Below, piece after piece: positions 1-64,000 of a DNA stretch of 64,000 bases. This stretch comes from Cystobacter fuscus (lineage in GTDB: Bacteria; Myxococcota; Myxococcia; Myxococcales; Myxococcaceae). The DNA is taken from assembly GCF_002305875.1 (NCBI RefSeq), contig NZ_CP022098.1:10974001-11038000 (forward strand), given 5' to 3'. A program made the translations under genes and the position numbers. Numbering within the stretch: the first letter of the stretch is position 1; every line of letters begins with the position of its first letter. The notes under the pieces were generated by a model. That model had not been told where the DNA came from. It did not search any database and saw nothing but the letters and a program-made list of their open reading frames with translations.

Positions 1-10
1 GAGCAGGAAC

Positions 11-1231
11 TCAGCGCTTGGACGGAGCGGGCGGTGGGGACGGCTTGCGCCCGGGGGCGGCGGCGGGCTTGGAGGAAGCCGCGGTGACGTTCGTGCGCGC
101 CGGCGTCTTGGTCTCGGGCTTCGGGGCCGGGGGAAGTACCGCGGGGCTCGCCGCCAGCACCGCCTTCACCGACTCGCGCAGCTCGCCTCGCACCACCTCG
201 CGCAGGTCCTCTCGCAACGCCGCCCGCACCTCGCGCCGGATGAGCTCCTGGAGCTGCTCGCCCTGGAGCGACGTCTTCAACTCGGCCCGCACCAGGGACG
301 TCATGTCCTCCTGCAGCTCGCCGCGCAGGCCCTTCTTGAAGTCCGTCTTGAGCGACGTGTCCAGCCCCTTCACGTCCGCGTGGATGGGGTCCAACGCCTT
401 GTTGATGCCCTCGAGCGTGGCGCCCGTGACGGCGCGGATGAGCTGCTGGGTGCTCTCGCTCTGGCTCTGCAGCTCCGTCTTGAACGAGCCCAGCGCGTCA
501 CGCATCACCCCGAGCGAGGCGATCTCCCGCTTGAGCTCCTCCAGCTCCTGGGCACGCGCGTCCAGCTCGCCCTTCTTCTGCTCGAGCTTCTCCTGGGTCT
601 CGCGCAACAGCATCGTCTGCTGCGAGCAGCGCGTGTCCACGGACAGCAGGTTGGCGTAGGTGCCGCTCGTCACCTGGCACATCGACAGCGTCTCCTGCTC
701 GTCGAGCAGCACGAGCGAGACGCTCAGCGCCACCAGGACGACGGTGAGCATGGACACGGCGGCCCCCCGCGTGATGCTCAGGCTCAGGCCCTGACGCTCG
801 AGCCAGCCCTTGCGCTGCACGCCCAGGGTGCCCGCCAGGGAGATGACCACCAGCGACAGCAACGACAGCATCTTGCCCGGGGAGATCTCCAACACCAGCC
901 GGGAGAGCAGTTGGAGGGACTGCCACGTCGAGCCCTTCTCGATGTCGAGCTCGGGGCGGGCGCCACCCTGCTGCGCGGTGCCCCAGGTGGGCTGATGAAC
1001 CACGCAGCGGCCGCGCATGTCGCTCGCCCACCGGGGCTCGCTCTGCGCGAGCGGGGTGCTCGGACACAGGCTGAAGATGTAGTCCGTGGTGCCGGTGCTG
1101 AACGCGTGGTGCATCCGCTGGCGATCAGAGGACTTCGAGAGGGCCCACCTCCACGTGTAGCCGAGGGCGGCGATCGCCAGGACGAGCGCGACCCAGGGCA
1201 GGGCCTGCTTCACGAAGTTTCGCGGGGACAT
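11..1231 (-). CDS. Membrane protein with C-terminal coiled coil, unknown function
   Basis: I do not recognise this family. The ATG at 1231 gives a 406-residue protein; the open frame runs further upstream but that part looks non-coding. Hydrophobic segments lie near residues 8-30, 117-140 and 160-178, consistent with an inner-membrane anchor. From about residue 205 to 370 the protein is highly charged with heptad-like Leu/Glu/Lys spacing, suggesting a long coiled coil with alternating acidic and basic helices. The last 50 residues are a Pro/Ala/Lys-rich tail. It could be a structural or scaffold protein, but no catalytic motif is visible. It is encoded convergently to whatever lies left of the window and is separated from the monooxygenase by about 110 bp. 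Confidence 0.7.
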   Translation of the reverse strand: MSPRNFVKQALPWVALVLAIAALGYTWRWALSKSSDRQRMHHAFSTGTTDYIFSLCPSTPLAQSEPRWASDMRGRCVVHQPTWGTAQQGGARPELDIEKGSTWQSLQLLSRLVLEISPGKMLSLLSLVVISLAGTLGVQRKGWLERQGLSLSITRGAAVSMLTVVLVALSVSLVLLDEQETLSMCQVTSGTYANLLSVDTRCSQQTMLLRETQEKLEQKKGELDARAQELEELKREIASLGVMRDALGSFKTELQSQSESTQQLIRAVTGATLEGINKALDPIHADVKGLDTSLKTDFKKGLRGELQEDMTSLVRAELKTSLQGEQLQELIRREVRAALREDLREVVRGELRESVKAVLAASPAVLPPAPKPETKTPARTNVTAASSKPAAAPGRKPSPPPAPSKR

Positions 1232-1343
1232 CGGGTGGACTCCTGAGGGTGGCACGAGAGGATCGTCCAAGCGCCGCCAGGAAACAACGCACTGCCCCGG
1301 GCGATTGTCCGTCGCACAGCGGCCCGGAGAGCACCCCCACCGG

Positions 1344-2924
1344 TCACGCGGAGGCCACCGCACCCAGGCGAGGCGAGGGAGCGAGCACCCGGGCGAGGTA
1401 GTCCTCCACGCGCTCCGTGCCGAGGCCCGGCGTGACGAGCCCGAGGTAGCCATCCGGGCGGACCAGCACGAGCGCGGGGCCCTCGAGGTCATACCCCCGG
1501 CGCGCATGGCCGTGGGTGTCGACGAGGACGTGCCGCCCCGAGCCCCCTCCCGGTGGCACCACGGCGCGCACACGTACCCTGGCGCCATACCGCGCCTCGA
1601 GTCCGGCGACGGTGTCACCGGGCAGGGAGCCAAAGGCCAGCAGCGTGAAATGCGGTCCACGGAACACGTCGAACAGGCGCAGGGCGTTGCCGGCGGCATC
1701 GTGACAGGGCGCATCCGGGGCGCGGTCTCCCGCCTCGACGCGCCCCCTCACGGAGCGCTCGTCCCGGGAGAGGGGGCCTTCCCGGTAGTGCAGCCCGAGC
1801 TGCTCCGTCTCGGCACCGCGCTGGGGGGCGTTCGCATCGCTCCGGACCCCGCGCTGATGCAACCGCGTGCTGAGGCCGAGCACCCCCGCGGCGATGGGCA
1901 GCCGCTCTTCCTCGTAGGTGTCCAGCAGGGCCTCCGGGGCGCCCGCGAGCACCTCGCCCAGCTTCCAGCCCAGGTTGTAGGCGTCCTGGATGCCGGTATT
2001 CAGGCCCTGCCCACCGTCGGGCGGGTGCACGTGCGCGGCGTCACCGGCCAGCAGCACCCGGCCCACCCGGTAGCGCTCCGCCAGCCGGATGTTGGTCCGG
2101 AACACCGACAGCCAGCGCACTCCGTACAGCCGGAGGTCGGAGCGGCCGGACCTCGCGTTGAACAGCCGTTGGATTCCCTCCTCCGACTGCTCCGGCACCT
2201 CGCCCGGAGCCAGGGGGGCCATGAGCTGGAAGACGTCCGTGCCGGCCAGCGGGCACAGGCCCACCTCGAGCTTGCGCGTCTCCAGGTCCGACCACACGTG
2301 CCAGGCCTGGCGATCCAGCCCGTCGACGTGGAGGTCGGCGATCAGCATCCGATCGTCCTCGCGCGTCTCTCCCTCGAAAGGCACCCCCAGCCGCTTGCGC
2401 ACGAGGCTGTGCCCACCATCGGCGCCCACCAGGTAGAGCACCCGGACCCGCTCGGGCTCGCTCCCCGGGGAGACGAGCGTGGCCGTCACCCCTTCGCCGT
2501 CCTGCTCGAACGCACTCAGCTCGGTGGCGAACTCCACCCGTCCCCCCAACGCGGCGAGCCGGGCCCGCAGCGCCTGCTCCATCAGGTACTGCGGGAGCAT
2601 CAACGGGAGGGGATGGGGCACGTCGGGCGAGGGCTCCCGGTGCTCGTGCATGAGGCCCGTCCACACGACCTGGCTCCCCTTGTAGGCGTGCAGCGGCGGA
2701 TAGGGCGCGGCGCCCAGGGCCTTCATCCCGTCGAGCACGCCCAGGTCCTCGAGCACCTCCAGGCCGCGCGGCTGCACCCCCTTGCCCCGCGAGCCCGCGA
2801 AGGGGGTGGCCACCTTGTCGATGACCCGGCAGGCCACGCCCCGCCGCAACAAGTCACACGCCAGCGTGAGCCCGGTGGGCCCCGCCCCCACGACGAGAAC
2901 CGGAATCGTTCCTCGAGTCTCCAT
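1344..2924 (-). CDS. FAD-dependent aromatic-ring monooxygenase (PheA/TfdB-like)
   Basis: A 526-residue flavoprotein hydroxylase of the group A (p-hydroxybenzoate hydroxylase-like) class. The N-terminus carries the dinucleotide-binding motif GAGPTG near residues 13-18. Near the middle is the second FAD motif, GDAAHVHPPDGGQGLNTG, typical of phenol/pentachlorophenol and polyketide hydroxylases. Such enzymes use NAD(P)H and O2 to hydroxylate aromatic rings; the substrate cannot be read from sequence. The ATG at 2924 is preceded by a GAGGAG ribosome site. The gene is divergent from a TetR regulator with two palindromic sites between them, so repression relieved by an aromatic effector or antibiotic is the likely control. 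The length is normal for the family. Confidence 0.9.
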   Translation of the reverse strand: METRGTIPVLVVGAGPTGLTLACDLLRRGVACRVIDKVATPFAGSRGKGVQPRGLEVLEDLGVLDGMKALGAAPYPPLHAYKGSQVVWTGLMHEHREPSPDVPHPLPLMLPQYLMEQALRARLAALGGRVEFATELSAFEQDGEGVTATLVSPGSEPERVRVLYLVGADGGHSLVRKRLGVPFEGETREDDRMLIADLHVDGLDRQAWHVWSDLETRKLEVGLCPLAGTDVFQLMAPLAPGEVPEQSEEGIQRLFNARSGRSDLRLYGVRWLSVFRTNIRLAERYRVGRVLLAGDAAHVHPPDGGQGLNTGIQDAYNLGWKLGEVLAGAPEALLDTYEEERLPIAAGVLGLSTRLHQRGVRSDANAPQRGAETEQLGLHYREGPLSRDERSVRGRVEAGDRAPDAPCHDAAGNALRLFDVFRGPHFTLLAFGSLPGDTVAGLEARYGARVRVRAVVPPGGGSGRHVLVDTHGHARRGYDLEGPALVLVRPDGYLGLVTPGLGTERVEDYLARVLAPSPRLGAVASA

Positions 2925-2942
2925 GCGCCTCTCCTCGGCAAT

Positions 2943-2976
2943 TTAACGACGTTAAGTGGTAATTTAACATCGTTAA
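2943..2976. promoter_or_regulatory. Two tandem palindromic operators for the TetR regulator
   Basis: Two 13-bp palindromes lie in the 85-bp divergent gap: TTAACGACGTTAA (2943-2955, perfect) and TTAACATCGTTAA (2964-2976, one mismatch). Their centres are 21 bp apart, two helical turns, so two dimers would bind the same face. The AT-rich cores stand out in high-GC DNA. The position next to the start of the monooxygenase fits repression of both divergent genes. Confidence 0.8.
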
Positions 2977-3009
2977 GCTGTCAAGCTCGCGAGCGGGAGG
3001 AGGAGCCAG

Positions 3010-3660
3010 GTGGCGACGCGACTGGACCGTGGACGGGTGGTGGAGACGGCGCTGCGGGTGCTCAACGAGGTGGGGCTCGAGGGGCTGACGCTGCGGAAGA
3101 TCGCGAGCGAGCTGAACGTGCAGGCCCCGGCGCTCTACTGGCACTTCAAGAACAAGCAGGAGCTGCTCGACGAGATGGCCACCACGATGCTGCGCGAGCA
3201 GCTCGGGAAGACGAAGCCCGTGCAGCCCCAGCGCGGCTGGGAGGAGAACCTGGCGGAGATGGCCCGGGGCATGCGGCGGATGATGCTGGGCTACCGGGAC
3301 GGGGCGAAGGTGTTCAGCGGCACTCGGCTCACCGACGGCACCATCTACGAGTCCATGGACGCCTTGCTGCGCGGGCTGGTGGATGCCGGGTGCTCGCTGC
3401 GCGACGCGGTGTCCGGCTTCTCCACGGTCTACAACTACACGCTGGGCTTCACCCTCGAGGAGCAGGCGGTGCACCCCATGCCGGGCGAGCGCGACCCGGC
3501 CTACGACCTGGAGCAGCGGGCCCAGCGCATCGACGGTGAGCGGCTACCTCTCGCACGCGCGGCGGGCGCGGAGCTGTTCACGAGATTCGATGACCGCTTC
3601 GAGCGGGGCCTGAAGCTCATCCTCCGCGGAATCGGGGTGGGCCTGTCGGCCTCCTCCTAG
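3010..3660 (+). CDS. TetR-family transcriptional regulator with TetR_C domain
   Basis: A 216-residue repressor. The N-terminal helix-turn-helix (about residues 10-50, including LTLRKIASELNVQAPALYWH) is of the classical TetR class. The rest matches the TetR C-terminal dimerisation/ligand domain layout. The GTG at 3010 is preceded by a GGAGGAGGAG tract, which decides the start. It is divergent from the flavin monooxygenase and probably represses it and itself through the two palindromes at 2943-2976; antibiotic- or aromatic-inducible TetR/monooxygenase pairs are a known arrangement. Its 3' part (3136-3634) is repeated almost perfectly at 5824-6322, on the far side of the toxin module. Confidence 0.92.
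   Translation: MATRLDRGRVVETALRVLNEVGLEGLTLRKIASELNVQAPALYWHFKNKQELLDEMATTMLREQLGKTKPVQPQRGWEENLAEMARGMRRMMLGYRDGAKVFSGTRLTDGTIYESMDALLRGLVDAGCSLRDAVSGFSTVYNYTLGFTLEEQAVHPMPGERDPAYDLEQRAQRIDGERLPLARAAGAELFTRFDDRFERGLKLILRGIGVGLSASS
3136..3634 (+). repeat. 499-bp direct repeat, copy 1 (inside intact TetR gene)
   Basis: This stretch of the TetR gene recurs at 5824-6322, offset by exactly 2688 bp with no indel and only about ten substitutions seen by eye. It begins at the TACTGG that encodes Tyr-Trp after the helix-turn-helix and ends at GGAATCG near the stop codon. Confidence 0.93.
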
Positions 3661-3700
3661 TCCGCTCCCGAGGGCTTGGACGTCGGCTCGAGCCAGGGCT

Positions 3701-4018
3701 TCACCCGATGAAGATACTGGCGATCTCCTCGGGTTTCACCTCGTCGAGGGCTTCGAGGATGAAATCGATACGTTCCAGGAGTGCAGCCTTCCCGCGATCG
3801 ACCGACAGTGCGGCGCGTAACTGTCGGATCTCATCGACCACCATGGGCAGGTCTTCCACGTCCACGGGGCTTCCGGTGCGGAACAGCGGTAACCATTTGA
3901 GGCCGAGATTCCTCGCCATGGGGACCCACTCGGTGCTGTACACCCCCTGGGTGGCCACCGGGATATAGAGTTCCTCCCGGTCTGGTGCCTTGAACTCAAT
4001 GAGGATCGCCACGGACAT
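3701..4018 (-). CDS. Candidate immunity protein for the adjacent nuclease toxin
   Basis: A small acidic soluble protein of about 105 residues with no signal peptide or membrane segment. The ATG at 4018 is chosen because a GGAG lies 11 bases upstream. A TTG at 4033 directly abutting the toxin stop codon is an alternative that adds five residues. No family is recognised. Small size, acidity and position just downstream of the toxin gene on the same strand support an immunity role, by analogy with polymorphic toxin/immunity pairs. This is inference from context. Base composition is lower in GC than the flanking TetR genes, as in the toxin. Confidence 0.6.
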   Translation of the reverse strand: MSVAILIEFKAPDREELYIPVATQGVYSTEWVPMARNLGLKWLPLFRTGSPVDVEDLPMVVDEIRQLRAALSVDRGKAALLERIDFILEALDEVKPEEIASIFIG

Positions 4019-4033
4019 CAGGAGTCTCCGCAA

Positions 4034-5614
4034 TCAATGTCCCGCGGTCGCCCAGTCGGGGAGAGGCGGCAGGAGCAGGTTGACACCAAAACGTATCTCG
4101 AACATCCATCCCAAGTGATTCGCACGGAGAGTATTGAGCGCCTGCGCCACGGCTGTGCGCAGTGCTGGCGTGTCACCATCAATGCGGAACTGGATGCGCC
4201 GGAAGCCTCGAATCTCCGCGAGGGCTGGCACCTGGGCCGAGCCATTCACTGTCGATCGAGTCCTGACCGCATCGTGGAGAAGGGACTGGATACGCTTCTC
4301 GGTCTTGGCTCGAATCTGCTTTTCGGCCCACTCGGCCGGGGTCTGTTGGACCTGGCCCGTGCGTGGATTCTCGCGATGGAGCTCCCGGGTCGCCTTGTAT
4401 TCGATGAACAGCTTGCTGTTCATGTCGACGCCATCGAACTCCCCGTTGGGCTTCTCCTTTCCCTTGGAGGTTTGCTCGACGAGTTCCACTCCCCGGTAGA
4501 AGCGGCCCAGGACATCCCGGGGACGTCCGCCACGCTTTTCCCGAAAGGCATCGAGGCGCTCGTTGAACCATTCCGCCATCCGGGCCTCGCCGATGGCGCG
4601 GCCGGTTGCGGTTCCGCGCAGCGTCCTCACCATCCAAATCACACCGCGAGAAGCCGCTAGCATGAACAGCCCTTCGATGAGGGCGCTCAGCAGGAGCGCG
4701 ACGGCCTCGGCGAACTCCCGTGCGGCATGCTCGAGCGCGGCCGCGTTCCCACGGGCATTCCACACGATCCCGATGAACTTGACGAACGCCGCGCTCACAT
4801 TCCAGAGGGATTCGGCAGCCCACTGCAACAACATCGCGAGCCCCAGCCATTCGAGGATGATGAGACCGATTTCGAACCCGGCGGCCGCGCCTGGTGCCAC
4901 GCCGACGCCGCCGGCCAACGCTCCAATCGCCGCCCCCACTGCCGTCGAGATCGCCAGCAAGGCGATCCCGCCCACCACCACCTCCGCCAGCGACATGATG
5001 ACATCGAACAGCGCCTTCTTGGCATGTCGCCCGACTGCCTCACGCAGATAGCGCACCGACAGAGCGATTGCCCGGCCGAAATCGTCCCAGAGTTGCCCGA
5101 TGCGAACGGCTGAGGAGGCAATACTCGTGGCGAAGTTGAGAGAGATGGACCCGGAGTTGACGACGCCCAGAAGGGACTGGGCGTAGCGACGACTCGGGAT
5201 CCAGATCAACGTGCCATGATTGAAGTGGACCTCGCGCCATCCGGTCGTGCTCGCAGGCACCGGGATTCGATTCGCATAGGCGAGGACATTCACATAGAAG
5301 CGCAGGTCCTGGCCCCATTGATCAGCTACGTCGTCGTAATACGTCTCGGCGATGGCAATAGCCGTGCTGGGAGTGCCCGGTTCCACTCGGTGTAAACGCG
5401 CGCCCGGTTCAGGGAGGTGGGTCCAAAGGTATTCGGAGGCGATGAAGCCCATCTGGCCACCTGGGGTGGAGATGTAGGACCACCCATTGGCATAGAGCCT
5501 GATGACCTGGACGTGCGTGTTGAAGGGCAGCGTCTGGAGGATGTTCTGCTCGGCGGTGCTGCGTGTGGCGCGCAGCCATACCTCGGACGCGCCATCCCAG
5601 TTGATAATTCCCAC
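4034..5614 (-). CDS. Polymorphic toxin: SH3-like N-terminus, hydrophobic middle, restriction-endonuclease-fold C-terminus
   Basis: A 526-residue protein starting at GTG 5614; the next upstream in-frame stop leaves no better start. Residues 1-65 resemble a bacterial SH3 domain and 85-145 a LysM-like segment ending in IWIPS. Residues 205-325 are strongly hydrophobic and Gly/Ala-rich, probably for membrane insertion or translocation. The last 150 residues carry a PD-(D/E)XK-like nuclease signature: Asp394/Asp397 followed by Glu405-Tyr-Lys407, then a basic helix. The architecture is delivery module, hydrophobic linker, DNase tip. No secretion signal is seen, so an export route is unknown. The gene sits between two near-identical TetR segments and has visibly lower GC than them, suggesting acquisition. 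Confidence 0.7.
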   Translation of the reverse strand: MGIINWDGASEVWLRATRSTAEQNILQTLPFNTHVQVIRLYANGWSYISTPGGQMGFIASEYLWTHLPEPGARLHRVEPGTPSTAIAIAETYYDDVADQWGQDLRFYVNVLAYANRIPVPASTTGWREVHFNHGTLIWIPSRRYAQSLLGVVNSGSISLNFATSIASSAVRIGQLWDDFGRAIALSVRYLREAVGRHAKKALFDVIMSLAEVVVGGIALLAISTAVGAAIGALAGGVGVAPGAAAGFEIGLIILEWLGLAMLLQWAAESLWNVSAAFVKFIGIVWNARGNAAALEHAAREFAEAVALLLSALIEGLFMLAASRGVIWMVRTLRGTATGRAIGEARMAEWFNERLDAFREKRGGRPRDVLGRFYRGVELVEQTSKGKEKPNGEFDGVDMNSKLFIEYKATRELHRENPRTGQVQQTPAEWAEKQIRAKTEKRIQSLLHDAVRTRSTVNGSAQVPALAEIRGFRRIQFRIDGDTPALRTAVAQALNTLRANHLGWMFEIRFGVNLLLPPLPDWATAGH

Positions 5615-5640
5615 GCGGCCTACCGCCTCGCCGTCGTTCG

Positions 5641-6348
5641 GTGTCGTTCACATGCTGGCAGTCTAATCGATGCGGTGTACCAGTCCTCACCCTGGTCATT
5701 CTCGTCTCTCACGACATCGGTGTCGTCGAGAAGTATGTGGACCGGCTCCAGGTGATGCACTCCGACAAGATCGTCGAAACCGGATCGACGGATGTGCTGA
5801 GCGGCCGCAGCCGCCATCCTTATTACTGGCGCTTCAGGAACAAGCAGGAGCTGCTCGACGAGATGGCCACCACGATGCTGCGCGAGCAGCTCGGGAAGAC
5901 CAGGCCCGTGCAGCCCCAGCGCGGCTGGGAGGAGAACCTGGCGGAGATGGCCCGGGGCATGCGGCGGATGATGCTGGGCTACCGGGACGGGGCGAAGGTG
6001 TTCAGCGGCACGCGACTCACCGACGGCACCATCTACGAGTCCATGGACGCCTTGCTGCGCGGGCTGGTGGATGCCGGGTGCTCGCTGCGCGACGCGGTGT
6101 CCGGCTTCTCCACGGTCTACAACTACACGCTGGGCTTCACCCTCGAGGAGCAGGCGGTGCACCCCATGCCGGGCGAGCGCGACCCGGCCTACGACCTGGA
6201 GCAACGGGCCCAGCGCATCGACGGTGAGCGGCTACCTCTCGCACGCGCGGCGGGCGCGGAGCTGTTCACGAGATTCGATGACCGCTTCGAGCGGGGCCTG
6301 CGGCTCATCCTCCGGGGAATCGAGCAGTCCCAGTCCCACCACCGGTGA
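5641..6348 (+). pseudogene. Chimeric remnant: ABC-transporter ATPase tail fused to TetR C-terminal part
   Basis: An open frame of 235 codons from GTG 5641. Residues about 15-60 match the end of a peptide/nickel-type ABC ATPase: a VSHDIGVVE switch region, then KIVETG and a terminal RSRHPY. At 5824 the frame passes seamlessly into the duplicated TetR sequence (Tyr-Trp-Arg-Phe) and runs to a stop. The ABC part lacks Walker A, signature and Walker B. The TetR part lacks the DNA-binding helices. Neither half can work in its usual way. It is most simply a recombination scar, though an expressed ligand-binding or dimerising protein cannot be excluded. Confidence 0.75.
5824..6322 (+). repeat. 499-bp direct repeat, copy 2 (in chimeric remnant)
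   Basis: Second copy of the TetR 3' segment (copy 1 at 3136-3634), about 98% identical by eye. The two copies flank the toxin/immunity module in direct orientation, so homologous recombination between them would remove 2688 bp including both genes. Confidence 0.93.
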
Positions 6349-6445
6349 GCGGGGCCGCGAGAAATCACCCGGGAATATCCGGAGCCGGCCGCGTAACGCA
6401 GACGCGGGGCGCGCATCGCGCCCGCGCCTTCCGGAGCGCACACCA

Positions 6446-6784
6446 ATGAAGATCACCCGCTCGCTGTCCCTCGCCGCCCTCGCCGTGACCCTCGCCAGCA
6501 CGCCCGCGCTCGCCGATGGGGCCAACTGCACGCCCAACCAGGTGGCGGTGTTCGCCAACCGCATCCACGTGCGGTGCACCGCCTCCACCGCCGGGGGCAT
6601 CTACTTCTTCGCCCTCTCCACGTCGGACTCCGCGTTCGCCAACCGCACGCTGTCGCTGTTCTCCACGGCGCTCGCGGGGGGGCGGCCCGTCTACATCGAC
6701 TACAACCCGTCCTCCACCTCGGGGGTGTCGCTGGGTTGTCTGTCCTCGGACTGCCGGCTGATCAACTGGGCCGCGATCTACTGA
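6446..6784 (+). CDS. Small secreted cysteine-containing protein, unknown function
   Basis: A 112-residue protein from ATG 6446. It has a clear Sec signal peptide (basic start, Ala/Leu core, cleavage near ALA-DG at residue 23). The mature part is about 90 residues, with four cysteines (two early, two near the C-terminus in GCLSSDC) that could form two disulphides. I recognise no family. It lies 32 bp before a secreted metalloprotease on the same strand, so co-transcription is likely, but it lacks the features of a propeptide or inhibitor that would prove a link. Confidence 0.7.
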   Translation: MKITRSLSLAALAVTLASTPALADGANCTPNQVAVFANRIHVRCTASTAGGIYFFALSTSDSAFANRTLSLFSTALAGGRPVYIDYNPSSTSGVSLGCLSSDCRLINWAAIY

Positions 6785-6816
6785 GCGTCTCCCCTCTCCC
6801 CTCCACGAGGCTCCTC

Positions 6817-7875
6817 ATGAGATTCCATCGCCTCTGGGCGAGCGCCGCCCTGTTGGGGGCCGCGCTCGCCGCGCCCGATGCCCGGGCATCCCTCTATTGG
6901 TACAACGGCGTGCGCGGCGCGACCCCGAGCGTGTGCTTCGTGGGAGACGCGCTCAGCTCCCAGCCCGCCCGGGTCCAGCAGGTGCTCGAGTACATCGGCG
7001 ACTTCGAGCGCGCCGCGAACATCCGCTTCAACTACCTGGGCACGTGCCCGGCGCCCATCGTGCTGTCCAATGGGAATGACTGGTACGGCGGCGACATCCG
7101 GGTGGTGCTGCCCTCCACCAGCGTGCCCTTCACGGGAGCGGTGCCCGGCCAGGGCTGCCCCATGTTCCTGGATGCCAATGGCCAGTACACCGGCGAGAAC
7201 AATGGCTGGGGGAGCTGGTCGAACGCCCCCGATGACCTCACCGCGAACCGGGGCTGCCGCTACAACCTCAAGCTCGGAAGTGACGCCGACGCCTCCGGTG
7301 TCCCGTGGCGCAACCACACCCTGCACGAGTTCGGTCACGCGCTCGGCCTCGCCCACGAGCACGTGCGCGATGACGTGAACACCGCCACGTGCACCGCGGC
7401 GGGTTACGGCGGCACCGCGAGCGCGGGGCACATCACCCTGTATGACCGCCAATCGGTCATGCACTACGCGTTCTCCACGTGCGGCATCGATGGCAACTAC
7501 GGCCAGGATGGTCTGTCCGCGCTGGACCGGCTCGGACTCCACATCATGTACCCGGAGGCCGCGCGCGTGGCCGAGTTCACGGGACGGACCGTCATCCGCT
7601 CGAACGAGTGGCTGAGCCTCGCCTCCACCTGGCGCGCGGCGGGCGCGGAGGCCTTCGCCGTGAGTGGCTTCTCCTGGAAGCTGTCGGGGGTGACCTACAG
7701 TTCCTCCAACTCGCTGTACACCTCGCTGGGCGCCGGAACCTACCCCTTCCAGCTCGCCTACACGGACTTCCTCGGCAGGAGCTACGCGTATTCGGGCTCG
7801 GTCCAGGTGCTCACGCCCCCGGACTACTCGGCGCGCATCGTCACTCCCGTCGCCGCCCGGTTGCCACTGATGTGA
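6817..7875 (+). CDS. Secreted zinc metalloprotease (metzincin, HExxHxxGxxH)
   Basis: A 352-residue exported protease. ATG 6817 starts a signal peptide ending near residue 23 (DARAS). The zinc site HEFGHALGLAH lies at residues 170-180, with a metzincin Met-turn (SVMHYAF, Met215) at the expected distance, so the catalytic domain is complete. About 100 residues follow that look like a beta-rich C-terminal domain. Metzincins of this type hydrolyse proteins outside the cell; in a predatory bacterium a role in digesting prey or matrix is plausible but inferred. The preceding small secreted gene is only 32 bp away. Confidence 0.88.
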   Translation: MRFHRLWASAALLGAALAAPDARASLYWYNGVRGATPSVCFVGDALSSQPARVQQVLEYIGDFERAANIRFNYLGTCPAPIVLSNGNDWYGGDIRVVLPSTSVPFTGAVPGQGCPMFLDANGQYTGENNGWGSWSNAPDDLTANRGCRYNLKLGSDADASGVPWRNHTLHEFGHALGLAHEHVRDDVNTATCTAAGYGGTASAGHITLYDRQSVMHYAFSTCGIDGNYGQDGLSALDRLGLHIMYPEAARVAEFTGRTVIRSNEWLSLASTWRAAGAEAFAVSGFSWKLSGVTYSSSNSLYTSLGAGTYPFQLAYTDFLGRSYAYSGSVQVLTPPDYSARIVTPVAARLPLM

Positions 7876-7896
7876 GGCCCGGGCGGCCGGGGCGGC

Positions 7897-8505
7897 TCAC
7901 TCCGCCTCGGAGCGCCCGGTGAAGGGCACGTCCAGCACCGGGAGCTTCGTGGCGCCCGGCAAGTCGTAGTGCCACCACTCCATGGCGTTGCGCTTGAAGC
8001 CCGCGCCCTCCATGGCCGCGCGGAGGATCTCCCGATGCTCGCGCGAGGCCTTCGTGCCACCCGGGTAGCCGTGGTGCGCCGCGCGCTCGAAGGAGTCGAA
8101 GGGCGTGGGCATCTCCACCTCGGCACCGTCCGCCGTCACCAGCGTCAGGTCCACCGCCGCGCCCCGGTTGTGATTGCCCCCCTTCTTGGGGTTGGCCACG
8201 TAGCCCGGCTTGGGCATGATCTTCCACATCTGCCATTGCACCGCGATGGGCCGGTAGCAGTCGTAGACCTTCAGCCGGTAGCCCTGGGCGCGCAGCGTGT
8301 CCGCCGCCTTCTTCAAGCGCTCGGCGGTCTCGGGCAACAACAGACACCGGGCGCCGTCCGGGTACACCTTCTGCTTCAGGAAGTTGTCCGGGGTGGCGTA
8401 GCGCATGTCCACCATCAGGTCCTCCACCACCTCGGTGGCATCCACCACCGGCGAGCCCGCCGCGGCGAGCCACAACCCCAACAACCCGTTCGCGAGTCCC
8501 CCCAT
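7897..8505 (-). CDS. D-alanyl-D-alanine dipeptidase (VanX/DdpX family, M15D)
   Basis: A 202-residue zinc peptidase with a short hydrophobic N-terminus, probably exported. Catalytic elements are visible: Arg85 in YDCYRPI, zinc ligands His112 and Asp119 in NHNRGAAVD, and the EWWH motif with Glu176 and zinc ligand His179. The Ser usual in the SxHxxG motif is Asn here. The enzyme hydrolyses D-Ala-D-Ala, in peptidoglycan turnover or, in vanHAX clusters, glycopeptide resistance; no vanH or vanA neighbour is present. It starts three bases after queC stops, so it is translated from the same message. Confidence 0.9.
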   Translation of the reverse strand: MGGLANGLLGLWLAAAGSPVVDATEVVEDLMVDMRYATPDNFLKQKVYPDGARCLLLPETAERLKKAADTLRAQGYRLKVYDCYRPIAVQWQMWKIMPKPGYVANPKKGGNHNRGAAVDLTLVTADGAEVEMPTPFDSFERAAHHGYPGGTKASREHREILRAAMEGAGFKRNAMEWWHYDLPGATKLPVLDVPFTGRSEAE

Positions 8506-8508
8506 GGC

Positions 8509-9210
8509 TCAGGCTCCCGTCGTGTAGCGCGTGGGGTCCGGCACCCCCGCCTGTTCGAAACCCCGGCGCCGCAGCGAGCAACTGTCACACCGCCCGCACG
8601 CCCGGCCCTGCGCATCCGGGTCGTAGCAGGAGTGCGTCATCCCGTAGTCCACGCCCAGTCGCACGCCCTCGCGGATGATGTCCGCCTTGGTCATCCCCGA
8701 CAGCGGCGCGTGCACCCGGAAGCGCGTGCCCTCCACGCCCGCCTTCGTCGCCAGCGTCGCCATGGCCTCGAAGGCCCGGATGAACTCGGGCCGGCAGTCC
8801 GGGTAGCCGCTGTAGTCCACCGCGTTCACCCCGATGTAGAGGTCGCTCGCGCCCACCGACTCGGCCAGCCCCAACGCCAGCGAGAGGAAGAGCGCGTTGC
8901 GCGCCGGCACGTAGGTGACGGGGATGCCGTGGGACATCTCCTCCTCGGCCCGATCCTTGGGCACGTCGATGTCCGCGGTCAGCGCCGAGCCGCCCACCTG
9001 CCGCAGGTCCACCGTCACCACCCGGTAGTCCGTGACGCCCATCGCTTGGGCCACCCCGCGCGCCCGCTCGAGTTCCACCGCGTGCCGCTGCCCATACGCC
9101 ACCGCGAGGCACACCGGCTCGAAGCCCGCCGCCTTCGCCATGGCCAGACAGGTCGTCGAGTCCAGCCCGCCCGACAGCAACACCACCGCCTTCTTCTTAC
9201 TTGCCAGCAT
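8509..9210 (-). CDS. queC: 7-cyano-7-deazaguanine synthase
   Basis: A 233-residue enzyme that converts 7-carboxy-7-deazaguanine to preQ0 with ATP and ammonia, in queuosine/deazapurine synthesis. The PP-loop SGGLDS is at residues 13-18 and the C-terminal zinc-binding cysteines are present (HSCYDPD...ACGRCDSC). ATG 9210 fits the family N-terminus and overlaps the end of the upstream lipoprotein gene by 14 bases, implying coupling. No queD, queE or queF is adjacent, so the rest of the pathway must be encoded elsewhere. Confidence 0.96.
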
Positions 9211-9817
9211 TGAAACGCCGCTCTCCTTCCACGCCGTACACCGCCGTGCACGACGTCGTGCAAGTGCAGACCCCACTCGTGCCCGGGAGGAAGGTCACCT
9301 TCAAGTTCCCACAGGCCCTCTCGGCGTCATACCCGTTCACCGTGGGGCCGGGCGCCGAGCCATCCGGCAGGCCCCCATCCGTGGGCAGGTTCACGCACCA
9401 GCTCCCCATCGCCTGGGTCTGGCTGTCGCTGAGCACCACCACCGACAGCGTCTCCTCCATCTGCGCGCCCTGGCACGTCTCGCCACAGCTCGGCAGCGGA
9501 GCCCCGGAGCGCTGGACGGACACGTAGCGCTGGGTCGCCGGATCATAGGTGGCCTGGCGCGAGAAGCCATTCACCGTGAGCCACGCGCCCCCATCCACGC
9601 TGTCGCGCGAGAAGGTCCCCGAGAAGTCGAAGCCCCCGTCGACGAGCCGGCCGAAGTCCGGGCTGCCCGCGTCGCAGTCCGTGCTCGCCCAGTCCGCCTG
9701 CGCATGGAAGCTGAACAGGCCCACCACCACGTCCCCCGGGTACACCGTCTCCGCCACACAGGCGGAGGCCACGAACGCGAGCAGGGGCAACAGGAGCGGA
9801 CGGCGCGGGAGCGGCAT
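9197..9817 (-). CDS. Lipoprotein, unknown function
   Basis: A 206-residue protein with a lipoprotein signal: basic start, Leu-rich core and lipobox ASAC with the modified Cys at residue 20. The mature part contains several Cys pairs, including a CTCTTSC cluster near the end, suggesting disulphide structure. No family is recognised. It lies between the giant TPR gene (12 bp upstream) and queC (overlapping by 14 bp), so it is probably co-transcribed with both. The lipid anchor and cysteines point to the periplasm or outer membrane. Confidence 0.75.
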
Positions 9818-9829
9818 GACCTTTCGACC

Positions 9830-12800
9830 TTACACGGACTCCAGCGCCGCGCGCGCCACCGCGTGGAAGGCCGGGTTGTCGCGCAGCACCGCCCCCACGT
9901 CCAGCCCGGAGGGATCCGAGCCCCGGACCTCGGGCGACAGGTGCGCCAGCACACGCGAGGCGGCGAGCGACGCGGGTACCGCGCGGAAGGCCTCCACCGC
10001 CGCCTCGTCGAAGCCGGGCACCGGACCGGGCCGGCTCAGCGCCTCGCCCGAGGCGCCCAGGCACAGCGCCAGCGCGCACAGGTAGCCCAGCTCCACCAGC
10101 CCGAAGCAGGCCAGGGCGCCCACGCCCACCACCAGCTCCTCGGACGAGGCGAGGTACGCCTCCGCGCCGCCCGCCGGGGCCAGGAAGACGCGCACCCCAC
10201 CCGCCCCCAGCGACTGGAGCGTGAGCTGCAACGCCGTGTGCAGCCGGGGCATCGCCTCGGCCGTCACCGCGACCACGTCGGGAGGCAGCGCGTGCCGGAA
10301 GCCGTCGCGCGGGGACACCGGGGAGATGCTCACCCCCGGGGCACTCGCCGTGCTCGACACGAGCGCCGCGCCGAAGCCGTCCACCCGCGCCACCTCCACG
10401 GGGATGTCGTCGCTGGCGGCCAGCGCCTCGGCGAACAGCGTCCACCCATCCGCGTCCGCTGGCTGCTTGTGCAACAGCTCCGGCCAGATGTGGGTGGCCA
10501 GTGCCGCGCCATGCACCGTGGGCGAGAGCCGCTCGGCCACCAGGCGCTTCATCTCCGGCGAGAGCTGGTCCGCCTGGAACAGGCGCTCGGCCAGGTGCAC
10601 CGCGAACACCACCAGCTGCGCGTCCAGGTACTGGCGCAGGATGTCCTGCAACTGCTCCGGATCGTCCGTGAGGCGCTCGCGCAGCCGCAGCGCCTCGCCC
10701 GTGAGGCCCTGCGCCTCGGCGATGCGCGCCCGCCGCTCCAGCCGCTCGGGAGTCTCCGGCAGCGCCTGGAGCTGCTCGGCCGCCTCGGGCAGACGGCCCA
10801 GCGCCTCGTAGGCCTCCGCCAACCGCTCGCGCCACAGCCCCATGGCCGCCGGGCCCGCGAGCACCGCCGCCAGTTGCTGCGCCACCTCCACGACGCGCGC
10901 GTGGTTGCGCTCCTCCTCGTACAGGGGCAGCAGGAACTCCAACGCACGCACCGTGCCCGGCGCGTCCACCAGCGCCTTCTCGAAGGCCTCGCGGGCGCGC
11001 ACCTTGTCGCCCGCCCACATCAGCATGTCGCCCTGCTCCACGTAGAGCTCGCCCCGCGCGCGCGGCTCCGTCTCCAACAGGATGAGCAGGCCCAGCGTGT
11101 CCGCCGCGTCCGACGTGAGACCCCCGTCCCGCTGCAACCGGAAGCGCTCGCGCAACAGCTTGCCCCGCCGCTCCGGCCACCCATCCGCCGCCTCGGCCAG
11201 GGCCTCGACGCGCTCCGGCACGGGCAGCGCCCGGACATACGTCAGCACCGCCTCGGCCAGCTCCGCCGGAGCACTTCCCAATCCCGGCAGCAGGCGCCAC
11301 AGCCGCTGCTTGAAGTCCGGCACCGCCGAGAGCGGCTCCAACGCGCGCAAGCGCAGCTCCACCGGCGCCGACTCCGCGTTGACCACCTCGTCGCGCAGCC
11401 ACGTGGCCAGGGCCTCGTCCCTCGGCGCGATCAGCTCCGCCAGCCGCAGCAGCCCGTCCAGCTGGGCGCTGTCGCGCAGCATCGCAGTCAGCCGCGTGAG
11501 GTGGGCCTCCTCCGCGCCGCCCGTCTCCACCATCGCCCAGAGCGCCTCGCGGATCCGCGCCTCGTCCCGGGCCCCCTCGGCGAGCGACAGGGCTCCAGCA
11601 AGGTCCCCCGACGCCAGCACGGCCGCGAAGCCCACCTCGGCGGCGCGGACGGGGGACTCCAGCCGGAGGAAACGCTCGGCGACCCCCCGCGAGTCCACGG
11701 CCGGGGAGGACGCACTGGCCAGGCGCTCGAGCACCTCGAGGGCCTCGGCGCGCTCGCCCGCGGCCTCCCAGAGGTCGACGAGGTCCAACTGCAACGCGGG
11801 GCGCTCCTCGGCGGACACGAGGCGGACGGCCTGGGCCAGGGCCTGGGCCGCGCGCCGGGACTCGCCCAGGGCCCGGTGCAGCGCGGACACCCGGCGCAGG
11901 GCCTCTCCATCTGGAGCAACGGACACGGCGGACCAGGCCGCGCGCACCGCCTCCGGCAGACGGCCCGCGGACTCGAACTCGCGCACCGCCGCCCACAGCC
12001 ACTGGGTGCGCTCGGCGTCGGGGAGGATCTCCGCCCGCGCCAGGTACACCTCCGCGAGCCGTCCCGGGTTCTCCACGAGCAGCGGCTCCAGCGCCTCCAG
12101 CGCCTCCTTGTAGCCCGCCCCCGAGGCGCCCCGGGCGACCACGGCCTCCAGGGCCTCGCGGGCGGAGGACTCGTCCCCGGCGGCCCGCGCGAGCGACGCC
12201 AGCTCCAGCCGCAACAGGGAGGCCTCGTCGGCGTCCTCCGTCACGCCGATGAGGCGCGTGAGCACGTCGCGCAGCGCGGCCTGCTCTCCGCGCGCGCGCA
12301 GCCCCACCAGGCGGCCCCGGAGCGCGGGGAGGTTGTCCGGGTCGGCCTCGGCGGCACGCTCGCGAAGGGCCGCGGCGCGCGAGGCATCATCGAGCTGCTC
12401 GGCGGCGACCTCGGCGGCGGCCAGGAGCAGCTCCGCGGCCCGCGAGCCCCCCGCGGCCTGGGCCCCGGCCTCGTAGACGGCGACCAGGTCCGCCGGACGG
12501 CCCAGGGAGCGCAGCCCCCGCACCGCGCGGTCGATGATGGTGGCGTCCGCGGGACGCAGGCGCATGAGGTGCAGCAGCGCGTCGATGGCGTCCTTGGGGT
12601 CGTCGAAGAGGTCCGCGGCGCGGCGGTACAGCACCTCGGCGGTGGCCGCGTCCGCCTTGCGCGCGAGCTTCAGCGAGGCCCGGTACAGGCCCTTGGAGTC
12701 GCCCGTGTGGCCGTAGACCTCGGTGAGCAGGGACAGGGCTTCCTGGCCCCGGGCCCCGTCTCCATCCAGCGACACCACGGCCTCGAAGGCGCGCGCGGCG

Positions 12801-12856
12801 TCATGGTGGGCCCCCGACGCCAGCGACGCGTGTCCGAGCCGCATCTGCGTGCGCAC
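9830..12856 (-). CDS. Giant TPR protein, C-terminal portion (downstream of frameshift)
   Basis: An open frame of 1008 codons made of degenerate Ala/Leu/Glu-rich TPR-like helical pairs. It has no signal peptide and no plausible independent ribosome site. It continues the protein encoded by 12887-19371: adding one G to the seven-G run at 12880-12886 (minus-strand sense) joins the two frames, giving an uninterrupted protein of about 3180 residues. The final 250 residues are less clearly TPR and more hydrophobic. The role is unknown; TPR solenoids scaffold protein complexes. Either the assembly has a homopolymer error or the strain carries a truncated gene. Confidence 0.8.
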   Translation of the reverse strand: MRTQMRLGHASLASGAHHDAARAFEAVVSLDGDGARGQEALSLLTEVYGHTGDSKGLYRASLKLARKADAATAEVLYRRAADLFDDPKDAIDALLHLMRLRPADATIIDRAVRGLRSLGRPADLVAVYEAGAQAAGGSRAAELLLAAAEVAAEQLDDASRAAALRERAAEADPDNLPALRGRLVGLRARGEQAALRDVLTRLIGVTEDADEASLLRLELASLARAAGDESSAREALEAVVARGASGAGYKEALEALEPLLVENPGRLAEVYLARAEILPDAERTQWLWAAVREFESAGRLPEAVRAAWSAVSVAPDGEALRRVSALHRALGESRRAAQALAQAVRLVSAEERPALQLDLVDLWEAAGERAEALEVLERLASASSPAVDSRGVAERFLRLESPVRAAEVGFAAVLASGDLAGALSLAEGARDEARIREALWAMVETGGAEEAHLTRLTAMLRDSAQLDGLLRLAELIAPRDEALATWLRDEVVNAESAPVELRLRALEPLSAVPDFKQRLWRLLPGLGSAPAELAEAVLTYVRALPVPERVEALAEAADGWPERRGKLLRERFRLQRDGGLTSDAADTLGLLILLETEPRARGELYVEQGDMLMWAGDKVRAREAFEKALVDAPGTVRALEFLLPLYEEERNHARVVEVAQQLAAVLAGPAAMGLWRERLAEAYEALGRLPEAAEQLQALPETPERLERRARIAEAQGLTGEALRLRERLTDDPEQLQDILRQYLDAQLVVFAVHLAERLFQADQLSPEMKRLVAERLSPTVHGAALATHIWPELLHKQPADADGWTLFAEALAASDDIPVEVARVDGFGAALVSSTASAPGVSISPVSPRDGFRHALPPDVVAVTAEAMPRLHTALQLTLQSLGAGGVRVFLAPAGGAEAYLASSEELVVGVGALACFGLVELGYLCALALCLGASGEALSRPGPVPGFDEAAVEAFRAVPASLAASRVLAHLSPEVRGSDPSGLDVGAVLRDNPAFHAVARAALESV

Positions 12857-15800
12857 CCGCAGGGGTACCGGCAGCGAATCCCCCCCGCGGCGAGCAGCCG
12901 CCGGTCATAGGGCCACGCCGCGGCCGGTCCTCCGCCCTCGGCCGCCAGCTCGGCGCGGGTGGCGAGCGCCTCCACGTCGTCCCCCGCGCGCGCGAGCAGC
13001 TCATCGAAGGCCTGGGCGGCGAGCAGCGACTCGCCCGCCTTGAGCAGGAGTTCGGCGCGCTCGCGCAGCAGGGGGATGGCCTGCTCGGGACGCACGGCGC
13101 CAGCGCGCAGGGCGAGCAACTCCGCCTGGCGGCGCACGTCGCCCGCGGCCCGGGCCCGGAGCAGGTGGAAGGCCTCGGCGCTGGAGGGAGCGAGCTCGAA
13201 GGCCTGATCCTCGCACAGCAGCGCGCGCTCCAGGGCGCCCGCCTCGCGGAAGGCCCGGGCGGCGGCGAGGTAGCTCTCCGCGGCCTCGACGGGAGGCTGG
13301 CGCTGGGCCCGGCGCATCAACAGCGCGGCGAGCGACTGGAAGTCCTCCGTCTCCGCCAGGAAGGCGCGGTGGCGCGAGTAGCGCGGCTCCTGGAAGGGGT
13401 CGGCCTCCAGGAGGAGGGCGTCGAACTCGGCGGCGTCCGCGGATCGGCCCATCTCGTGGAGGAGATCCGCCACCTGCCGGGTCAGGTCCAGGTCATCCGG
13501 CAGCGAGGCGCGCGCGGCGAGCAGCGCGATGGCGGCGGCATCCGGACGCCGGGCGCGCTCGCGGTAGAGCGTGGCGGCCCGCATCAACAGCTCCGCGCGG
13601 CGAGCCGGCTCCTCCACGCGGGAAGCGGCGTCCTCGAACCAGGCGGCCAGCTCGGCCACCCGGCCCTCGCGCTCGAGCAGCTCGCACAAGAGCGTCTCGG
13701 CCTCCTGGAGGGAGCGATCCTGGAGGAGCGCGTCGCGCAGGAAGCCCTCGGCCTTGTCCGTGTCCCCGAGCTCGTCGAGGAAGAGGCGCGCCAGCCGCAG
13801 CAGGGAGCGGGCCCGGGCGGGGGTGGCCGGCATGAGCGGCAGGGCGCGCTCGAGCCACCGGGCCTCGGCGGCGGCATCGTTCCGGCGGCTCGCGAGCTCC
13901 ATGCCCATGCGCGCCGTGTCGAGCTGGGCGAACAGCGCGTAGGAGCGCTCCAGCGCGGCCTCGGCGGCGGACATGTCCAGCTTCACGTCGCGCAGCATCT
14001 CCGCGCGGTGGCGCTCGCAGGCGGCGGCCTCGTCCTTGCGGCCCTCCTTCTCCAGCAGGAAGCACAGCGCCTTGAGCGAGCGCATGGCCTCGTCCACCCG
14101 GCCGGACATCTCCGCCAGGTGCGCGTGCTCGGCGCAGGCGGAGATGGCGGCATCGCGCTGGCCGGCCTCCTCGTTGAGCGAGGCGATGAGCTGAAGCTGC
14201 CCCATGAGCTCGGGGAGCTGACCCGCCTCGCGGTGGAGGGCCGCGAGCGCCTCGTGCAGGGGCAGCGGGTGCTCGGCCATGTTCGCCGCCTGGGTGAGCA
14301 GCGCGGCGGCGAGGGAGGTATCGGCGAGGGACTCGCGGGCGCGCTCGGACAGCACGACGAGGCGCTGGGCGGTGTGCTCGGAGGGAGGCAGGGCGCGCGC
14401 GTGGGTGACGAGCACCTCGAAGGAGGCCCGGGGCTCGTCCTTCTCCAGCAGCGCGGAGAGCCGCTGCACCGCCACCTCGTTCAACGGGCGCTCGGCGAGC
14501 AGACGCTTGTAGGCGGACATCGCGCGCCGGGTGTCCCCGAGCTTCTCGGCGAGCGCGCCCAGACGCAGCCAGGCCTTCTCCGAGGCCTCGGCGTCCGAGG
14601 AGAAGTCCGCCGCGGCGGCGAGCTGCTCCTGCAGGGGCAGCGCCTCGCGCACGTCGCCATGGAGGAAGAGCAGCTCGGCCAGCTCGGCCAGGTCTCCGTC
14701 CCGCGCCGGAACGAGGGCGTGGGCCCGGCGGGCCAGATCGAGCGCCCGCGACATGTCGCCCGCGGCCCGGGCATGGGTGCTCGCCTCGCGCAGCAGGGAC
14801 GCGGCCTCGTCCGGAGGCAGGAGCCCATCCTCCACGTCGAGCAACTGCGCTGCCTCGGTGGAGTTGCCCCGGCTGGCGGCGAGGACCACGAGGCGGCGGC
14901 GCAGCGCGCTGTCCGTCGGGGTGAGCCGCAGCGCCTGGCGCAGGGCGGCCTCGGCGGCCTCGGGTTGCGCGAGGCGCTCCAGGTACAACGTGCCCAGCTC
15001 GGAGTAGAGGGCGGTGGCCTCGGCGGGCGGGGCGTGGGGGGCCTCGGCGGCGAGCAGGGCCGTGAGCCGCTGCCAGTCCTCCAGGTCACGCAGCACACGC
15101 TGGAGCCCGGCGGTGGCCCCGGAGTGGCGGGGAGCGAGGGCGAGCGCCGCCTCCAGGCCCCGCGCGGCCTCTTCACGCTCTCCGGCCTTCTCCAAGAGAC
15201 GGGCGCGTGAGAGCAGTGCCTCCACGCGGCGGGAGACGGGCCCCTGACGCGCGGCCTCGGCGAGCGCCTCCGCCTCGGCGGTGAGCTGCCCGTCGCGGTG
15301 CGCGAGCGTCGCGAGGGCGAAGAAGGCATCACAGCGCTCGGAGGGGGACAGGGACAGGGACACGGCGGCGAGCAGGGCCTCGCGGGCCGGGGCGCGCGCG
15401 TCCTTGTCCATGAGCGACGAGGCGAGCGCGAGCAGCCGGGAGCGGGCGCTCTCGGCGAGCTCCGGCTCGGTGGCGAGCACGTGGCGCCAGGCCACCAGCT
15501 CGTCCACGTCCTCGCCCTCCTCGCGGGCGATGGCGGCGAGGGCGAGCCACAGGGGCGCGGGCCGGCGGGACAGGCGCGTGGCGGCGAGGAAGTCGTCGCG
15601 GGCGACCTGGGCGCGGCCGGCGTTGCGGTGGAGGGCGGCGCGGCGGGCGAGCAGCTCGGCACGGGCCTCGCCCTCGGAGGAAGAGATGAGCGTGCCGAGC
15701 AGGGTGAGGCGCTCGACCTCCTGTTGGGCGGTGCCCGAGCCCGCCGGGGGCAGCAGCTCCAACAGGGCCTGGGTGGCCCAGGTGTCCAGGGGCTCCTCGG

Positions 15801-18800
15801 CGAGCAGGCCGCGCAGGGCATCGGCAGCCTCGGCGTTGCGGCCCTGGGAGAGACACAGCCCGGCCAGCTCACGGCGGGCGGCGCGGCGCGCGTCTCCGGT
15901 GAGACGGGGCCAGAGGGACAGGAGCAGGTCCGCCAGCGGCTCGTGCGCGCCCGCCTGACGGTGGAGGCCCGCGAGCTCCAACTGGGCCTCGAGGTCCTCG
16001 GGGGCGAGCGAGCAGTAGTGCCCGAGCAGGCGCCGGGCGGCGTCGGGGCGGCCGGCGCGCTGGGCGGCGGAGGCGGCGCGGCGCGTGAGCTCCAGCAGCT
16101 CGTCCTCGCGCGGGGCGTCCGGGTCCGTCGCGGGCAGCACCAGCACCGCCTCGAAGTCCTCCAGGGCGGCGCGGGGATCCGCCTGCATGCGCAACTCACC
16201 CCGGCGCATGCGCGCGGGAGCGAAGGAGCCATCGCGCTCCAGGGCCTCGGCGAGGAAGGCTTCCTCGCGACTGGTGCCCAGGGAGAGCACGGAGGCGCGG
16301 AAGAGGAGCCGGGCCCCGGCGCGGGGCTCGGGCACGAGCGCGGCCTTGCGCGCGAGGAGCCGGGCGGCCTCCAGCTTCTCGCCGCGCTCCAGCTCCAGCT
16401 CGGCGAGCGCGTCGAGGGCCTCGGCGGCGAGCGGCCCGGTGGGGCTCGCGTCCAGGGTGGACGACAGGCGCAGGAGCGCGGGGCCCTTCTCGCCGCGCTC
16501 GAGGAGGGCGCGGGCGCTCTTGAGGAAGAGGGGCGCGGCCTCCGCGGCGCGGTCGGCGGCGGCGAGCGCCTGGGCGCGCGAGGCCCACAGCTCGGCCAGC
16601 TCGCGCGTCTCGCCCGCCTCGGCGTAGAGGGCCTCGAGCCGCTCGGCCAGGGCGTCATCCAGGCGGCGCAGCGGGAAGGCCTGGGAGTAGGCGGTGATGG
16701 CGGCCTCGCGGTCTCCGGCCAGCTCACACGCGCGGCCCAGACGGGCGCGGATGTCCGCGAGGCGATCGGGGGCAGTGGTGCGGGGCAGCGTGGACAGCAA
16801 CGTCTCCAGGGCGCGCCGGGCGTGCTCGGGGCGCTCGCAGCGCAGGGACAGGTCGGCCAGCTCCAGGAGCACGGCCTGCTCCGGCGCCAGCCGCGCGGCC
16901 TTCTCCAGGGCCACGAGCGCCTCGCCGAGCCGGCCCAGGCGGGCTTCCAGCACGTTGGCCAGCTCGCGCAGCGCCGCCGACGCGAGCCGCTTGTCGCCCT
17001 GCGCCTCGGCCACGCGTGCCCGCTCCTGGAGGGCGACGGCGAGGCCCGCCATGTCGGCGCGCTTGCGCTGCAGGGCGCACAGCTCGCCCAGGGTGGTCAG
17101 GTCATCCGGCTCGGACTTGAGCACTTCCTGGAGCGCGGAGGCGGCGAGGTCCAGGTCGAAGGCGAGATCCCTCGCGGCCACGGCGAGGCGGCGGTACTTG
17201 CGCGCGCGCTCGGCGGGCTCGGGGGTGAGGCGCGCGAGGGTGGACAGGCACCGGGTGAGCAGACCGCCATCGCGGCGGGCCTCGGCGATGGAGAGCAGCG
17301 ACTCCAGGGCGGGGGCGTGCTGGGGGTCGGCCTCCAGCGCGGAGGTGAGGAGACGCTCGGCGCGCTCGGGCTGCTGGAGCCGTCCGCGGTAGAGCTCACC
17401 GGCCTCGGCCCAGAGGGCGGCGCGGCGACCGGGCTCCTCGTGGACGGCGGCGGCCTTCTCCAGCGCCTCGGCGAGCTCCAGCATGCGGCCGGTGGCGCGG
17501 AAGTAGGGAATCAGCTCGTCGAGCGCGACCGCGTCGCGGGGATCCAACGCGAGCGCGGCCTCGAGGTGCTCGCGGGCGCGGGCGGGGTCGCCGAGCTTCG
17601 TGCGCGACAGACGGGCCAGGGCGTGGTGGCTCTGGTGGGCGGCGCGGCGGACGGACTCCGAGCGCGGAGAGGGGCCGGCGAGCTCCAGGGCCTGCTGGTA
17701 GCCGGCGAGGGCCTCCTGCAACTTGCCGAGCGTCTCGGCCACGCGAGCGGAGGCGAAGAGGGCCTCGGGCTCGTGGGGCAGGAGCGAGGCGGCCTCGCGG
17801 TAGCGCAGGAGGGCGTTGTCGGGCTGTTGCAGGCCCTCTTCCCACACGCGGCCGGCGAGCAGGTTGGCGCGGCCGACGCGGTCCAGCTCGTGGCGGGCCA
17901 TGGCCACTTCGCGCAGACGGTCCAGGGCCTTGAGGGCGCGCAGGTGCTCGCCGCCGCGGTGGCACAGGTCGCCGAGCAGGAGCAGCGCATCGGGATGATC
18001 CGGCGAGAGGCGCAGGGCGGCCTCGCAGTGCAGACGGGCGCCGGCGACGTCGTCCTCGGTCTGGGCGCACAGGTCCGCGAGGTGCACGTGGGCCTCGGCG
18101 GCCTCGGAGGGATCGCGGGCGAGCGCGGCGATGCGGCGGTAGGCGCGCACGGCGCCGGCGCGGTCGCGGCTCTGGTCGGCGGCGCGGGCGAGGGCCTTGA
18201 GCGAGGGGAGATGATCCGGCCGGAGCCCGAGCACCTCGTGGAGGGCCTTCACGGCGACCTGGGGGGCGTGGTCGCGGGCGGCGCGGGCGGCGGCCTCGGC
18301 GGAGAAGAAGGCGGCGGCCTCCTCGGAGGCGCGACGCGAGAGGGCGCACAGGGCGAGGTAGCGCTCGGCGGCGCGGGCGTGCTCGCCACGGCGCTCGCGC
18401 ACGACGGCCTCGCCCCAGAGGGCGGCGGGGCTCTTGTCGCGGCGGCGCAGGAGGGTGGCGGCGACGTCGAGGGCCAGGTCATGGGCCTGGGGGTCGGCGA
18501 CGAGGAGGGAGAGGAGGCGCTCGGCGGCGAAGGGGTGGGCGTCCTGGGCGTCACCGGCCTGGAGAAAGGCGTCGCGGGCCTCGGCGAGCTTGCCCTGGGC
18601 GAGGAAGGCCTCGGCCTCGGCGAAGGCGCGCGAGCCTTCCAGGGCGAGCAGCAGCTCCTCGTCGGGGGGAGCGGGAGGAGGCATGCCGCCGGCGGCGAAG
18701 CGCAGACGCAGACCCGCGGGGCCGACCTCGGCGGAGGACAGGCGCGCGGTGTCGAGCACGGGCATCTTGAAGCCGCGGCTCACGGCGGCGCGCTGGCAGA

Positions 18801-19371
18801 GGGCGGGCAGCACGCGGGTGGAGAAGCCGGTGGCGCCGCGCACCTCCACCTCGGGCAGGAGGCCGAGCTGGGCCACGCTGGCGGCGAGCAGACCGGGGAT
18901 CTGCACGGACGGCGTGGAGGAGAAGCCGTACAGGCGCACGTCGTAGACGTAGAGGGCGAGCCGTTCGCCATCGGCGTCGAAGGCGAGCTTGAAGGTGACG
19001 GGGGTACGCTCGGGGGGCTGGAGGACGGCCTGGCCCTCGAGGTAGCCGGGGCGGAAGTGCAGCTTGAGGTCCCCGAGGCCCGCGACGCGACCGGCGAGCT
19101 CGGCGACCTTGCGGGCCACGAGGTCCGCATCGACGTGCAGTTCGAGGAAGCCGAAGAGGAGCTTCTTGCGCTGGTAGCGGGAGGCGCCGGCGCTGACGTT
19201 GAAGGGGAAGGTGACGTCGGGGATCTGCAGGGCGAAATCGGCGATGGACAGCCCGGGCGCCAGCTCGAGGGAGGGAAATCCGACGAAGGCACGGCGATCC
19301 AACAGGCGCAGCTCGGGGGCAGCGGCGTTGGAGTCGGGCGCGGGCTTGAGGGTGTCGCTGTCGGTGGCCAT
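12670..19371 (-). CDS. Giant TPR protein, N-terminal portion (frameshifted near 12886)
   Basis: From ATG 19371 the frame runs over 2100 residues before shifting at the G7 tract (12880-12886); the codons beyond it down to 12670 read as out-of-frame sequence rich in Arg, Pro and Cys. Residues 1-240 form a non-TPR domain with alternating beta-like stretches. From there on the sequence is a continuous chain of TPR-like units with recurrent ALARA, RAAxLW and LxPEDLEA patterns. No signal peptide or membrane segment is visible, so a cytoplasmic scaffold is likely. It is the first gene of a probable minus-strand operon with the lipoprotein, queC and the dipeptidase. A start further upstream is open but not supported by codon character. 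Confidence 0.85.
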   Translation of the reverse strand: MATDSDTLKPAPDSNAAAPELRLLDRRAFVGFPSLELAPGLSIADFALQIPDVTFPFNVSAGASRYQRKKLLFGFLELHVDADLVARKVAELAGRVAGLGDLKLHFRPGYLEGQAVLQPPERTPVTFKLAFDADGERLALYVYDVRLYGFSSTPSVQIPGLLAASVAQLGLLPEVEVRGATGFSTRVLPALCQRAAVSRGFKMPVLDTARLSSAEVGPAGLRLRFAAGGMPPPAPPDEELLLALEGSRAFAEAEAFLAQGKLAEARDAFLQAGDAQDAHPFAAERLLSLLVADPQAHDLALDVAATLLRRRDKSPAALWGEAVVRERRGEHARAAERYLALCALSRRASEEAAAFFSAEAAARAARDHAPQVAVKALHEVLGLRPDHLPSLKALARAADQSRDRAGAVRAYRRIAALARDPSEAAEAHVHLADLCAQTEDDVAGARLHCEAALRLSPDHPDALLLLGDLCHRGGEHLRALKALDRLREVAMARHELDRVGRANLLAGRVWEEGLQQPDNALLRYREAASLLPHEPEALFASARVAETLGKLQEALAGYQQALELAGPSPRSESVRRAAHQSHHALARLSRTKLGDPARAREHLEAALALDPRDAVALDELIPYFRATGRMLELAEALEKAAAVHEEPGRRAALWAEAGELYRGRLQQPERAERLLTSALEADPQHAPALESLLSIAEARRDGGLLTRCLSTLARLTPEPAERARKYRRLAVAARDLAFDLDLAASALQEVLKSEPDDLTTLGELCALQRKRADMAGLAVALQERARVAEAQGDKRLASAALRELANVLEARLGRLGEALVALEKAARLAPEQAVLLELADLSLRCERPEHARRALETLLSTLPRTTAPDRLADIRARLGRACELAGDREAAITAYSQAFPLRRLDDALAERLEALYAEAGETRELAELWASRAQALAAADRAAEAAPLFLKSARALLERGEKGPALLRLSSTLDASPTGPLAAEALDALAELELERGEKLEAARLLARKAALVPEPRAGARLLFRASVLSLGTSREEAFLAEALERDGSFAPARMRRGELRMQADPRAALEDFEAVLVLPATDPDAPREDELLELTRRAASAAQRAGRPDAARRLLGHYCSLAPEDLEAQLELAGLHRQAGAHEPLADLLLSLWPRLTGDARRAARRELAGLCLSQGRNAEAADALRGLLAEEPLDTWATQALLELLPPAGSGTAQQEVERLTLLGTLISSSEGEARAELLARRAALHRNAGRAQVARDDFLAATRLSRRPAPLWLALAAIAREEGEDVDELVAWRHVLATEPELAESARSRLLALASSLMDKDARAPAREALLAAVSLSLSPSERCDAFFALATLAHRDGQLTAEAEALAEAARQGPVSRRVEALLSRARLLEKAGEREEAARGLEAALALAPRHSGATAGLQRVLRDLEDWQRLTALLAAEAPHAPPAEATALYSELGTLYLERLAQPEAAEAALRQALRLTPTDSALRRRLVVLAASRGNSTEAAQLLDVEDGLLPPDEAASLLREASTHARAAGDMSRALDLARRAHALVPARDGDLAELAELLFLHGDVREALPLQEQLAAAADFSSDAEASEKAWLRLGALAEKLGDTRRAMSAYKRLLAERPLNEVAVQRLSALLEKDEPRASFEVLVTHARALPPSEHTAQRLVVLSERARESLADTSLAAALLTQAANMAEHPLPLHEALAALHREAGQLPELMGQLQLIASLNEEAGQRDAAISACAEHAHLAEMSGRVDEAMRSLKALCFLLEKEGRKDEAAACERHRAEMLRDVKLDMSAAEAALERSYALFAQLDTARMGMELASRRNDAAAEARWLERALPLMPATPARARSLLRLARLFLDELGDTDKAEGFLRDALLQDRSLQEAETLLCELLEREGRVAELAAWFEDAASRVEEPARRAELLMRAATLYRERARRPDAAAIALLAARASLPDDLDLTRQVADLLHEMGRSADAAEFDALLLEADPFQEPRYSRHRAFLAETEDFQSLAALLMRRAQRQPPVEAAESYLAAARAFREAGALERALLCEDQAFELAPSSAEAFHLLRARAAGDVRRQAELLALRAGAVRPEQAIPLLRERAELLLKAGESLLAAQAFDELLARAGDDVEALATRAELAAEGGGPAAAWPYDRRLLAAGGIRCRYPCGCARRCGSDTRRWRRGPTMTPRAPSRPWCRWMETGPGARKPCPCSPRSTATRATPRACTGPR

Positions 19372-19994
19372 CGAGGGGGGATTTCGGAGGGACCACGCAG
19401 CGTAGCATGGGGTGCAACCCCCTGGAATTTTTGCCCTTCTCCCGCCCGGAAGGCAGCCGGAGGACCCTCGAAGTGAGCCTGGCGGCACGCTGGGGGGCGG
19501 GCCGAGTTGGAGAGGAGCACCGTCTCATCCACGAACCGCACCTGGGACTGCCCACACAGCCTGCGCGGTGAAATCCTGCGCAGGGGCCAGCACAGCGGGC
19601 TTGTTCTTGACCCCAATGCAGCAGTTGCTAATCCCCTGCCACCCCCCTCATGGCAGAGCCTGGGCAAGAGTGTACCCTAGGGGCTACACGACCACTCCAC
19701 TGGTCCAGGCGCGGCTCTTCTAGCCCTCCAACCATCATCCTCGCGCCTCTCTGCACCATCCCACGACCATCCAACTGGGCACCATCCGTACAATACGCTG
19801 CTGCTGATAGGCTACTCCCTACTTAGCCCCCTTGCTCCTCTTCGTCCTCTTCGGTACCCACTACTCCCCTCGCGAGTGCCTTGGGGCGTCGCGCCAACCA
19901 TCGCCTTCTTTTGGTTCGGAACGATTCCCTCAAAAATCAGCGCAGACTCCTATACGTCATGTAATATAGACATACCGAATCATCAGGAGGACAC
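19372..19994. other. Gene-free 620-bp gap upstream of the Septu island
   Basis: No convincing gene on either strand. GC falls progressively towards the right. A near-palindrome, GTGTACCCTAGGGGCTACAC, lies at 19670-19689; it could be a protein site or part of a transfer boundary. An AGGAGG ribosome site is at 19986-19991, just before the ATPase start, and TATA-like hexamers around 19950-19972 are a candidate promoter. No reverse transcriptase or retron-like RNA was seen here. Confidence 0.55.
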
Positions 19995-21350
19995 ATGTAC
20001 GTCAAAGAAGTACGGATCGAGAATGTGCGTGGGTTTCGATCCGGGGACCTCGCAGTCAACCTCGACCTAACACGCCCCGGCAAGGACAAAAAACTCGCTG
20101 GCTGGACTGTGATTGCTGGTCGTAATGGTGCAGGAAAATCTTCATTTTTGAAATCTATCGCACTGTCGATTGCTGGTCCTTCAGCGGCCAGAGCGCTTCA
20201 GGAAAGTTTCGCTGGCTGGATACACTCAGGAGCTCCAATTGGCTCAGTCGCCACACAAGTAGTGCCCGCTGAATTCGATCAGTTCGAAAAAACCGGTCGT
20301 CGTCCGTCTACCTTTTGGACTGGTCTTGAATGGGAAAAACACGCCGAAGGTCCGGAGCCAGCCCTTCGCTCCATAGATGAGCTCAACACAAAGGGCAGAC
20401 AGGCGCCTCGACGCGGGCCCTGGTCTGACAATCCTATCGGATGGTTTGTCGCTGGCTATGGACCATTCCGCCGTCTTACAGGCCATGCCTCTGACGCACA
20501 GCGGTTAATGGTGGGACCCAAGCGTATAGCGAGACTCGTCAGCCTGTTTCGGGAGGATGCATCCCTAGTTGAATGCATACAATGGTTAAAAGACATCTAC
20601 CTTCGCAAACTCGAAGACAAATCCAACAACGAATGGAAATGGCTCCTAGATGGCATACTGCACTTGCTCAACGATGGATTGCTGCCCGAGGGAGACAAAG
20701 TTGTAAAGATCGATTCTGAAGGCCTTTGGATCTCTCGCGGAGAAATTTCACTTCCACTTAGAGAACTTAGTGACGGCTATCGCACCATTGCCGCCCTAGT
20801 CGTAGACTTGGCACGTCAAATCTACGACTGCTACGGAGAATTCAACCTCATCACCCCTGACAATGACACAGGACCCTGGGTGGTTCCATATTCCGGCGTT
20901 GTATTGATTGATGAGATCGACGTCCATCTTCACATTTCGTGGCAACAAAAAATCGGATTTTGGCTCAAAGAGCACTTCCCAGCGATTCAGTTCCTTGTCA
21001 CAACGCATAGCCCATACATCTGCCAGGCAGCAGATCCTGCAGGACTCATCCGCCTACCGGCGCCCGGTGAAAACGAGCCCGCCAAGCACGTTGCAGAAGA
21101 TCTATTCACCACGATCGTCAACGGAAGCACCGACGACGCGGCAATGACCGAACTATTCGGGCTTGAGAGAACCTATTCCAGCAAATCCGAAGAGCTTCGC
21201 AAGCATGTTGCGCAACTGGAAGCCCGACTCATAAAGGGCAATGCTTCTCCTAAGGAGCGTCAAGAACTCAGGCAACTTGTAGAGCAACTTCCCAAGAGGG
21301 GTAGTTCCGTCGTCCAACAACTCTTGCTTGGCCTTACGTCAAAACCATGA
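19995..21350 (+). CDS. ptuA: Septu-type anti-phage ATPase (PtuA-like)
   Basis: A 451-residue ABC/SMC-like ATPase. Walker A GRNGAGKS is at 42-49, an ABC-type signature LSDGYR at 258-263, Walker B with Asp306-Glu307 in VLIDEID, and a switch His338 in TTHSPY. A perfect AGGAGG precedes ATG 19995. It overlaps the HNH gene by four bases (ATGA), so the two are translated together. An overlapping ATPase/HNH pair of these sizes is the layout of type I Septu, in which PtuA and PtuB form a complex that restricts phage. Retron-Ec78-type systems use the same effectors, but no reverse transcriptase is present. Markedly lower GC than the flanks shows recent transfer. Confidence 0.87.
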   Translation: MYVKEVRIENVRGFRSGDLAVNLDLTRPGKDKKLAGWTVIAGRNGAGKSSFLKSIALSIAGPSAARALQESFAGWIHSGAPIGSVATQVVPAEFDQFEKTGRRPSTFWTGLEWEKHAEGPEPALRSIDELNTKGRQAPRRGPWSDNPIGWFVAGYGPFRRLTGHASDAQRLMVGPKRIARLVSLFREDASLVECIQWLKDIYLRKLEDKSNNEWKWLLDGILHLLNDGLLPEGDKVVKIDSEGLWISRGEISLPLRELSDGYRTIAALVVDLARQIYDCYGEFNLITPDNDTGPWVVPYSGVVLIDEIDVHLHISWQQKIGFWLKEHFPAIQFLVTTHSPYICQAADPAGLIRLPAPGENEPAKHVAEDLFTTIVNGSTDDAAMTELFGLERTYSSKSEELRKHVAQLEARLIKGNASPKERQELRQLVEQLPKRGSSVVQQLLLGLTSKP

Positions 21351-22072
21351 GAAAATTGACTCGCGCCAATCTAAGTCCAGAGGCAAAATCACTCCTGGCA
21401 AAACGCACTGCTCGCGTGGCAGCAGCAAAGGACCCCAAAGCAGAAGCCAAGAAGTTATGGGCACAGCAACGAGTCAAAGCATTCAGAGAAATCCGGATGC
21501 TCCTGGCCAAAATGGCCTCTGGACGAGAACGCTGCATGTACTGCGAAGACAGCCGCGGCACAGACATTGATCACTTCTGGCCCAAGGCAGACTTTCCAGA
21601 TCGCGCATTCGAATGGACCAACTACCTCTGGGCTTGTAGCCATTGCAATAGCAACCAAAAGCGCGACCAATTCCCAAGAGACAGTTCCGGAAATCCAGAA
21701 CTAATCAATCCTACAGTCGAAGATCCTTCTCATCATTTGGTACTCTCCCCAAGTACTGGAAAATACCAGTATTTAACCACCAAAGGGCAGAAAAGCTGTA
21801 CTGTTTTCGGCTTGAACCGAGGATTTCTAGAGGAGGGCAGACAAGACGCTTGGGTAGCACTTCAGACTCTTTTACCCAAATACGCCGAACTTTCTGCTCA
21901 GTCACAAGACAAGAGAGCAGCTGAAATCCGCCGCGTGGTCACAAGGCATCCATTTTCAGCCGTTTTGGCTACACTGCTGCACTTAGCAAGTGGTCCAGGC
22001 TCTACCCTACTAAGCCCTGAGTGCTTAAAGGCTGTTTTGAGCCACCCCGAAATCCAAACATGGATCCAGTGA
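21347..22072 (+). CDS. ptuB: Septu-type HNH endonuclease (PtuB-like, TIGR02646-like)
   Basis: A 241-residue HNH nuclease. Zinc-knuckle cysteines CMYC (63-66) and CSHC (97-100) flank the catalytic DIDHFWPK (Asp75-His76), followed by the conserved Asn101-Ser-Asn103 region. This is the pattern of the TIGR02646/PtuB group that partners SMC-like ATPases in Septu and in retron-Ec78 defence. It starts inside the ATPase stop codon (ATGA). The nuclease would cut DNA or RNA when the complex senses phage. Its 3' end overlaps a further short open frame. GC content matches the ATPase and is unlike the chromosome around it. Confidence 0.87.
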   Translation: MRKLTRANLSPEAKSLLAKRTARVAAAKDPKAEAKKLWAQQRVKAFREIRMLLAKMASGRERCMYCEDSRGTDIDHFWPKADFPDRAFEWTNYLWACSHCNSNQKRDQFPRDSSGNPELINPTVEDPSHHLVLSPSTGKYQYLTTKGQKSCTVFGLNRGFLEEGRQDAWVALQTLLPKYAELSAQSQDKRAAEIRRVVTRHPFSAVLATLLHLASGPGSTLLSPECLKAVLSHPEIQTWIQ

Positions 22073-22194
22073 AGTCCCACGCTCACAAAATGTCCGATAA
22101 ACTCGGACTACGCGCTCCCGGGGAAGGAATCAAAGAACTCGCACGCTACTTGGACCTCATCATCGAGAGTGACGTGCGCTCACGGCTTGACTGA
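22060..22194 (+). CDS. 44-codon ORF overlapping the end of the HNH gene
   Basis: ATG 22060 opens a frame that overlaps the last 13 bases of the HNH gene and ends at TGA 22192. The peptide is hydrophilic and helix-prone (GIKELARYLDLIIESDVRS). The overlap is what translational coupling looks like, so it may be a third member of the defence operon. It may equally be the 5' stub of a gene cut off at the island edge, because native high-GC sequence resumes at the stop. It also overlaps the 3' end of the convergent minus-strand gene by 15 bases. No homologue is recognised. Confidence 0.4.
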   Translation: MDPVKSHAHKMSDKLGLRAPGEGIKELARYLDLIIESDVRSRLD

Positions 22195-22956
22195 TTGAGG
22201 CAAGGGGTCTTCCTTACGCACAGGCAAGTAGCACTTGCCCTGGTACTCCGCCTGCTTACGAGAGCAGGGAGGCTTCTTCGCGAGTTCCACCCAACAGCCC
22301 TTGTTGATCTCTACCTCCCCATTGTCGGCCTCGCAGGGTGCTACGGCCTGTTTCGGCACGGGCTTTGAGGGCATGGGGTAGGCAACGACCGCCGGGGAAT
22401 TGCTCCGGTCGACGAAATTCATCTCCCATTGAGAGGGATTCTCGACCACCACACCGAAATCATCAGGAGTCGGGAGCTTGGAAGCACGCGTCGAGCAAAA
22501 CCAGATACCGAGACTCGCCGCGAGCACGGCGACCCCAGCGGCGGTGAGCCACGACATGGAAAGCCAACCCCGACGCACATGCGGGCTCCCAGGCCCCAGG
22601 CGGCGCACGGGCCCACTGGCGAGGTGAGCGGCTACCTCGTCATCATCCTCCACGCGCTTGAACGCGGCCGACATCAGGACCAGCAGGTTGGTCAGCTCCG
22701 ACGTGCGCACCGAAGCGGGCGCCTGCTCCACGTCCACGGTCACCGAGTCCCGCTCCGGCTCGTAGACGAGACTCATGCGACAAGGCCCCCCGGGTTGCCA
22801 CTCCACGTCATCTCTCGGGATGAGCGTCAGGGCCGGAGTGCCCGTGGCCACGTTCCGCGCTTCGCAGAGGCGCCCCAGGCAGGCATCCACCTCGTAGCAC
22901 CTGCCCTGCTCGAAGAGCCCTGGTCCGCCGCCCTTTCCGTTCTTCTCGTCCGCCAT
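22180..22956 (-). CDS. Single-span membrane protein with Cys-rich C-terminus, unknown function
   Basis: A 258-residue protein from ATG 22956. The N-terminal 125 residues are soluble and include two Cys-containing loops. A transmembrane segment lies around residues 135-155 (LTAAGVAVLAASLGIWF). The outer part ends in a four-Cys region (CEADNG, GCWVEL, PPCSRK, GKCYLPV). This kind of Cys-rich tail is one I associate with outer portions of myxobacterial kinase-linked membrane proteins, but that is recollection rather than proof. Its 3' end meets the edge of the Septu island, suggesting the island inserted just downstream of it. Confidence 0.68.
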   Translation of the reverse strand: MADEKNGKGGGPGLFEQGRCYEVDACLGRLCEARNVATGTPALTLIPRDDVEWQPGGPCRMSLVYEPERDSVTVDVEQAPASVRTSELTNLLVLMSAAFKRVEDDDEVAAHLASGPVRRLGPGSPHVRRGWLSMSWLTAAGVAVLAASLGIWFCSTRASKLPTPDDFGVVVENPSQWEMNFVDRSNSPAVVAYPMPSKPVPKQAVAPCEADNGEVEINKGCWVELAKKPPCSRKQAEYQGKCYLPVRKEDPLPQSVKP

Positions 22957-23072
22957 GGTGAGGCTCCTTCCTGGAGACACACAGGGGAGCGGATTTGACC
23001 TCTCAAGTCAAGGAGGACCAGGAGCCCTCCGGGGTCAAGTCGTTGCCAGGAGGACGGCGTCGGCGCCGTTCC

Positions 23073-23435
23073 TCATGCTTGCATCGTGGTTGCTGTCGTG
23101 CCCCCTGGAGACCCACCTCCTGCACCACACCGCCCACGAATCGTCCGACACCCGACCATGACTAACAGATCCCAATGCCGCCCCAACGCCCTGTCCCACG
23201 CGTACAGCCACCCGTTCACCGCGTAGCGATAGGCGCTGGAGACATCCTCGAAGTACTCTGGGCGAAGGGCGTCGAGGCGCTCGCGCAGGAAGCCTGGGTC
23301 GTTGAGCACCTCGCGGTGCTTGAGAGCGGCGTTGGCCCGCACTACGCCAGGAATCACCCGGAGCACGGCATCCAAGCAATCCTCCCGAGTCGCGCGAGAC
23401 ATGCGCTCCACCGTCAGCGCCAGGTGCTCGCGCAC
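23073..23435 (-). pseudogene. C-terminal remnant of an immunity-like gene (paralogue of 54125-54925)
   Basis: The first 90 residues of this frame align with the last 90 of the protein at 54125-54925. Shared landmarks include ERMSRATREDC versus ERMARATKEDC and WLYAWDRALGRH versus SLYQWDRQLGAH, with HREV/HPEV between. An in-frame stop lies at 23457, and nothing upstream matches the missing 175 residues. The frame also runs past the paralogue's end by about 30 unrelated residues. It is therefore a truncated copy, unlikely to be functional. No nuclease gene is next to it. Confidence 0.65.
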
Positions 23436-23658
23436 CGAAGCGGCACCTCCGGGGCATCACCCTCCGACGCTGAACCGCCGCGAGCGTGGGACCCTGGCGC
23501 TGGAGAGATGTCAGGTCAAACGGATTGCAACCCCAGTTGAAGTGGCGAGGGAGGAGCCAGTTGGCTACCGCGCAAGAGCCTCGGCCATCCAGGCCGGGGT
23601 GAACGGGCCCGCGTGCGTGCACACCCTCTCACGGTTTGACGTCGAAAGGAGAGCTGGC

Positions 23659-25761
23659 ATGTCCGGAAGACATCGGTGGCCACGACACCTCGTGGTGTTG
23701 GCGGTGAAACTGGCGCTGGCCCTGCCCACCGCAGCGAAGGCCCAGTCGCAAGATCAGACGCAGACACCAGGTCATGCACAGCCGCAAGATCAGGCGCGGA
23801 CACCGGGTACCCGCCCCCCCACCGAGAGAACGGTCCGGCTCAATGCCCAGGTCCGGCAGGAACTGCCCTTCTCCAACACACAGGACTTCGAGGACGCCAG
23901 GCGCGGGTTCATTGGAACCGAGCCCGACCTCACCATCACGGACAAGGACGGCAATGTCGTCTGGAGCCTGAAGCCCTACCAGTTCATCCAGGGCCGGGAG
24001 GCGCCCCCCACCGTCAATCCCAGCCTGTGGCGGCAGGCCCAGCTCAACATGCAGAATGGCCTGTTCAAGGTCACCGACGGCATCTATCAGGTGCGAGGCT
24101 ATGACTTGTCGGTGATGACCATCATCGAGGGCAAGACCGGAACCCTCGTCGTCGATCCGCTCATCACCGCGGAGACTGGCAGGGCGGCCTATGCCCTCTA
24201 CGAGAAGCACCGGGGACAGCGGCCAGTTCGCGCCGTCATCTATACCCACAGCCATGTGGACCACTATGGAGGCGTGAAGGGCGTGGTGTCGGAGGCGGAC
24301 GTGAAGGCAGGCAAGGTCAGGATTCTCGCTCCGGAGAACTTCCTCGAGTACGCCGTCAGCGAGAACGTCTACGCGGGCAACGCCATGAACCGCCGCTCCG
24401 TATATATGTATGGGCCGCTGCTCGACCGAGGGCCGGAGGGACAGGTGGACGCCGGCCTGGGAAAGACCACCTCCGCCAGGGGGACCGTGACGCTCATCCC
24501 TCCCACCGACACCATCCGCGAGACGGGCGACAAGCGGACCCTCGATGGGGTGGAACTGGTCTTCCTCATGGCACCGAACACCGAGGCGCCCACGGAGATG
24601 ATGTTCTACCTCCCGAAGAAGAAGGCGCTGTGCGCAGCGGAGGACGCCACCCATACCCTCCACAACCTCTACACCCTGCGGGGCGCGGAGGTGCGCAGCG
24701 CCATGAACTGGTGGAAGTACCTCAACGAGGCCATCGACACCTACGGCGCCAAGGCCGAGGTCGTCTTCAGCTCCCACCACTGGCCGGTCTGGGGAAGGGA
24801 GCGGCTGGTGCCATACCTGGAGAAGCAGCGGGATGCGTACAAGTTCCTCAACGACCAGGCGCTGCACCTGATGAACCAGGGCTACACGATGAACGAGGTC
24901 GCCGAGGCCCTGAAGCTCCCGGATGGCCTGAGCCACGAGTGGTTCTTGCGTGGCTACTACGGCTCCGTGAATCACGACGCCAAGGCCGTGTATCAGAAAT
25001 ATCTCGGCTGGTACGACTCGAACCCCGCGCACCTGCATCCCCTGCCCCCCGAGCAGGCTGCCCGTCGTTACGTGGAGTTCATGGGAGGCGCCCAGTTGGT
25101 GATGGACAAGGCCCGGAACGCCTACGCGCAAGGCGACTACCGCTGGGTGGCGGAGGTGATGAACCACGTGATCTTCGCGGACCCAGACAACACCCAGGCA
25201 CGCCACCTCCAGGCGGACGCGCTCGAGCAGCTGGGCTACCAGACGGAGAACGCCACCTGGCGCAACGAATACCTGACGGGAGCCTTCGAGCTCCGCCATG
25301 GAGTCCCCAGGACGCCGCACGTGCAGAGCAACAGCCCGGATACCCTCAGGGCGTTGCCCACGGACATGTACCTGGACTACCTCGGCATCCGGCTGAACGC
25401 TCGCAAGGCCCTCGGCCAGGAACTGGGCTTCCACCTGCGCTTCACCGATACCCGGGAGAACTACGCCCTCACCCTCCAGAACTCGGTGCTCGTCTATTCC
25501 ACCAGGAAGCAGCTTCCCAGGCCGGATGCCACGCTCACCCTCACGCGCACGATCCTGGACGACATCAACCTGAAGAAGCTCACCTTCGACGAGGCCGTCT
25601 CCTCCGGGAAGATCAAGGTCCAGGGCGACGTACTGAAGTTCAAGGCACTGATGGAGATGCTGGACGACTTTGATCCGTCCTTCGACATCATCACGCCAGG
25701 CAAGCCACTGCCGGGCCAGGAACCGATGGGCGTGGGTGGAGCGGGTGGGCAGAAGCCATAG
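23659..25761 (+). CDS. Alkyl/aryl sulfatase, metallo-beta-lactamase fold (SdsA1/BDS1 type)
   Basis: A 700-residue exported enzyme. ATG 23659 starts a signal peptide (cleavage near AKAQ). The metal-binding motif THSHVDHYGG is at residues 196-205, with further ligands in CAAEDATHTLHN and SSHHWPVWG. Middle helices form the dimerisation domain, and the last 120 residues form an SCP2-like domain that binds the alkyl chain. Type III alkylsulfatases release inorganic sulfate from long-chain alkyl sulfates such as SDS. Length and domain order are complete. It stands alone with no sulfate-transport genes nearby. Confidence 0.93.
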   Translation: MSGRHRWPRHLVVLAVKLALALPTAAKAQSQDQTQTPGHAQPQDQARTPGTRPPTERTVRLNAQVRQELPFSNTQDFEDARRGFIGTEPDLTITDKDGNVVWSLKPYQFIQGREAPPTVNPSLWRQAQLNMQNGLFKVTDGIYQVRGYDLSVMTIIEGKTGTLVVDPLITAETGRAAYALYEKHRGQRPVRAVIYTHSHVDHYGGVKGVVSEADVKAGKVRILAPENFLEYAVSENVYAGNAMNRRSVYMYGPLLDRGPEGQVDAGLGKTTSARGTVTLIPPTDTIRETGDKRTLDGVELVFLMAPNTEAPTEMMFYLPKKKALCAAEDATHTLHNLYTLRGAEVRSAMNWWKYLNEAIDTYGAKAEVVFSSHHWPVWGRERLVPYLEKQRDAYKFLNDQALHLMNQGYTMNEVAEALKLPDGLSHEWFLRGYYGSVNHDAKAVYQKYLGWYDSNPAHLHPLPPEQAARRYVEFMGGAQLVMDKARNAYAQGDYRWVAEVMNHVIFADPDNTQARHLQADALEQLGYQTENATWRNEYLTGAFELRHGVPRTPHVQSNSPDTLRALPTDMYLDYLGIRLNARKALGQELGFHLRFTDTRENYALTLQNSVLVYSTRKQLPRPDATLTLTRTILDDINLKKLTFDEAVSSGKIKVQGDVLKFKALMEMLDDFDPSFDIITPGKPLPGQEPMGVGGAGGQKP

Positions 25762-26179
25762 ACGTCGAAGCTGACAACCGGTCCGGAGGGTGAATACCGG
25801 ACAGCACGGCGGCGGATCAACATCAGTGGTTGGAATTCCGCCGCAGGGTGGCGACGGCCTTTCCGATGAGCCTTAAGTGTTGGCAATGAGCCGGGACGAG
25901 CGGGTCCACACCCTCGCCGCCGAGGCGCTCGCCGATGAGCGGCGCTATCTGCCCGCCGGGTCTTGAACGAAGACCACCCGGCGCGGCCAAGGGCTCACGC
26001 CAGATGGAGGTGCTCCAGCTCAGCTCTTGGCCGTCGGCGTCGCTGGTACCTCCGCCTCGGACAAACCTCACGGGGTTCCACGGCGTCTTCGCTCCAGGCG
26101 CGAAAGCGCGGCCATTTCTGCTCCCTCGAGTGGGAGAGGAGGAGGGGGCAGGGGCCAGCAAAGCCGTGGGCTGCACCGA
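25762..26179. other. Gene-free 418-bp gap
   Basis: No reading frame here has convincing codon character. A weak inverted repeat (GTCCGG/CCGGAC) lies just after the sulfatase gene but lacks a T tract. The remainder looks like decayed sequence. Confidence 0.5.
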
Positions 26180-26575
26180 TCAGCGGGTGAATTCTTCTCT
26201 CCGAATGAGCCCATCGTCGGGCACTTCGTAATAGTCACCCTGACTGCCCAGGTAGATGTGCGCCTTCGGCGTCAGGCCGGTCGGGGCGTCGAGTGTCCCC
26301 GCGCAGATCGACATCTTCGGCACGCCCTCCTCGTCCCAGAACAAGCTCGACCCGCACTCACCACAGAAACCCTTGCGCACCGTTGCAGACGCCGCGTACC
26401 ACCTCAGCCCGCGCTGTTCAGTCAATTCGACCCCGGGCCGGTCGACGGCGGTGTAGGCGCCGACGTGCCCGTGCCATCGACGGCACTTCGAGCAGTGGCA
26501 GAACGTCACCGGCGTGAGCTCGAGGGTGATGCCGTACCGCACTGCGCCACATGCACATCCTCCGGTCTTCATCAT
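26180..26575 (-). CDS. GFA-family protein (glutathione-dependent formaldehyde-activating-like)
   Basis: A 131-residue zinc protein with the CENP-V/GFA fold. The cysteine pattern is intact: Cys7 and Cys9 near the start, FCHCSKCRRW in the middle and GFCGECGS later, for two zinc sites. The founding member was reported to speed the condensation of formaldehyde with glutathione, but most bacterial members have no proven activity. The start is ATG 26575 or the next codon, both giving a normal family length. It stands alone between gene-free gaps. Confidence 0.9.
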   Translation of the reverse strand: MMKTGGCACGAVRYGITLELTPVTFCHCSKCRRWHGHVGAYTAVDRPGVELTEQRGLRWYAASATVRKGFCGECGSSLFWDEEGVPKMSICAGTLDAPTGLTPKAHIYLGSQGDYYEVPDDGLIRREEFTR

Positions 26576-26640
26576 GCGTCGACGTATAGCAACACCGCGA
26601 GTCTCAGCACCACGCCAACTGGGGGGTCCCCGAGCTCACG

Positions 26641-26669
26641 GTGTCCACGCGCCCGGTGTGAAGCCCAGC
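26641..26669 (+). repeat. 29-bp imperfect repeat, copy 1
   Basis: A 29-bp block beginning GTGTCCACGCGCCCGGTG matches 30170-30198 (beginning GTGTCCATGCGCCCGGTG) at 26 of 29 positions. Both copies lie 150-190 bp upstream of genes for secreted proteins. Confidence 0.5.
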
Positions 26670-26818
26670 CGGACGGCGGACGGCTGGCGCCGTGTGACGC
26701 CCTTCACCTCCAGCGAGTGAACCCACGCACAGCGAGGGAGTCGGGGCAGTGCGAATGTTCTCGGCACGTGGCGCGCTCCCCGACACGCCGAGCTGCGTCC
26801 ACCGCTGAAAGGCTCATC

Positions 26819-27370
26819 ATGACGTCCTCCAAGAACGCCCTCTCACTCAAGCTGCTCGTCCTCACCGTCCTGGCTCCAGTCCACATCGCCCTGGCGGACA
26901 ACCCGGATTGGATGCGCTGGCTGGCGGACTCCACCAGCCTGGCCGCACTCTCCATTCCTGGCACCCACGACACCATGGCCAACCAGGCGGACTCGGCGAG
27001 CTCCTTCGAGAGGCCTGGCTACCAGGGCACCCAGGCCCGGTGCTACTTGAAGTCTGGCATCCCCAGTCCCACCATCAATTCCAACACCATCTCGGGAACG
27101 ACCCTGTCGAACCGCAACACCGGGCTCGTCTCCGGGTGGATCGAGACCAACGTCGACCGCGGGGGGCAGGACTACCGGAACTTCGAGATGCAGGAGGCGC
27201 GTCCTGAAAGCTGCCGTGAGGCGTGCATCGCCGAGGCCCCGCACTGCAAGGCCTTCACCTATGTGAAGCCGGGGTTCAACGGCTACCTTGCCCGGTGCTA
27301 CCTCAAGTCCGGTGTGCCAGCGCCGACCCCCTCCGCGGGCTGTGACTCCGGCGTCATCGACAAGCCGTAG
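26819..27370 (+). CDS. Secreted chimera: truncated PI-PLC start followed by PAN/apple domains
   Basis: A 183-residue protein from ATG 26819 with a signal peptide ending near IALAD. Residues 28-55 match the beginning of a phosphatidylinositol-specific phospholipase C X domain: NPDWMRWL, then LSIPGTHDTMA with the first catalytic His. The rest of the catalytic barrel is missing. The sequence passes instead into the end of one PAN domain (ARCYLKSGIPSPT), then a complete second PAN domain ending ARCYLKSGVPAPT. PAN domains bind carbohydrate or protein. Lacking the second catalytic His, it should have no lipase activity. An internal deletion of a longer PI-PLC/PAN protein is the simplest history. 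Confidence 0.75.
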   Translation: MTSSKNALSLKLLVLTVLAPVHIALADNPDWMRWLADSTSLAALSIPGTHDTMANQADSASSFERPGYQGTQARCYLKSGIPSPTINSNTISGTTLSNRNTGLVSGWIETNVDRGGQDYRNFEMQEARPESCREACIAEAPHCKAFTYVKPGFNGYLARCYLKSGVPAPTPSAGCDSGVIDKP

Positions 27371-27884
27371 AGGGTTGCTCGCGAGTCGACAGGTAACCCC
27401 GAGGCCGCGCCGGATGCGTAGCGCATCCCTCCAGAGCCGCCAGGGTGTATTCCGAGCTCAAGGAGCCAGTGCCGCACCTGGCCCCGGCGCGAGGGCCACC
27501 CCAGGCCGCGTGGTGTTGAGGCGCAAACCGCCAGCGCCAGGAGAGCCAGACGCCACGCATTGGCGTTGCGTTCCAACGGTACCGTGTGGACCCAGGCCCC
27601 CGCGAGGGTCGTCTGAACATGGCGTTGAGCTGCGGTCGCCGACGTCGGCCTTCACCCCCTGTGCGAGCCCATGGCGCCCCAGGCCGAGTCGCACTTCTGC
27701 CGGAAGCCTCCACTCCGTCCATCCTTCGCCCCATCTGAGGAGTGGGGCCGGGCTTGCGGCTTCTCGCGGGAAGCTGGCAGCAGGGCCCTACTGCACACGT
27801 CACTGGCACACCGCCCAGGATTGATTTGGCAGCGCGGACGTGGTCATGCTCTGGCCAACCCCGCTGCACGGGAGACGCTTGGCC
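27371..27884. other. Gene-free 514-bp gap upstream of the tyrosinase gene
   Basis: No frame has coding character on either strand. The right end must hold the tyrosinase promoter, but no clear -35/-10 pair was found. Confidence 0.5.
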
Positions 27885-29501
27885 ATGGACTTCACTCGGC
27901 GCGAATTTCTTGTCACGACGGCGACCCTCGCTGGTGCTTCGATGCTACCCTTGAGTGCACGAGCGCAAACGGCGAAGTACGTCCGCTACAATGTGACGTC
28001 CGCGAAGGGCAAGGAGATGCTCAAGAGCTACGCCAAGGGCATCCAGGCGATGCTCGCGCTGCCGGCGAGCGATCCGCGCAACTGGTTCCGCAACGCCTTC
28101 GTCCACTTCATGGACTGCCCACACGGCAACTGGTGGTTCTACGTCTGGCACCGGGGCTACGTAGGGTACGTCGAGGAGACGATCCGCTCGCTCAGTGGCG
28201 ATCCCACCTTCGCCTTCCCATACTGGGACTGGACGGAGCTGCCGCAGATTCCCGACGAGATGTTCGAAGGCGTGCTGACGCCGACCGACGCGGCGTATGC
28301 GCCCTACACCAAGGACATCGACACCTTCACTGCGTTCATCCAGCCGTCGCTGGAGGCCTACTGGAAACAGCTCAACCCCACGCAGCTCACGCAGATGGCC
28401 GCTCGCGGCAACAACAGCTTCGAGCTGCTCTGGGCTGGCGTCATTGGCAAGGACCCGAGCACGGGCGTCATCGACCCGGGCAACGCGGCTTTCGCCACGA
28501 ACGCCAAGGCGCGCTACCTCACCCGTGACAACGCGAAGCTCGATTTCAAGACAGCGCAGGCCGTGTCCTGGTCGGTGATCGGCCCCGGGCTTCAACCAAC
28601 CCAGTTCTACAGCGATGACGTGACGCGGAGCTTCTCCAGCTCCAAGACGCCATCACACGTCACCATGCCAGGCTCGACCACCCAGTTCTCCGTGCTCGAG
28701 GGCCAGCCGCACAACAAGGTCCACAACTACATCGGCGGCGTGGGTCCCTGGAACCCGGGCCCCTTTGGCAACATGACCAACTTCCTGTCGCCCGTGGACC
28801 CCATATTCTTCCTGCACCACTCGAACATGGACCGGCTCTGGGACGTGTGGACGCGCAAGCAGCAGCGGCTGAGCATGCCCATCCTCCCGCAGGCCAAAGA
28901 ACTGGAGCAGTTGTCCAGCGAGCCGTTCCTGTTCTTCGTCCGCTCGGACGGCACCTTCGTGCTCGATGGCAAGGCTGGCGACTACCTGAGCACCGAGCAG
29001 TTCGGGTATGCCTACGAGGAGCCGGTCCCGGCTCCGGAGGTGGCACGGCTGCTGGCGGCGACCAAGCCCGGGGCTCCGGCCAAGGGCACGCTCAAGAAGG
29101 GCGTTGCCGTCCTTTCCCTCCCCGCGGCAATGACGAAGGCGGCGGACGCCAATGCTCCCGCGCGGCCGGTGGTGGCCACCATCACGGTGTCTCGCCCCAC
29201 CGAGCCGTCGAGCCCGCGGGAGTTCGACGTGCTGGTCAACGCGCCCGCCGACGTGACCTCGGTGGACGGCGACAGCCCTTACTACGGCGGCACGGTGGCC
29301 TTCTTCGGCCCGCCCATGCACGGCATGAAGCACGACTCCACCTTCGCCGTGCCGCTGTCCCCCAAGCTCCAGGCCCTCAAGGCGGCTGCCTCGCCAAAGG
29401 GGGCCAAGAGGGCGGTGCAGCTGGAGATCCGCCTGGCGCCCAGCAACGCCAAGGACAAGGCCCCGCCGGCCCTCAAGGCCGCCACCGTCCGGAGGCTCTA
29501 A
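27885..29501 (+). CDS. Tat-exported tyrosinase (type 3 copper oxidase)
   Basis: A 538-residue enzyme. ATG 27885 puts a twin-arginine signal at the start (TRREFLVTTATLAGASM). The CuA site is His74, His80 and His89 (HFMDCPHGNWWFYVWHRGY). The CuB site is His276, His280 and the HH at 311-312 (FFLHHSNMDRLW). Tyrosinases oxidise phenols and catechols to quinones, giving melanin-like pigments. The catalytic part ends near residue 340. The remaining 200 residues resemble the beta-rich C-terminal domain of plant-type polyphenol oxidases, which can shield the site. Folded, copper-loaded export via Tat is consistent. It is followed after four bases by a small lipoprotein gene. Confidence 0.93.
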   Translation: MDFTRREFLVTTATLAGASMLPLSARAQTAKYVRYNVTSAKGKEMLKSYAKGIQAMLALPASDPRNWFRNAFVHFMDCPHGNWWFYVWHRGYVGYVEETIRSLSGDPTFAFPYWDWTELPQIPDEMFEGVLTPTDAAYAPYTKDIDTFTAFIQPSLEAYWKQLNPTQLTQMAARGNNSFELLWAGVIGKDPSTGVIDPGNAAFATNAKARYLTRDNAKLDFKTAQAVSWSVIGPGLQPTQFYSDDVTRSFSSSKTPSHVTMPGSTTQFSVLEGQPHNKVHNYIGGVGPWNPGPFGNMTNFLSPVDPIFFLHHSNMDRLWDVWTRKQQRLSMPILPQAKELEQLSSEPFLFFVRSDGTFVLDGKAGDYLSTEQFGYAYEEPVPAPEVARLLAATKPGAPAKGTLKKGVAVLSLPAAMTKAADANAPARPVVATITVSRPTEPSSPREFDVLVNAPADVTSVDGDSPYYGGTVAFFGPPMHGMKHDSTFAVPLSPKLQALKAAASPKGAKRAVQLEIRLAPSNAKDKAPPALKAATVRRL

Positions 29502-29505
29502 CGCC

Positions 29506-29898
29506 ATGGGCTCCTCTCTGGTCGCCCTCGCGCTGCTGTCACTCCTGGCGCTGCCCGCGTGTGCCTCGGCCGCGAGCGGCGAGGTGGTTCTCGCCCTGCC
29601 GCGCCCCTTGAAGGCCGGGGAGGCGGCAACGGTGGTCGTGGAGGTCGGCGTCCTCCAGCGCGGACACGAGATCGTCGTCACCACCTCGTCCGGCCAACTG
29701 ATCGGGACCATCTCGCCCTTCGGCATCCGCCCGGGACAGGCGGCGGGCTCCTACGCGCTGCCCGTTCCGGCGGAGGCCGTGAAGGACGGCAAGCTCTCGC
29801 TGCGATTGCGGCTCACCGGAACCGGTGGGCCACCGAGAGCCCCGACCGCTCAGGAGGTCAAGAGTCTCAAGCTCTCCATCACTCCGGCGCCGCCCTGA
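29506..29898 (+). CDS. Small exported protein in tyrosinase operon
   Basis: A 130-residue protein with a hydrophobic signal containing a possible lipobox (ALPAC, Cys19) or an alternative cleavage after CASA. The mature part is a small beta-rich domain without further Cys or His clusters. The start lies four bases after the tyrosinase stop, and a strong terminator follows, so the two form a two-gene operon. Some tyrosinases need a caddie protein for copper loading, but this one lacks the His-rich features of known caddies. A role in stabilising or anchoring the enzyme is only inferred. Confidence 0.75.
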   Translation: MGSSLVALALLSLLALPACASAASGEVVLALPRPLKAGEAATVVVEVGVLQRGHEIVVTTSSGQLIGTISPFGIRPGQAAGSYALPVPAEAVKDGKLSLRLRLTGTGGPPRAPTAQEVKSLKLSITPAPP

Positions 29899-29912
29899 GC
29901 CGGAAGGGGAAG

Positions 29913-29946
29913 GCCCGGTGCGACGATGCGCCGGGCTTTCTTGTTT
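29913..29946 (+). terminator. Rho-independent terminator of the tyrosinase operon
   Basis: GCCCGGTGC (29913-29921), a six-base loop, then GCGCCGGGC (29928-29936) form a nine-pair stem with one G-T wobble. TTTCTTGTTT follows. It lies 14 bp after the stop of the second gene. Confidence 0.88.
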
Positions 29947-30357
29947 CAACACTCCACGAGCTGGCATGGCGAGGCCGCCCATGACGGCGCGGAGGACGGT
30001 TCCCGAAGAGGACTCGAGGCCCGCGAGGTGAGGCGCCTTCGGCGGCCGTCAGGTTGTACGCGGACCGATAGTAGCGCCCCGAGGTCTAACCGCCTCCACC
30101 ACCCCCTACCCCATGCCGAGCTGTGTTGAGAGCGCTCGCCGGGCGAGCAACGGGTGAGGGCCTCTCGAGGTGTCCATGCGCCCGGTGTGGAGCCCGGCGA
30201 GCGCAGCCGCATGCCGAACGGCCCGAGCAAGGAGGCCGAGCGGTCGAACCATGTGCCTGGGTTGCGTCCGGCTCTCGAAGGCATACCGCGCATCCAGCCC
30301 TGGCCCATCCCACCGTACACACCTTGAAGGGGAGACAATCGCACCAGGAGGCTGTCC
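29947..30357. other. Gene-free 411-bp gap
   Basis: Only non-coding-looking frames are present. It contains the second copy of the 29-bp repeat (30170-30198). An AGGAGG ribosome site at 30347-30352 serves the next gene. Confidence 0.5.
30170..30198 (+). repeat. 29-bp imperfect repeat, copy 2
   Basis: Matches 26641-26669 with three substitutions. It begins GTGTCCATGCGCCCGGTG and lies 160 bp upstream of the DUF6600 lipoprotein start. Confidence 0.5.
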
Positions 30358-31581
30358 ATGCGCCCGCGCAGGAAACCCCTCACCTGGCTGCTCGCGGTGA
30401 GCGGCCTCTGCATCCTGCCCTCCGTGGGCTCCGGCTGCATCACCTCGGAGGCCGAGGTGGTCTCTCCGCGCACGAGCCCCTCGAGCTCGAGTGTGAGCGG
30501 CACGGAGGCCTTCATCGACGAACTCGCGCCGTACGGGCCGTGGCGCGCCCTCCCCGGCGTGGGGCTGGTCTGGAAACCGTCCCCTTCGGTGGTGGGCCCG
30601 GATTTCGTTCCCTACGCCACTGGCGGCCAGTGGGTGTACAGCGATGAAGGCTGGACCTTCGCGTCCCAGTGGGACTGGGGCTGGGCGCCGTTCCACTATG
30701 GGCGCTGGATCCTGTCGCCCGATGACGGCTGGGTCTGGGTGCCCGGTACGGACTGGGCTCCCGCCTGGGTGGATTGGCGCTCGGGCGATGGCTACATCGG
30801 CTGGGCCCCCCTCCCGCCTCCGGGCTTCGCCGTGGAACCCGACTGGACCTTCGTGAGCGAGCGGGACTTCATCCAGCCCAACGTCTACGTCTACCGGCTG
30901 CCGAGGGATCGCGCGCAGTGGGCGTACCATCACGCCTCGCCAATCCGGGACCGGAGTTCCCGTTCGAGCGACCATTGGAACCAGGGTCCGGATCCCTCGC
31001 GGGTACACGAGGCCACGGGCGTTTCCGTCCCGCGCACGACGCTGAGGCCTCCCCCGCCGGGCGAGGCACCCCAGCCGCCGTCTGGACGGGTGCACCGCGG
31101 CAGCCCGCCTCCATCCCGGTCGCGGGGGCGCCTCGCGCCTCCCGTGCCGCGTGAGTCATCTCCCCCAAGGCTGAGCGGGGACCGTGAGCGGGCGCCTTTC
31201 GAGCCTCCGGAGGACCATGCGGCGACTCCGATCGGACAATCCCCTCGGCGCGAGCGGCGCGCGGAGCCTCCTCCCGAGACTCCGAGCCATCCGGCCACGC
31301 CCATTCAGGAATCGCCCCGGCCCCGGCAACGCGAGGCCCTTCCCTCCGCGCCCCCCAGCCATGCGGCGACACCCATCACGGAGCCCTCGCGGCCCGAGCC
31401 CATCCAGCCGCCTCCGGTGGCGCGACCTCCGCCTCCCACGGTGGCGCCAGCAACGCCTCCCTCTCCGGCGGAGCCTCCGGCCCATGCGGCCACTCCCATC
31501 GGGACGCCACCACCTCCCGCTCATGCTCCCGCTCCCGCGGCCCCTCCTAAAACCCATGCGGCGACGCCCGTGCAGAAGTGA
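30358..31581 (+). CDS. DUF6600-type lipoprotein with Pro-rich HAATPI repeats
   Basis: A 407-residue lipoprotein. A signal peptide with lipobox VGSGC puts the lipid-modified Cys at residue 27. Residues 60-190 form the Trp/Tyr/Gly-rich DUF6600 region (WGWAPFHYGRW, DDGWVWVPG and GYIGWAPLPPPG), whose function is unknown. From residue 215 the protein becomes Pro/Arg-rich. Its last 120 residues repeat H-A-A-T-P-I or near variants five times between proline runs, ending in HAATPV. That tail is probably an extended cell-wall or envelope-spanning segment. An AGGAGG lies just before ATG 30358. Confidence 0.85.
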   Translation: MRPRRKPLTWLLAVSGLCILPSVGSGCITSEAEVVSPRTSPSSSSVSGTEAFIDELAPYGPWRALPGVGLVWKPSPSVVGPDFVPYATGGQWVYSDEGWTFASQWDWGWAPFHYGRWILSPDDGWVWVPGTDWAPAWVDWRSGDGYIGWAPLPPPGFAVEPDWTFVSERDFIQPNVYVYRLPRDRAQWAYHHASPIRDRSSRSSDHWNQGPDPSRVHEATGVSVPRTTLRPPPPGEAPQPPSGRVHRGSPPPSRSRGRLAPPVPRESSPPRLSGDRERAPFEPPEDHAATPIGQSPRRERRAEPPPETPSHPATPIQESPRPRQREALPSAPPSHAATPITEPSRPEPIQPPPVARPPPPTVAPATPPSPAEPPAHAATPIGTPPPPAHAPAPAAPPKTHAATPVQK

Positions 31582-31641
31582 GTCTCGATTGCCCGCCGGG
31601 CCTGGGCCACGCATCGACAGGGAGAGGGGGAAACTGGCAAT

Positions 31642-32964
31642 GTGCGTGCCCCCATGCCCGACTTCTCGATTGCCCGAGGCCCCCTTCTCTTCTGCCTGCT
31701 GATGCCCGCCGTCACGAGCGCCGCCACGCTCACGGTCGGACCGGGGAAGACCCATGCCACACCGAGCGCCGCGGCCGCTGTCGCTCGTGATGGAGACGTC
31801 ATCGAGATCTCCGCGGGCGACTATCGGGACGAGGCCATCTGGAAGGCCCATGGACTGACGATTCGCGGCGTGGGGGAGGGGCGAGCGCATCTCGACGCGG
31901 CGGGTCTCACGCTCGCCAATCGCAAGGCCATCTGGGTCATCCAGGGCAACGGCACGACGGTGGAGAACATCGAGTTCTCCGGGGCGAGCGTTCCAGACAA
32001 GAACGGGGCGGGCATCCGGCAGGAGGGCTCGGGCCTCACGGTGCGCAACTGCTTCTTCCATGACAACCAGAACGGGGTGCTCGCGGGCGACAAGGCCGAC
32101 AGTGACATACTCATCGAGTCCTCGTGGTTCGCGCGCAACGGCGCGGGCGATGGCCAGTCGCACAACATGTACATCAACCGGGTGCGCAGCTTCACGTTGC
32201 GCTTCAGCTACTCACAAGGGGCAAAGGTCGGGCATCTGGTGAAGAGCCGGGCGTACAGCACCTCCATTCTGTACAACCGGCTGACCAGCGAGGAGGGCAA
32301 TCCCAGCTACGAAATCGATCTGCCCAACGGCGGGCGGGTGGAGGTGGTGGGCAACCTGATTCAACAGGGGACGGCGGCCGAGAATTCGACCCTCGTGTCG
32401 TTCGGAGCCGAGGGGACGACCAACCCCGAGCAGGCGCTCTTCGTGATCAACAACACCTTCGTGAATGACCGCACGGCGGGGGGTACCTTCGTGCGCATCG
32501 CCGGCTCTCCGACGGCGCGGATCATCAACAACCTGTTCATCGGCGTGGGCACGCGCATCAGCGGCACGGCGACGCAGGCGTCCAATCTGGACACGGACAA
32601 GTCGGGCCTCGTGGATCCGGCGAGCTTCGATTACCACTTGAAGGCAACTTCCCCCGCCGTCAACGCGGGGACGGACCCGGGGACGGACGGAACACAATCC
32701 CTGGCGCCCCAGTTCCAGTACGTCCATCCCCTGGGCGGTGAACCGCGCCAGCGCCTGGACGGTGCGTGGGACGTGGGCGCGTTCGAGTACGGCACGCCGC
32801 CCTCCCCTTCGACCGATGGTGGGACGCCGGTCGTCCCGGGCTCGCCGGACGGGGATGGGGGCCCCACTCCGGACGCGGGCTGCGGATGCACGACGTCGGG
32901 AGCTGCCTCCTCGACCTTCGCGCTCCTCCTGCTGCTGGCGCTGGGGCGGCGACGAATCGTCTGA
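31642..32964 (+). CDS. Secreted parallel beta-helix protein with MYXO-CTERM anchor
   Basis: About 436 residues from ATG 31654; a GTG at 31642 would add four. A signal peptide ends near TSAATL. The body is a right-handed beta-helix of the pectate-lyase-like/NosD type, with repeated GLTIRG, GTTVENIEFSG and LTVRNCFFHDN rungs. The C-terminus has a linker rich in Ser, Pro, Gly and Asp, then DAGCGC, a hydrophobic stretch and RRR. This is the MYXO-CTERM signal that holds proteins on the outer surface of myxobacteria. Carbohydrate binding or cleavage is likely, but no catalytic set is clear. Confidence 0.88.
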   Translation: MRAPMPDFSIARGPLLFCLLMPAVTSAATLTVGPGKTHATPSAAAAVARDGDVIEISAGDYRDEAIWKAHGLTIRGVGEGRAHLDAAGLTLANRKAIWVIQGNGTTVENIEFSGASVPDKNGAGIRQEGSGLTVRNCFFHDNQNGVLAGDKADSDILIESSWFARNGAGDGQSHNMYINRVRSFTLRFSYSQGAKVGHLVKSRAYSTSILYNRLTSEEGNPSYEIDLPNGGRVEVVGNLIQQGTAAENSTLVSFGAEGTTNPEQALFVINNTFVNDRTAGGTFVRIAGSPTARIINNLFIGVGTRISGTATQASNLDTDKSGLVDPASFDYHLKATSPAVNAGTDPGTDGTQSLAPQFQYVHPLGGEPRQRLDGAWDVGAFEYGTPPSPSTDGGTPVVPGSPDGDGGPTPDAGCGCTTSGAASSTFALLLLLALGRRRIV

Positions 32965-33006
32965 CACCCCTCCGGAGACACCCCTCCGGACACCCGGTCC
33001 CCGGCC

Positions 33007-33969
33007 TCAGCGGGCCAGAAGACGTGCGAGCCAGGCCTCGCGCGCGGCGATGCAGGCCTGGGCGAGTCCTGATTGGGGCGCGATGTCGTAGAACCCGTGG
33101 AAGGCGCCGCCCCAGACGTGAAGTTCGCAGTGGCCCCCCGCGGCCCAGATGGCGCTGGCGTAGGCCACGGCCTCGTCACGGAACACCTCGGCGGCCCCGG
33201 CGTCGATGAACGTGGGCGGCAGGCCGCTCAGGTCCGTGGCGCGAGCGGGTGCGGCGTAGGGAGACACGTTGTCGGTGCCCCGCCGGTCGCCGAGCACCGC
33301 CGTCCAGGCGGTCAGGTTGCTGGTGCGGTCCCAGACGCCGGTGCCCTGGTACTGGTAGGAGGAGACCGTCTCGTTGCGGTCATCGATCATCGGGCACTGG
33401 AGCAACTGTCCGGCCAGCTTCGGTCCCTTGCGATCGCGCGCCAGCAGCGTGCTGCCCGCCGCGAGCCCACCGCCTCCGCTGCCGCCGAAGATGACCAGAC
33501 GATCGGGGTCGAACCTCAGCTCCTCGGCATGCTTCGCCATCCATTCGAGGCCGGCATAGCAGTCCTCGACGGGAATCGGGTCGGGGTGCTCGGGAGCCAG
33601 ACGGTATTCGACCGTGACGCCCACCGCGTCGTGCTTCATGGCCCAGTCCACCAGCGGGTGGACCGCCGCGAACCGGTTGCACATGACCATGCCTCCCCCG
33701 TGGATGTTGTAGATACCAGGGCCGGGCTTGTGATGGTCCTTGCGTGAAATCACCGAGACGACGATGTCGACCCCCTGGTAGCCGGGGATCGTGTAGTCGA
33801 CGCACTGGACGGGCAGGTCGCCGATGAGCTCCTCGATGGTCGGCATCTTCAACGCCCGGAAATGCGCCAAGCGGTCGGGAGTCATGTTGACCGGCACATA
33901 CCCCTCCAGGGCCGGGAGGAGTGAAGCGAGTTCCGGGTCGAACGACGGCTGCGCGATCTTGCTCTTCAT
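33007..33969 (-). CDS. Alpha/beta hydrolase, hormone-sensitive-lipase (HSL) family esterase
   Basis: A 320-residue cytoplasmic esterase. The oxyanion motif HGGG is at residues 90-93 and the nucleophile elbow GGSGGG has Ser164. The catalytic His is in HGFYD near the C-terminus, with the Asp expected in the FIDAGAAEVFRDE region. The family cleaves short-chain acyl esters. ATG 33969 has AAGGAG upstream, which favours it over longer starts. The promoter region at 34024-34059 carries nested inverted repeats that may be an operator, but no regulator gene is adjacent. Confidence 0.9.
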   Translation of the reverse strand: MKSKIAQPSFDPELASLLPALEGYVPVNMTPDRLAHFRALKMPTIEELIGDLPVQCVDYTIPGYQGVDIVVSVISRKDHHKPGPGIYNIHGGGMVMCNRFAAVHPLVDWAMKHDAVGVTVEYRLAPEHPDPIPVEDCYAGLEWMAKHAEELRFDPDRLVIFGGSGGGGLAAGSTLLARDRKGPKLAGQLLQCPMIDDRNETVSSYQYQGTGVWDRTSNLTAWTAVLGDRRGTDNVSPYAAPARATDLSGLPPTFIDAGAAEVFRDEAVAYASAIWAAGGHCELHVWGGAFHGFYDIAPQSGLAQACIAAREAWLARLLAR

Positions 33970-34023
33970 GAAGACTCCTTGCGTCCAGTGGTAGCCGTTG
34001 AAGGCTCTACGCCCGCCTCGACA

Positions 34024-34059
34024 ACACCTGGCATGGTGTCCTGACATGGTGTCAGACAC
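34024..34059. repeat. Nested inverted repeats between the esterase and the next gene
   Basis: ACACC-N6-GGTGT (34024-34039) overlaps a second hairpin centred on the perfect palindrome CTGACATGGTGTCAG (34041-34055), whose outer arms GTGT/ACAC extend to 34059. It lies 55-90 bp upstream of the esterase start and at the 3' end of the upstream gene. It may be an operator or a weak terminator, since no T tract follows on the minus strand. Confidence 0.5.
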
Positions 34060-34381
34060 TTTGTACGCTTTGTACGACCGGCTGCGACTCCGGACCCGGC
34101 ATGCCGAGGGCCGCACGCAGCCGCTCGAGGGCCCACAGGTTGCCGACGATCAGCTCCGCGCGGCATTCGCTGGCGAGGGACTCCTCCTCCCACTGGGTGA
34201 GTGCCGCACGGGCCTCCGTTTCCCGTCCTTCCGCGAAGAGCACGGCGGCCTCCGCGAGCCGGGGGTAGAAGGGGTGGGTGCCGTGAGGGCCCGCCGCGGC
34301 CTCCTCCTCCAGGCATGCGCGGGCGCGCGTGGCATCCGGGCCGCACAGGGAATGCAGCAGGATCAGCGCCGCGCACCCCAT
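34052..34381 (-). CDS. Small protein, second half of a split or coupled membrane gene pair
   Basis: A 109-residue frame whose ATG at 34381 shares its A with the TGA of the preceding frame (TGATG). The first 12 residues are hydrophobic and the rest is a soluble acidic helical region (LEEEAAAG, AALTQWEEESLASECRAEL) resembling a TPR-like pair. Codons upstream of the ATG in this same frame also encode a hydrophobic stretch. The two frames may therefore be one gene with a one-base frameshift near 34400, or two translationally coupled genes. No family is recognised. Confidence 0.5.
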   Translation of the reverse strand: MGCAALILLHSLCGPDATRARACLEEEAAAGPHGTHPFYPRLAEAAVLFAEGRETEARAALTQWEEESLASECRAELIVGNLWALERLRAALGMPGPESQPVVQSVQSV

Positions 34382-34602
34382 CAAGAAGGCGAAGGCGCGA
34401 AGAGGACCACCCCCAGGCCCAGCAGGGCCAGAGCGAGCGGAGGGGCTCCCGGCGGGCGAGCGAAGAGGACCATCGTCCCGAGCAACAGGGACAGGCCCGC
34501 GCCGCCGAGCAACACCAGACCGCCCAGAAGCACGTGCAGGACACGCTGTCCGAGGTGAAGCGAGACCTTTCGGAGGGAGGTGGACGAGGGAACGGTACTC
34601 AC
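34381..34602 (-). CDS. Small two-span membrane protein, first half of the pair
   Basis: A 73-residue protein from 34602 with a basic N-terminus and two hydrophobic segments (residues 25-47 and 53-68). It ends abruptly within or just after the second segment. It overlaps the following frame by one base. If the pair is a single frameshifted gene, the product would be about 180 residues with two spans and a soluble tail. Function unknown. Confidence 0.5.
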   Translation of the reverse strand: MSTVPSSTSLRKVSLHLGQRVLHVLLGGLVLLGGAGLSLLLGTMVLFARPPGAPPLALALLGLGVVLFAPSPS

Positions 34603-34664
34603 ACGGAAGCAGTGTGAGCCCCCCGCGAAGCGACGTCAAAGGACTCCAACGGTATGCTCCGCCC

Positions 34665-35189
34665 ATGTCCAACGACGTCCGAGGCTACCTGTTGCGGCAG
34701 TTCGAAACGGCGTGGAGCCTCACCCAGTACCATCTCAATGGACTGACCACCGGGGAGTGCTTGTGGCGCCCCTCGCCCAAGGGCTTGCACGTGCATCGAG
34801 GCCCCGAGGGAAGGTGGCTCGCCGACTGGCCGGAGCGCGAGGACTACGACATCGGTCCGGCGAGCATCGCGTGGCTGACGTGGCACCTCGGCTTCTGGTG
34901 GTCCATGGTGCTCGACCACTCCTTCGGCGACGGGACGCTCTCCCGCGAGAACGTGACGTGGCCTGGCACCGCCGATGGCGTACGTGAGTGGCTCGACGGG
35001 CTCCAAGGACAGTGGCGAGCGGCGCTGGAGCCACTCACCGACGACGACCTGCACTCCACCCAGCGAACACGCTGGCCCATGCGGGACCGTCCGTTCGGCG
35101 ACGTCGTCGCCTGGGCCAACGTCGAACTCACGAAGAACGCCGCCGAGCTTGGCTACGCACGCTTCCTCCACGCCGTCCGCGCTGGCTGA
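34665..35189 (+). CDS. DinB-superfamily protein
   Basis: A 174-residue four-helix protein of the DinB/DUF664 group. Characteristic features are the opening helix (LRQFETAWSLTQYHLNGLT), ECLWRPSPKG, and WLTWHLGFWWSMVLDHSFG with the conserved His that would join the metal site. Metal-dependent members include thiol transferases (bacillithiol, mycothiol), but this one cannot be assigned a substrate. ATG 34665 is the start that fits the family. It is divergent from the small membrane gene pair. Confidence 0.85.
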   Translation: MSNDVRGYLLRQFETAWSLTQYHLNGLTTGECLWRPSPKGLHVHRGPEGRWLADWPEREDYDIGPASIAWLTWHLGFWWSMVLDHSFGDGTLSRENVTWPGTADGVREWLDGLQGQWRAALEPLTDDDLHSTQRTRWPMRDRPFGDVVAWANVELTKNAAELGYARFLHAVRAG

Positions 35190-35257
35190 GGTCGCATGAC
35201 CGATGAGTCCCGGGCCTCCGGTGAAACGAGACCCGGAACCCACCGCGGAGGCCCGGT

Positions 35258-35611
35258 CTACGCGCGCAGCAGGCCGCGAACGCCGAGCACCGTGTACGCC
35301 GCCGACAGCCCCGCCATCACGGATTGGGAGATGACTGCCGCAGGCCGCTCCAGCTTCTCCCCCCGCAACAGGGCGGGGAGCTGGCGGAGGCCTCGCGCCG
35401 CCCCCAGGAAGCCAAGCAGCCCGACGAGCGCCGCGCCCCCCAGCACCCAGCGCCGCGAGGATACCCGGCGCGACAACAGGCCCAGCCCGAGCGCCGCCGA
35501 GCCAAAGCCCGCGGGAATGAGTGCCGTCTTGTGTTGTCCGCCCGTCGCGAGGAACCCGCCCACACCGAGCGTCGTCAGCAACGAGCCATAACCCAGCGTC
35601 CAGTTCTCCAT
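35258..35611 (-). CDS. Small four-span membrane protein, unknown function
   Basis: A 117-residue protein from ATG 35611. Hydrophobic segments lie near residues 8-25, 32-48, 54-71 and 90-112, and basic residues in the connecting loop (SRRVSSRR) suggest an inside-positive orientation. It vaguely resembles TMEM14-like small membrane proteins, but I would not assign it. It is downstream of the porin gene on the same strand, with a 133-bp gap. Confidence 0.7.
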   Translation of the reverse strand: MENWTLGYGSLLTTLGVGGFLATGGQHKTALIPAGFGSAALGLGLLSRRVSSRRWVLGGAALVGLLGFLGAARGLRQLPALLRGEKLERPAAVISQSVMAGLSAAYTVLGVRGLLRA

Positions 35612-35744
35612 GCACCACCTCCTCGATTCCGGATCGTCCCGGCCCGGGGAATGTGGACATGACGCGTGTCCGCCGCTCGAATCGAACTCCAGAACCACCC
35701 TGCTTGGACGCGGCCGGGGATGAGAGCGCCGCGTCCGGACCACA

Positions 35745-36980
35745 TCACCACCAGGCTTCAGCCTGGAGGCCCACCGAGGTGCCCGCCTTCTGGTCGCCGA
35801 AGACCTGAGCCAGGCGCGAAGTCGGGTCGAGGGCCAGACGAGCCGCCTCGTCCCAGATGGCGTGCGTGGCGAACAGACGGATCGTCGGACGGGAACCCGC
35901 CTCCTGGCCCGCGGACACCGCCGTCGCCAGGGTGAACTTGGTCATGTTGCGCGTGTGGCTACCGTTGTCCGGCTTGACCACGTCATGACCCACCTCGGCC
36001 AGCACGCGGAAGGGACCGATGACGCGCGTGTCGGCGCGCATGCCAACGCCGAACCACTTGTTGCCAGCGTTGCCAGCGGACTTGTTGATGCGGTACTCGG
36101 CCACCCCCTCGATGACGGTGATGCCAAGATTGGCGGACTGCTGCAGCAGGACCCGGCTGTTGCGCGTGGTCCCGAGCCAGTCCATCTTGAAGGCGACGAG
36201 CGTGTTGCCACCGAGCAGGACGCCGTTGAGGGTCTGGTAGAGGCCCACGGCCAGCCCGTTGGCTTCCTGGGGATTGGGGGTGTCCGTCTGGATGTCCTTC
36301 CTGAGCTGCATGGACGGGGTGACGTACAGGGCCAGTCCGCCATTGGGAATGATGGGGATGTTGGTCAGGCGCACGGGCACGGAGATGCGGTTGTTGCTGA
36401 CGCCTCCGCGCGGGTTGAGCATGGCGGCCACGCTGAGCTTGCCCACGCGCACGTCGATGTCCTCGATGCCCGCGCCATCGCCATCGTTGTTTTCCAGGAA
36501 CTGGTCGTTGATGCCGGTCTGCAGACGGTTGTAGAAGCGTCGGCCCACCCACACCTTGCCATTGCCGAGCGCCGCGATGTTGGTCCCGTAGGCGTAGACC
36601 TGACCAAAGCGGGCCACGAGCTCGTCCGTACCGCTATCAGGGAAGAGCTGGCCTCCCGGCGAGCTGTAGGTCTGGAACTCCTTGCCACCCCACGCGCGAT
36701 AGATGCCGGGCATGAAGTGCACATGCCAGTCGGAGCCCGCATGCGAGATGAGCCGGGCGTTGAAGGTCGGCTCGATCACGTAGTCGCACTCATTGCCCAG
36801 GCGCCACTTGGTGTCGGCACCGGGCAAGCCCATACACACTTGCGTGCCACCCCGGACGTTGATGCCGGTGCCGGCGCGCATGTAGCCCGAAAAGGTGAAG
36901 GGGAGCGGGAGCGGGTCGGCATGGGCCGTCACAGCAACACAAGTAGCGGAGAGGGCCGCGAGCAGAGCTTTGTTCGTCAT
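35745..36980 (-). CDS. Maltoporin-like outer-membrane sugar porin (LamB family)
   Basis: A 411-residue beta-barrel with a signal peptide (cleavage near AHAD). LamB features are visible: the opening FSGYMRAGTGIN, the aromatic KVWVGRRFYNR region and the closing strands KFTLATAVSAG and RPTIRLFATHAIWDEAA. The last residue is an aromatic (AWW), as required for barrel assembly. LamB porins are trimeric channels for maltodextrins and other sugars. No sugar ABC transporter or hydrolase is next to it, so the substrate is open. Upstream is a long AT-patched gap that may hold regulatory sites. Confidence 0.88.
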   Translation of the reverse strand: MTNKALLAALSATCVAVTAHADPLPLPFTFSGYMRAGTGINVRGGTQVCMGLPGADTKWRLGNECDYVIEPTFNARLISHAGSDWHVHFMPGIYRAWGGKEFQTYSSPGGQLFPDSGTDELVARFGQVYAYGTNIAALGNGKVWVGRRFYNRLQTGINDQFLENNDGDGAGIEDIDVRVGKLSVAAMLNPRGGVSNNRISVPVRLTNIPIIPNGGLALYVTPSMQLRKDIQTDTPNPQEANGLAVGLYQTLNGVLLGGNTLVAFKMDWLGTTRNSRVLLQQSANLGITVIEGVAEYRINKSAGNAGNKWFGVGMRADTRVIGPFRVLAEVGHDVVKPDNGSHTRNMTKFTLATAVSAGQEAGSRPTIRLFATHAIWDEAARLALDPTSRLAQVFGDQKAGTSVGLQAEAWW

Positions 36981-37605
36981 CGGAGTTGTTGTTCACGAAG
37001 TGTGGAGGAGACTGCGACAAGGAGCATATGAGGAAATGAGGCCGTTTGTAGAGGGGTTACTTATATATTTGCCGGGTTGGCCCCCACCTCCGGGCCCGCG
37101 GTGAGCGCAAGGCATGCGCATACCCATTCCCGCTGCCGCGAGAAGCGGCGGAAGGTTTGGACGTAAAATAAAACCTCGAAACGCAAAGCAGCGACGTGCG
37201 CGGGGGCCGGACAGTAGCAAGGAGCGAGCCTCGTCCGTCAAGTACGCGGTGGCGCCATCGCGAGGACGGCAGTGATTGACTCCGCGCGTCACCCGCGAAC
37301 CGGGAGCACTCGCACCGGGAAAATCAAAATTTCCAACCACTACGTTCCCGAGCGCCCCAATGAACCGAGACCTCAATCGGGAACTACCCGCCGCGGAGCC
37401 CGCATCACTGCTCAGTCCGGGATGCGGTATGAGAAATATGTATACCCGGCGGCGAAGGAATCAGTGAACCTGCCGCCGCGACACCGCAACGGCAATCAGG
37501 ACTGGGTATTCGAAAGAAAGGAGCCGCTGCGACCAAGGCTCCACTTCACAAACCAGCTTCAACACAAGACAAAGCGCTCCACCCGGCCTGACCGGCTGGC
37601 CATAC
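36981..37605. other. Gene-free 625-bp gap upstream of the porin gene
   Basis: No frame has coding character. AT-rich patches interrupt the high-GC sequence, such as TTATATATTTGCC near 37062 and an inverted repeat GGAAAATCAAAATTTCC near 37319. On the minus strand ATATATAAGT near 37060-37072 could be a -10 element for the porin. Confidence 0.5.
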
Positions 37606-37920
37606 TCAGGAGCCAGCGGGACGCGCCGGCCGGACGATGACCGGGCCCATGGGCGAGACCTCGTAGCGCCCCACCGCCCTGGCGGGATCACGCTCGAGAA
37701 GGCGGCGGACCTCGTCGATCGACTCCGCCTCGAACACGGCCATCCCGAAGACGCCCGCGGGGTCGAGCACCGGGCCCGCCACCACCAGCGTGCCCGCCGC
37801 GAACTGGCCTTGGAGGAACTCGCCGTGCGCGCGCATCGCGGCCTGTTCGTCGGCGGTCATGGACATCGCGAAGTCGGGACGATTCGGAACGAGGCGGGCG
37901 AAGAAGAGGCTGGAGGGCAT
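37606..37920 (-). CDS. YciI-like (YCII-related) protein
   Basis: A 104-residue ferredoxin-like-fold protein. It shows the typical opening FFARLVPNRPDF, the AHGEFLQGQFAAG helix, VVAGPV, and the EVRRLLERDPA end region. ATG 37920 gives the family length; codons further upstream in the frame look non-coding. YciI-like proteins are often metabolite-processing or accessory enzymes, but their reactions are mostly unknown. It is divergent from the kinase-cyclase gene 198 bp away. Confidence 0.88.
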   Translation of the reverse strand: MPSSLFFARLVPNRPDFAMSMTADEQAAMRAHGEFLQGQFAAGTLVVAGPVLDPAGVFGMAVFEAESIDEVRRLLERDPARAVGRYEVSPMGPVIVRPARPAGS

Positions 37921-38117
37921 GGTCTCATCGCGGGTAGCACGACAGCCCGGCGGGAGGGAACCCCTCCCCTTGTGGCACGCCTTCACTCCCAGTTCACGGG
38001 GAGCCCGGAAAAAGTCAGCGTCATCATCCCGTCGGCTGGAGGGCAGGCGGGGAGGCCGACAAAGGCCCCACAAGACCCCTGCCCGCGCCCCCCATTTCCG
38101 GCGAAGATGGCGCGCCC

Positions 38118-40721
38118 GTGATCAACACCGGATCCCTCGTTCTCGATGACCGTTTCCGCGTTCTCAAGCTGCTCGGCACCGGGGGCATGGGCGAGGTGTA
38201 CCTCGGCGAACAGGTGTCCCTGGGCCGCCGGGTGGCGATCAAGGTCCTGCACTCGGACCTGATGGTGCACCCGAGCATGATCGAGCGCTTCAAGCGCGAA
38301 GCGCGCATGCTGTCGGCCGTGGATCACCCCGCCGTGGTGCGCGTCATCGACTACGGCGAGACGGCGGCCGGCGCCTGCATCGTCATGGAGTACGTCGAGG
38401 GGGAGAACCTCTACGACGTGCTTCAGCAGGGGGCCCTGCCACCCGCGCGCGCGCTGCCCCTCTTGCACCAGCTCGCCGAGGGCCTCGCCGCCATCCACGA
38501 TCGGGGCATCATCCACCGCGACATCAAGCCGGAGAACGTGCTGCTCACCCGTGGGCCGCGTGGCGAACAGGCCCGGCTGCTGGACTTCGGCATCGCCCGT
38601 CTGATGGAGGCGGACAAGGCGGGCAACCTCAGTCAGGTGGGCCTCGTCGTCGGCACCCCGGAGTACCTCTCGCCCGAACAGGCGGTGGGCGCACCGGTGG
38701 ACGCGCGCAGCGACCTGTATTCCTTCGGCGCGCTCGCCTACCGCATGCTCTCGGGCCAGCTCCCCTTCCCGGGCCCGAGCCCCACCCAATTCGTCGCCCA
38801 GCACGCCTCGGCCTCCCCCACGCCCCTCATCGAGGCCGCGCCCACCCTCTCCGGGCATGCCCAGCTCGTCGCGCTGGTGATGCAACTGCTGCGCAAGGAT
38901 CCGCAGTTGCGACTGCCCACCGCGCACGCCCTGGTGGAGGCACTCGGCGCGCTGTCGGCCCCCGCCATCCCGACGCCCTTCCCCCAGGTGTTGGCCTCGG
39001 GCACCCCCTTCCCGCCGCTCCCCAGCATCTCGCGCTTCCCCGTCCCCTCCCCGACTCCGCCCTCGAGCGGTACGCTCGCCTTCGCCGAGCCCGTGACGGT
39101 GGAGCAGACCGAGATCTCCCCCGCGGGAACCTCCGCCTTCGGCGGTCCGCCCCCCTCGGAGGAGCCAGCGCCCCGGAACGCCCGTTCGACCTCGCAGGCG
39201 CCCACCCGCGCCACGCCGGGCCGGCAGTTGCCCGAGGGCGCCGTCTCGCCCTCCCGCGCGTTCACCGTCCCCTCGCCCTCTCCCCTGAACGCGGCGCGCG
39301 AGGAGCCGGAGCCGGAGTCCCCCGAGCCGTCCACCTCGGGCTCGCAGCTCGTCACCGTCGTGGGCTCCGCGTCCGGCAAGACGCGCAACCTCACGTTGAT
39401 GCTCACGGACCTCCAGGGCTACACCGAGCGCACCTCGCGGCAGACGCACGAGCAGAACGCGCGGATGCTGGAGACGCATGATCGGCTGCTGCAGCCCCTG
39501 GTGCGTGACTACAACGGCCGGCTGGTGCAGAAGCGCGGGGACGCACTGCTCGTCGTCTTCTCCTCACCCACCCAGGCGGTGCTCTGCGGCATGGCCATGC
39601 AGGACCGGCTGTGGCGGCACAACCAGCAGTGCGGCCCGGACGAGCGGCTGCCCGCGCGCGTCTGTCTTCACACCGGCGAGGTGCTCGTCACCCGTGACAC
39701 GGTGATGGGCGAGCCGGTGGAGGTGGTCAAGGCGATGGAGCAGGTGGCCGAGGCGGGCGACGTCGTCTTCACCGGCTCGGTGAACCTGGCGCGCACGCGG
39801 GTGGAGGGGGACTGTGAGACGTTCGGCGACGTGCCCCTGCCCGGCACGAACGAGCCGCTGCCACTCTACCGCTCCCGCCGGGCCAGCGAGGGTTTGCCCT
39901 TCGGAGGCCAGGATGAGGTGTCCATGAAGCCTCCGCTCAAGGATCGGCTGGACACCGCGATGCGGCCGGTGCTGGCGGCGCGCGACTCGGTGGTGTGGGC
40001 GGCGAAGACGGTGGTGCAGAAGAGCGGAGCCCGGGTGCGCTCCCATCCCCGCCGCGCGGTGGGCGTGGGGCTCGGCGTGTTCGTGCTGCTGGGCGTGGGC
40101 ACGTTCGAGTGGGTGCGCCGCCACGAGCCCACCTACCCGGCGCGCCAGCTCCTGGACACGGGCAAGCCCGCCGAGGCCTTGAAGCTGCTGACGGAGCTGC
40201 CCGCGGAGACGAAGAAGGAGGCGCGGGTGCTACAGGTGCGCGCGCGGGCGCTGCACGAGGTGAACCGGCACACCGAAGAGCTCTCGGCGTTGAACACCCT
40301 GGACGCGGCCGCGCGCGAGTCCCTGGACGAGGGCGTCCTGGACGGCCTCGCCGCGGACTTCGGCGAGGACGAGACCCACAAGGGCCTGCGCAAGTTCCTG
40401 GGGACGCTGCCCAAGGAGCAGGTGAAGGACCGCTTCGAGGCGCTGGCCGAGGAGGACTTCTCGCCCAGGCAGTGGGGCGCGCTGCGCTACCTCGAGGCGA
40501 TGCAGTCCACCGACGGGCTCGACCTCGTGGAGCTGTACATGCGGGCCCTCTCCTCGAAGGACTGCGCCGTGCGGGCCAGCTCGGCGCGGCGCCTGGAGGG
40601 CCTGGGCGACGCGAAGGCGGTGGCCGCGCTGGAGGAGCTGAGCCGGACGCCCCGCGTGGGCACGAAGAACTGCGGTCAGAACGAGGCGCGCAACGCCCTC
40701 GATACGCTGACGAAGAAGTAG
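38118..40721 (+). CDS. Ser/Thr protein kinase fused to a class III nucleotide-cyclase domain
   Basis: An 867-residue signalling protein from GTG 38118. The kinase domain (about 10-290) is complete: Gly-rich loop GTGGMG at 20-25, Lys42, HRDIKPEN at 133-140, Asp157-Phe-Gly and GTPEYLSPEQ. A Pro/Ser-rich linker follows. Residues about 415-590 form a class III adenylate/guanylate cyclase domain with both metal-binding aspartates (LTDLQGYT and KRGDALLVVF). A transmembrane segment lies near 648-664, then a TPR/HEAT-like helical region. Both outputs look catalytically competent by these landmarks. A kinase and a cyclase on the cytoplasmic side with an outer helical sensor is the likely topology. Confidence 0.92.
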   Translation: MINTGSLVLDDRFRVLKLLGTGGMGEVYLGEQVSLGRRVAIKVLHSDLMVHPSMIERFKREARMLSAVDHPAVVRVIDYGETAAGACIVMEYVEGENLYDVLQQGALPPARALPLLHQLAEGLAAIHDRGIIHRDIKPENVLLTRGPRGEQARLLDFGIARLMEADKAGNLSQVGLVVGTPEYLSPEQAVGAPVDARSDLYSFGALAYRMLSGQLPFPGPSPTQFVAQHASASPTPLIEAAPTLSGHAQLVALVMQLLRKDPQLRLPTAHALVEALGALSAPAIPTPFPQVLASGTPFPPLPSISRFPVPSPTPPSSGTLAFAEPVTVEQTEISPAGTSAFGGPPPSEEPAPRNARSTSQAPTRATPGRQLPEGAVSPSRAFTVPSPSPLNAAREEPEPESPEPSTSGSQLVTVVGSASGKTRNLTLMLTDLQGYTERTSRQTHEQNARMLETHDRLLQPLVRDYNGRLVQKRGDALLVVFSSPTQAVLCGMAMQDRLWRHNQQCGPDERLPARVCLHTGEVLVTRDTVMGEPVEVVKAMEQVAEAGDVVFTGSVNLARTRVEGDCETFGDVPLPGTNEPLPLYRSRRASEGLPFGGQDEVSMKPPLKDRLDTAMRPVLAARDSVVWAAKTVVQKSGARVRSHPRRAVGVGLGVFVLLGVGTFEWVRRHEPTYPARQLLDTGKPAEALKLLTELPAETKKEARVLQVRARALHEVNRHTEELSALNTLDAAARESLDEGVLDGLAADFGEDETHKGLRKFLGTLPKEQVKDRFEALAEEDFSPRQWGALRYLEAMQSTDGLDLVELYMRALSSKDCAVRASSARRLEGLGDAKAVAALEELSRTPRVGTKNCGQNEARNALDTLTKK

Positions 40722-40785
40722 GCCCTTCCAAAAACAGACATTTCAATCGGACCCGGGGCGGAATACACATCCAGCCCCGCTTGGC

Positions 40786-40805
40786 ATGCGTCAACACGCC
40801 ACATT
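40786..40805 (+). promoter_or_regulatory. Shared 20-bp promoter element of MbnP/MbnH pair 1
   Basis: ATGCGTCAACACGCCACATT lies 34 bp upstream of the lipoprotein start. The same block, with 16 of 20 bases identical and the same orientation relative to the gene, is 39 bp upstream of the second pair at 45096-45115. Confidence 0.55.
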
Positions 40806-40839
40806 CTCAAATATGCGGCGCGGCGTATAAGCCCCCAGC

Positions 40840-41946
40840 ATGAGCTCTTTCTTGTCTTCATCCTCCAGGTACGCCCGGGCCCTGCTCGTGACGGCGATGA
40901 CGGTTCTGGTGGTTCCCGCGTGCGGCGGGGACAATCCCTCTCCTCCCCTCTCCACGAGTGAGCGCCAGGAGCTGGAACGGCAACTGGCCGGGATGCAGTC
41001 CACCATCGACGAGCTGCGGGCCCAGCTCACCCGCTACGAGCAGGACGGGGCCGCGGCACAGCAGGAAAAGGAGCAGCTGACCGCGCAGCTGGCCGACGTC
41101 CAGCAACAGCTCGCCGAGGCCCGGGAGTTGCTGGCCACCCAGGACTGGGATGGGGTGCTCGTCAAGCTGGACGCGGCGAACGAGCAGGTGAGGCAACTCC
41201 AGGCGCGGCTGGCCGCCACCCACGGCGACCTCACACTGAACGCCGCGCTGTTCTTTGGCGGCCAGCCGCTCGCGCTGGATACGCCCTACGGCCCCCCCGA
41301 AGGGGAGCTCTCCTTCACCGAGCTGCGCTACTGGCTCTCCAATGTGAGGCTCCAGAAGCAGAACGGAACGCAGGTGGCACTGCCGGACAGCTACTACCTC
41401 ATCGAGGCCATCAAGGAGCAGCCGGTGCTCGGCATACCGGAAACGGGCTCGGGTCCCGTCATGATGCCGGCCAACCGCCGCGAGCGCGTCCAGGTGCCCG
41501 TGGTGCCCGCGGGCATCTACACCGGCATCACCTTCAGCGTCGGCGTGGACCCCACCTACAATGACAACCTGAGCCGCCAGGCCGGTGAGCTGCACGTCCT
41601 CAAGAACATGGCCAACGAAACCTGGATGTGGTTCACCAGCTACATCTTCACCAAGGTGAAGGGCCAGTACGTGAGGGCCGATGGGAGCAGCGCCGAGTTT
41701 GGCTGGGAGACGGGGACCAACGACGACTTCCGCACCGTGCGGCATGTCTTTCCCGCTCCTGTCACGGTGAACGCGCAGAAGGCCTTGATCGTGAACCTGC
41801 GCCTGGACACCGCCCGGCTCTTCACCGGGCTCCACCCCACCACCCAACCCCTCATCGGGGCCAGCAACGGCGTGGAGCGCGCCACCCTGTCCGACAACTT
41901 CGCGAACGGCTTCTCCCTGACGTCAGTGGAGAACCCCAACCGATGA
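40840..41946 (+). CDS. MbnP-family lipoprotein with coiled-coil insert (pair 1)
   Basis: A 368-residue lipoprotein; lipobox VVPAC puts the modified Cys at residue 28. Residues 41-125 are a Gln/Glu/Leu-rich coiled coil, absent from ordinary members. The rest is the MbnP beta-sandwich (ELRYWLSNVRLQKQNG, SYYLIEA, then GIYTGITFSVGVD). MbnP binds copper after its partner di-haem enzyme MbnH converts a Trp to kynurenine; several Trp residues here (YWLS, TWMWF) could serve. The four-Cys motif of the other copy is missing. It overlaps the partner gene by four bases (ATGA). Confidence 0.85.
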   Translation: MSSFLSSSSRYARALLVTAMTVLVVPACGGDNPSPPLSTSERQELERQLAGMQSTIDELRAQLTRYEQDGAAAQQEKEQLTAQLADVQQQLAEARELLATQDWDGVLVKLDAANEQVRQLQARLAATHGDLTLNAALFFGGQPLALDTPYGPPEGELSFTELRYWLSNVRLQKQNGTQVALPDSYYLIEAIKEQPVLGIPETGSGPVMMPANRRERVQVPVVPAGIYTGITFSVGVDPTYNDNLSRQAGELHVLKNMANETWMWFTSYIFTKVKGQYVRADGSSAEFGWETGTNDDFRTVRHVFPAPVTVNAQKALIVNLRLDTARLFTGLHPTTQPLIGASNGVERATLSDNFANGFSLTSVENPNR

Positions 41947-43028
41947 GCCCCCCCGGGCGCCGTGGCGGGAGCGCGGCATGGAAGCTGATGCTGGCCCTGC
42001 TCGGCGCCTGTGGGCCGGGCCCGGAGGCCGTGTCCCCCCCGGAGGGTGGCGAACCCGTCCTCCCCCTGGGCATCACCTTCGTGCCAGCGCCCCAGGACAA
42101 CCCGTCCAACCCCGAGGGCGTGGCCCTGGGGCGCTGGCTGTTCTACTCGCCCCTGCTGTCGGGCAACGGGCGCGTGTCTTGTGCCTCCTGCCACGTCCAA
42201 TCCCATGCCTTCTCGCTCGATGCCTCGCTCGCCACGGTCGGCGTGAGTGGACGCCCGCTCGTCCGTCATGCGCCCGCGCTCATCAACCTCGCCTGGATGG
42301 ACGGCCTCTTCTGGGATGGCGGCGCGAAGAACCTGGAGTCGCTGTCGCTCGGGCCCATCACCCACCCGGATGAGATGGGGCAGGGAAATCTCCAAGCGCT
42401 GATGGAGCGCCTGGCCTCCACGCCAGAGGCCGTCCAACGCTTCGAGGCCGCGTTCGGACCCGGTGGGCCCACCCTCGGCCAGTTGCTGCGAGCGCTCGCC
42501 CAGTTCCAACGCACGCTGGTGTCGGCGCGCTCTCGCTACGACCTGTGGCGGCGGGGCGAGCCCGGAGGCGAGCTGAGTGCCCTGGAGCAGGCGGGATACG
42601 GGCTCGTGCGGGCGCGGTGCACGCCGTGTCACGACACGGAGCTCTTCACGGACAATGCCTATCACAACAATGGCCTGGACTCCGTCTGGGGCGAAGGGGA
42701 GGACGAGACCCGGGGCCGGGGCCGCATCACGCTCGAGCCCGAGGACACGGGGCGCTACAAGACGCCCACGCTGCGCAACGTGACGCGCTCGGCGCCCTAC
42801 ATGCACGATGGCCGCTTCGCCACGCTGGACGCGGTGCTGGAGCACTACCGCCAGGGCGTGGTGCCCTCCCCCACCCTGGACATCGCCCTGCGCGGGGATG
42901 GCCAGCAGGCGCCGGGCCTGTCCCTGAGCGACGTGGAGAAGGCCGCCGTGCTGGCCTTCCTCGACACGTTGACGGACGAGGCCTTCCTGAGCGACCCGGC
43001 GCTGGGACCCCCCGGCACCGGACCGTGA
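41943..43028 (+). CDS. MbnH/MauG-like di-haem cytochrome c peroxidase-family enzyme (pair 1)
   Basis: A 361-residue lipoprotein (lipobox LLGAC, Cys23) with two c-type haem sites, CASCH (80-84) and CTPCH (226-230). The layout is that of the cytochrome c peroxidase/MauG superfamily, including the RYKTPTLRNV and APYMHDGRFATLDAVLEHY signatures near the end. In the studied MbnP/MbnH system the di-haem enzyme reaches a bis-Fe(IV) state and modifies a Trp on its MbnP partner; here the partner is the overlapping gene upstream. It ends four bases from the convergent second copy. Confidence 0.9.
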   Translation: MSPPGRRGGSAAWKLMLALLGACGPGPEAVSPPEGGEPVLPLGITFVPAPQDNPSNPEGVALGRWLFYSPLLSGNGRVSCASCHVQSHAFSLDASLATVGVSGRPLVRHAPALINLAWMDGLFWDGGAKNLESLSLGPITHPDEMGQGNLQALMERLASTPEAVQRFEAAFGPGGPTLGQLLRALAQFQRTLVSARSRYDLWRRGEPGGELSALEQAGYGLVRARCTPCHDTELFTDNAYHNNGLDSVWGEGEDETRGRGRITLEPEDTGRYKTPTLRNVTRSAPYMHDGRFATLDAVLEHYRQGVVPSPTLDIALRGDGQQAPGLSLSDVEKAAVLAFLDTLTDEAFLSDPALGPPGTGP

Positions 43029-43032
43029 CGGC

Positions 43033-44178
43033 TCAGGGATGAAGGGCCGGGTCCGCGAAGCGCGGATCCGTCAGGAACCCGGTGTCCGTCAGCGCCTCCA
43101 GGAAGGCAATCAAATCCGCCTTCTCCTCGGGCGTCAGGGTGAAGCCTCGCACGAAGCTGCTGCGCAGTGGGCTCGTGCTGCTGGAGTCGAGCAATCGGGC
43201 CCGGCCGCCCGCGGCGTAGTGGTCCAACACCTCGGAGAGCGTCGCGATGCTCCCATCGTGCATATAGGGCGCGGTGAGCGCCACGTTGCGCAGGGACGGC
43301 GAGCGGAAGCTCCCCATGTCCTCGGGACGTCCCGTCAGCTCGATGAGGCCCGGGTCCGTCGCGGGATAGGCGCCCATCCCGTCCTCGTTGTACAGGCCCG
43401 TGTTGTGGAAGGGCAGGACGGCCTCGCCAGCGCCTTCATGGGTCGCGCCGTCCTGGAAGTTGAAGCCCTGGTGGCAGTGGTTGCACTCCAGGCGCTCGGA
43501 GAAGAAGAGCTCCATGCCGCGCTTGGCCGCCGGGGACAGGGCCTTGGTGTTGCCCTCGAGGTATTGATCATACGGCGCATTGCCCGACAGCAACGTCCGC
43601 TCGAAGCTCGCCAGGGCGCGCGTGAGGGAGGCCAGGGACACGGGCTCGGCCTCCTCCGGGAAGGCCTCGGCGAAGCGCGCCGAGAGGTCCGCATCGGCGC
43701 GCAGGCGCGCGAGCAGCTCCTCCTCCTTGTCTCCGAAGCCCAGCTCCACGGGCTCCTTGCCGAGCAAGGGGGAGAGGACCTGGACCTCCAGGGAGGGGAT
43801 GCTCGGGTTGGCCCAGGTGAAACTCGTGGCATAGGCGATGTTGGCCAGGCCCTGGGCGTTGCGGCGGTGCAGCTCTCCGGTACTGCCCAGGCCGTGCGTG
43901 CGTCCATCCGTGAAGGCACGTGCCTGTTCATGGCAGGAGGCACAGGACTGGGTGCCATTGAGCGACAGGCGCTTGTCATAGAAGAGGCGCCGGCCCAGTT
44001 GCACCTTGGCCTCCGTCATCGGATTGTCCGCGGGAACCACGGGGGTCGGGAAACCCGCGGGCAACCGCCACTGATACTTCTCGGGCCCGGGCTCGGGGGG
44101 CGGGCGATCACCGCACCCACTCCCCAGGCAGGCCAACGCCGACAGGAATACCCACCGCTTCGTCATGAACGGCCTCAT
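43033..44178 (-). CDS. MbnH-type di-haem enzyme (MXAN_0977/TIGR04039-like, pair 2)
   Basis: A 381-residue lipoprotein (GSGC, Cys22) from ATG 44178, which has GGGGGAG upstream; ATG 44166 is an alternative. Haem sites are CASCH (79-83) and CNHCH (232-236). FYDKRLSLNGTQSCASCHEQ and SFRSPSLRNVALTAPYMHDGS are family hallmarks. It lies 11 bp after the MbnP gene and is expected to oxidise a Trp of that protein to kynurenine to build a copper site. It is more similar in layout to the characterised MbnH than the copy at 41943-43028. Confidence 0.92.
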   Translation of the reverse strand: MRPFMTKRWVFLSALACLGSGCGDRPPPEPGPEKYQWRLPAGFPTPVVPADNPMTEAKVQLGRRLFYDKRLSLNGTQSCASCHEQARAFTDGRTHGLGSTGELHRRNAQGLANIAYATSFTWANPSIPSLEVQVLSPLLGKEPVELGFGDKEEELLARLRADADLSARFAEAFPEEAEPVSLASLTRALASFERTLLSGNAPYDQYLEGNTKALSPAAKRGMELFFSERLECNHCHQGFNFQDGATHEGAGEAVLPFHNTGLYNEDGMGAYPATDPGLIELTGRPEDMGSFRSPSLRNVALTAPYMHDGSIATLSEVLDHYAAGGRARLLDSSSTSPLRSSFVRGFTLTPEEKADLIAFLEALTDTGFLTDPRFADPALHP

Positions 44179-44189
44179 GCTTCTCCCCC

Positions 44190-45056
44190 CTACTCCAGAC
44201 GGATGAAGGTCTGCACCGCGACGGCCTCGGACGGGTCATGGAACGGAAGCCCCAGCCGGTTGAATACCGGCGCGCAATCCGGATCCTCCTTCTGGGACAT
44301 GCACCCGATGGAGGTATTGGGCACGTTCGCGTCCACATCCAGGTTGGCGTCGGCGAGGAGGTTGGCCAGGTCCAGGACGACCCTGCTCTGGTCCAGCACG
44401 AAGCCCTCCAGGGAGATTTCCGGGCGGCTGGGGAGGGTACACCCGCCATACGGCTGACCCGGCTCCGCGGGGGGGCAGTCCATGCTCCCCAGGTGCATGA
44501 CGTAGCCCGAGCGCAGACCGGTCGTCCGCCCGTCGACGCGGAGGAACACATAGCCGTAGCGCCAGCCCCAGAACAGGGTGGTGTCGTTGAAGGGCGCGGG
44601 AGCGAGGGTGGGGTTGCGGTGGTTGAGCGCCTCGGGCAGGCCGAGCGTGAAGCGCAGCCCGCGGTAGTTCCCCTCGGGAACCGTGCCCACCAGGTGCGTG
44701 CGGGTCGCCGCCGTCCCGTTGGTGCACTGGCCCGACTTGTCCGCGAAGTCGAGCAGGAGCGCGCCGTCCTTCTGCCACACCCCATCGTCCGTGAGCGCGA
44801 CGGGAACCTCCGTGCCGTCCTCCGAGACGAGCCGGACCTCATGGAGGAACACGCGGAAGTCCATGGGCTCGAAGGTGGTCGCCGTGGTGCCCAGTCCCGT
44901 GTACGTGTTCCCGCAGGCGAAGGGCCGCGCGCCCACCCGGGCCTCGAAGGAGATGTCCACCGGGAGTTCCTTCTTCTCGGGTTCCTGGAGCCCACACCCC
45001 AGGGAGCTGGCGAGTGGCAGGGCAATGGCAATGAGGCGCGCGGGGAATGAATTCAT
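44190..45056 (-). CDS. MbnP-type copper protein, four-Cys motif (MXAN_0976/TIGR04052-like, pair 2)
   Basis: A 288-residue lipoprotein (SSLGC, Cys21). The beta-sandwich begins DISFEARVGARPFACG and includes FRVFLHEVRLVSEDG and NYRGLRFTLGLP. The four-Cys motif that defines the metallo-mystery-pair group is present (MDCPP, GGCTLP, IGCMSQKEDPDC). The conserved WGWRYGYVFLRVDG supplies Trp candidates for conversion to kynurenine. The gene is upstream of, and co-transcribed with, the di-haem partner. Known relatives are expressed under copper limitation; whether that applies here is inference. Confidence 0.92.
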   Translation of the reverse strand: MNSFPARLIAIALPLASSLGCGLQEPEKKELPVDISFEARVGARPFACGNTYTGLGTTATTFEPMDFRVFLHEVRLVSEDGTEVPVALTDDGVWQKDGALLLDFADKSGQCTNGTAATRTHLVGTVPEGNYRGLRFTLGLPEALNHRNPTLAPAPFNDTTLFWGWRYGYVFLRVDGRTTGLRSGYVMHLGSMDCPPAEPGQPYGGCTLPSRPEISLEGFVLDQSRVVLDLANLLADANLDVDANVPNTSIGCMSQKEDPDCAPVFNRLGLPFHDPSEAVAVQTFIRLE

Positions 45057-45095
45057 GGCTGGGTACGGCTTCTACACGGACCTCCCACATCTGGA

Positions 45096-45115
45096 AACGC
45101 GGCGTATTGCCGCAT
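45096..45115 (-). promoter_or_regulatory. Shared 20-bp promoter element of MbnP/MbnH pair 2
   Basis: Read on the minus strand this is ATGCGGCAATACGCCGCGTT, 39 bp upstream of the MbnP start. It matches the element at 40786-40805 at 16 of 20 bases and contains a palindrome GCGGC-N5-GCCGC. Confidence 0.55.
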
Positions 45116-45278
45116 GGCCTGCCCTATCACGGCTTGTTTCCTACCAACTTACCCTCGCATGAGGACAAAGCCCTCGAGTCCAGTTGACTGTCCATTGCCC
45201 AGACAAATCCAGACGTGTCTCTGTCGAAAAGAAACAATTCGAGGGGTTCCCGAACCCGGCGCGGAGGGGACGGCGGGC

Positions 45279-46037
45279 TCAGAGCGCCGCTGGCGAGGCG
45301 AAGCCCACGAAGAGCTCTCCCGACAGCCACGCCCGCTGGCCTCGGGACGCGGGCCGCAGGATGTCATTGAGGATGGAGCCCCCCTGTCCCCCTCGGTGGG
45401 TGCGCGGGAAGGCGAGGTTCATGTGCGAGCGGGCGATGCCCTTGCGGCCCCGGTGGATGAAGGTGAGCGTGCCGTCGGGCTCCACGCGCTCCACCACGGC
45501 GACGTGGGTCAGCCCATCGTTGCGCCGGCCATCCCGGTTGCGGTCATACGTCTCGCGGAAGAAGACCAGGTCCCCGGGCTGGGGAAGGGTTTCGTGGAGC
45601 GCCCCCCGCGCCCGCGCACGACGGTAGATGGCGGTGACGGCGTTCTCACCCGACAGGAAGCCCTCGCTGACCAGGTCGATGCCCGCCTTCAGGTAGGCGA
45701 GCCGCACCAGGCCCGAGCAGTCATCCGGAACTCCCCGCGCCACCCGGCCCAGGCGGGGGATGCCCACCAGTTGCACCGCGCGCTCGACGATGGCCGCCGC
45801 GAGCGCCTGGGCCCGCGCGGTATCGGAGGACACGGTCCGGGCAGGCTCCGGGGCGACGGGCGCCGGGGAGGCCTCCTGCCCGGACGGGGCTTCCGGCACG
45901 GGCGTGGCCAGGGGGACCGGAACCTCGAAGACGCTCCCGAACGCCACCCGGGGCGGGGAGGAGTCTGGCCGACGCGCGGGCCCGGAACCGGCACACGCGA
46001 CGAGAAGACACAGGGGGGCGAGAAGCAGGCGACGCAT
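45279..46037 (-). CDS. NlpC/P60-type cell-wall hydrolase lipoprotein
   Basis: A 252-residue lipoprotein (lipobox LLVAC, Cys15). A Pro/Ala-rich linker of about 60 residues precedes a catalytic domain from residue 75. The nucleophile is Cys107 in PDDCSGLVRLAYL, the His is His178 in LTHVAVVE, and His195 in FIHRG is the likely third residue. NlpC/P60 enzymes cut peptide stems of peptidoglycan. The QPGDLVFFRE motif is standard for the family. ATG 46037 starts the signal peptide exactly. It lies 53 bp downstream of the beta-repeat membrane protein on the same strand. Confidence 0.88.
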   Translation of the reverse strand: MRRLLLAPLCLLVACAGSGPARRPDSSPPRVAFGSVFEVPVPLATPVPEAPSGQEASPAPVAPEPARTVSSDTARAQALAAAIVERAVQLVGIPRLGRVARGVPDDCSGLVRLAYLKAGIDLVSEGFLSGENAVTAIYRRARARGALHETLPQPGDLVFFRETYDRNRDGRRNDGLTHVAVVERVEPDGTLTFIHRGRKGIARSHMNLAFPRTHRGGQGGSILNDILRPASRGQRAWLSGELFVGFASPAAL

Positions 46038-46090
46038 GGGGGCGGCGACCTTACCCGCGCGCCTCTCGTCGGCACGCACTTTCTCTTCCG

Positions 46091-46717
46091 CTACTGCACC
46101 GGGGCGGGGGCACGGAAGAGCGTCCCCGCGAGCCCCTCGAGCACGAGGCTCGGCTCGTCCCCGGGAGACACCCGCAGCGACGCGCGAGAGCCCCCCTTGT
46201 TGTCCACGAGAAACAACCCGGGCGCCCCCTGCGCGTCGGCGCCGAGAATCGCCCGCGGACGCCCATTCCCATCCGCGAGCTCCAGGCGGGAAGAGCCATC
46301 CGGCAAGAGGGACACCGAGAAGAACTCGGTCCCCCCCAGTTGCCGGAGCGCCAGCCGCGGCGCCTCGTTCGCGTACACGGTGAGCTCCGCGAGCATGACT
46401 CCTTCGGCGGTGGCGAAGCGCAGCCGGGGCGAGCCGCCACTGTCCACGCCCAGCAGCGCCCGGGGCCGGCCCTCCGCGTCATGCATCACCAGCCCCCCCT
46501 CGCCCCCCTCCTGCGCCGAGAGGGTCATCCGGGTGAGGCCCCTCGAGTCGCGCAGGGTCAGCCGCGAGGCCACCAGCTCCCCGCCCTCGGGCTCCACCGG
46601 GCGCCACGCGGCCACCCCCAGCCCGAGCGCTCCGAAGCCGAGCGCCACGAAGCTCACGAGGCGTGAGCGGTGGTAGCGGCGCTCCAACTGTTCCACACGC
46701 GACTCCAGGCTCTCCAT
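46091..46717 (-). CDS. Membrane-anchored repeat protein, unknown function
   Basis: A 208-residue protein from ATG 46717, with a short coiled coil (MESLESRVEQLERRYHRSR), a transmembrane segment at about 22-41 and an outer part made of repeated beta hairpins. The repeats follow a pattern of a short strand, G-x-P/S-R, then strand and D-x-x-G: GRPRALLGVDSGG, GGSPRLRFATAEG, GRPRAILGADAQG and APGLFLVDNKGG. I know similar unnamed proteins in other bacteria but no function. It may be co-transcribed with the NlpC/P60 gene. Confidence 0.72.
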   Translation of the reverse strand: MESLESRVEQLERRYHRSRLVSFVALGFGALGLGVAAWRPVEPEGGELVASRLTLRDSRGLTRMTLSAQEGGEGGLVMHDAEGRPRALLGVDSGGSPRLRFATAEGVMLAELTVYANEAPRLALRQLGGTEFFSVSLLPDGSSRLELADGNGRPRAILGADAQGAPGLFLVDNKGGSRASLRVSPGDEPSLVLEGLAGTLFRAPAPVQ

Positions 46718-46798
46718 CTCGTCGAGACCTCCCGTCCCCAGGGCTCCGGGTGACGAAAGGCGAACCCAACCCGGTTCGTGGCCGGACATTCCCCAGGC

Positions 46799-47398
46799 TC
46801 AGGACTGCGTCCAGAAGTCCGCGGGAGGTGCCACCCCGTGCTTGAACAGCTCGTACCACTGCTTGCGGTAGCCCTCGCTGCCCAGCTTCAGGTAGTTGGC
46901 GACCTCCCGGGCGAACTCGAGGGCGCCGATGGCGGAGGCGGTGATGAGGTTGCCATCCGTCACGGCCAGACTCTGGACGTACAGCGCTTCTCCCCGGTAG
47001 CCGGGAGCCTCCTGCTTCAAGACCCTGAGGTCGTTGCTGGTATGCCGGCGCTGATCGAGCAGCCCCTGCTTGGCGAGCGCCACGGTGGCCGAGCAGATCG
47101 CCGCGACCATCTTGCCCTGCGCGAGAAGGTCCTGGGCGAACGCGAGCACGGGCTGGTTGGTGGTGTCGTCCATCCAGAAGTCGCCTCCCGGGAGGATCAA
47201 CCCATCGATGTCCGCCGGGAACACATTGCGCAGGCGCGTCTGGGCCACGACGCCCAACCCTCCCGCGCTGGTCACGGACGCCCCGTTCTCGGACACCACG
47301 CGGACTCCCACCCCCCTCTCCCGCAGCAGGGGGAGGATGTAGGCCGCCTCCCAATCCGCGAATCCATCCTGCACATAAAAGACGAGCGTCTTCGGCAT
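46799..47398 (-). CDS. DJ-1/PfpI-superfamily protein
   Basis: A 199-residue class I glutamine-amidotransferase-like protein. The nucleophile elbow AAICSATVAL has Cys102, and Glu17 (FADWEAAY) is the expected partner; GLILPGGDFW is the family strand-loop. Members include chaperones, glyoxalase-like enzymes and proteases, and specificity cannot be read here. It resembles YoaZ/ThiJ-like proteins with a C-terminal helical extension. It is encoded 58 bp downstream of the giant membrane protein gene. Confidence 0.9.
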   Translation of the reverse strand: MPKTLVFYVQDGFADWEAAYILPLLRERGVGVRVVSENGASVTSAGGLGVVAQTRLRNVFPADIDGLILPGGDFWMDDTTNQPVLAFAQDLLAQGKMVAAICSATVALAKQGLLDQRRHTSNDLRVLKQEAPGYRGEALYVQSLAVTDGNLITASAIGALEFAREVANYLKLGSEGYRKQWYELFKHGVAPPADFWTQS

Positions 47399-47456
47399 GT
47401 GAACTTCCTCCAGGTTCGCCGGGCCCGGCCATGGGAAGACCGGAGCCCGGCGCGCG

Positions 47457-50400
47457 TCACCCCTCCCAGGTGTCCATCAACGCGCGCACCCGAGCATACC
47501 GCTCCAGCAGTTCGGCGCGCTTGGCGGTGAAGAGCACCATGAATCCCACCACCCCCACGCCGAGCAGGGACAGGAAGGCGGCGCCCATCCGGTGGTCGCG
47601 CATGCCCGAACGCGCCAGGTTGGCGACCACACACGTCACCAGGAAGGCGCTACCCAGGTAGACATAGGAGCGGATGCGCAGCGCCACCCCTACCCCCACC
47701 CCCACCACGCACAGCAGGACACACAGCAGCATGGCCCGGCTGTCCTGGAACATGAGCGGCTTCCAGGCCCCCGCCACGTAGACGAAGGTGATGGCGAACG
47801 CCCGCAGCTTCGCCCGGGTGTCCGGCTCGAGCACGTCCCGGAAGACCCACAGCAACACCAGCAGGGAGAGCCCCACGGGGATGGCGTAGTACTGCGGCTC
47901 GCCCGCCCCCGTGCCCAACCACACCAGCAGCAGCGCCGCGTTGAAGGCCGCCGCCGAGACGAGCGAGCCCACCCCGCGCTGCGAGGGGTGCGCGGCCAGC
48001 GCGGCGAAGTGGGCCGCGTATCCCACCAGCAGGGCGGCCACGTACAGGGGCTGGTGCCACGGCGCGGTGAGCAGACCCGCCAGGGGGAAGAGGAAGGCGC
48101 CCCACAGCGCCGGCCGGCGGAAGGCGGGCAGCCCCGCCCCCTCGCGCTGGGCGAAGACATAGAGGCCGGAGAAGACGACGCCGCCCCCCAGCGCCACGAG
48201 GCTGTCCGTCCCCCCCAGCTCCGAGGCCAGCGCATGCAGCCGCACCGACAGGTAACCGAGCGACAGGGCCCCCTGCGCCAGGAACGCGGAGCCCTCGTCC
48301 TCCTCGCGCACCGCGCGGCGCACCAGGGCGAAGAAGAGCACCGTCAGCCCGCCACAGGCCAGGAGCGACTCGCGCAGCGCGCCCATGGAGCCCGGCACCA
48401 GCACCAGCGAGCCGAGCACTTCCACCAGGGCCACCATCGCGAAGCCATGTCCCACCCGGCGGCGCACCCGCTCGCCCGCCACCTGGAGCGCCACCGTGGC
48501 CAGCAGCGCGCTGAGCGCCCCGAAGACCGGGAGGATGAGCACCGGACCGCGTCCCGTGGACAGCACCGCGCCCACGTGCGCCATCAGCGCGTGCACGGCC
48601 ACCAGCGTGGCGACCCAGCCCACCACCTCCCGCTCCCGGCGCCGGTACACCACCGCCCACGCCGAGCCCAGGCCCGCCACGAAGCACGCCGCCGTCCCCG
48701 GATGCCGCAAGTCCCTCAGGCCGAACACCGCCAGCAGCGACAGCACCCACCCCGCGTGGTGCAGCGCCGCCCCCACGTCCAGTTCGCGCTCGTCCAGCCA
48801 CGTGCCCACCATGCACAGCACGAGCCCCGTGCCACTCAACACCGCGGGCGACCAGGGCGGCGGCATCGCCGCGACGAGCACTCCGGCCAGGAGCGCGACG
48901 GCCACGTTGGCCATCACCCGCTCGCGCGTCACCATCAACACCAGCGCGGTGAGGCCCGCGAGCAGCGCCCCGCCCAGAGGCAACCCGCCGGGGCCCTCCT
49001 CCAGCAGGTGCCGCAGCAGGGGCACCGTCAGGGTGAAGGCGCCCGCGGTCCATAGGGGCTCACTCCAGGTGGAGCCCAGCCCCGGCAACAGGAACGCGGC
49101 TCCGCGCATGAGGGCGCGCTGCACGCGGCCCACCTGGCACAGGGCCGAGAGGATCGCCGCGCCCAACGCCACCCCGGTGAAGGCCAGCGCCGCTCCGGGA
49201 TGCCAGCGCGCCACGGGGTGCTCGGGCGTCCCGCCCAACGAGGCGCACGCGAGCACGAGCACGGACAGGGTGAGCATCCATCCTCGCGACAGGAGGAAGG
49301 CCCCCACGCCCAGGACGCCCGCCAGCACGAGAATGGCCCCCGGCGTGGGCGCGCCGAGCAGCAGCGTCCCCACCGCGAGCACGAGCGCCCCCACCACCGA
49401 CAAGGGCCGCAACACCTCGTCCGGGGGAGCGCGGAGGAAGGCCCCCAGCTTCACCGGCGCATGGTGCGTGAGCAGGCCCAGCGCGAGCAGCAGGACGATT
49501 CCCACCGGGTGCAACGGAACACAGCCCAGCAGCAGGCCCACGCCCAACCCCACGCGCACCGAGGGCCTCGGCCCGGGCAGCAGCACGAGCGAGGCCACGA
49601 GGGTGGCGAACACGGCGGGCGGTGCCCCCCACGCGAACAGCACCGCCACCGTCACCGCCGTCAGCGCCACCTGCATGCCGAGGGAGAGCCGCCGCACCCG
49701 CGCCTCCTCCATGCTTCCGAGCAGGAGCCAACGGGCGCCGGGCAGGTGCTCCGCGGCGCGCACCACCCCGAGCGCGACCACCGGCAGCGCGGCCGTCCAG
49801 GCCAGGAGCTCGCGCGAGACGAGGGCGAACAGGAGGACGAACACCGGCGCGAGCGCCGCGAAGAGGGGCTCGCGGTTGGCGCGTGTCCAGACGAGCGGAA
49901 GCAGCGCCGTGCCCGCGAGCACGAAGGGGACCACCGCGCCATGGCAGGCCACGCACGCGAGGACCAGGAAGGGCATGGCGCACAGGCTCGCCATGAGCGC
50001 GAAGCGCCGCCCTCCCGCCAGGTACCGGAAGGCCGCGCGGTGCGACTCCAAGAGGCCCAGGGCGCTGAGCAGCACCGCCAGGCCCAGCGCGACGGGAGCA
50101 CGGAAGGAGGCCATCACGTAGAGCAGCGGCCACAACGACGCCATGGCGAGGGCGAAGGACGGGTGCAGCGAGCGCGCGGTGAACAGGGCCGAGAGCGCCA
50201 CGAGCACCACGTCCACACCGGTCCATGGGCCCCCCCGCGACATGGCGGCGAGCACCGGGAAGACGATGGACAGCAGGCCCGCGAGGACGGTGCTCGGCAC
50301 GGTGCTCGCGCCCCGGCCCTGGCGCGCGGCGATCACCGAGGCACCCAACGACCAGGGAACGAAGAGGCACAGCGACAGGGTCGGCGTCATCCAGGGCCAT

Positions 50401-52886
50401 GCGTCGAATGGCCCCACCCGGGGCAGGAGCGCGCAGCCCGCGAGGAGCACCGCGAGCGGACGCACCCAGGGCAGCACCCGCGAGGCCACCCCCACCGCGG
50501 CGGCCGACAGGAGGAGGATGACGCCGAACCAGGGCACGCCCAGTGCCAGGCCCCAGCCGAACGCCAGAATGGCATGGGCGACCCCCGAAGCGCCGAGCAA
50601 CCGCGCCCGGCCCCCGCGCTCGCCCAGGAAGGCGAGACCCAGCGCCGACACGGCGAGCGCCAGGGGCACCCACTCGCTTCCCACCAGACTGGCGAGCTTG
50701 GGCACCACGGCCGCGGCGGCGAAGGCCGCGACGGCGAACAGGTAGGGATTGGCGAGGTTCCACGCCACCAGGAGCATCGCGGCGCCGCTGAGCGCCAGGC
50801 CCACCACCGCCCCCCCGTGCGCCCCCGCCTGGAGCGCGGCCACGAAGCCCGATAGCGCGAGCCAGCCGGCCGCGGCGTTGAAGACGTGCCGGGCGCGCGG
50901 CGCGCAGACGAGCGGCAGGGCCGCGAACACGAGCGCTCCCCCACCGCACACCATGGAGGCCCCGGAGGCGCCCCACAGACCCAGCGCGAAGCCCGACAGG
51001 AAGACACTGAGCGCGGCGCCGACGATGGACAGGTACAGGCGCTCGAGGCGTTCACCCGCGGCCACGCACAACACCATCAGCGCCAGCGTGCTCCAGAAGG
51101 CGAGGCGGAACTCCAGGGACATGCACCCCAGGAGCACCAGGAGGGGGCTGGCGATGGCGGTGGAGCGCAGCAGCACCTCGGCGCTCGCCGCGTCCCGCTC
51201 CGAGGAGGTCCGCGCGGCACGGGACGACAACCAGCCCGCGAGCAGGGTGCCCGCGAGCACGAAGGGCAGGGCCGTGACGGTGCGCAGGGACCAGGGCCAC
51301 TCGAGGTGGGCGCGGAGGGCGCCGGGCAGCACCTGGTCCACGGAGGTGTAGACGAGGTAGGCGCCGGCGTAGGTGGGGTAGAGCCAGCGCACGCGGAGCA
51401 GCGAACCCCGGGACAGCTCGAGCACCGTCCAGGTGGAGAGGGCCGCGGTGAGGAAGAAGGCCGGAGCCGGGCCCGTGGCCGCGAGCACGAGGCAGCCCAC
51501 CTGGAGGGAGGCAACGCCCACGGAGAGCGAATCCGCGGCCTCCTCGGGCGGCAACGGGCGGAAGCGCGGACAGGTGGCGAGGAGGACGGCGAGGAAGGGC
51601 GCGTAGCTGCCCAGGGCGGGGGGAGTGCCGCTGGCGACGAGCGCCACGTGCAGGCGCACCGCGTAGAGCAGCAGCAGGTAGGAAGGCGCCGCCAGCGTGA
51701 AGGCGAGGGCCCGGCTCGTGCGGGGCGCGGGGAGGGGCTGGCGCGCGAGGAGGGCGAAGAGGACGCAGGGCAGCAGATCGAACCAGACGGCGGAGGTGCC
51801 CAGCCGCGCGGCGAGCGGCGCGAGTCCCATCATCCACGTGGTGCCAACGAGCGCCCCCTGGAGGAGGGGACGCGAGGGCACATCGAAGGACTCGGCGGGC
51901 TTGCGCACGAGCATGGCGGACGCCACGGACCAGCCCAGGAGCAGGGGAAGCAGGAGGTAGAGCGGAATGCCGTCGAGGCTGAGGCTGTCGAGCGGCCCCA
52001 GGGCGAGACCCGCGAGAGGACCGACCGCGGCGCCGATGAGGCCGAGGATGCGGCCAGCACTGGCCAGTGCCTCCCGGCGGGCGAGCAACGCGCCACAGAT
52101 GGAGAAGGCGGCGGAGTAGCCCGCGGTCATGCCGAAGACGACGAGGGAGCGCGAGACGGAGGTGAGCCCGGCCCAGCTATCGAAGGCGAGGTAGAGCGAG
52201 CCGGCGACGATGAGGAAGGCGCCGATGAACCAACCGATGCTCTCGTAGAGGAAGGGCCGCCAGACGGTGTCCCAGGTGGAGACCTCTTCCACCAGGCGCG
52301 CGGTGGGGGAGCGGCGAACGGGAGCGTCGAAGAGGGGCTCGGTGACCACGGGAGGAAGGGGAGCCACCTCCTCTTCTTCCTCTTCCTCTTCCTCCTCCTC
52401 GGGCTTGGAGAAGAACGTCTCCGGCGCGGGCGGCGCCTCCTCTGGAGAGGCCTGCACCGCGGCGAGGAGCGGGTTCTCCTGGAGCGCCTCGGTGACGCTC
52501 GAGGAAGGCGGAGGTTGAGCGACGGGCGGAACGAGGGCCTCGGCGGAGAGTGCTACCTGCTGGGGAGCCTCGATGGATGCGGGCACCACGACCGGAGCAG
52601 CGGTCTCGACAGGGGCCCCTTCGACAGAAGCGGGCACGGCGACCGGAGCAGTCTCCGCGAGCACGAGGTCGAGGATGCGGATCTGACGCTCGTAGCGCTG
52701 GGTGAGGTAGTTGCGAGTCCCCTTGGGCACCGAGGAGGTGTCCCAGTGAGGCAGCTCACCGAGGAGGAAACGGATGTGGGCAAGCTCTTGCTCCAGCGCT
52801 TCGCGGGAGCGTGCGGTCATCGGCTTGCCGCATGCCGCGCAGAGCTGGCCACCCAGGCGCTCTTGCCGACAAGACGGACAGTACAT
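47457..52886 (-). CDS. Giant multi-span membrane protein with N-terminal zinc ribbon
   Basis: An 1809-residue protein. Residues 1-25 form a zinc ribbon with Cys3, Cys6, Cys16 and Cys19. A soluble region with Ala/Pro/Val repeats and an acidic run of about eleven Glu (near residue 165) follows. From about residue 210 to the end hydrophobic helices follow one another almost continuously, several dozen in all. No transporter or enzyme motif is visible. Large DUF2157/DUF2339-like membrane proteins have the same style, but I cannot assign the family. It is the longest intact gene in the window. Confidence 0.85.
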   Translation of the reverse strand: MYCPSCRQERLGGQLCAACGKPMTARSREALEQELAHIRFLLGELPHWDTSSVPKGTRNYLTQRYERQIRILDLVLAETAPVAVPASVEGAPVETAAPVVVPASIEAPQQVALSAEALVPPVAQPPPSSSVTEALQENPLLAAVQASPEEAPPAPETFFSKPEEEEEEEEEEEVAPLPPVVTEPLFDAPVRRSPTARLVEEVSTWDTVWRPFLYESIGWFIGAFLIVAGSLYLAFDSWAGLTSVSRSLVVFGMTAGYSAAFSICGALLARREALASAGRILGLIGAAVGPLAGLALGPLDSLSLDGIPLYLLLPLLLGWSVASAMLVRKPAESFDVPSRPLLQGALVGTTWMMGLAPLAARLGTSAVWFDLLPCVLFALLARQPLPAPRTSRALAFTLAAPSYLLLLYAVRLHVALVASGTPPALGSYAPFLAVLLATCPRFRPLPPEEAADSLSVGVASLQVGCLVLAATGPAPAFFLTAALSTWTVLELSRGSLLRVRWLYPTYAGAYLVYTSVDQVLPGALRAHLEWPWSLRTVTALPFVLAGTLLAGWLSSRAARTSSERDAASAEVLLRSTAIASPLLVLLGCMSLEFRLAFWSTLALMVLCVAAGERLERLYLSIVGAALSVFLSGFALGLWGASGASMVCGGGALVFAALPLVCAPRARHVFNAAAGWLALSGFVAALQAGAHGGAVVGLALSGAAMLLVAWNLANPYLFAVAAFAAAAVVPKLASLVGSEWVPLALAVSALGLAFLGERGGRARLLGASGVAHAILAFGWGLALGVPWFGVILLLSAAAVGVASRVLPWVRPLAVLLAGCALLPRVGPFDAWPWMTPTLSLCLFVPWSLGASVIAARQGRGASTVPSTVLAGLLSIVFPVLAAMSRGGPWTGVDVVLVALSALFTARSLHPSFALAMASLWPLLYVMASFRAPVALGLAVLLSALGLLESHRAAFRYLAGGRRFALMASLCAMPFLVLACVACHGAVVPFVLAGTALLPLVWTRANREPLFAALAPVFVLLFALVSRELLAWTAALPVVALGVVRAAEHLPGARWLLLGSMEEARVRRLSLGMQVALTAVTVAVLFAWGAPPAVFATLVASLVLLPGPRPSVRVGLGVGLLLGCVPLHPVGIVLLLALGLLTHHAPVKLGAFLRAPPDEVLRPLSVVGALVLAVGTLLLGAPTPGAILVLAGVLGVGAFLLSRGWMLTLSVLVLACASLGGTPEHPVARWHPGAALAFTGVALGAAILSALCQVGRVQRALMRGAAFLLPGLGSTWSEPLWTAGAFTLTVPLLRHLLEEGPGGLPLGGALLAGLTALVLMVTRERVMANVAVALLAGVLVAAMPPPWSPAVLSGTGLVLCMVGTWLDERELDVGAALHHAGWVLSLLAVFGLRDLRHPGTAACFVAGLGSAWAVVYRRREREVVGWVATLVAVHALMAHVGAVLSTGRGPVLILPVFGALSALLATVALQVAGERVRRRVGHGFAMVALVEVLGSLVLVPGSMGALRESLLACGGLTVLFFALVRRAVREEDEGSAFLAQGALSLGYLSVRLHALASELGGTDSLVALGGGVVFSGLYVFAQREGAGLPAFRRPALWGAFLFPLAGLLTAPWHQPLYVAALLVGYAAHFAALAAHPSQRGVGSLVSAAAFNAALLLVWLGTGAGEPQYYAIPVGLSLLVLLWVFRDVLEPDTRAKLRAFAITFVYVAGAWKPLMFQDSRAMLLCVLLCVVGVGVGVALRIRSYVYLGSAFLVTCVVANLARSGMRDHRMGAAFLSLLGVGVVGFMVLFTAKRAELLERYARVRALMDTWEG

Positions 52887-53062
52887 GGTGGGACGTCCTC
52901 GAAAAACGGGCGCCCGGGCGGCACCGCATCATGCGGCGAGACGGGCTGGGCGAGCAGCCTACCTCACCCATCACTCCGGACGCATGGACGCTCCCTCGCC
53001 GCGCGGGAAGGCAACCCCCTGTCCCCAGGGCCACCTGATTTCGGGTATGTAGGCTTCCTGAA

Positions 53063-54106
53063 GTGAGCGCGGGTCCAGAACATCGCTTTGAGCATTCGGG
53101 TGCCTCGACCAACCCGCCCCCTCCCTCCGAGCCTGGCGCTGTTCGCCGCGGCATCGCGAGGTGCAAGGGGGTTCTCTGCTTGCTGGGAATCATGCTCGCG
53201 ACAGGTCCGGCGGGCGTTGCCTCCGCCGCGACCTCGGAGCCCCCGAGCCCCCCGGCTCACACGCCCACGAAGCGCCGTCCTTCGCTCTGTGAAGAACTCA
53301 CCTCCAGCACCCTCCCTGGTTTCAAGGTTCCTGGACGAAGGCCAGACTCCCAGGTCCCCTGGGAACTATTCTTCGGTAACGCGTCGCACCGGCTCATCGC
53401 ATACATCTACGGCACGAGATTTCCAGCCAACAAAGTCTACTACAACAAAGACACCATCAAACGTATCCTCAGGGAGCAGAATATCGGAAACTGGTCGATG
53501 CTCCTCGAGCATGAACGCGACATGCGTCCGGATATCACCGACATCACCACCCAAGAGGTCTTCGAAATCAAACCTTCCGGCGAGGAAGGTCTCCGAGACG
53601 GCATTCGTGAAGTCCAAGCCTATCTATCCGCATTGAATCGCACAGCGGCGTTCTCCGACAAATTCTCCGCCGGCAAGGGGTTCGAAGGCGAGGTCTTGAT
53701 CCAATTTGCTCAAGGACAGCACATCTGGCACCTGGAGTGGTGCACAACTCCCCCCGGAGTCACTCAATATCATTGGACTCGCAGTCAGACTCACTTCAGT
53801 TCGAATGTAGCCGCATACCAGGCGGACCAATGGGTGGAGATTTCCGAACAAGAGTTGAAGCAGTACGGCGGATGGGTGGCCCAAGCAGTCGAGGGCATGG
53901 TCGAGCGGCGTGAACAACTGACCACTCTCAGCGGGGCCATCGGCGTCGCCATCGATATCGTGGGCGAAGTCGCGATGCTCTTCATCTCCGCTGCGAGGCC
54001 CGGAGAGCACCGCGCCACCGAGCCAGGAGGAAAGGTTCTCCCCATGATCTCAAAGCCAGCGCCCACCAAGCCCCAGGTACAACTGCCCAGAGCATCGGGC
54101 ATGTAA
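53063..54106 (+). CDS. Exported PD-(D/E)XK-like nuclease, probable toxin
   Basis: A 347-residue protein from GTG 53063; an internal Met44 is possible but would cut the signal peptide. A signal-like segment (VLCLLGIMLATGPAGVASA) ends near residue 55. The core has Asp157 and Asp160 in RPDITDITT and Glu168-Ile-Lys170 in VFEIKPSG, a classic nuclease metal site, followed by a helix GLRDGIREVQAYL. A hydrophobic segment lies near 290-315. Similar proteins next to small unknown genes are common in myxobacteria. The GC content drops compared with neighbours. A toxin acting on other cells is inferred from motif, export and the next gene. Confidence 0.68.
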   Translation: MSAGPEHRFEHSGASTNPPPPSEPGAVRRGIARCKGVLCLLGIMLATGPAGVASAATSEPPSPPAHTPTKRRPSLCEELTSSTLPGFKVPGRRPDSQVPWELFFGNASHRLIAYIYGTRFPANKVYYNKDTIKRILREQNIGNWSMLLEHERDMRPDITDITTQEVFEIKPSGEEGLRDGIREVQAYLSALNRTAAFSDKFSAGKGFEGEVLIQFAQGQHIWHLEWCTTPPGVTQYHWTRSQTHFSSNVAAYQADQWVEISEQELKQYGGWVAQAVEGMVERREQLTTLSGAIGVAIDIVGEVAMLFISAARPGEHRATEPGGKVLPMISKPAPTKPQVQLPRASGM

Positions 54107-54124
54107 TCAGCAAGCAGTCGCGCC

Positions 54125-54925
54125 ATGGAAACGACTCGAATGACCGCGCTCCAACTCCCTGCCTTCCTTCATGGCCCAATCACCGCGATCGAAAACGCGG
54201 CGAAGGCGGAGGGGCGCCGCTGCGCGAAACAATATCAGGTCGACGGCACCTTCCCTGCGCCCATGGAAATGAAGGCGGTCGCTCCCAACGACCTGGTCTT
54301 CACGCATAACGTCGCCGACATCCATGATGAGCACCCAGCCTGGCGGCTGTATATGGCCTCAGAAGTGGTCATGAGCTTGTGCGACGCAACAAGTGACCGC
54401 CATCTCGGAGACATCTACGAAGAGGCTTTTCGCCAGACAGCCTGGGGCGCTCTTCACTTCGCCCTTTCTGGAAACGCACCGGAGAGCGCGGCACGCACAG
54501 CGCGACGGCTTCAAGCCGTACTTGGCTTCTGGGATTCACTCCAACATGGAAGATACATCCACCAGAGGCTGAACACCTTCTTGACCCTGGAGGAACTGCT
54601 CACCTCCGCCTGTGGGTGGGCCACGGATGCATGGTGCCCCGAGGGAGCAAGTTCCACCCATTCGCGTATCGAGGTGGCCTCGGAACGCATGGCCCGAGCC
54701 ACGAAAGAAGATTGCGTGGAAGCCATCCTCCGCCAGTTGCCCCACATCTTCTCGTTCGCGGATGGAAGGAAACTCACCCATCCAGAAGTCGTGACCAATC
54801 CCACCGCCTGGCGCGAGCACCTCATTGCGATGGACGACGCGACATTCGAGCGCCTATCGGGGGTGCGCCCGGCGGAAGTCCTGCGGAGTTTGTATCAGTG
54901 GGATCGGCAACTCGGTGCCCATTAG
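54125..54925 (+). CDS. Immunity-like protein paired with the nuclease
   Basis: A 266-residue soluble helical protein starting 18 bp after the nuclease gene, so co-transcribed. I recognise no named domain. Two conserved-looking blocks are a middle region (RFLQAVLGFWDSLQH-like helix) and the C-terminal 90 residues (ERMARATKEDC, WREHLIAMDD, SLYQWDRQLGAH). The latter recur in the remnant at 23073-23435, so this is a mobile, multi-copy family. Position and lack of a signal suggest it neutralises the nuclease, although it is larger than most immunity proteins. A second effector subunit is possible. Confidence 0.6.
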   Translation: METTRMTALQLPAFLHGPITAIENAAKAEGRRCAKQYQVDGTFPAPMEMKAVAPNDLVFTHNVADIHDEHPAWRLYMASEVVMSLCDATSDRHLGDIYEEAFRQTAWGALHFALSGNAPESAARTARRLQAVLGFWDSLQHGRYIHQRLNTFLTLEELLTSACGWATDAWCPEGASSTHSRIEVASERMARATKEDCVEAILRQLPHIFSFADGRKLTHPEVVTNPTAWREHLIAMDDATFERLSGVRPAEVLRSLYQWDRQLGAH

Positions 54926-55003
54926 GAGCATCCGCGACCAGCCCAGAACCGTACGCCCGTGCCCCCTCGTATCTCCACGAGGAGCACGGGCGCGCACCTT
55001 CCC

Positions 55004-55852
55004 TCAACCGCGCAGGAAGGCCGTCCCCTGGCTTCCGGGCCGCTCGGCCTCGTGCAGGAGCGCCTCCGCGGGCGAGATGCCCACGATGTGGATGGCCTCG
55101 ATGCCCTCCTCGAGCATCTCCAGGCTCTCCTCCACCTTGGGAATCATGCCGCCCTGGATGACGCCGGAGGCGATCTTCTCGCGCGCCTCGGCCGGCGTGA
55201 GCGTGGGCAGCCGGGTGGATGGGTCATCCTTGTTGGCGAGCACCCCGGGCACGTTGGACACCAGGAAGAGCTTGGCCGCCCCGAGCTTCGCGGCCACGCG
55301 GGTGGCCACCGTGTCCGCGTTGATGTTGAAGGGCTGCCCTCGGGCATCACCCCCGAGCGAGCCGAGCACCGGAACAAAGCCCGCGTCGGACAGGCGCCGG
55401 AAGGCGTCCACGTCCACACTCATCACGTCTCCCACGAGCCCCAGGTCCACCGGCTCGGGACCCGCGCCGCTCATCACCTTGGGCGGCCGGCGCTCGGCGG
55501 TGATGAGCCCGGCCGACATGCCCGTGGTGCACAGCGCCGGCACCCCGGCGAGCCGGAAGGCACTGGCCACGTCCACGGACACCTGACCCGCCAGCGACAT
55601 CTTCATCACCTCGAGCGTGGCCTCGTCCGTGTAGCGCCGCCCGGCCACCATCCTCGGCTGCAACCCGAGCTTCTTCTGCAGCTCGGTGGCCTGCGGCCCG
55701 CCACCGTGGATGACGGCCACGCGGATGCCCGCGTCGAGGAAGGCCCGCACCGCGGCCCCCACGCTCGCGGCGAGCCTCGGCCGATCCTGCGCCAGCTCGC
55801 CGCCAATCTTCACCACGAACCACCGCCCACGAAAGTCCTTCAGTCCGCTCAC
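55004..55852 (-). CDS. argB: N-acetylglutamate kinase
   Basis: A 282-residue amino-acid kinase for step two of arginine synthesis: N-acetylglutamate plus ATP to the acyl phosphate. The phosphate-binding KIGGE is at residues 15-19 and VIHGGGPQ at 47-54, with FNINADTVA near the ATP site. It starts at GTG 55852, overlapping the argC stop by four bases (GTGA); the longer open frame upstream is only a shadow of argC. The KIGGE form resembles the short E. coli-type and LysZ-type kinases rather than the arginine-sensitive hexameric class, so feedback control may be weak. Confidence 0.93.
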   Translation of the reverse strand: MSGLKDFRGRWFVVKIGGELAQDRPRLAASVGAAVRAFLDAGIRVAVIHGGGPQATELQKKLGLQPRMVAGRRYTDEATLEVMKMSLAGQVSVDVASAFRLAGVPALCTTGMSAGLITAERRPPKVMSGAGPEPVDLGLVGDVMSVDVDAFRRLSDAGFVPVLGSLGGDARGQPFNINADTVATRVAAKLGAAKLFLVSNVPGVLANKDDPSTRLPTLTPAEAREKIASGVIQGGMIPKVEESLEMLEEGIEAIHIVGISPAEALLHEAERPGSQGTAFLRG

Positions 55853-56913
55853 GGCCACAGCCCCGGCTCGGCGAGCGTGAGGCGCTCGTCGAAGCCCATC
55901 ATGATGTTGAAGCTCTGGATGGACTGGCCCGCCCCACCCTTCACCAGGTTGTCCAGCGCGGAGAAGCACACCACACGGCGCGTGGCGCCCGTCACCGGGC
56001 CCAGCGTGAAGCCCACCTCCACGTAGTTGCTGCCCGCCACGCCGATGACCTCGGGCTGACGGCCCCCGCCGATGACGCGGATGAAGGGCTCGCTCCCGTA
56101 GGCGCTCTTCCACGCCGCGGTGAGCTGCTCCTGGGTGGTGGAGGCGGGCACCTCGGCGAAGGACGTGGCGAAGATGCCGCGCGGCAGCGGCGCCGACACC
56201 GGCACGAACTCCAGCGACGTCTCCGGCTGGGCCCCCGCGATGCGCAAGGTCTGGAGGATCTCCGGGACGTGCTGGTGCTCCAGCGGCTTGTAGGTGCGCA
56301 GGTTCGACGCGCGCAGCGGATGGTGGGTGGTGATCTGCGGGTTGGCGCCACTGCCCGACGAGCCCGTGGCCGCCACCGTGTGGATGGGGCCGGAGAGCAG
56401 GCCCGCGCGCGCCAGCGGCATCAGCCCGAGCGCGATGGTGGTGGCGAAGCACCCGGGGCTCGCGATGTAGCGCGCCTTGCGGATGGCCTCGCGGTTGAGC
56501 TCCGGCAGGCCGTAGGTGAAGGCGCCGTCGGTGAGCATCTGGGGCGCCGGGTGCTCCACGCCGTAGTACTTCGCGTAGGAGGCCGCGTCGCGCAGACGGA
56601 AGTCGCCCGACAGGTCCACGATGCGCACGCCCGAGTCGATGATGTCGAGCACCACCTTCGCGGTGGTCTTGTGGGGCATGGCCAGGAAGGCCACGTCCAC
56701 GCCCGCCACGGCCTGGGCGGCGGGCATCTCCTGGAAGGTGAGCTCGGTGAGCCCGGCGAGGTTGAAGTGGACGTCGCCCACCTTCTTGCCGACGTTGTCC
56801 ACCGAGGTGATGCGCACCACCTCCACATGCGGGTGGAAGAGGAGCCGGCGGAGGATCTCGGATCCCCCGTAGCCGGTCCCCCCGATGAGGACTGCCTTGA
56901 CCTTGTTGGCCAT
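55849..56913 (-). CDS. argC: N-acetyl-gamma-glutamyl-phosphate reductase
   Basis: A 354-residue NADPH enzyme for step three of arginine synthesis. The nucleotide motif GGTGYGGSE starts at residue 11. The active-site Cys155 is in SPGCFAT, and HHPLRASNLRTYKPLEHQH is the substrate and oligomer region with the conserved His. ATG 56913 is the family start. It is the first gene of a two-gene argCB operon and is divergent from the acetyltransferase gene; no argJ or argD is adjacent. The SPGCFAT form is a little closer to LysY-like reductases than the usual NPGCYPT, so a dual role in lysine synthesis cannot be excluded. Confidence 0.93.
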   Translation of the reverse strand: MANKVKAVLIGGTGYGGSEILRRLLFHPHVEVVRITSVDNVGKKVGDVHFNLAGLTELTFQEMPAAQAVAGVDVAFLAMPHKTTAKVVLDIIDSGVRIVDLSGDFRLRDAASYAKYYGVEHPAPQMLTDGAFTYGLPELNREAIRKARYIASPGCFATTIALGLMPLARAGLLSGPIHTVAATGSSGSGANPQITTHHPLRASNLRTYKPLEHQHVPEILQTLRIAGAQPETSLEFVPVSAPLPRGIFATSFAEVPASTTQEQLTAAWKSAYGSEPFIRVIGGGRQPEVIGVAGSNYVEVGFTLGPVTGATRRVVCFSALDNLVKGGAGQSIQSFNIMMGFDERLTLAEPGLWP

Positions 56914-57100
56914 GTGCGATGTCTCCGCGTTGGACTTCCCCGCCGGGTGTATAGGGGCGCGCTGCCCGGGAAATCCACCTCGCCGCGCTGACGCGATGGG
57001 CCACGCCGCGCCCTCCTTCCGCGAGCAGGCGGCCAGGGAACACTCGGGCGGCTCGGGAACGCTGGCCTCTGAACAAAGGTCGTGGAACGGTAACGGCACC

Positions 57101-57598
57101 ATGAGCACACCGTGGAGAACACGTCCCATCGAGCCCCGCGACGACACCCAGATGGCCTCGGTCATCCGCGAGGTCATGCCCGAGTTCGGCGCCGACGGTC
57201 CGGGCTTCGCCCTCCACGACCCGGAAGTCGACGGCCTGAGCGCGGCCTACGCGGTGCCGGGGCGAGCCTATTGGGTGGTGGTGGACGAGGCGGATCGGGT
57301 GATGGGCGGCGGAGGAATCGCCCCCCTGGATGGAGACGTGCCCGGCGTCTGTGAGCTGCGCAAGATGTACTTCCGCCCCCAGGTCCGGGGACGCGGCGTG
57401 GGCGAGCAGTTGCTGCGCCAGTGCCTGGCCTTCGCCCGGCAAGCGGGCTACCAGACGTGCTACCTGGAGACCCTCTCGGGCATGAACCAGGCCCAGAAGC
57501 TCTACCAGCGCCTGGGCTTCCAACCCCTGCCCGGGCCCATGGGGGCCACGGGGCACTTCGGGTGCGATCGCTGGTACGCGCTCGACCTGCGCGGGTGA
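57101..57598 (+). CDS. GNAT-family N-acetyltransferase
   Basis: A 165-residue acetyltransferase with the acetyl-CoA loop RGRGVG at residues 96-101. KMYFRPQVRGRG and the C-terminal QKLYQRLGF are standard GNAT signatures. The acceptor is unknown. ATG 57101 is used because upstream codons are atypical, although no strong ribosome site is seen. It is divergent from argC. Some GNATs make N-acetylglutamate for arginine synthesis, so a role as ArgA-like N-acetylglutamate synthase is a tempting but unproven idea given the neighbour. Confidence 0.85.
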   Translation: MSTPWRTRPIEPRDDTQMASVIREVMPEFGADGPGFALHDPEVDGLSAAYAVPGRAYWVVVDEADRVMGGGGIAPLDGDVPGVCELRKMYFRPQVRGRGVGEQLLRQCLAFARQAGYQTCYLETLSGMNQAQKLYQRLGFQPLPGPMGATGHFGCDRWYALDLRG

Positions 57599-57676
57599 GC
57601 CGCACGACCGCCCGGGTCGCCTCTTCCACTCGACGTCTGGCGTCACCATCTTCCCCGGGGAAAGGGAAGGTGGCGC

Positions 57677-58375
57677 ATGGAACAACCGGGCCTTGGCTCC
57701 TCACCGGGCACGCACAAGCAACCCTTCGACCTCGAGTCCGTGCTGGAGCGGGTGCGCGAGGCCATCCAGGGCCACGCGGCCGCCGCCATGTTCGAGCTGG
57801 CCGAGCGCGGCCACACGAGCCTCTTCGAGCAGCTCGTGGCCTGCATCCTGTCCATCCGCACGCATGACGAGGTGTCCCTGCCCGTCGCGCTGCGCCTGCT
57901 GTCCACGGCCCGCACGCCCGAGGCGATGCGGCGGCTGGGAACCGAGCGTCTCCAGGCCCTCATCCGTCCGGTGACGTTCCCCGAGCCCAAGGCCCGGACG
58001 ATCCACGATATCGCGGTGCGCGCGGTGGAGGAGTTCGGAGGAGCGCTGCCGGCGGACGTGGAGGTCCTCCAGTCCTTCAAGGGCGTGGGACCCAAGTGCG
58101 CGCACCTGGCGTTGGGCATCGCCGGGGGCCAGACGTACATCAGCGTGGACGTGCACGTGCACCGGGTCACCAACCGCTGGGGCTACGTGCACACGCGCAC
58201 GCCCGAGCAGACCCTCGCCGCGCTGGAGGCGAAGCTGCCCCGGGCCCACTGGGTGGAGCTCAACCGGCTGCTCGTTCCCTTCGGCAAACACGTGTGCACC
58301 GGGGTCCGACCCCGGTGCTCCACCTGCCCCATCCTGTCCATGTGCCAGCAGGTGGGGGTGAGCACCCACCGGTGA
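57677..58375 (+). CDS. nth: Endonuclease III (Nth-family DNA glycosylase)
   Basis: A 232-residue base-excision repair enzyme that removes oxidised pyrimidines and nicks abasic sites. Catalytic Lys140 lies in the helix-hairpin-helix FKGVGPKCAH, with Asp158 in SVDVHVHR at the standard 18-residue spacing. The [4Fe-4S] cluster cysteines are 207, 214, 217 and 223. The usual LSAQTTD stretch is LSIRTHDE here, and the N-terminus is 15-20 residues longer than in E. coli. It ends four bases from the convergent phospholipase D-like gene. Confidence 0.92.
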   Translation: MEQPGLGSSPGTHKQPFDLESVLERVREAIQGHAAAAMFELAERGHTSLFEQLVACILSIRTHDEVSLPVALRLLSTARTPEAMRRLGTERLQALIRPVTFPEPKARTIHDIAVRAVEEFGGALPADVEVLQSFKGVGPKCAHLALGIAGGQTYISVDVHVHRVTNRWGYVHTRTPEQTLAALEAKLPRAHWVELNRLLVPFGKHVCTGVRPRCSTCPILSMCQQVGVSTHR

Positions 58376-58379
58376 GCCG

Positions 58380-59651
58380 TCAGCGGTCCGCCGCGAGCAA
58401 TTGTGTCACCCGCCGCGCGAAGCGCCGCCACGGGTTGGTGCGGCCCCGGCGCTGGAGGGTGATTTCCTCCGCGCACTTCATGTCCTGCGCCCAGGCTTCT
58501 TCCAGGTGGGACGCCAGCCGCCGGTCCGCCACCACGAGCGAGCCCTCGCGCATGCGGTGCAGCGACAGGGCATCCATGTTCGTCGAGCCCACCACGCTCA
58601 ACCAGTCGTCCGCGAGCACCGTCTTGGAGTGCAGCATGGAGGGCTGGTACTCCCAGATGCGGATGCCTCCCTCGAGCAGCTTCTCGTAGGTGGCGCGCTG
58701 CGAGGCGCGGACGATGCGCCAGTCATGCACCGGCCCCGCCGCGAGCACGCGCACGTCCACCCCCTGTTTGCGCTTCTCCAGGAGCTGCTCGAGGATGGCA
58801 TTGGGCGGCGTGAAATAGGCATTGGAGATCCACAGCCGCTCGCGCGCGGCGGCGAAGACCATGCGCAGCATGCGCTCGGCGTCGGAAATGCCAGACACGC
58901 CCGCGCTCTCCACGAACGTCGCGTGCGCGTTCCCTCCCCGAGGGATTCTCGGAAAGCAGCTCTCCGGCAGCAGCGCCCCGCCGCACTCCTGCCACGCGCG
59001 CGCGAAGGCCAGCTGCATCTCGCGCACCGTGGGCCCCTCCACCCGCACGTTGGTGTCGCGCCACTCCTCGGGACATTTGCCATCTCCCTGCCAGGACTTC
59101 CAGATGCCAAAGCCCCCCGTGAACCCCACCTTCCCGTCCACGATGACGAGCTTGTGGTGGGTGCGCCCGAAGAGCCGGCCCAGCCACCGGCCCGACAGCG
59201 GCCGGAAATAGTGCACCTCGACGCCCCCCTCGCGCAGGCGCTGCTCCACCCGCGGATTGAAGTCGTGCTCGCCGTTCACCTCCTCGCTGCCCACCGGATC
59301 CACGATGACCCGGCACGCCACCCCCGCCCGCGCCCGCTCGCACAGCGCCTCGACGATCCGATCCGACGGCTCACTCGGCCGCCAGATGAAGACGAGGATG
59401 TGCACCGACTCGGTCGCCTGGCGGATGGTCTCGCAGATCTGATCGAAGATGACGCCATTCTTCACCAGCTCCACGCCGTGCCCCGGCTCCAGCCGCAGGC
59501 GCGTGGACTGATAGAGCGCATGGCAGAAGGCCTCGAACCCCGGGGGCAACACCACCGGCCCCTTCATCTCGTGCAGATCGTTGCCCGTGTCGGGCGCTTC
59601 CCAGCGCGCCGCAGTGGAGGCCGCGGCAGATGATGAGATGTCCAGTTCCAT
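58380..59651 (-). CDS. Phospholipase D-superfamily enzyme, cardiolipin synthase-like
   Basis: A 423-residue protein with two HKD motifs: His166-Lys168-Asp172 in HHKLVIVDGKVGFTGG, and His341-Lys343-Asp348 in MLHSKTVLADDWLSVVGS. Both are complete with the following GSxN/GG elements. Cardiolipin synthases of this type join two phosphatidylglycerols; the lack of N-terminal membrane helices makes it like ClsB/ClsC-type enzymes. A phospholipase role is also possible. The start is ATG 59651. A 274-bp gap without recognisable features separates it from the GAF protein gene. Confidence 0.88.
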   Translation of the reverse strand: MELDISSSAAASTAARWEAPDTGNDLHEMKGPVVLPPGFEAFCHALYQSTRLRLEPGHGVELVKNGVIFDQICETIRQATESVHILVFIWRPSEPSDRIVEALCERARAGVACRVIVDPVGSEEVNGEHDFNPRVEQRLREGGVEVHYFRPLSGRWLGRLFGRTHHKLVIVDGKVGFTGGFGIWKSWQGDGKCPEEWRDTNVRVEGPTVREMQLAFARAWQECGGALLPESCFPRIPRGGNAHATFVESAGVSGISDAERMLRMVFAAARERLWISNAYFTPPNAILEQLLEKRKQGVDVRVLAAGPVHDWRIVRASQRATYEKLLEGGIRIWEYQPSMLHSKTVLADDWLSVVGSTNMDALSLHRMREGSLVVADRRLASHLEEAWAQDMKCAEEITLQRRGRTNPWRRFARRVTQLLAADR

Positions 59652-59925
59652 GGCCGGGTGAAGCTATGAACGCCTCCCCAACCGGGAAGCCCACCCCGCC
59701 TCTCTCCCGATGGGTAGATGTGCGAGCAGGAACGACATGAGGTCAGCACCCTCCGTCTCTTTGCGTTCCTCCGAGCGTGAACAGATTCCCGACTGGCTTG
59801 AATTTCACGGTATCATTGACAAACCGGGTGATTTGGTTGTTCAATGGGTGTGCGGTTCGTCGGGGTGACACTCCAAACGGTTGGAGGCGAGCGCCCGGCG
59901 TCTTTCAGCTGGAGTGGGGACAGCG

Positions 59926-60510
59926 ATGTCGATCGAAGCGTTCGCCAAGGTGACCGAGGCAGCGAAGTTGCTGGTGGATCAGGGCTTCTCGGGTCCGGCG
60001 GTGGAATCGGCCATCGAGCAGGTGGGCCGCGCGCTCGGGGTGGATCGGGCGCTGGTGTACGAGAACAGCACCGCGACGATGCCGGGCAAGCGCCTCTCGC
60101 CCCTGCGCCACGCGTGGGCCGCGGGATCCATCACCCCGCTGATGCAGACCTTCCCGCTGCGCGATCAGATGGCCGGTTGGGTGGAGATCCTCTCGCGCGG
60201 CCAGCCCGTCTGGGAGCTGGTGCGCAACATCCAGGGGCCGCTGCTGGTGAACCTGGAGGCCCAGGGCGTGCAATCGGTGCTGCTGTGCCCCATCAACGTG
60301 GGCACCGTGAATGGCCGCTGGTGGGGGGTGCTGCGCCTGGACGACTGCCAGAAGGAGCGCCGCTGGTCCTCCGACGAGCTGAGCGCGGTGAAGACCCTGG
60401 CCCGCTCGCTGTCCAACGCGCTGCGCGCGGATCTGCGGCGCGAGGAGCTGGCGCGCACCCGTCAGGAGTTGCAGACGATGATGACCCGCTGCGCGACGGG
60501 CACCCGCTGA
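59926..60510 (+). CDS. GAF-domain protein
   Basis: A 194-residue stand-alone GAF sensor. The pattern (VDQGFSGPAVESAIEQVGRALGVD at the start, VQSVLLCPI and WWGVLRLDDC strands, then DELSAVKTLARSLSNALR helix) is typical, and a short coiled coil closes the protein. GAF domains bind small ligands or mediate dimerisation, and with no output domain it must act on a partner. ATG 59926 has GGAGTGGGGA upstream. No kinase or regulator is adjacent. Confidence 0.85.
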   Translation: MSIEAFAKVTEAAKLLVDQGFSGPAVESAIEQVGRALGVDRALVYENSTATMPGKRLSPLRHAWAAGSITPLMQTFPLRDQMAGWVEILSRGQPVWELVRNIQGPLLVNLEAQGVQSVLLCPINVGTVNGRWWGVLRLDDCQKERRWSSDELSAVKTLARSLSNALRADLRREELARTRQELQTMMTRCATGTR

Positions 60511-60543
60511 GCCCTCGGCCCCCCAGGGGGCCGCCGTGAAGGC

Positions 60544-60792
60544 TCAGCGGCGATCGCGCCGCAGATCCGCGAGCACCTGACGCAGATACCAGGCCTCGGA
60601 CTTGCCGGGATGGCGCTCCTGGAGGCCCGCCAGATGCCGCGCGAGCGACTTCTCCGCCTCGTCCCGAGGCAGGCGCACGCTGAGGAAGTACTGGCTGCGC
60701 AGCTGGCCGGCCTCGTTGCCCGCCAGCATCCAATAGAGCACGCCGAGGCACAGCACCGCGCCGACGACGAGGATGATGAGTTCCCTGTCCAC
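60544..60792 (-). CDS. Small single-span membrane protein, unknown function
   Basis: An 82-residue protein with one N-terminal transmembrane helix (residues 5-24) and a charged helical cytoplasmic tail (DEAEKSLARHLAGLQERHPG). It is convergent with the GAF gene. No family is recognised. Confidence 0.65.
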   Translation of the reverse strand: MDRELIILVVGAVLCLGVLYWMLAGNEAGQLRSQYFLSVRLPRDEAEKSLARHLAGLQERHPGKSEAWYLRQVLADLRRDRR

Positions 60793-60965
60793 GCGCTGAA
60801 GCTAACGCGAGTCCCCGCATCACCCCACCCTAAAGTCCTTGGCGCCGCGATGACTCGCGCTCATCCCGCCCGTGTCCTGCTCGAATCCCAAACGGGGCTC
60901 GCGGCCCAGGCGGCACCTCGTTCCCGGTCCCGGTTTGACGCGGAGCGTAGTAGGTTCCGCCGCCC

Positions 60966-62789
60966 ATGAGCAACAACGAGCAAATCAAGGAATTCGTGGG
61001 TAAGGGGCAGGTTGCGCTCGCGCCCGAGGCCCACCTGCTCCAGCCGCTGCTGGAGCACGCCCGCCTGCGTCCGGACCGGGTGTTGTTCTCGCGCCGGGTG
61101 GGTGATCGGTTCGAGCCCATCACCGCCGCGGAGGCCGTGCGCACGGTGCGCGGGCTGGCCCGGGGGCTCATCGCCCTGGGCGTGGAGCCGGGCCAACGCG
61201 TCGCGTTGATGTCGAAGACACGCGTGGAGTGGCCGCTGATCGACTACGCCATCCTCGCCACCGGCGCCACCACGGTGCCCATCTACGAGACGTCCTCCGC
61301 GGAGCAGGTGGAGTGGATCCTCCACGACAGCGGAGCGGTGGCGGCCTTCTTCGAGACGGACGCCCTGCACGCCCACCAGCGCGCGTGCGCGGAGCGGCTG
61401 CCGGACTGCCGTCACACCTTCGTGCTCGACAAGGGAGCGCTCGAGCAGCTCCGGCAGCAGGGAGAGGGCGTGGAGGAGGCACGGCTGGAGGAGCGGCTGT
61501 CGGGGTTGCGCGCGGAGCACCTGGCCACCCTCATCTACACCTCGGGCACGACCGGGCGGCCCCGGGGCTGCGAGCTGACGCACGGCAACCTGCGCGCCAA
61601 CGTCCTGCAGGTGATGGAGCATGCCCGGGACGTCATCACCGAGCAGGATCGCACGCTCTTGTTCCTGCCCCTGGCGCACGCGCTGGCGAAGATCTTGTTC
61701 CTCGCCTCCGTGGAGAAGGGCCTGCCGGTGGCCTTCGCCAGCAGCCCCAACAAGCTCGTGGAGGAGCTGGCGCTGGTGAAGCCCACGTGGTTCGGCACGG
61801 TGCCCCGCGTGCTGGAGAAGGTGTTCCAGACGGCGCGGCAGAAGGCCGAGCAGTCCGGCAAGGTGCGCGTGTTCGACCTGGCCACGGACGCGGCGGTGCG
61901 CTACTCGCGCGAGAGCGTCGGCGGCGGGGCCTCGCTCCTCCTCCGGCTCCAGCACGGCGTGTTCGACCGGCTCGTGTACCGCACCCTCCGGGGCATTCTC
62001 GGCGGCCAGCTGCGCTTCATCGTGTCGGGAGGCGGACCGCTGCCCGAGCGGTTGAACCACTTCTATCGCGGCGTGGGCGTGCAGGTGCTCGAGGGCTACG
62101 GCATGACCGAGACGAGCCCCGTGCTCACGCTCAACGCGCCCCAGGCCGCCCGGCCCGGCACCGTGGGGCAGGCCGTGCCCGGCACCACCGTGCGCATCGC
62201 CGAGGACGGGGAGATCGTCGTCAAGGGTCCGCAGGTGTTCCGGGGCTACTTCCAGAACGAGGAGGCCACACGGCGCACCGTCAGCGCGGACGGGTGGTTG
62301 CAGACGGGAGACCTCGGGAGCCTGGATGCCCAGGGCTTCCTGCGCATCACCGGCCGCAAGAAGGAGATCCTCGTCACCGCGGCGGGCAAGAACGTGGCGC
62401 CCGGCCCCCTGGAGGATCGCATCCGGGAGAATCCGCTCGTCAGTCAGGCCATGGTGGTGGGCGAGGGCAAGCCCTTCGTCGCCGCGCTCGTCACGCTCGA
62501 CGCCGGCGCCTTCAAGCAGTGGGCGAAGAAGAACGGCAAGGAGGGCCAGACGGTGGAGGCGCTCGCGGAGGACCCCACGCTGCGCGCCGAGGTGGAGGCC
62601 GCCATCGAAGCCGCCAACCGCTCGGTGTCGCGCGCGGAGTCCATCCGCAAGTTCGTCATCCTCCCCCACGACTTCACCCTGGAGCGCAACGAGCTGACGC
62701 CCACCCTCAAGGTGCGGCGCCACGTCGTCAGCCAGAACTACGCCCAGGTGATTGAAGCCCTGTACGCCAAGGGCGGCGGCGGCGAGTGA
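60966..62789 (+). CDS. Long-chain acyl-CoA synthetase (AMP-forming)
   Basis: A 607-residue ANL-superfamily enzyme that activates fatty acids with ATP and CoA. The AMP-binding loop YTSGTTGRPRGCELTHGN is at about 191-208; GYGMTETSPV and QTGDLGSLDAQGFLRITGRKKE are the A5-A8 motifs, and the catalytic C-terminal Lys region is intact (ERNELTPTLKVRR). The length and insert pattern match the FadD15/long-chain group. The gene is not next to other beta-oxidation genes. It ends four bases from the convergent proline-rich gene. Confidence 0.92.
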   Translation: MSNNEQIKEFVGKGQVALAPEAHLLQPLLEHARLRPDRVLFSRRVGDRFEPITAAEAVRTVRGLARGLIALGVEPGQRVALMSKTRVEWPLIDYAILATGATTVPIYETSSAEQVEWILHDSGAVAAFFETDALHAHQRACAERLPDCRHTFVLDKGALEQLRQQGEGVEEARLEERLSGLRAEHLATLIYTSGTTGRPRGCELTHGNLRANVLQVMEHARDVITEQDRTLLFLPLAHALAKILFLASVEKGLPVAFASSPNKLVEELALVKPTWFGTVPRVLEKVFQTARQKAEQSGKVRVFDLATDAAVRYSRESVGGGASLLLRLQHGVFDRLVYRTLRGILGGQLRFIVSGGGPLPERLNHFYRGVGVQVLEGYGMTETSPVLTLNAPQAARPGTVGQAVPGTTVRIAEDGEIVVKGPQVFRGYFQNEEATRRTVSADGWLQTGDLGSLDAQGFLRITGRKKEILVTAAGKNVAPGPLEDRIRENPLVSQAMVVGEGKPFVAALVTLDAGAFKQWAKKNGKEGQTVEALAEDPTLRAEVEAAIEAANRSVSRAESIRKFVILPHDFTLERNELTPTLKVRRHVVSQNYAQVIEALYAKGGGGE

Positions 62790-62792
62790 CGG

Positions 62793-63053
62793 CTACGCGA
62801 TGATGCCCGGAACGCCCGGGGGCTGCTTGTTCGGATCCGGCGGCTCGTGAATGCCGGGCGGTTTGATCTCCGGCTCGGGCGTGCGGCCCGGCTCGGTCAC
62901 GGGCGGCTCGCGCCGGGGCGGTTCGATCTCCGGCGTCCGGGGCTTGGGCGGTTCGATCTCCGGCGGAGGCTGCACGGGCTCCTCACGTGGGGCCTTCCTG
63001 GGCTCCGGCTCCTTTACCGGGGCCCCCGGCGTGGTCGACGGCTTCTCTGGCAT
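62793..63053 (-). CDS. Proline-rich low-complexity protein
   Basis: An 86-residue protein composed almost only of Pro, Glu, Lys and Arg. It repeats PEIEPP/PEIKPP three times. At DNA level GGCGGTTYGATCTCCGGC occurs at 62857, 62917 and 62947, spaced by multiples of 30 bp. It has no signal peptide. It may be a real small protein or a translated repeat, and the function is unknown. Confidence 0.55.
   Translation of the reverse strand: MPEKPSTTPGAPVKEPEPRKAPREEPVQPPPEIEPPKPRTPEIEPPRREPPVTEPGRTPEPEIKPPGIHEPPDPNKQPPGVPGIIA
62857..62964. repeat. Three 18-bp direct repeats in register with codons
   Basis: GGCGGTTTGATCTCCGGC at 62857-62874 and GGCGGTTCGATCTCCGGC at 62917-62934 and 62947-62964. Spacings of 60 and 30 bp keep the reading frame of the proline-rich gene. 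Confidence 0.8.
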
Positions 63054-63140
63054 GTACCCCTCCTCGAGAAACCAAGCTGCGCATTCCCCCCCGCGCCGGG
63101 AACGAGACGGGCGGAACGAGCGCCCGTCCGCCCGCCCGCT

Positions 63141-64000
63141 TCAGGCGTTGCTGCGCTGGATGAGCCGCGCGTACTCGAGCGAGGGCACCTCGAGCGTGAT
63201 GAGATCCGAGGCCTGCTCGTAGCGGCGGACCTTGAAGGCCTTGTGCGGCTGGAGCGCGTGCGTCTGGCAGACGGGCACCTCGATGGTGATGTCACCGTCG
63301 TCGCTCAGCACCCCGCCCACGTGGAAGCGCGTCTCCACGTGGCGGCAGATGTCGCCCCCACAGACGGCGCAACAATGCGGCAGGCCCAGGCGCGAGAAGG
63401 GAGCGCACACCGTCACCGCGTCCCCCGCGCTCTCCACCTTCACGGGCGCCAGGGGCGCCAGGGCCTCCTCGCGCTCCTCCTCCCGAACGCTCCACGCCGC
63501 GTCCCGGGCCACCGCGAGCCGCGCGAACAAGCCCTCCACCACCTCGACGCCGAGCCGTCCCTCCAACACGCCCTCCACCAGGTCCGTGGGGTCCACCGGC
63601 TCGCCCTCGCGCTCCAGCCGCAGGGGCTCTCCGGGCGAGGTCCTCCACACCATGCCGTGCTGGGCGAGGATGCTCGCCAGATACGCGCTCGCCGCGTGGC
63701 TCACCACCTCGAGCACCCGCTCGTCACGGTCCGGTGCCCGGTAGCCCACCAGCCGCGGCTGGATGGCCTCGGCGAAGGGCCCCCACGCGGCGGCGTCCTG
63801 GAGCAGGGCCACCACCCGCGCCAGACAGAAGTCCGGCACCCGGACCTGCACCCGGCTCGCCGTCTCGTTCCACAACATGCTCCAGCGCGCCCCCGCCTCC
63901 GTCCACGACATGAGCTCCACCGCGTGCGGCCACAGCCGCTGGGTGAAGCAGCGCTCCAGGGCCTCCACGTTCGACAGGAGCGAGGACGCGGGCGTCTCGT
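63141..64000 (-). CDS. Zinc-ribbon-containing protein, 5' end beyond the window
   Basis: An open frame reading leftwards with no stop up to base 64000, so the true start probably lies outside; GTG 63968 is the first internal candidate (275 residues). The C-terminal part has a CAVCGGDICRH cluster with nearby Cys/His residues that could bind zinc, followed by beta strands (GDITIEVPVCQTH). The N-terminal part is helical with no recognised domain. Function unknown. Confidence 0.65.
   Translation of the reverse strand, partial: ETPASSLLSNVEALERCFTQRLWPHAVELMSWTEAGARWSMLWNETASRVQVRVPDFCLARVVALLQDAAAWGPFAEAIQPRLVGYRAPDRDERVLEVVSHAASAYLASILAQHGMVWRTSPGEPLRLEREGEPVDPTDLVEGVLEGRLGVEVVEGLFARLAVARDAAWSVREEEREEALAPLAPVKVESAGDAVTVCAPFSRLGLPHCCAVCGGDICRHVETRFHVGGVLSDDGDITIEVPVCQTHALQPHKAFKVRRYEQASDLITLEVPSLEYARLIQRSNA

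Follow-up and report, generated by a model that had tools for sequence, protein, structure and literature searches.

Pair 1 of Cystobacter fuscus, a lipoprotein gene followed by that of a di-haem enzyme, would encode a working but divergent MbnP/MbnH pair, in which the usual tryptophan is oxidised within a rebuilt site of carboxylates, asparagine and methionine and the family histidine is absent. Judging from the sequences, we give this reading about even chances. MbnP/MbnH pairs are known for oxidising a tryptophan of the protein itself, which then takes part in a copper site. In a 2021 study of MbnP (Manesis), MbnH reportedly oxidises the first Trp of a WxW motif to kynurenine, and the copper(I) is said to lie near one His, one Met, water and the kynurenine. 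The pair described here and its relatives (type T1) retain the Trp, its enzyme and those haem residues that were checked, but the family His is gone; we would therefore expect Trp oxidation to be the same and the site to differ.

Both genes lie on the forward strand of the window, the 64,000-nucleotide stretch that was analysed, which falls within a single 12.35-Mb contig. The T1-type MbnP lipoprotein P0001 (40840..41946, +; 368 aa) is followed by its cognate partner, the MbnH-like di-haem lipoprotein MbnH1 (41943..43028, +; 361 aa), and the stop of the one overlaps the start of the other in an ATGA at 41943-41946. Pair 2, of methanobactin type, is convergent with pair 1 and consists of an MbnH (43033..44178, −) and an MbnP with six Cys and both His (44190..45056, −). 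These two MbnP genes are the only PF20243 (MbnP) genes in the whole genome. P0001 belongs to PF20243, scoring 112 bits against a cut-off of 27 over residues 129-336, and falls outside TIGR04052 (21.8 bits, cut-off 140); the pair-2 MbnP scores 125.9 bits with PF20243 and passes TIGR04052 with 255.8 bits. MbnH1 scores 164 bits with PF03150 and 212 bits with TIGR04039, which is below the cut-off of 362.85 and still its best NCBIfam match, and the pair-2 MbnH is over that cut-off with 486 bits. Since P0001 and MbnH1 score far below pair 2 with TIGR04052 and TIGR04039, both genes of pair 1 have diverged.

The best solved relative of MbnH1 is MbnH itself (6e1c, 6.4e-45). No PDB entry matched the P0001 sequence below E 0.1; the MbnP structure 7l6g was reached by sequence from the pair-2 MbnP (7.3e-28) and by fold from the P0001 model. 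After a signal peptide and the lipobox VPAC with Cys28 (40840..40923, +), the AlphaFold2 model (26-row alignment; pLDDT 84, pTM 0.78) contains three helices and the MbnP beta-sandwich, the latter at residues 129-368 (41224..41943, +). The loop carrying the WxW motif (255-267) has a pLDDT under 50. P0001 has the same fold as 7l6g by Foldseek (E 1.5e-8), though the TM-scores are only 0.28-0.37, and VIA superposes the two with Z 14.3 and an rmsd of 3.9 over 204 residues. Other metal proteins were not among the matches that VIA listed for the sandwich, which does not amount to their exclusion.

Sites were compared in an alignment of 234 MbnP-family domains: 40 of T1, 80 of the methanobactin type T2 (including 7l6g), 21 of T3 and a broad set of 93 others. 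T1 was defined by a phmmer score above 80 bits to P0001's own domain and not by residues. A profile search of 296 Bacteroidota genomes, from which not all places were taken, supplied most of the domains, and new sequences that scored below 40 bits, were shorter than 180 aa or were nearly identical to others were dropped. The WxW motif of P0001 is Trp262-Met263-Trp264 (WMW; 41623..41631, +), aligned with W-N-W of 7l6g, and Trp262 is the expected kynurenine site. Both Trp are present in 40/40 T1, and the first also in 80/80 T2, 20/21 T3 and 91/93 others. The original prediction had suggested that P0001 may use a different Trp; with a WMW at the homologous place this is not supported, and we rejected the idea that another Trp must be used. 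The Bacteroidota T1 were taken with the seeds WMWFTSY and F[TS][EQ][LV]RYWL[ST], so their WMW is partly there by construction. The 18 T1 copies from the window's order were found by a profile search independent of WMW, and Glu290 lies outside both seeds.

Glu290 (41707..41709, +) replaces the nearly constant family His. In this column (7l6g index 179) His occurs in 80/80 T2, 20/21 T3 and 92/93 others (192/194), and the 40 T1 rows hold Glu 27 times, Asp 12 times and His once. The two exceptions outside T1 are Val and Ile, thus no acid stands at this position outside T1 in the 234-row set. The only His-bearing T1 row (L120) is the first-branching T1 and has WTW. When hhalign was run on separately built profiles, Glu290 again fell on the family His, against T2 as well as against the broad set. 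The conservation of the index-179 residue suggests that it is the copper His of 7l6g. P0001 has Glu290 where this His of the metal site would be, which weakens the case for a copper site of the MbnP type but leaves membership in the fold family untouched.

Asp242 (41563..41565, +), next to Asn241, is Asp in 38/40 T1 and falls, in the alignment, on the NH-motif His of T2. That alignment is secure to T2 only, hhalign being unsure of it with the broad set, and the NH-motif His is not constant outside T2. Glu250 (41587..41589, +) is Glu in 40/40 T1, with Glu or Asp in 0/80 T2, 2/21 T3 and 10/93 others (12/194). Asn294 (41719..41721, +) is likewise found in 40/40 T1 and in 2/21 T3 and 9/93 others (11/194), and Trp165 in 40/40 T1 and 0/194 elsewhere. 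Being T1-wide and found in few or no domains elsewhere, Trp165, Glu250 and Asn294 argue for a new constraint rather than decay. Met263 is present in 38/40 T1 and in 2/194 domains elsewhere. Met257 (41608..41610, +), which hhalign places on the Met two residues before WxW in 7l6g, is present in 38 or 39 of the 40 depending on the alignment. These two are the only His, Met or Cys columns kept in nearly all T1 rows, and no His column reaches half of the 40. For the GCMS Met column (7l6g index 241) the alignment from one type to another is not secure. Among 17 myxobacterial copies, residues 235-300 are the most conserved of four regions, with a mean pairwise identity of 74% compared with 63% for the sandwich; this pattern speaks against decay.

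Six Cys columns are filled in 80/80 T2, in 0/40 T1 and, at each column, in 2/21 T3 and 1-2/93 others. P0001 has Cys at 0 of the 6, so that it lacks a TIGR04052-type Cys motif, as the original prediction had said; its sole Cys is Cys28 of the VPAC lipobox. What had been described as a four-Cys motif comprises six conserved Cys in the aligned domains of the pair-2 type (n = 80). We rejected the missing motif as an odd feature of P0001, because among the aligned types only the methanobactin type has the Cys. The suggestion that P0001 uses a different metal is possible through Glu/Asp at position 290 in place of the family His, a change that the original prediction had not noted. The absence of Cys is no ground for it: Cys is not among the reported MbnP ligands (His, Met and water, near the kynurenine), and outside T2 hardly any domain has Cys in those columns.

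The expectation that the di-haem partner keeps both haem sites was borne out: MbnH1 has two CxxCH motifs (42180..42194 and 42618..42632, both +). A partner gene lies downstream in 35/40 T1, and two CxxCH, both haem His, the inter-haem-type Trp and the Tyr are present in 35/35 of these partners, which places them with the MbnH/MauG-type enzymes. The Tyr of MbnH1 (42846..42848, +) is aligned with that of 6e1c; we take it to be the ligand corresponding to Tyr294 of MauG, in place of the Met ligand of the peroxidases. A pattern count for the residue resembling Glu113 of MauG gave Glu in 23, Asp in 11 and Gln in 1 of the 35 partners. In trees of 80 thinned rows having a partner (short search, SH-aLRT support only), the T1 MbnPs form one clade (SH-aLRT 96), as do the T1 partners (SH-aLRT 99) together with two further Echinicola MbnHs. 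For the latter two the gene immediately in front is a non-T1 MbnP, and partner and type thus do not match perfectly; their loci contain, in addition, a T1 MbnP that has no MbnH next to it downstream, and these enzymes may serve it. We note that in Sphingobacterium faecale (L117, 4282-6072) two tandem T1-type MbnPs precede one MbnH, the first with WAW instead of WMW.

T1 is found in Myxococcota and Bacteroidota and looks rare by sequence: 28 loci turned up when 84,980 species genomes were scanned with the seed patterns. Two of these (L095/L096, BNCN01000002.1) are filed under Comamonas sp. KCTC 72670, probably a mislabelled myxobacterium. Within the window's order, 145 genomes were searched, 72 have PF20243 and at least 17 have T1 (18 copies); the T1 figure is a lower bound because the PF20243 places of G055, G058, G060, G062, G063 and G067 were left out. 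A T2 or T3 MbnP lies in the flank taken for 33/42 T1 genes, a set from which five duplicates (L093-L097) were removed, in which L117 counts twice and which includes three copies of one species (L103, L104, L119). The neighbouring MbnP has the family His in 33/33. It is on the opposite strand in 13/18 copies of the window's order and on the same strand in Labilithrix and Bacteroidota. As the neighbouring His-type pair keeps the classical residues, both pairs probably work side by side in envelope metal handling.

Relatives of SCO1/SenC occur in 12/28 and relatives of YtkA in 11/28 of the seed-scan T1 loci. This context favours a role in envelope copper or metal handling, although it could also stem from the T3 pairs in these gene groups. 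Among the six neighbours scanned in the window itself there was no match to a copper family. In another member of its genus (G075; L048, 2462-5926) the T1 pair is in reversed order, with MbnH first; a SCO1/SenC gene follows the T1 MbnP, and the flank taken holds no T2 pair. A protein containing the stretch CDICGCGVGSYYIGILPDF (L106, 8482-9447), for which there was no Pfam match at E 0.01, has relatives in 22/28 of the seed-scan T1 loci. The 2-kb block at 20001-22000 of the window has a G+C content of 51%, compared with 63-77% in the other blocks.

Omega was calculated against two congeners. Relative to G074 it is 0.83 and 0.71 for the genes of pair 1 (14.5 and 13.5 synonymous changes) and 0.31 and 0.19 for those of pair 2; relative to G073 the order is reversed, with 0.47 and 0.29 for pair 1 and 0.69 and 0.47 for pair 2. 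The conflict perhaps reflects the small number of changes, or recombination; omega thus gives no clear answer, and the values against G074 may mean relaxed constraint on pair 1. In one further genome (G116; L039, 3493-4773 and 4624-5818) the T1 MbnP has no lipobox Cys and the MbnH is split over three frames, either a broken pair or sequencing errors.

On the reading that pair 1 is a working pair, MbnH1 would, after export, oxidise Trp262 of WMW, yielding kynurenine or a similar compound. This product would sit in a rebuilt pocket of Asp242, Glu250, Glu290, Asn294 and Met257/Met263, without the family His, and metal binding there would differ from that at the His/Met copper(I) site of MbnP. The T1 site may bind copper in a different manner, some other metal, or no metal. 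It is possible, though we find it doubtful, that T1 is still a Cu(I) protein with Met257 and Met263 beside Trp/Kyn262 as ligands and the acids in the second sphere. Both Met are nearly constant in T1 and Met263 is rare outside it, and the SCO1/SenC and YtkA relatives and the His-type pair next door are copper-type neighbours. Other types, however, also have a Met near the place of Met257, which is thus no replacement for the family His, and the remaining T1-typical residues are acids and an Asn, which are poor ligands for Cu(I).

We consider it improbable that T1 is a degenerate protein or structural scaffold which has lost its metal site and persists as an envelope partner only, or as a relic. 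A nearly constant His has indeed been lost, omega is raised against one of the two congeners, and one genome holds what may be a broken copy (L039). The same acid replacement nevertheless recurs across two phyla, WxW is invariant in T1, the partner is kept with its checked haem residues, and residues 235-300 are better conserved than the sandwich. MauG makes a tryptophylquinone, and T1 need not be a copper protein: the partner could form a tryptophylquinone-like or crosslinked Trp cofactor from WMW, with Glu290, Asp242 and Glu250 in the role of the acids found beside the modified Trp in tryptophylquinone proteins, in a lipid-anchored redox protein on the MbnP fold. What keeps this among the candidates, at a low probability, is that T1 combines a conserved pair of Trp with a MauG-like partner and with acids that are conserved as well. 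The passages on this point in PMC7876137 describe an Asp close to the cofactor as strictly conserved in tryptophylquinone enzymes; mutating it in GoxA does not abolish cofactor formation.

Between the lipobox and the sandwich, residues 39-125 of P0001 (40954..41214, +) form three heptad helices, predicted by modelling to pack as an antiparallel three-helix bundle, most simply a spacer. The AlphaFold2 model of the full protein places the helices at 39-68, 74-99 and 103-125, and the region folded alone (seven sequences) again gave three helices (pLDDT 86, pTM 0.71). The count at heptad positions a and d beats shuffling in every helix, the observed value being reached by 11, 406 and 141 of 20,000 shuffles. 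A hydrophobic-moment test of the helices was not significant: 1258, 2227 and 1535 of 5000 shuffles reach the single-sequence value, and more do so with averaged profiles. VIA matches each of the two models to a designed antiparallel three-helix coiled coil (Z 12.7 and 13.0, rmsd 1.6 over 89 residues), with the warning that helical bundles easily reach a Z of that size. A coiled coil of 85 residues ahead of the sandwich had been proposed. The helices are indeed there, over some 87 residues, but they make an N-terminal extension and not an insert. It is rather unlikely that they form an extended parallel coiled-coil stalk or an oligomerisation device instead of an intramolecular bundle. The heptads are clean and AlphaFold2 modelled a monomer only, both of which would suit such an arrangement, but the two predictions agree on three helices that match the designed bundle, with the warning on Z just given. 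For the same reason a long extended stalk was rejected as first choice.

Three antiparallel helices, being odd in number, put the lipid at one end and the sandwich at the other, and a spacer is then the simplest reading: the bundle of the Myxococcota members would hold the sandwich off the membrane. The original prediction had P0001 tethered to a partner through the coiled coil. P0001 is a lipoprotein with a predicted bundle, as that idea would have it, and tethering to a partner is without support; given the lipid anchor, which the bundle separates from the sandwich, what P0001 is evidently tethered to is a membrane. The helical region is present in the 18 T1 copies from the window's order and in the Labilithrix copy, and the lipobox Cys is kept in 17 of those 18, L039 being the exception. 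In Bacteroidota T1 with a called lipobox, a stretch of 11-24 residues takes the place of the helical region between lipobox and domain; no lipobox was called in L101 and L120. The Myxococcota T1 MbnPs group together (SH-aLRT 92), consistent with one gain of the region, and on a tree whose root was not inferred the region was likely gained rather than lost.

P0001 thus resembles the MbnP of Methylosinus trichosporium (7l6g) and TIGR04052 in its sandwich, its WxW and its MbnH partner, and differs from them in failing TIGR04052, in having none of the six Cys, in Glu290 for the family His and in the added lipid-anchored helical bundle. MbnH1 similarly shares with MbnH (6e1c, TIGR04039) and MauG the two CxxCH, the inter-haem-type Trp and the Tyr; it differs in scoring below the TIGR04039 and MauG cut-offs, and the T1 partners form a cluster of their own. 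The Cys-free MbnP pairs of Bacteroidota (T3 and the broad set) are like T1 in being almost without Cys at the T2 columns, and an MbnH-like gene adjoins the MbnP in 21/21 T3 and 90/93 of the broad set; unlike T1, they keep the family His. MopE/CorA with SACCP/CorB is, as far as the relevant passages of PMC3912023 describe it, also a gene pair of a surface protein and a di-haem peroxidase-like enzyme. There a Trp at the metal site becomes kynurenine, and the copper of CorA is surrounded by two His and the kynurenine. The likeness to T1, which has no His column in half of its rows as against the two copper His of CorA, lies in the layout of the gene pair and in the expected Trp chemistry. In the literature searched, covered mostly at the level of abstracts, no His-free MbnP clade was among the matches listed, a silence that says little.

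T1 keeps the Trp and its own enzyme and drops the family His, usually beside a His-type pair. It thereby separates Trp oxidation from the copper site, two things that have so far been studied together, and it bears on a possible role for kynurenine, or for some other product of Trp, outside the His/Met copper(I) site.
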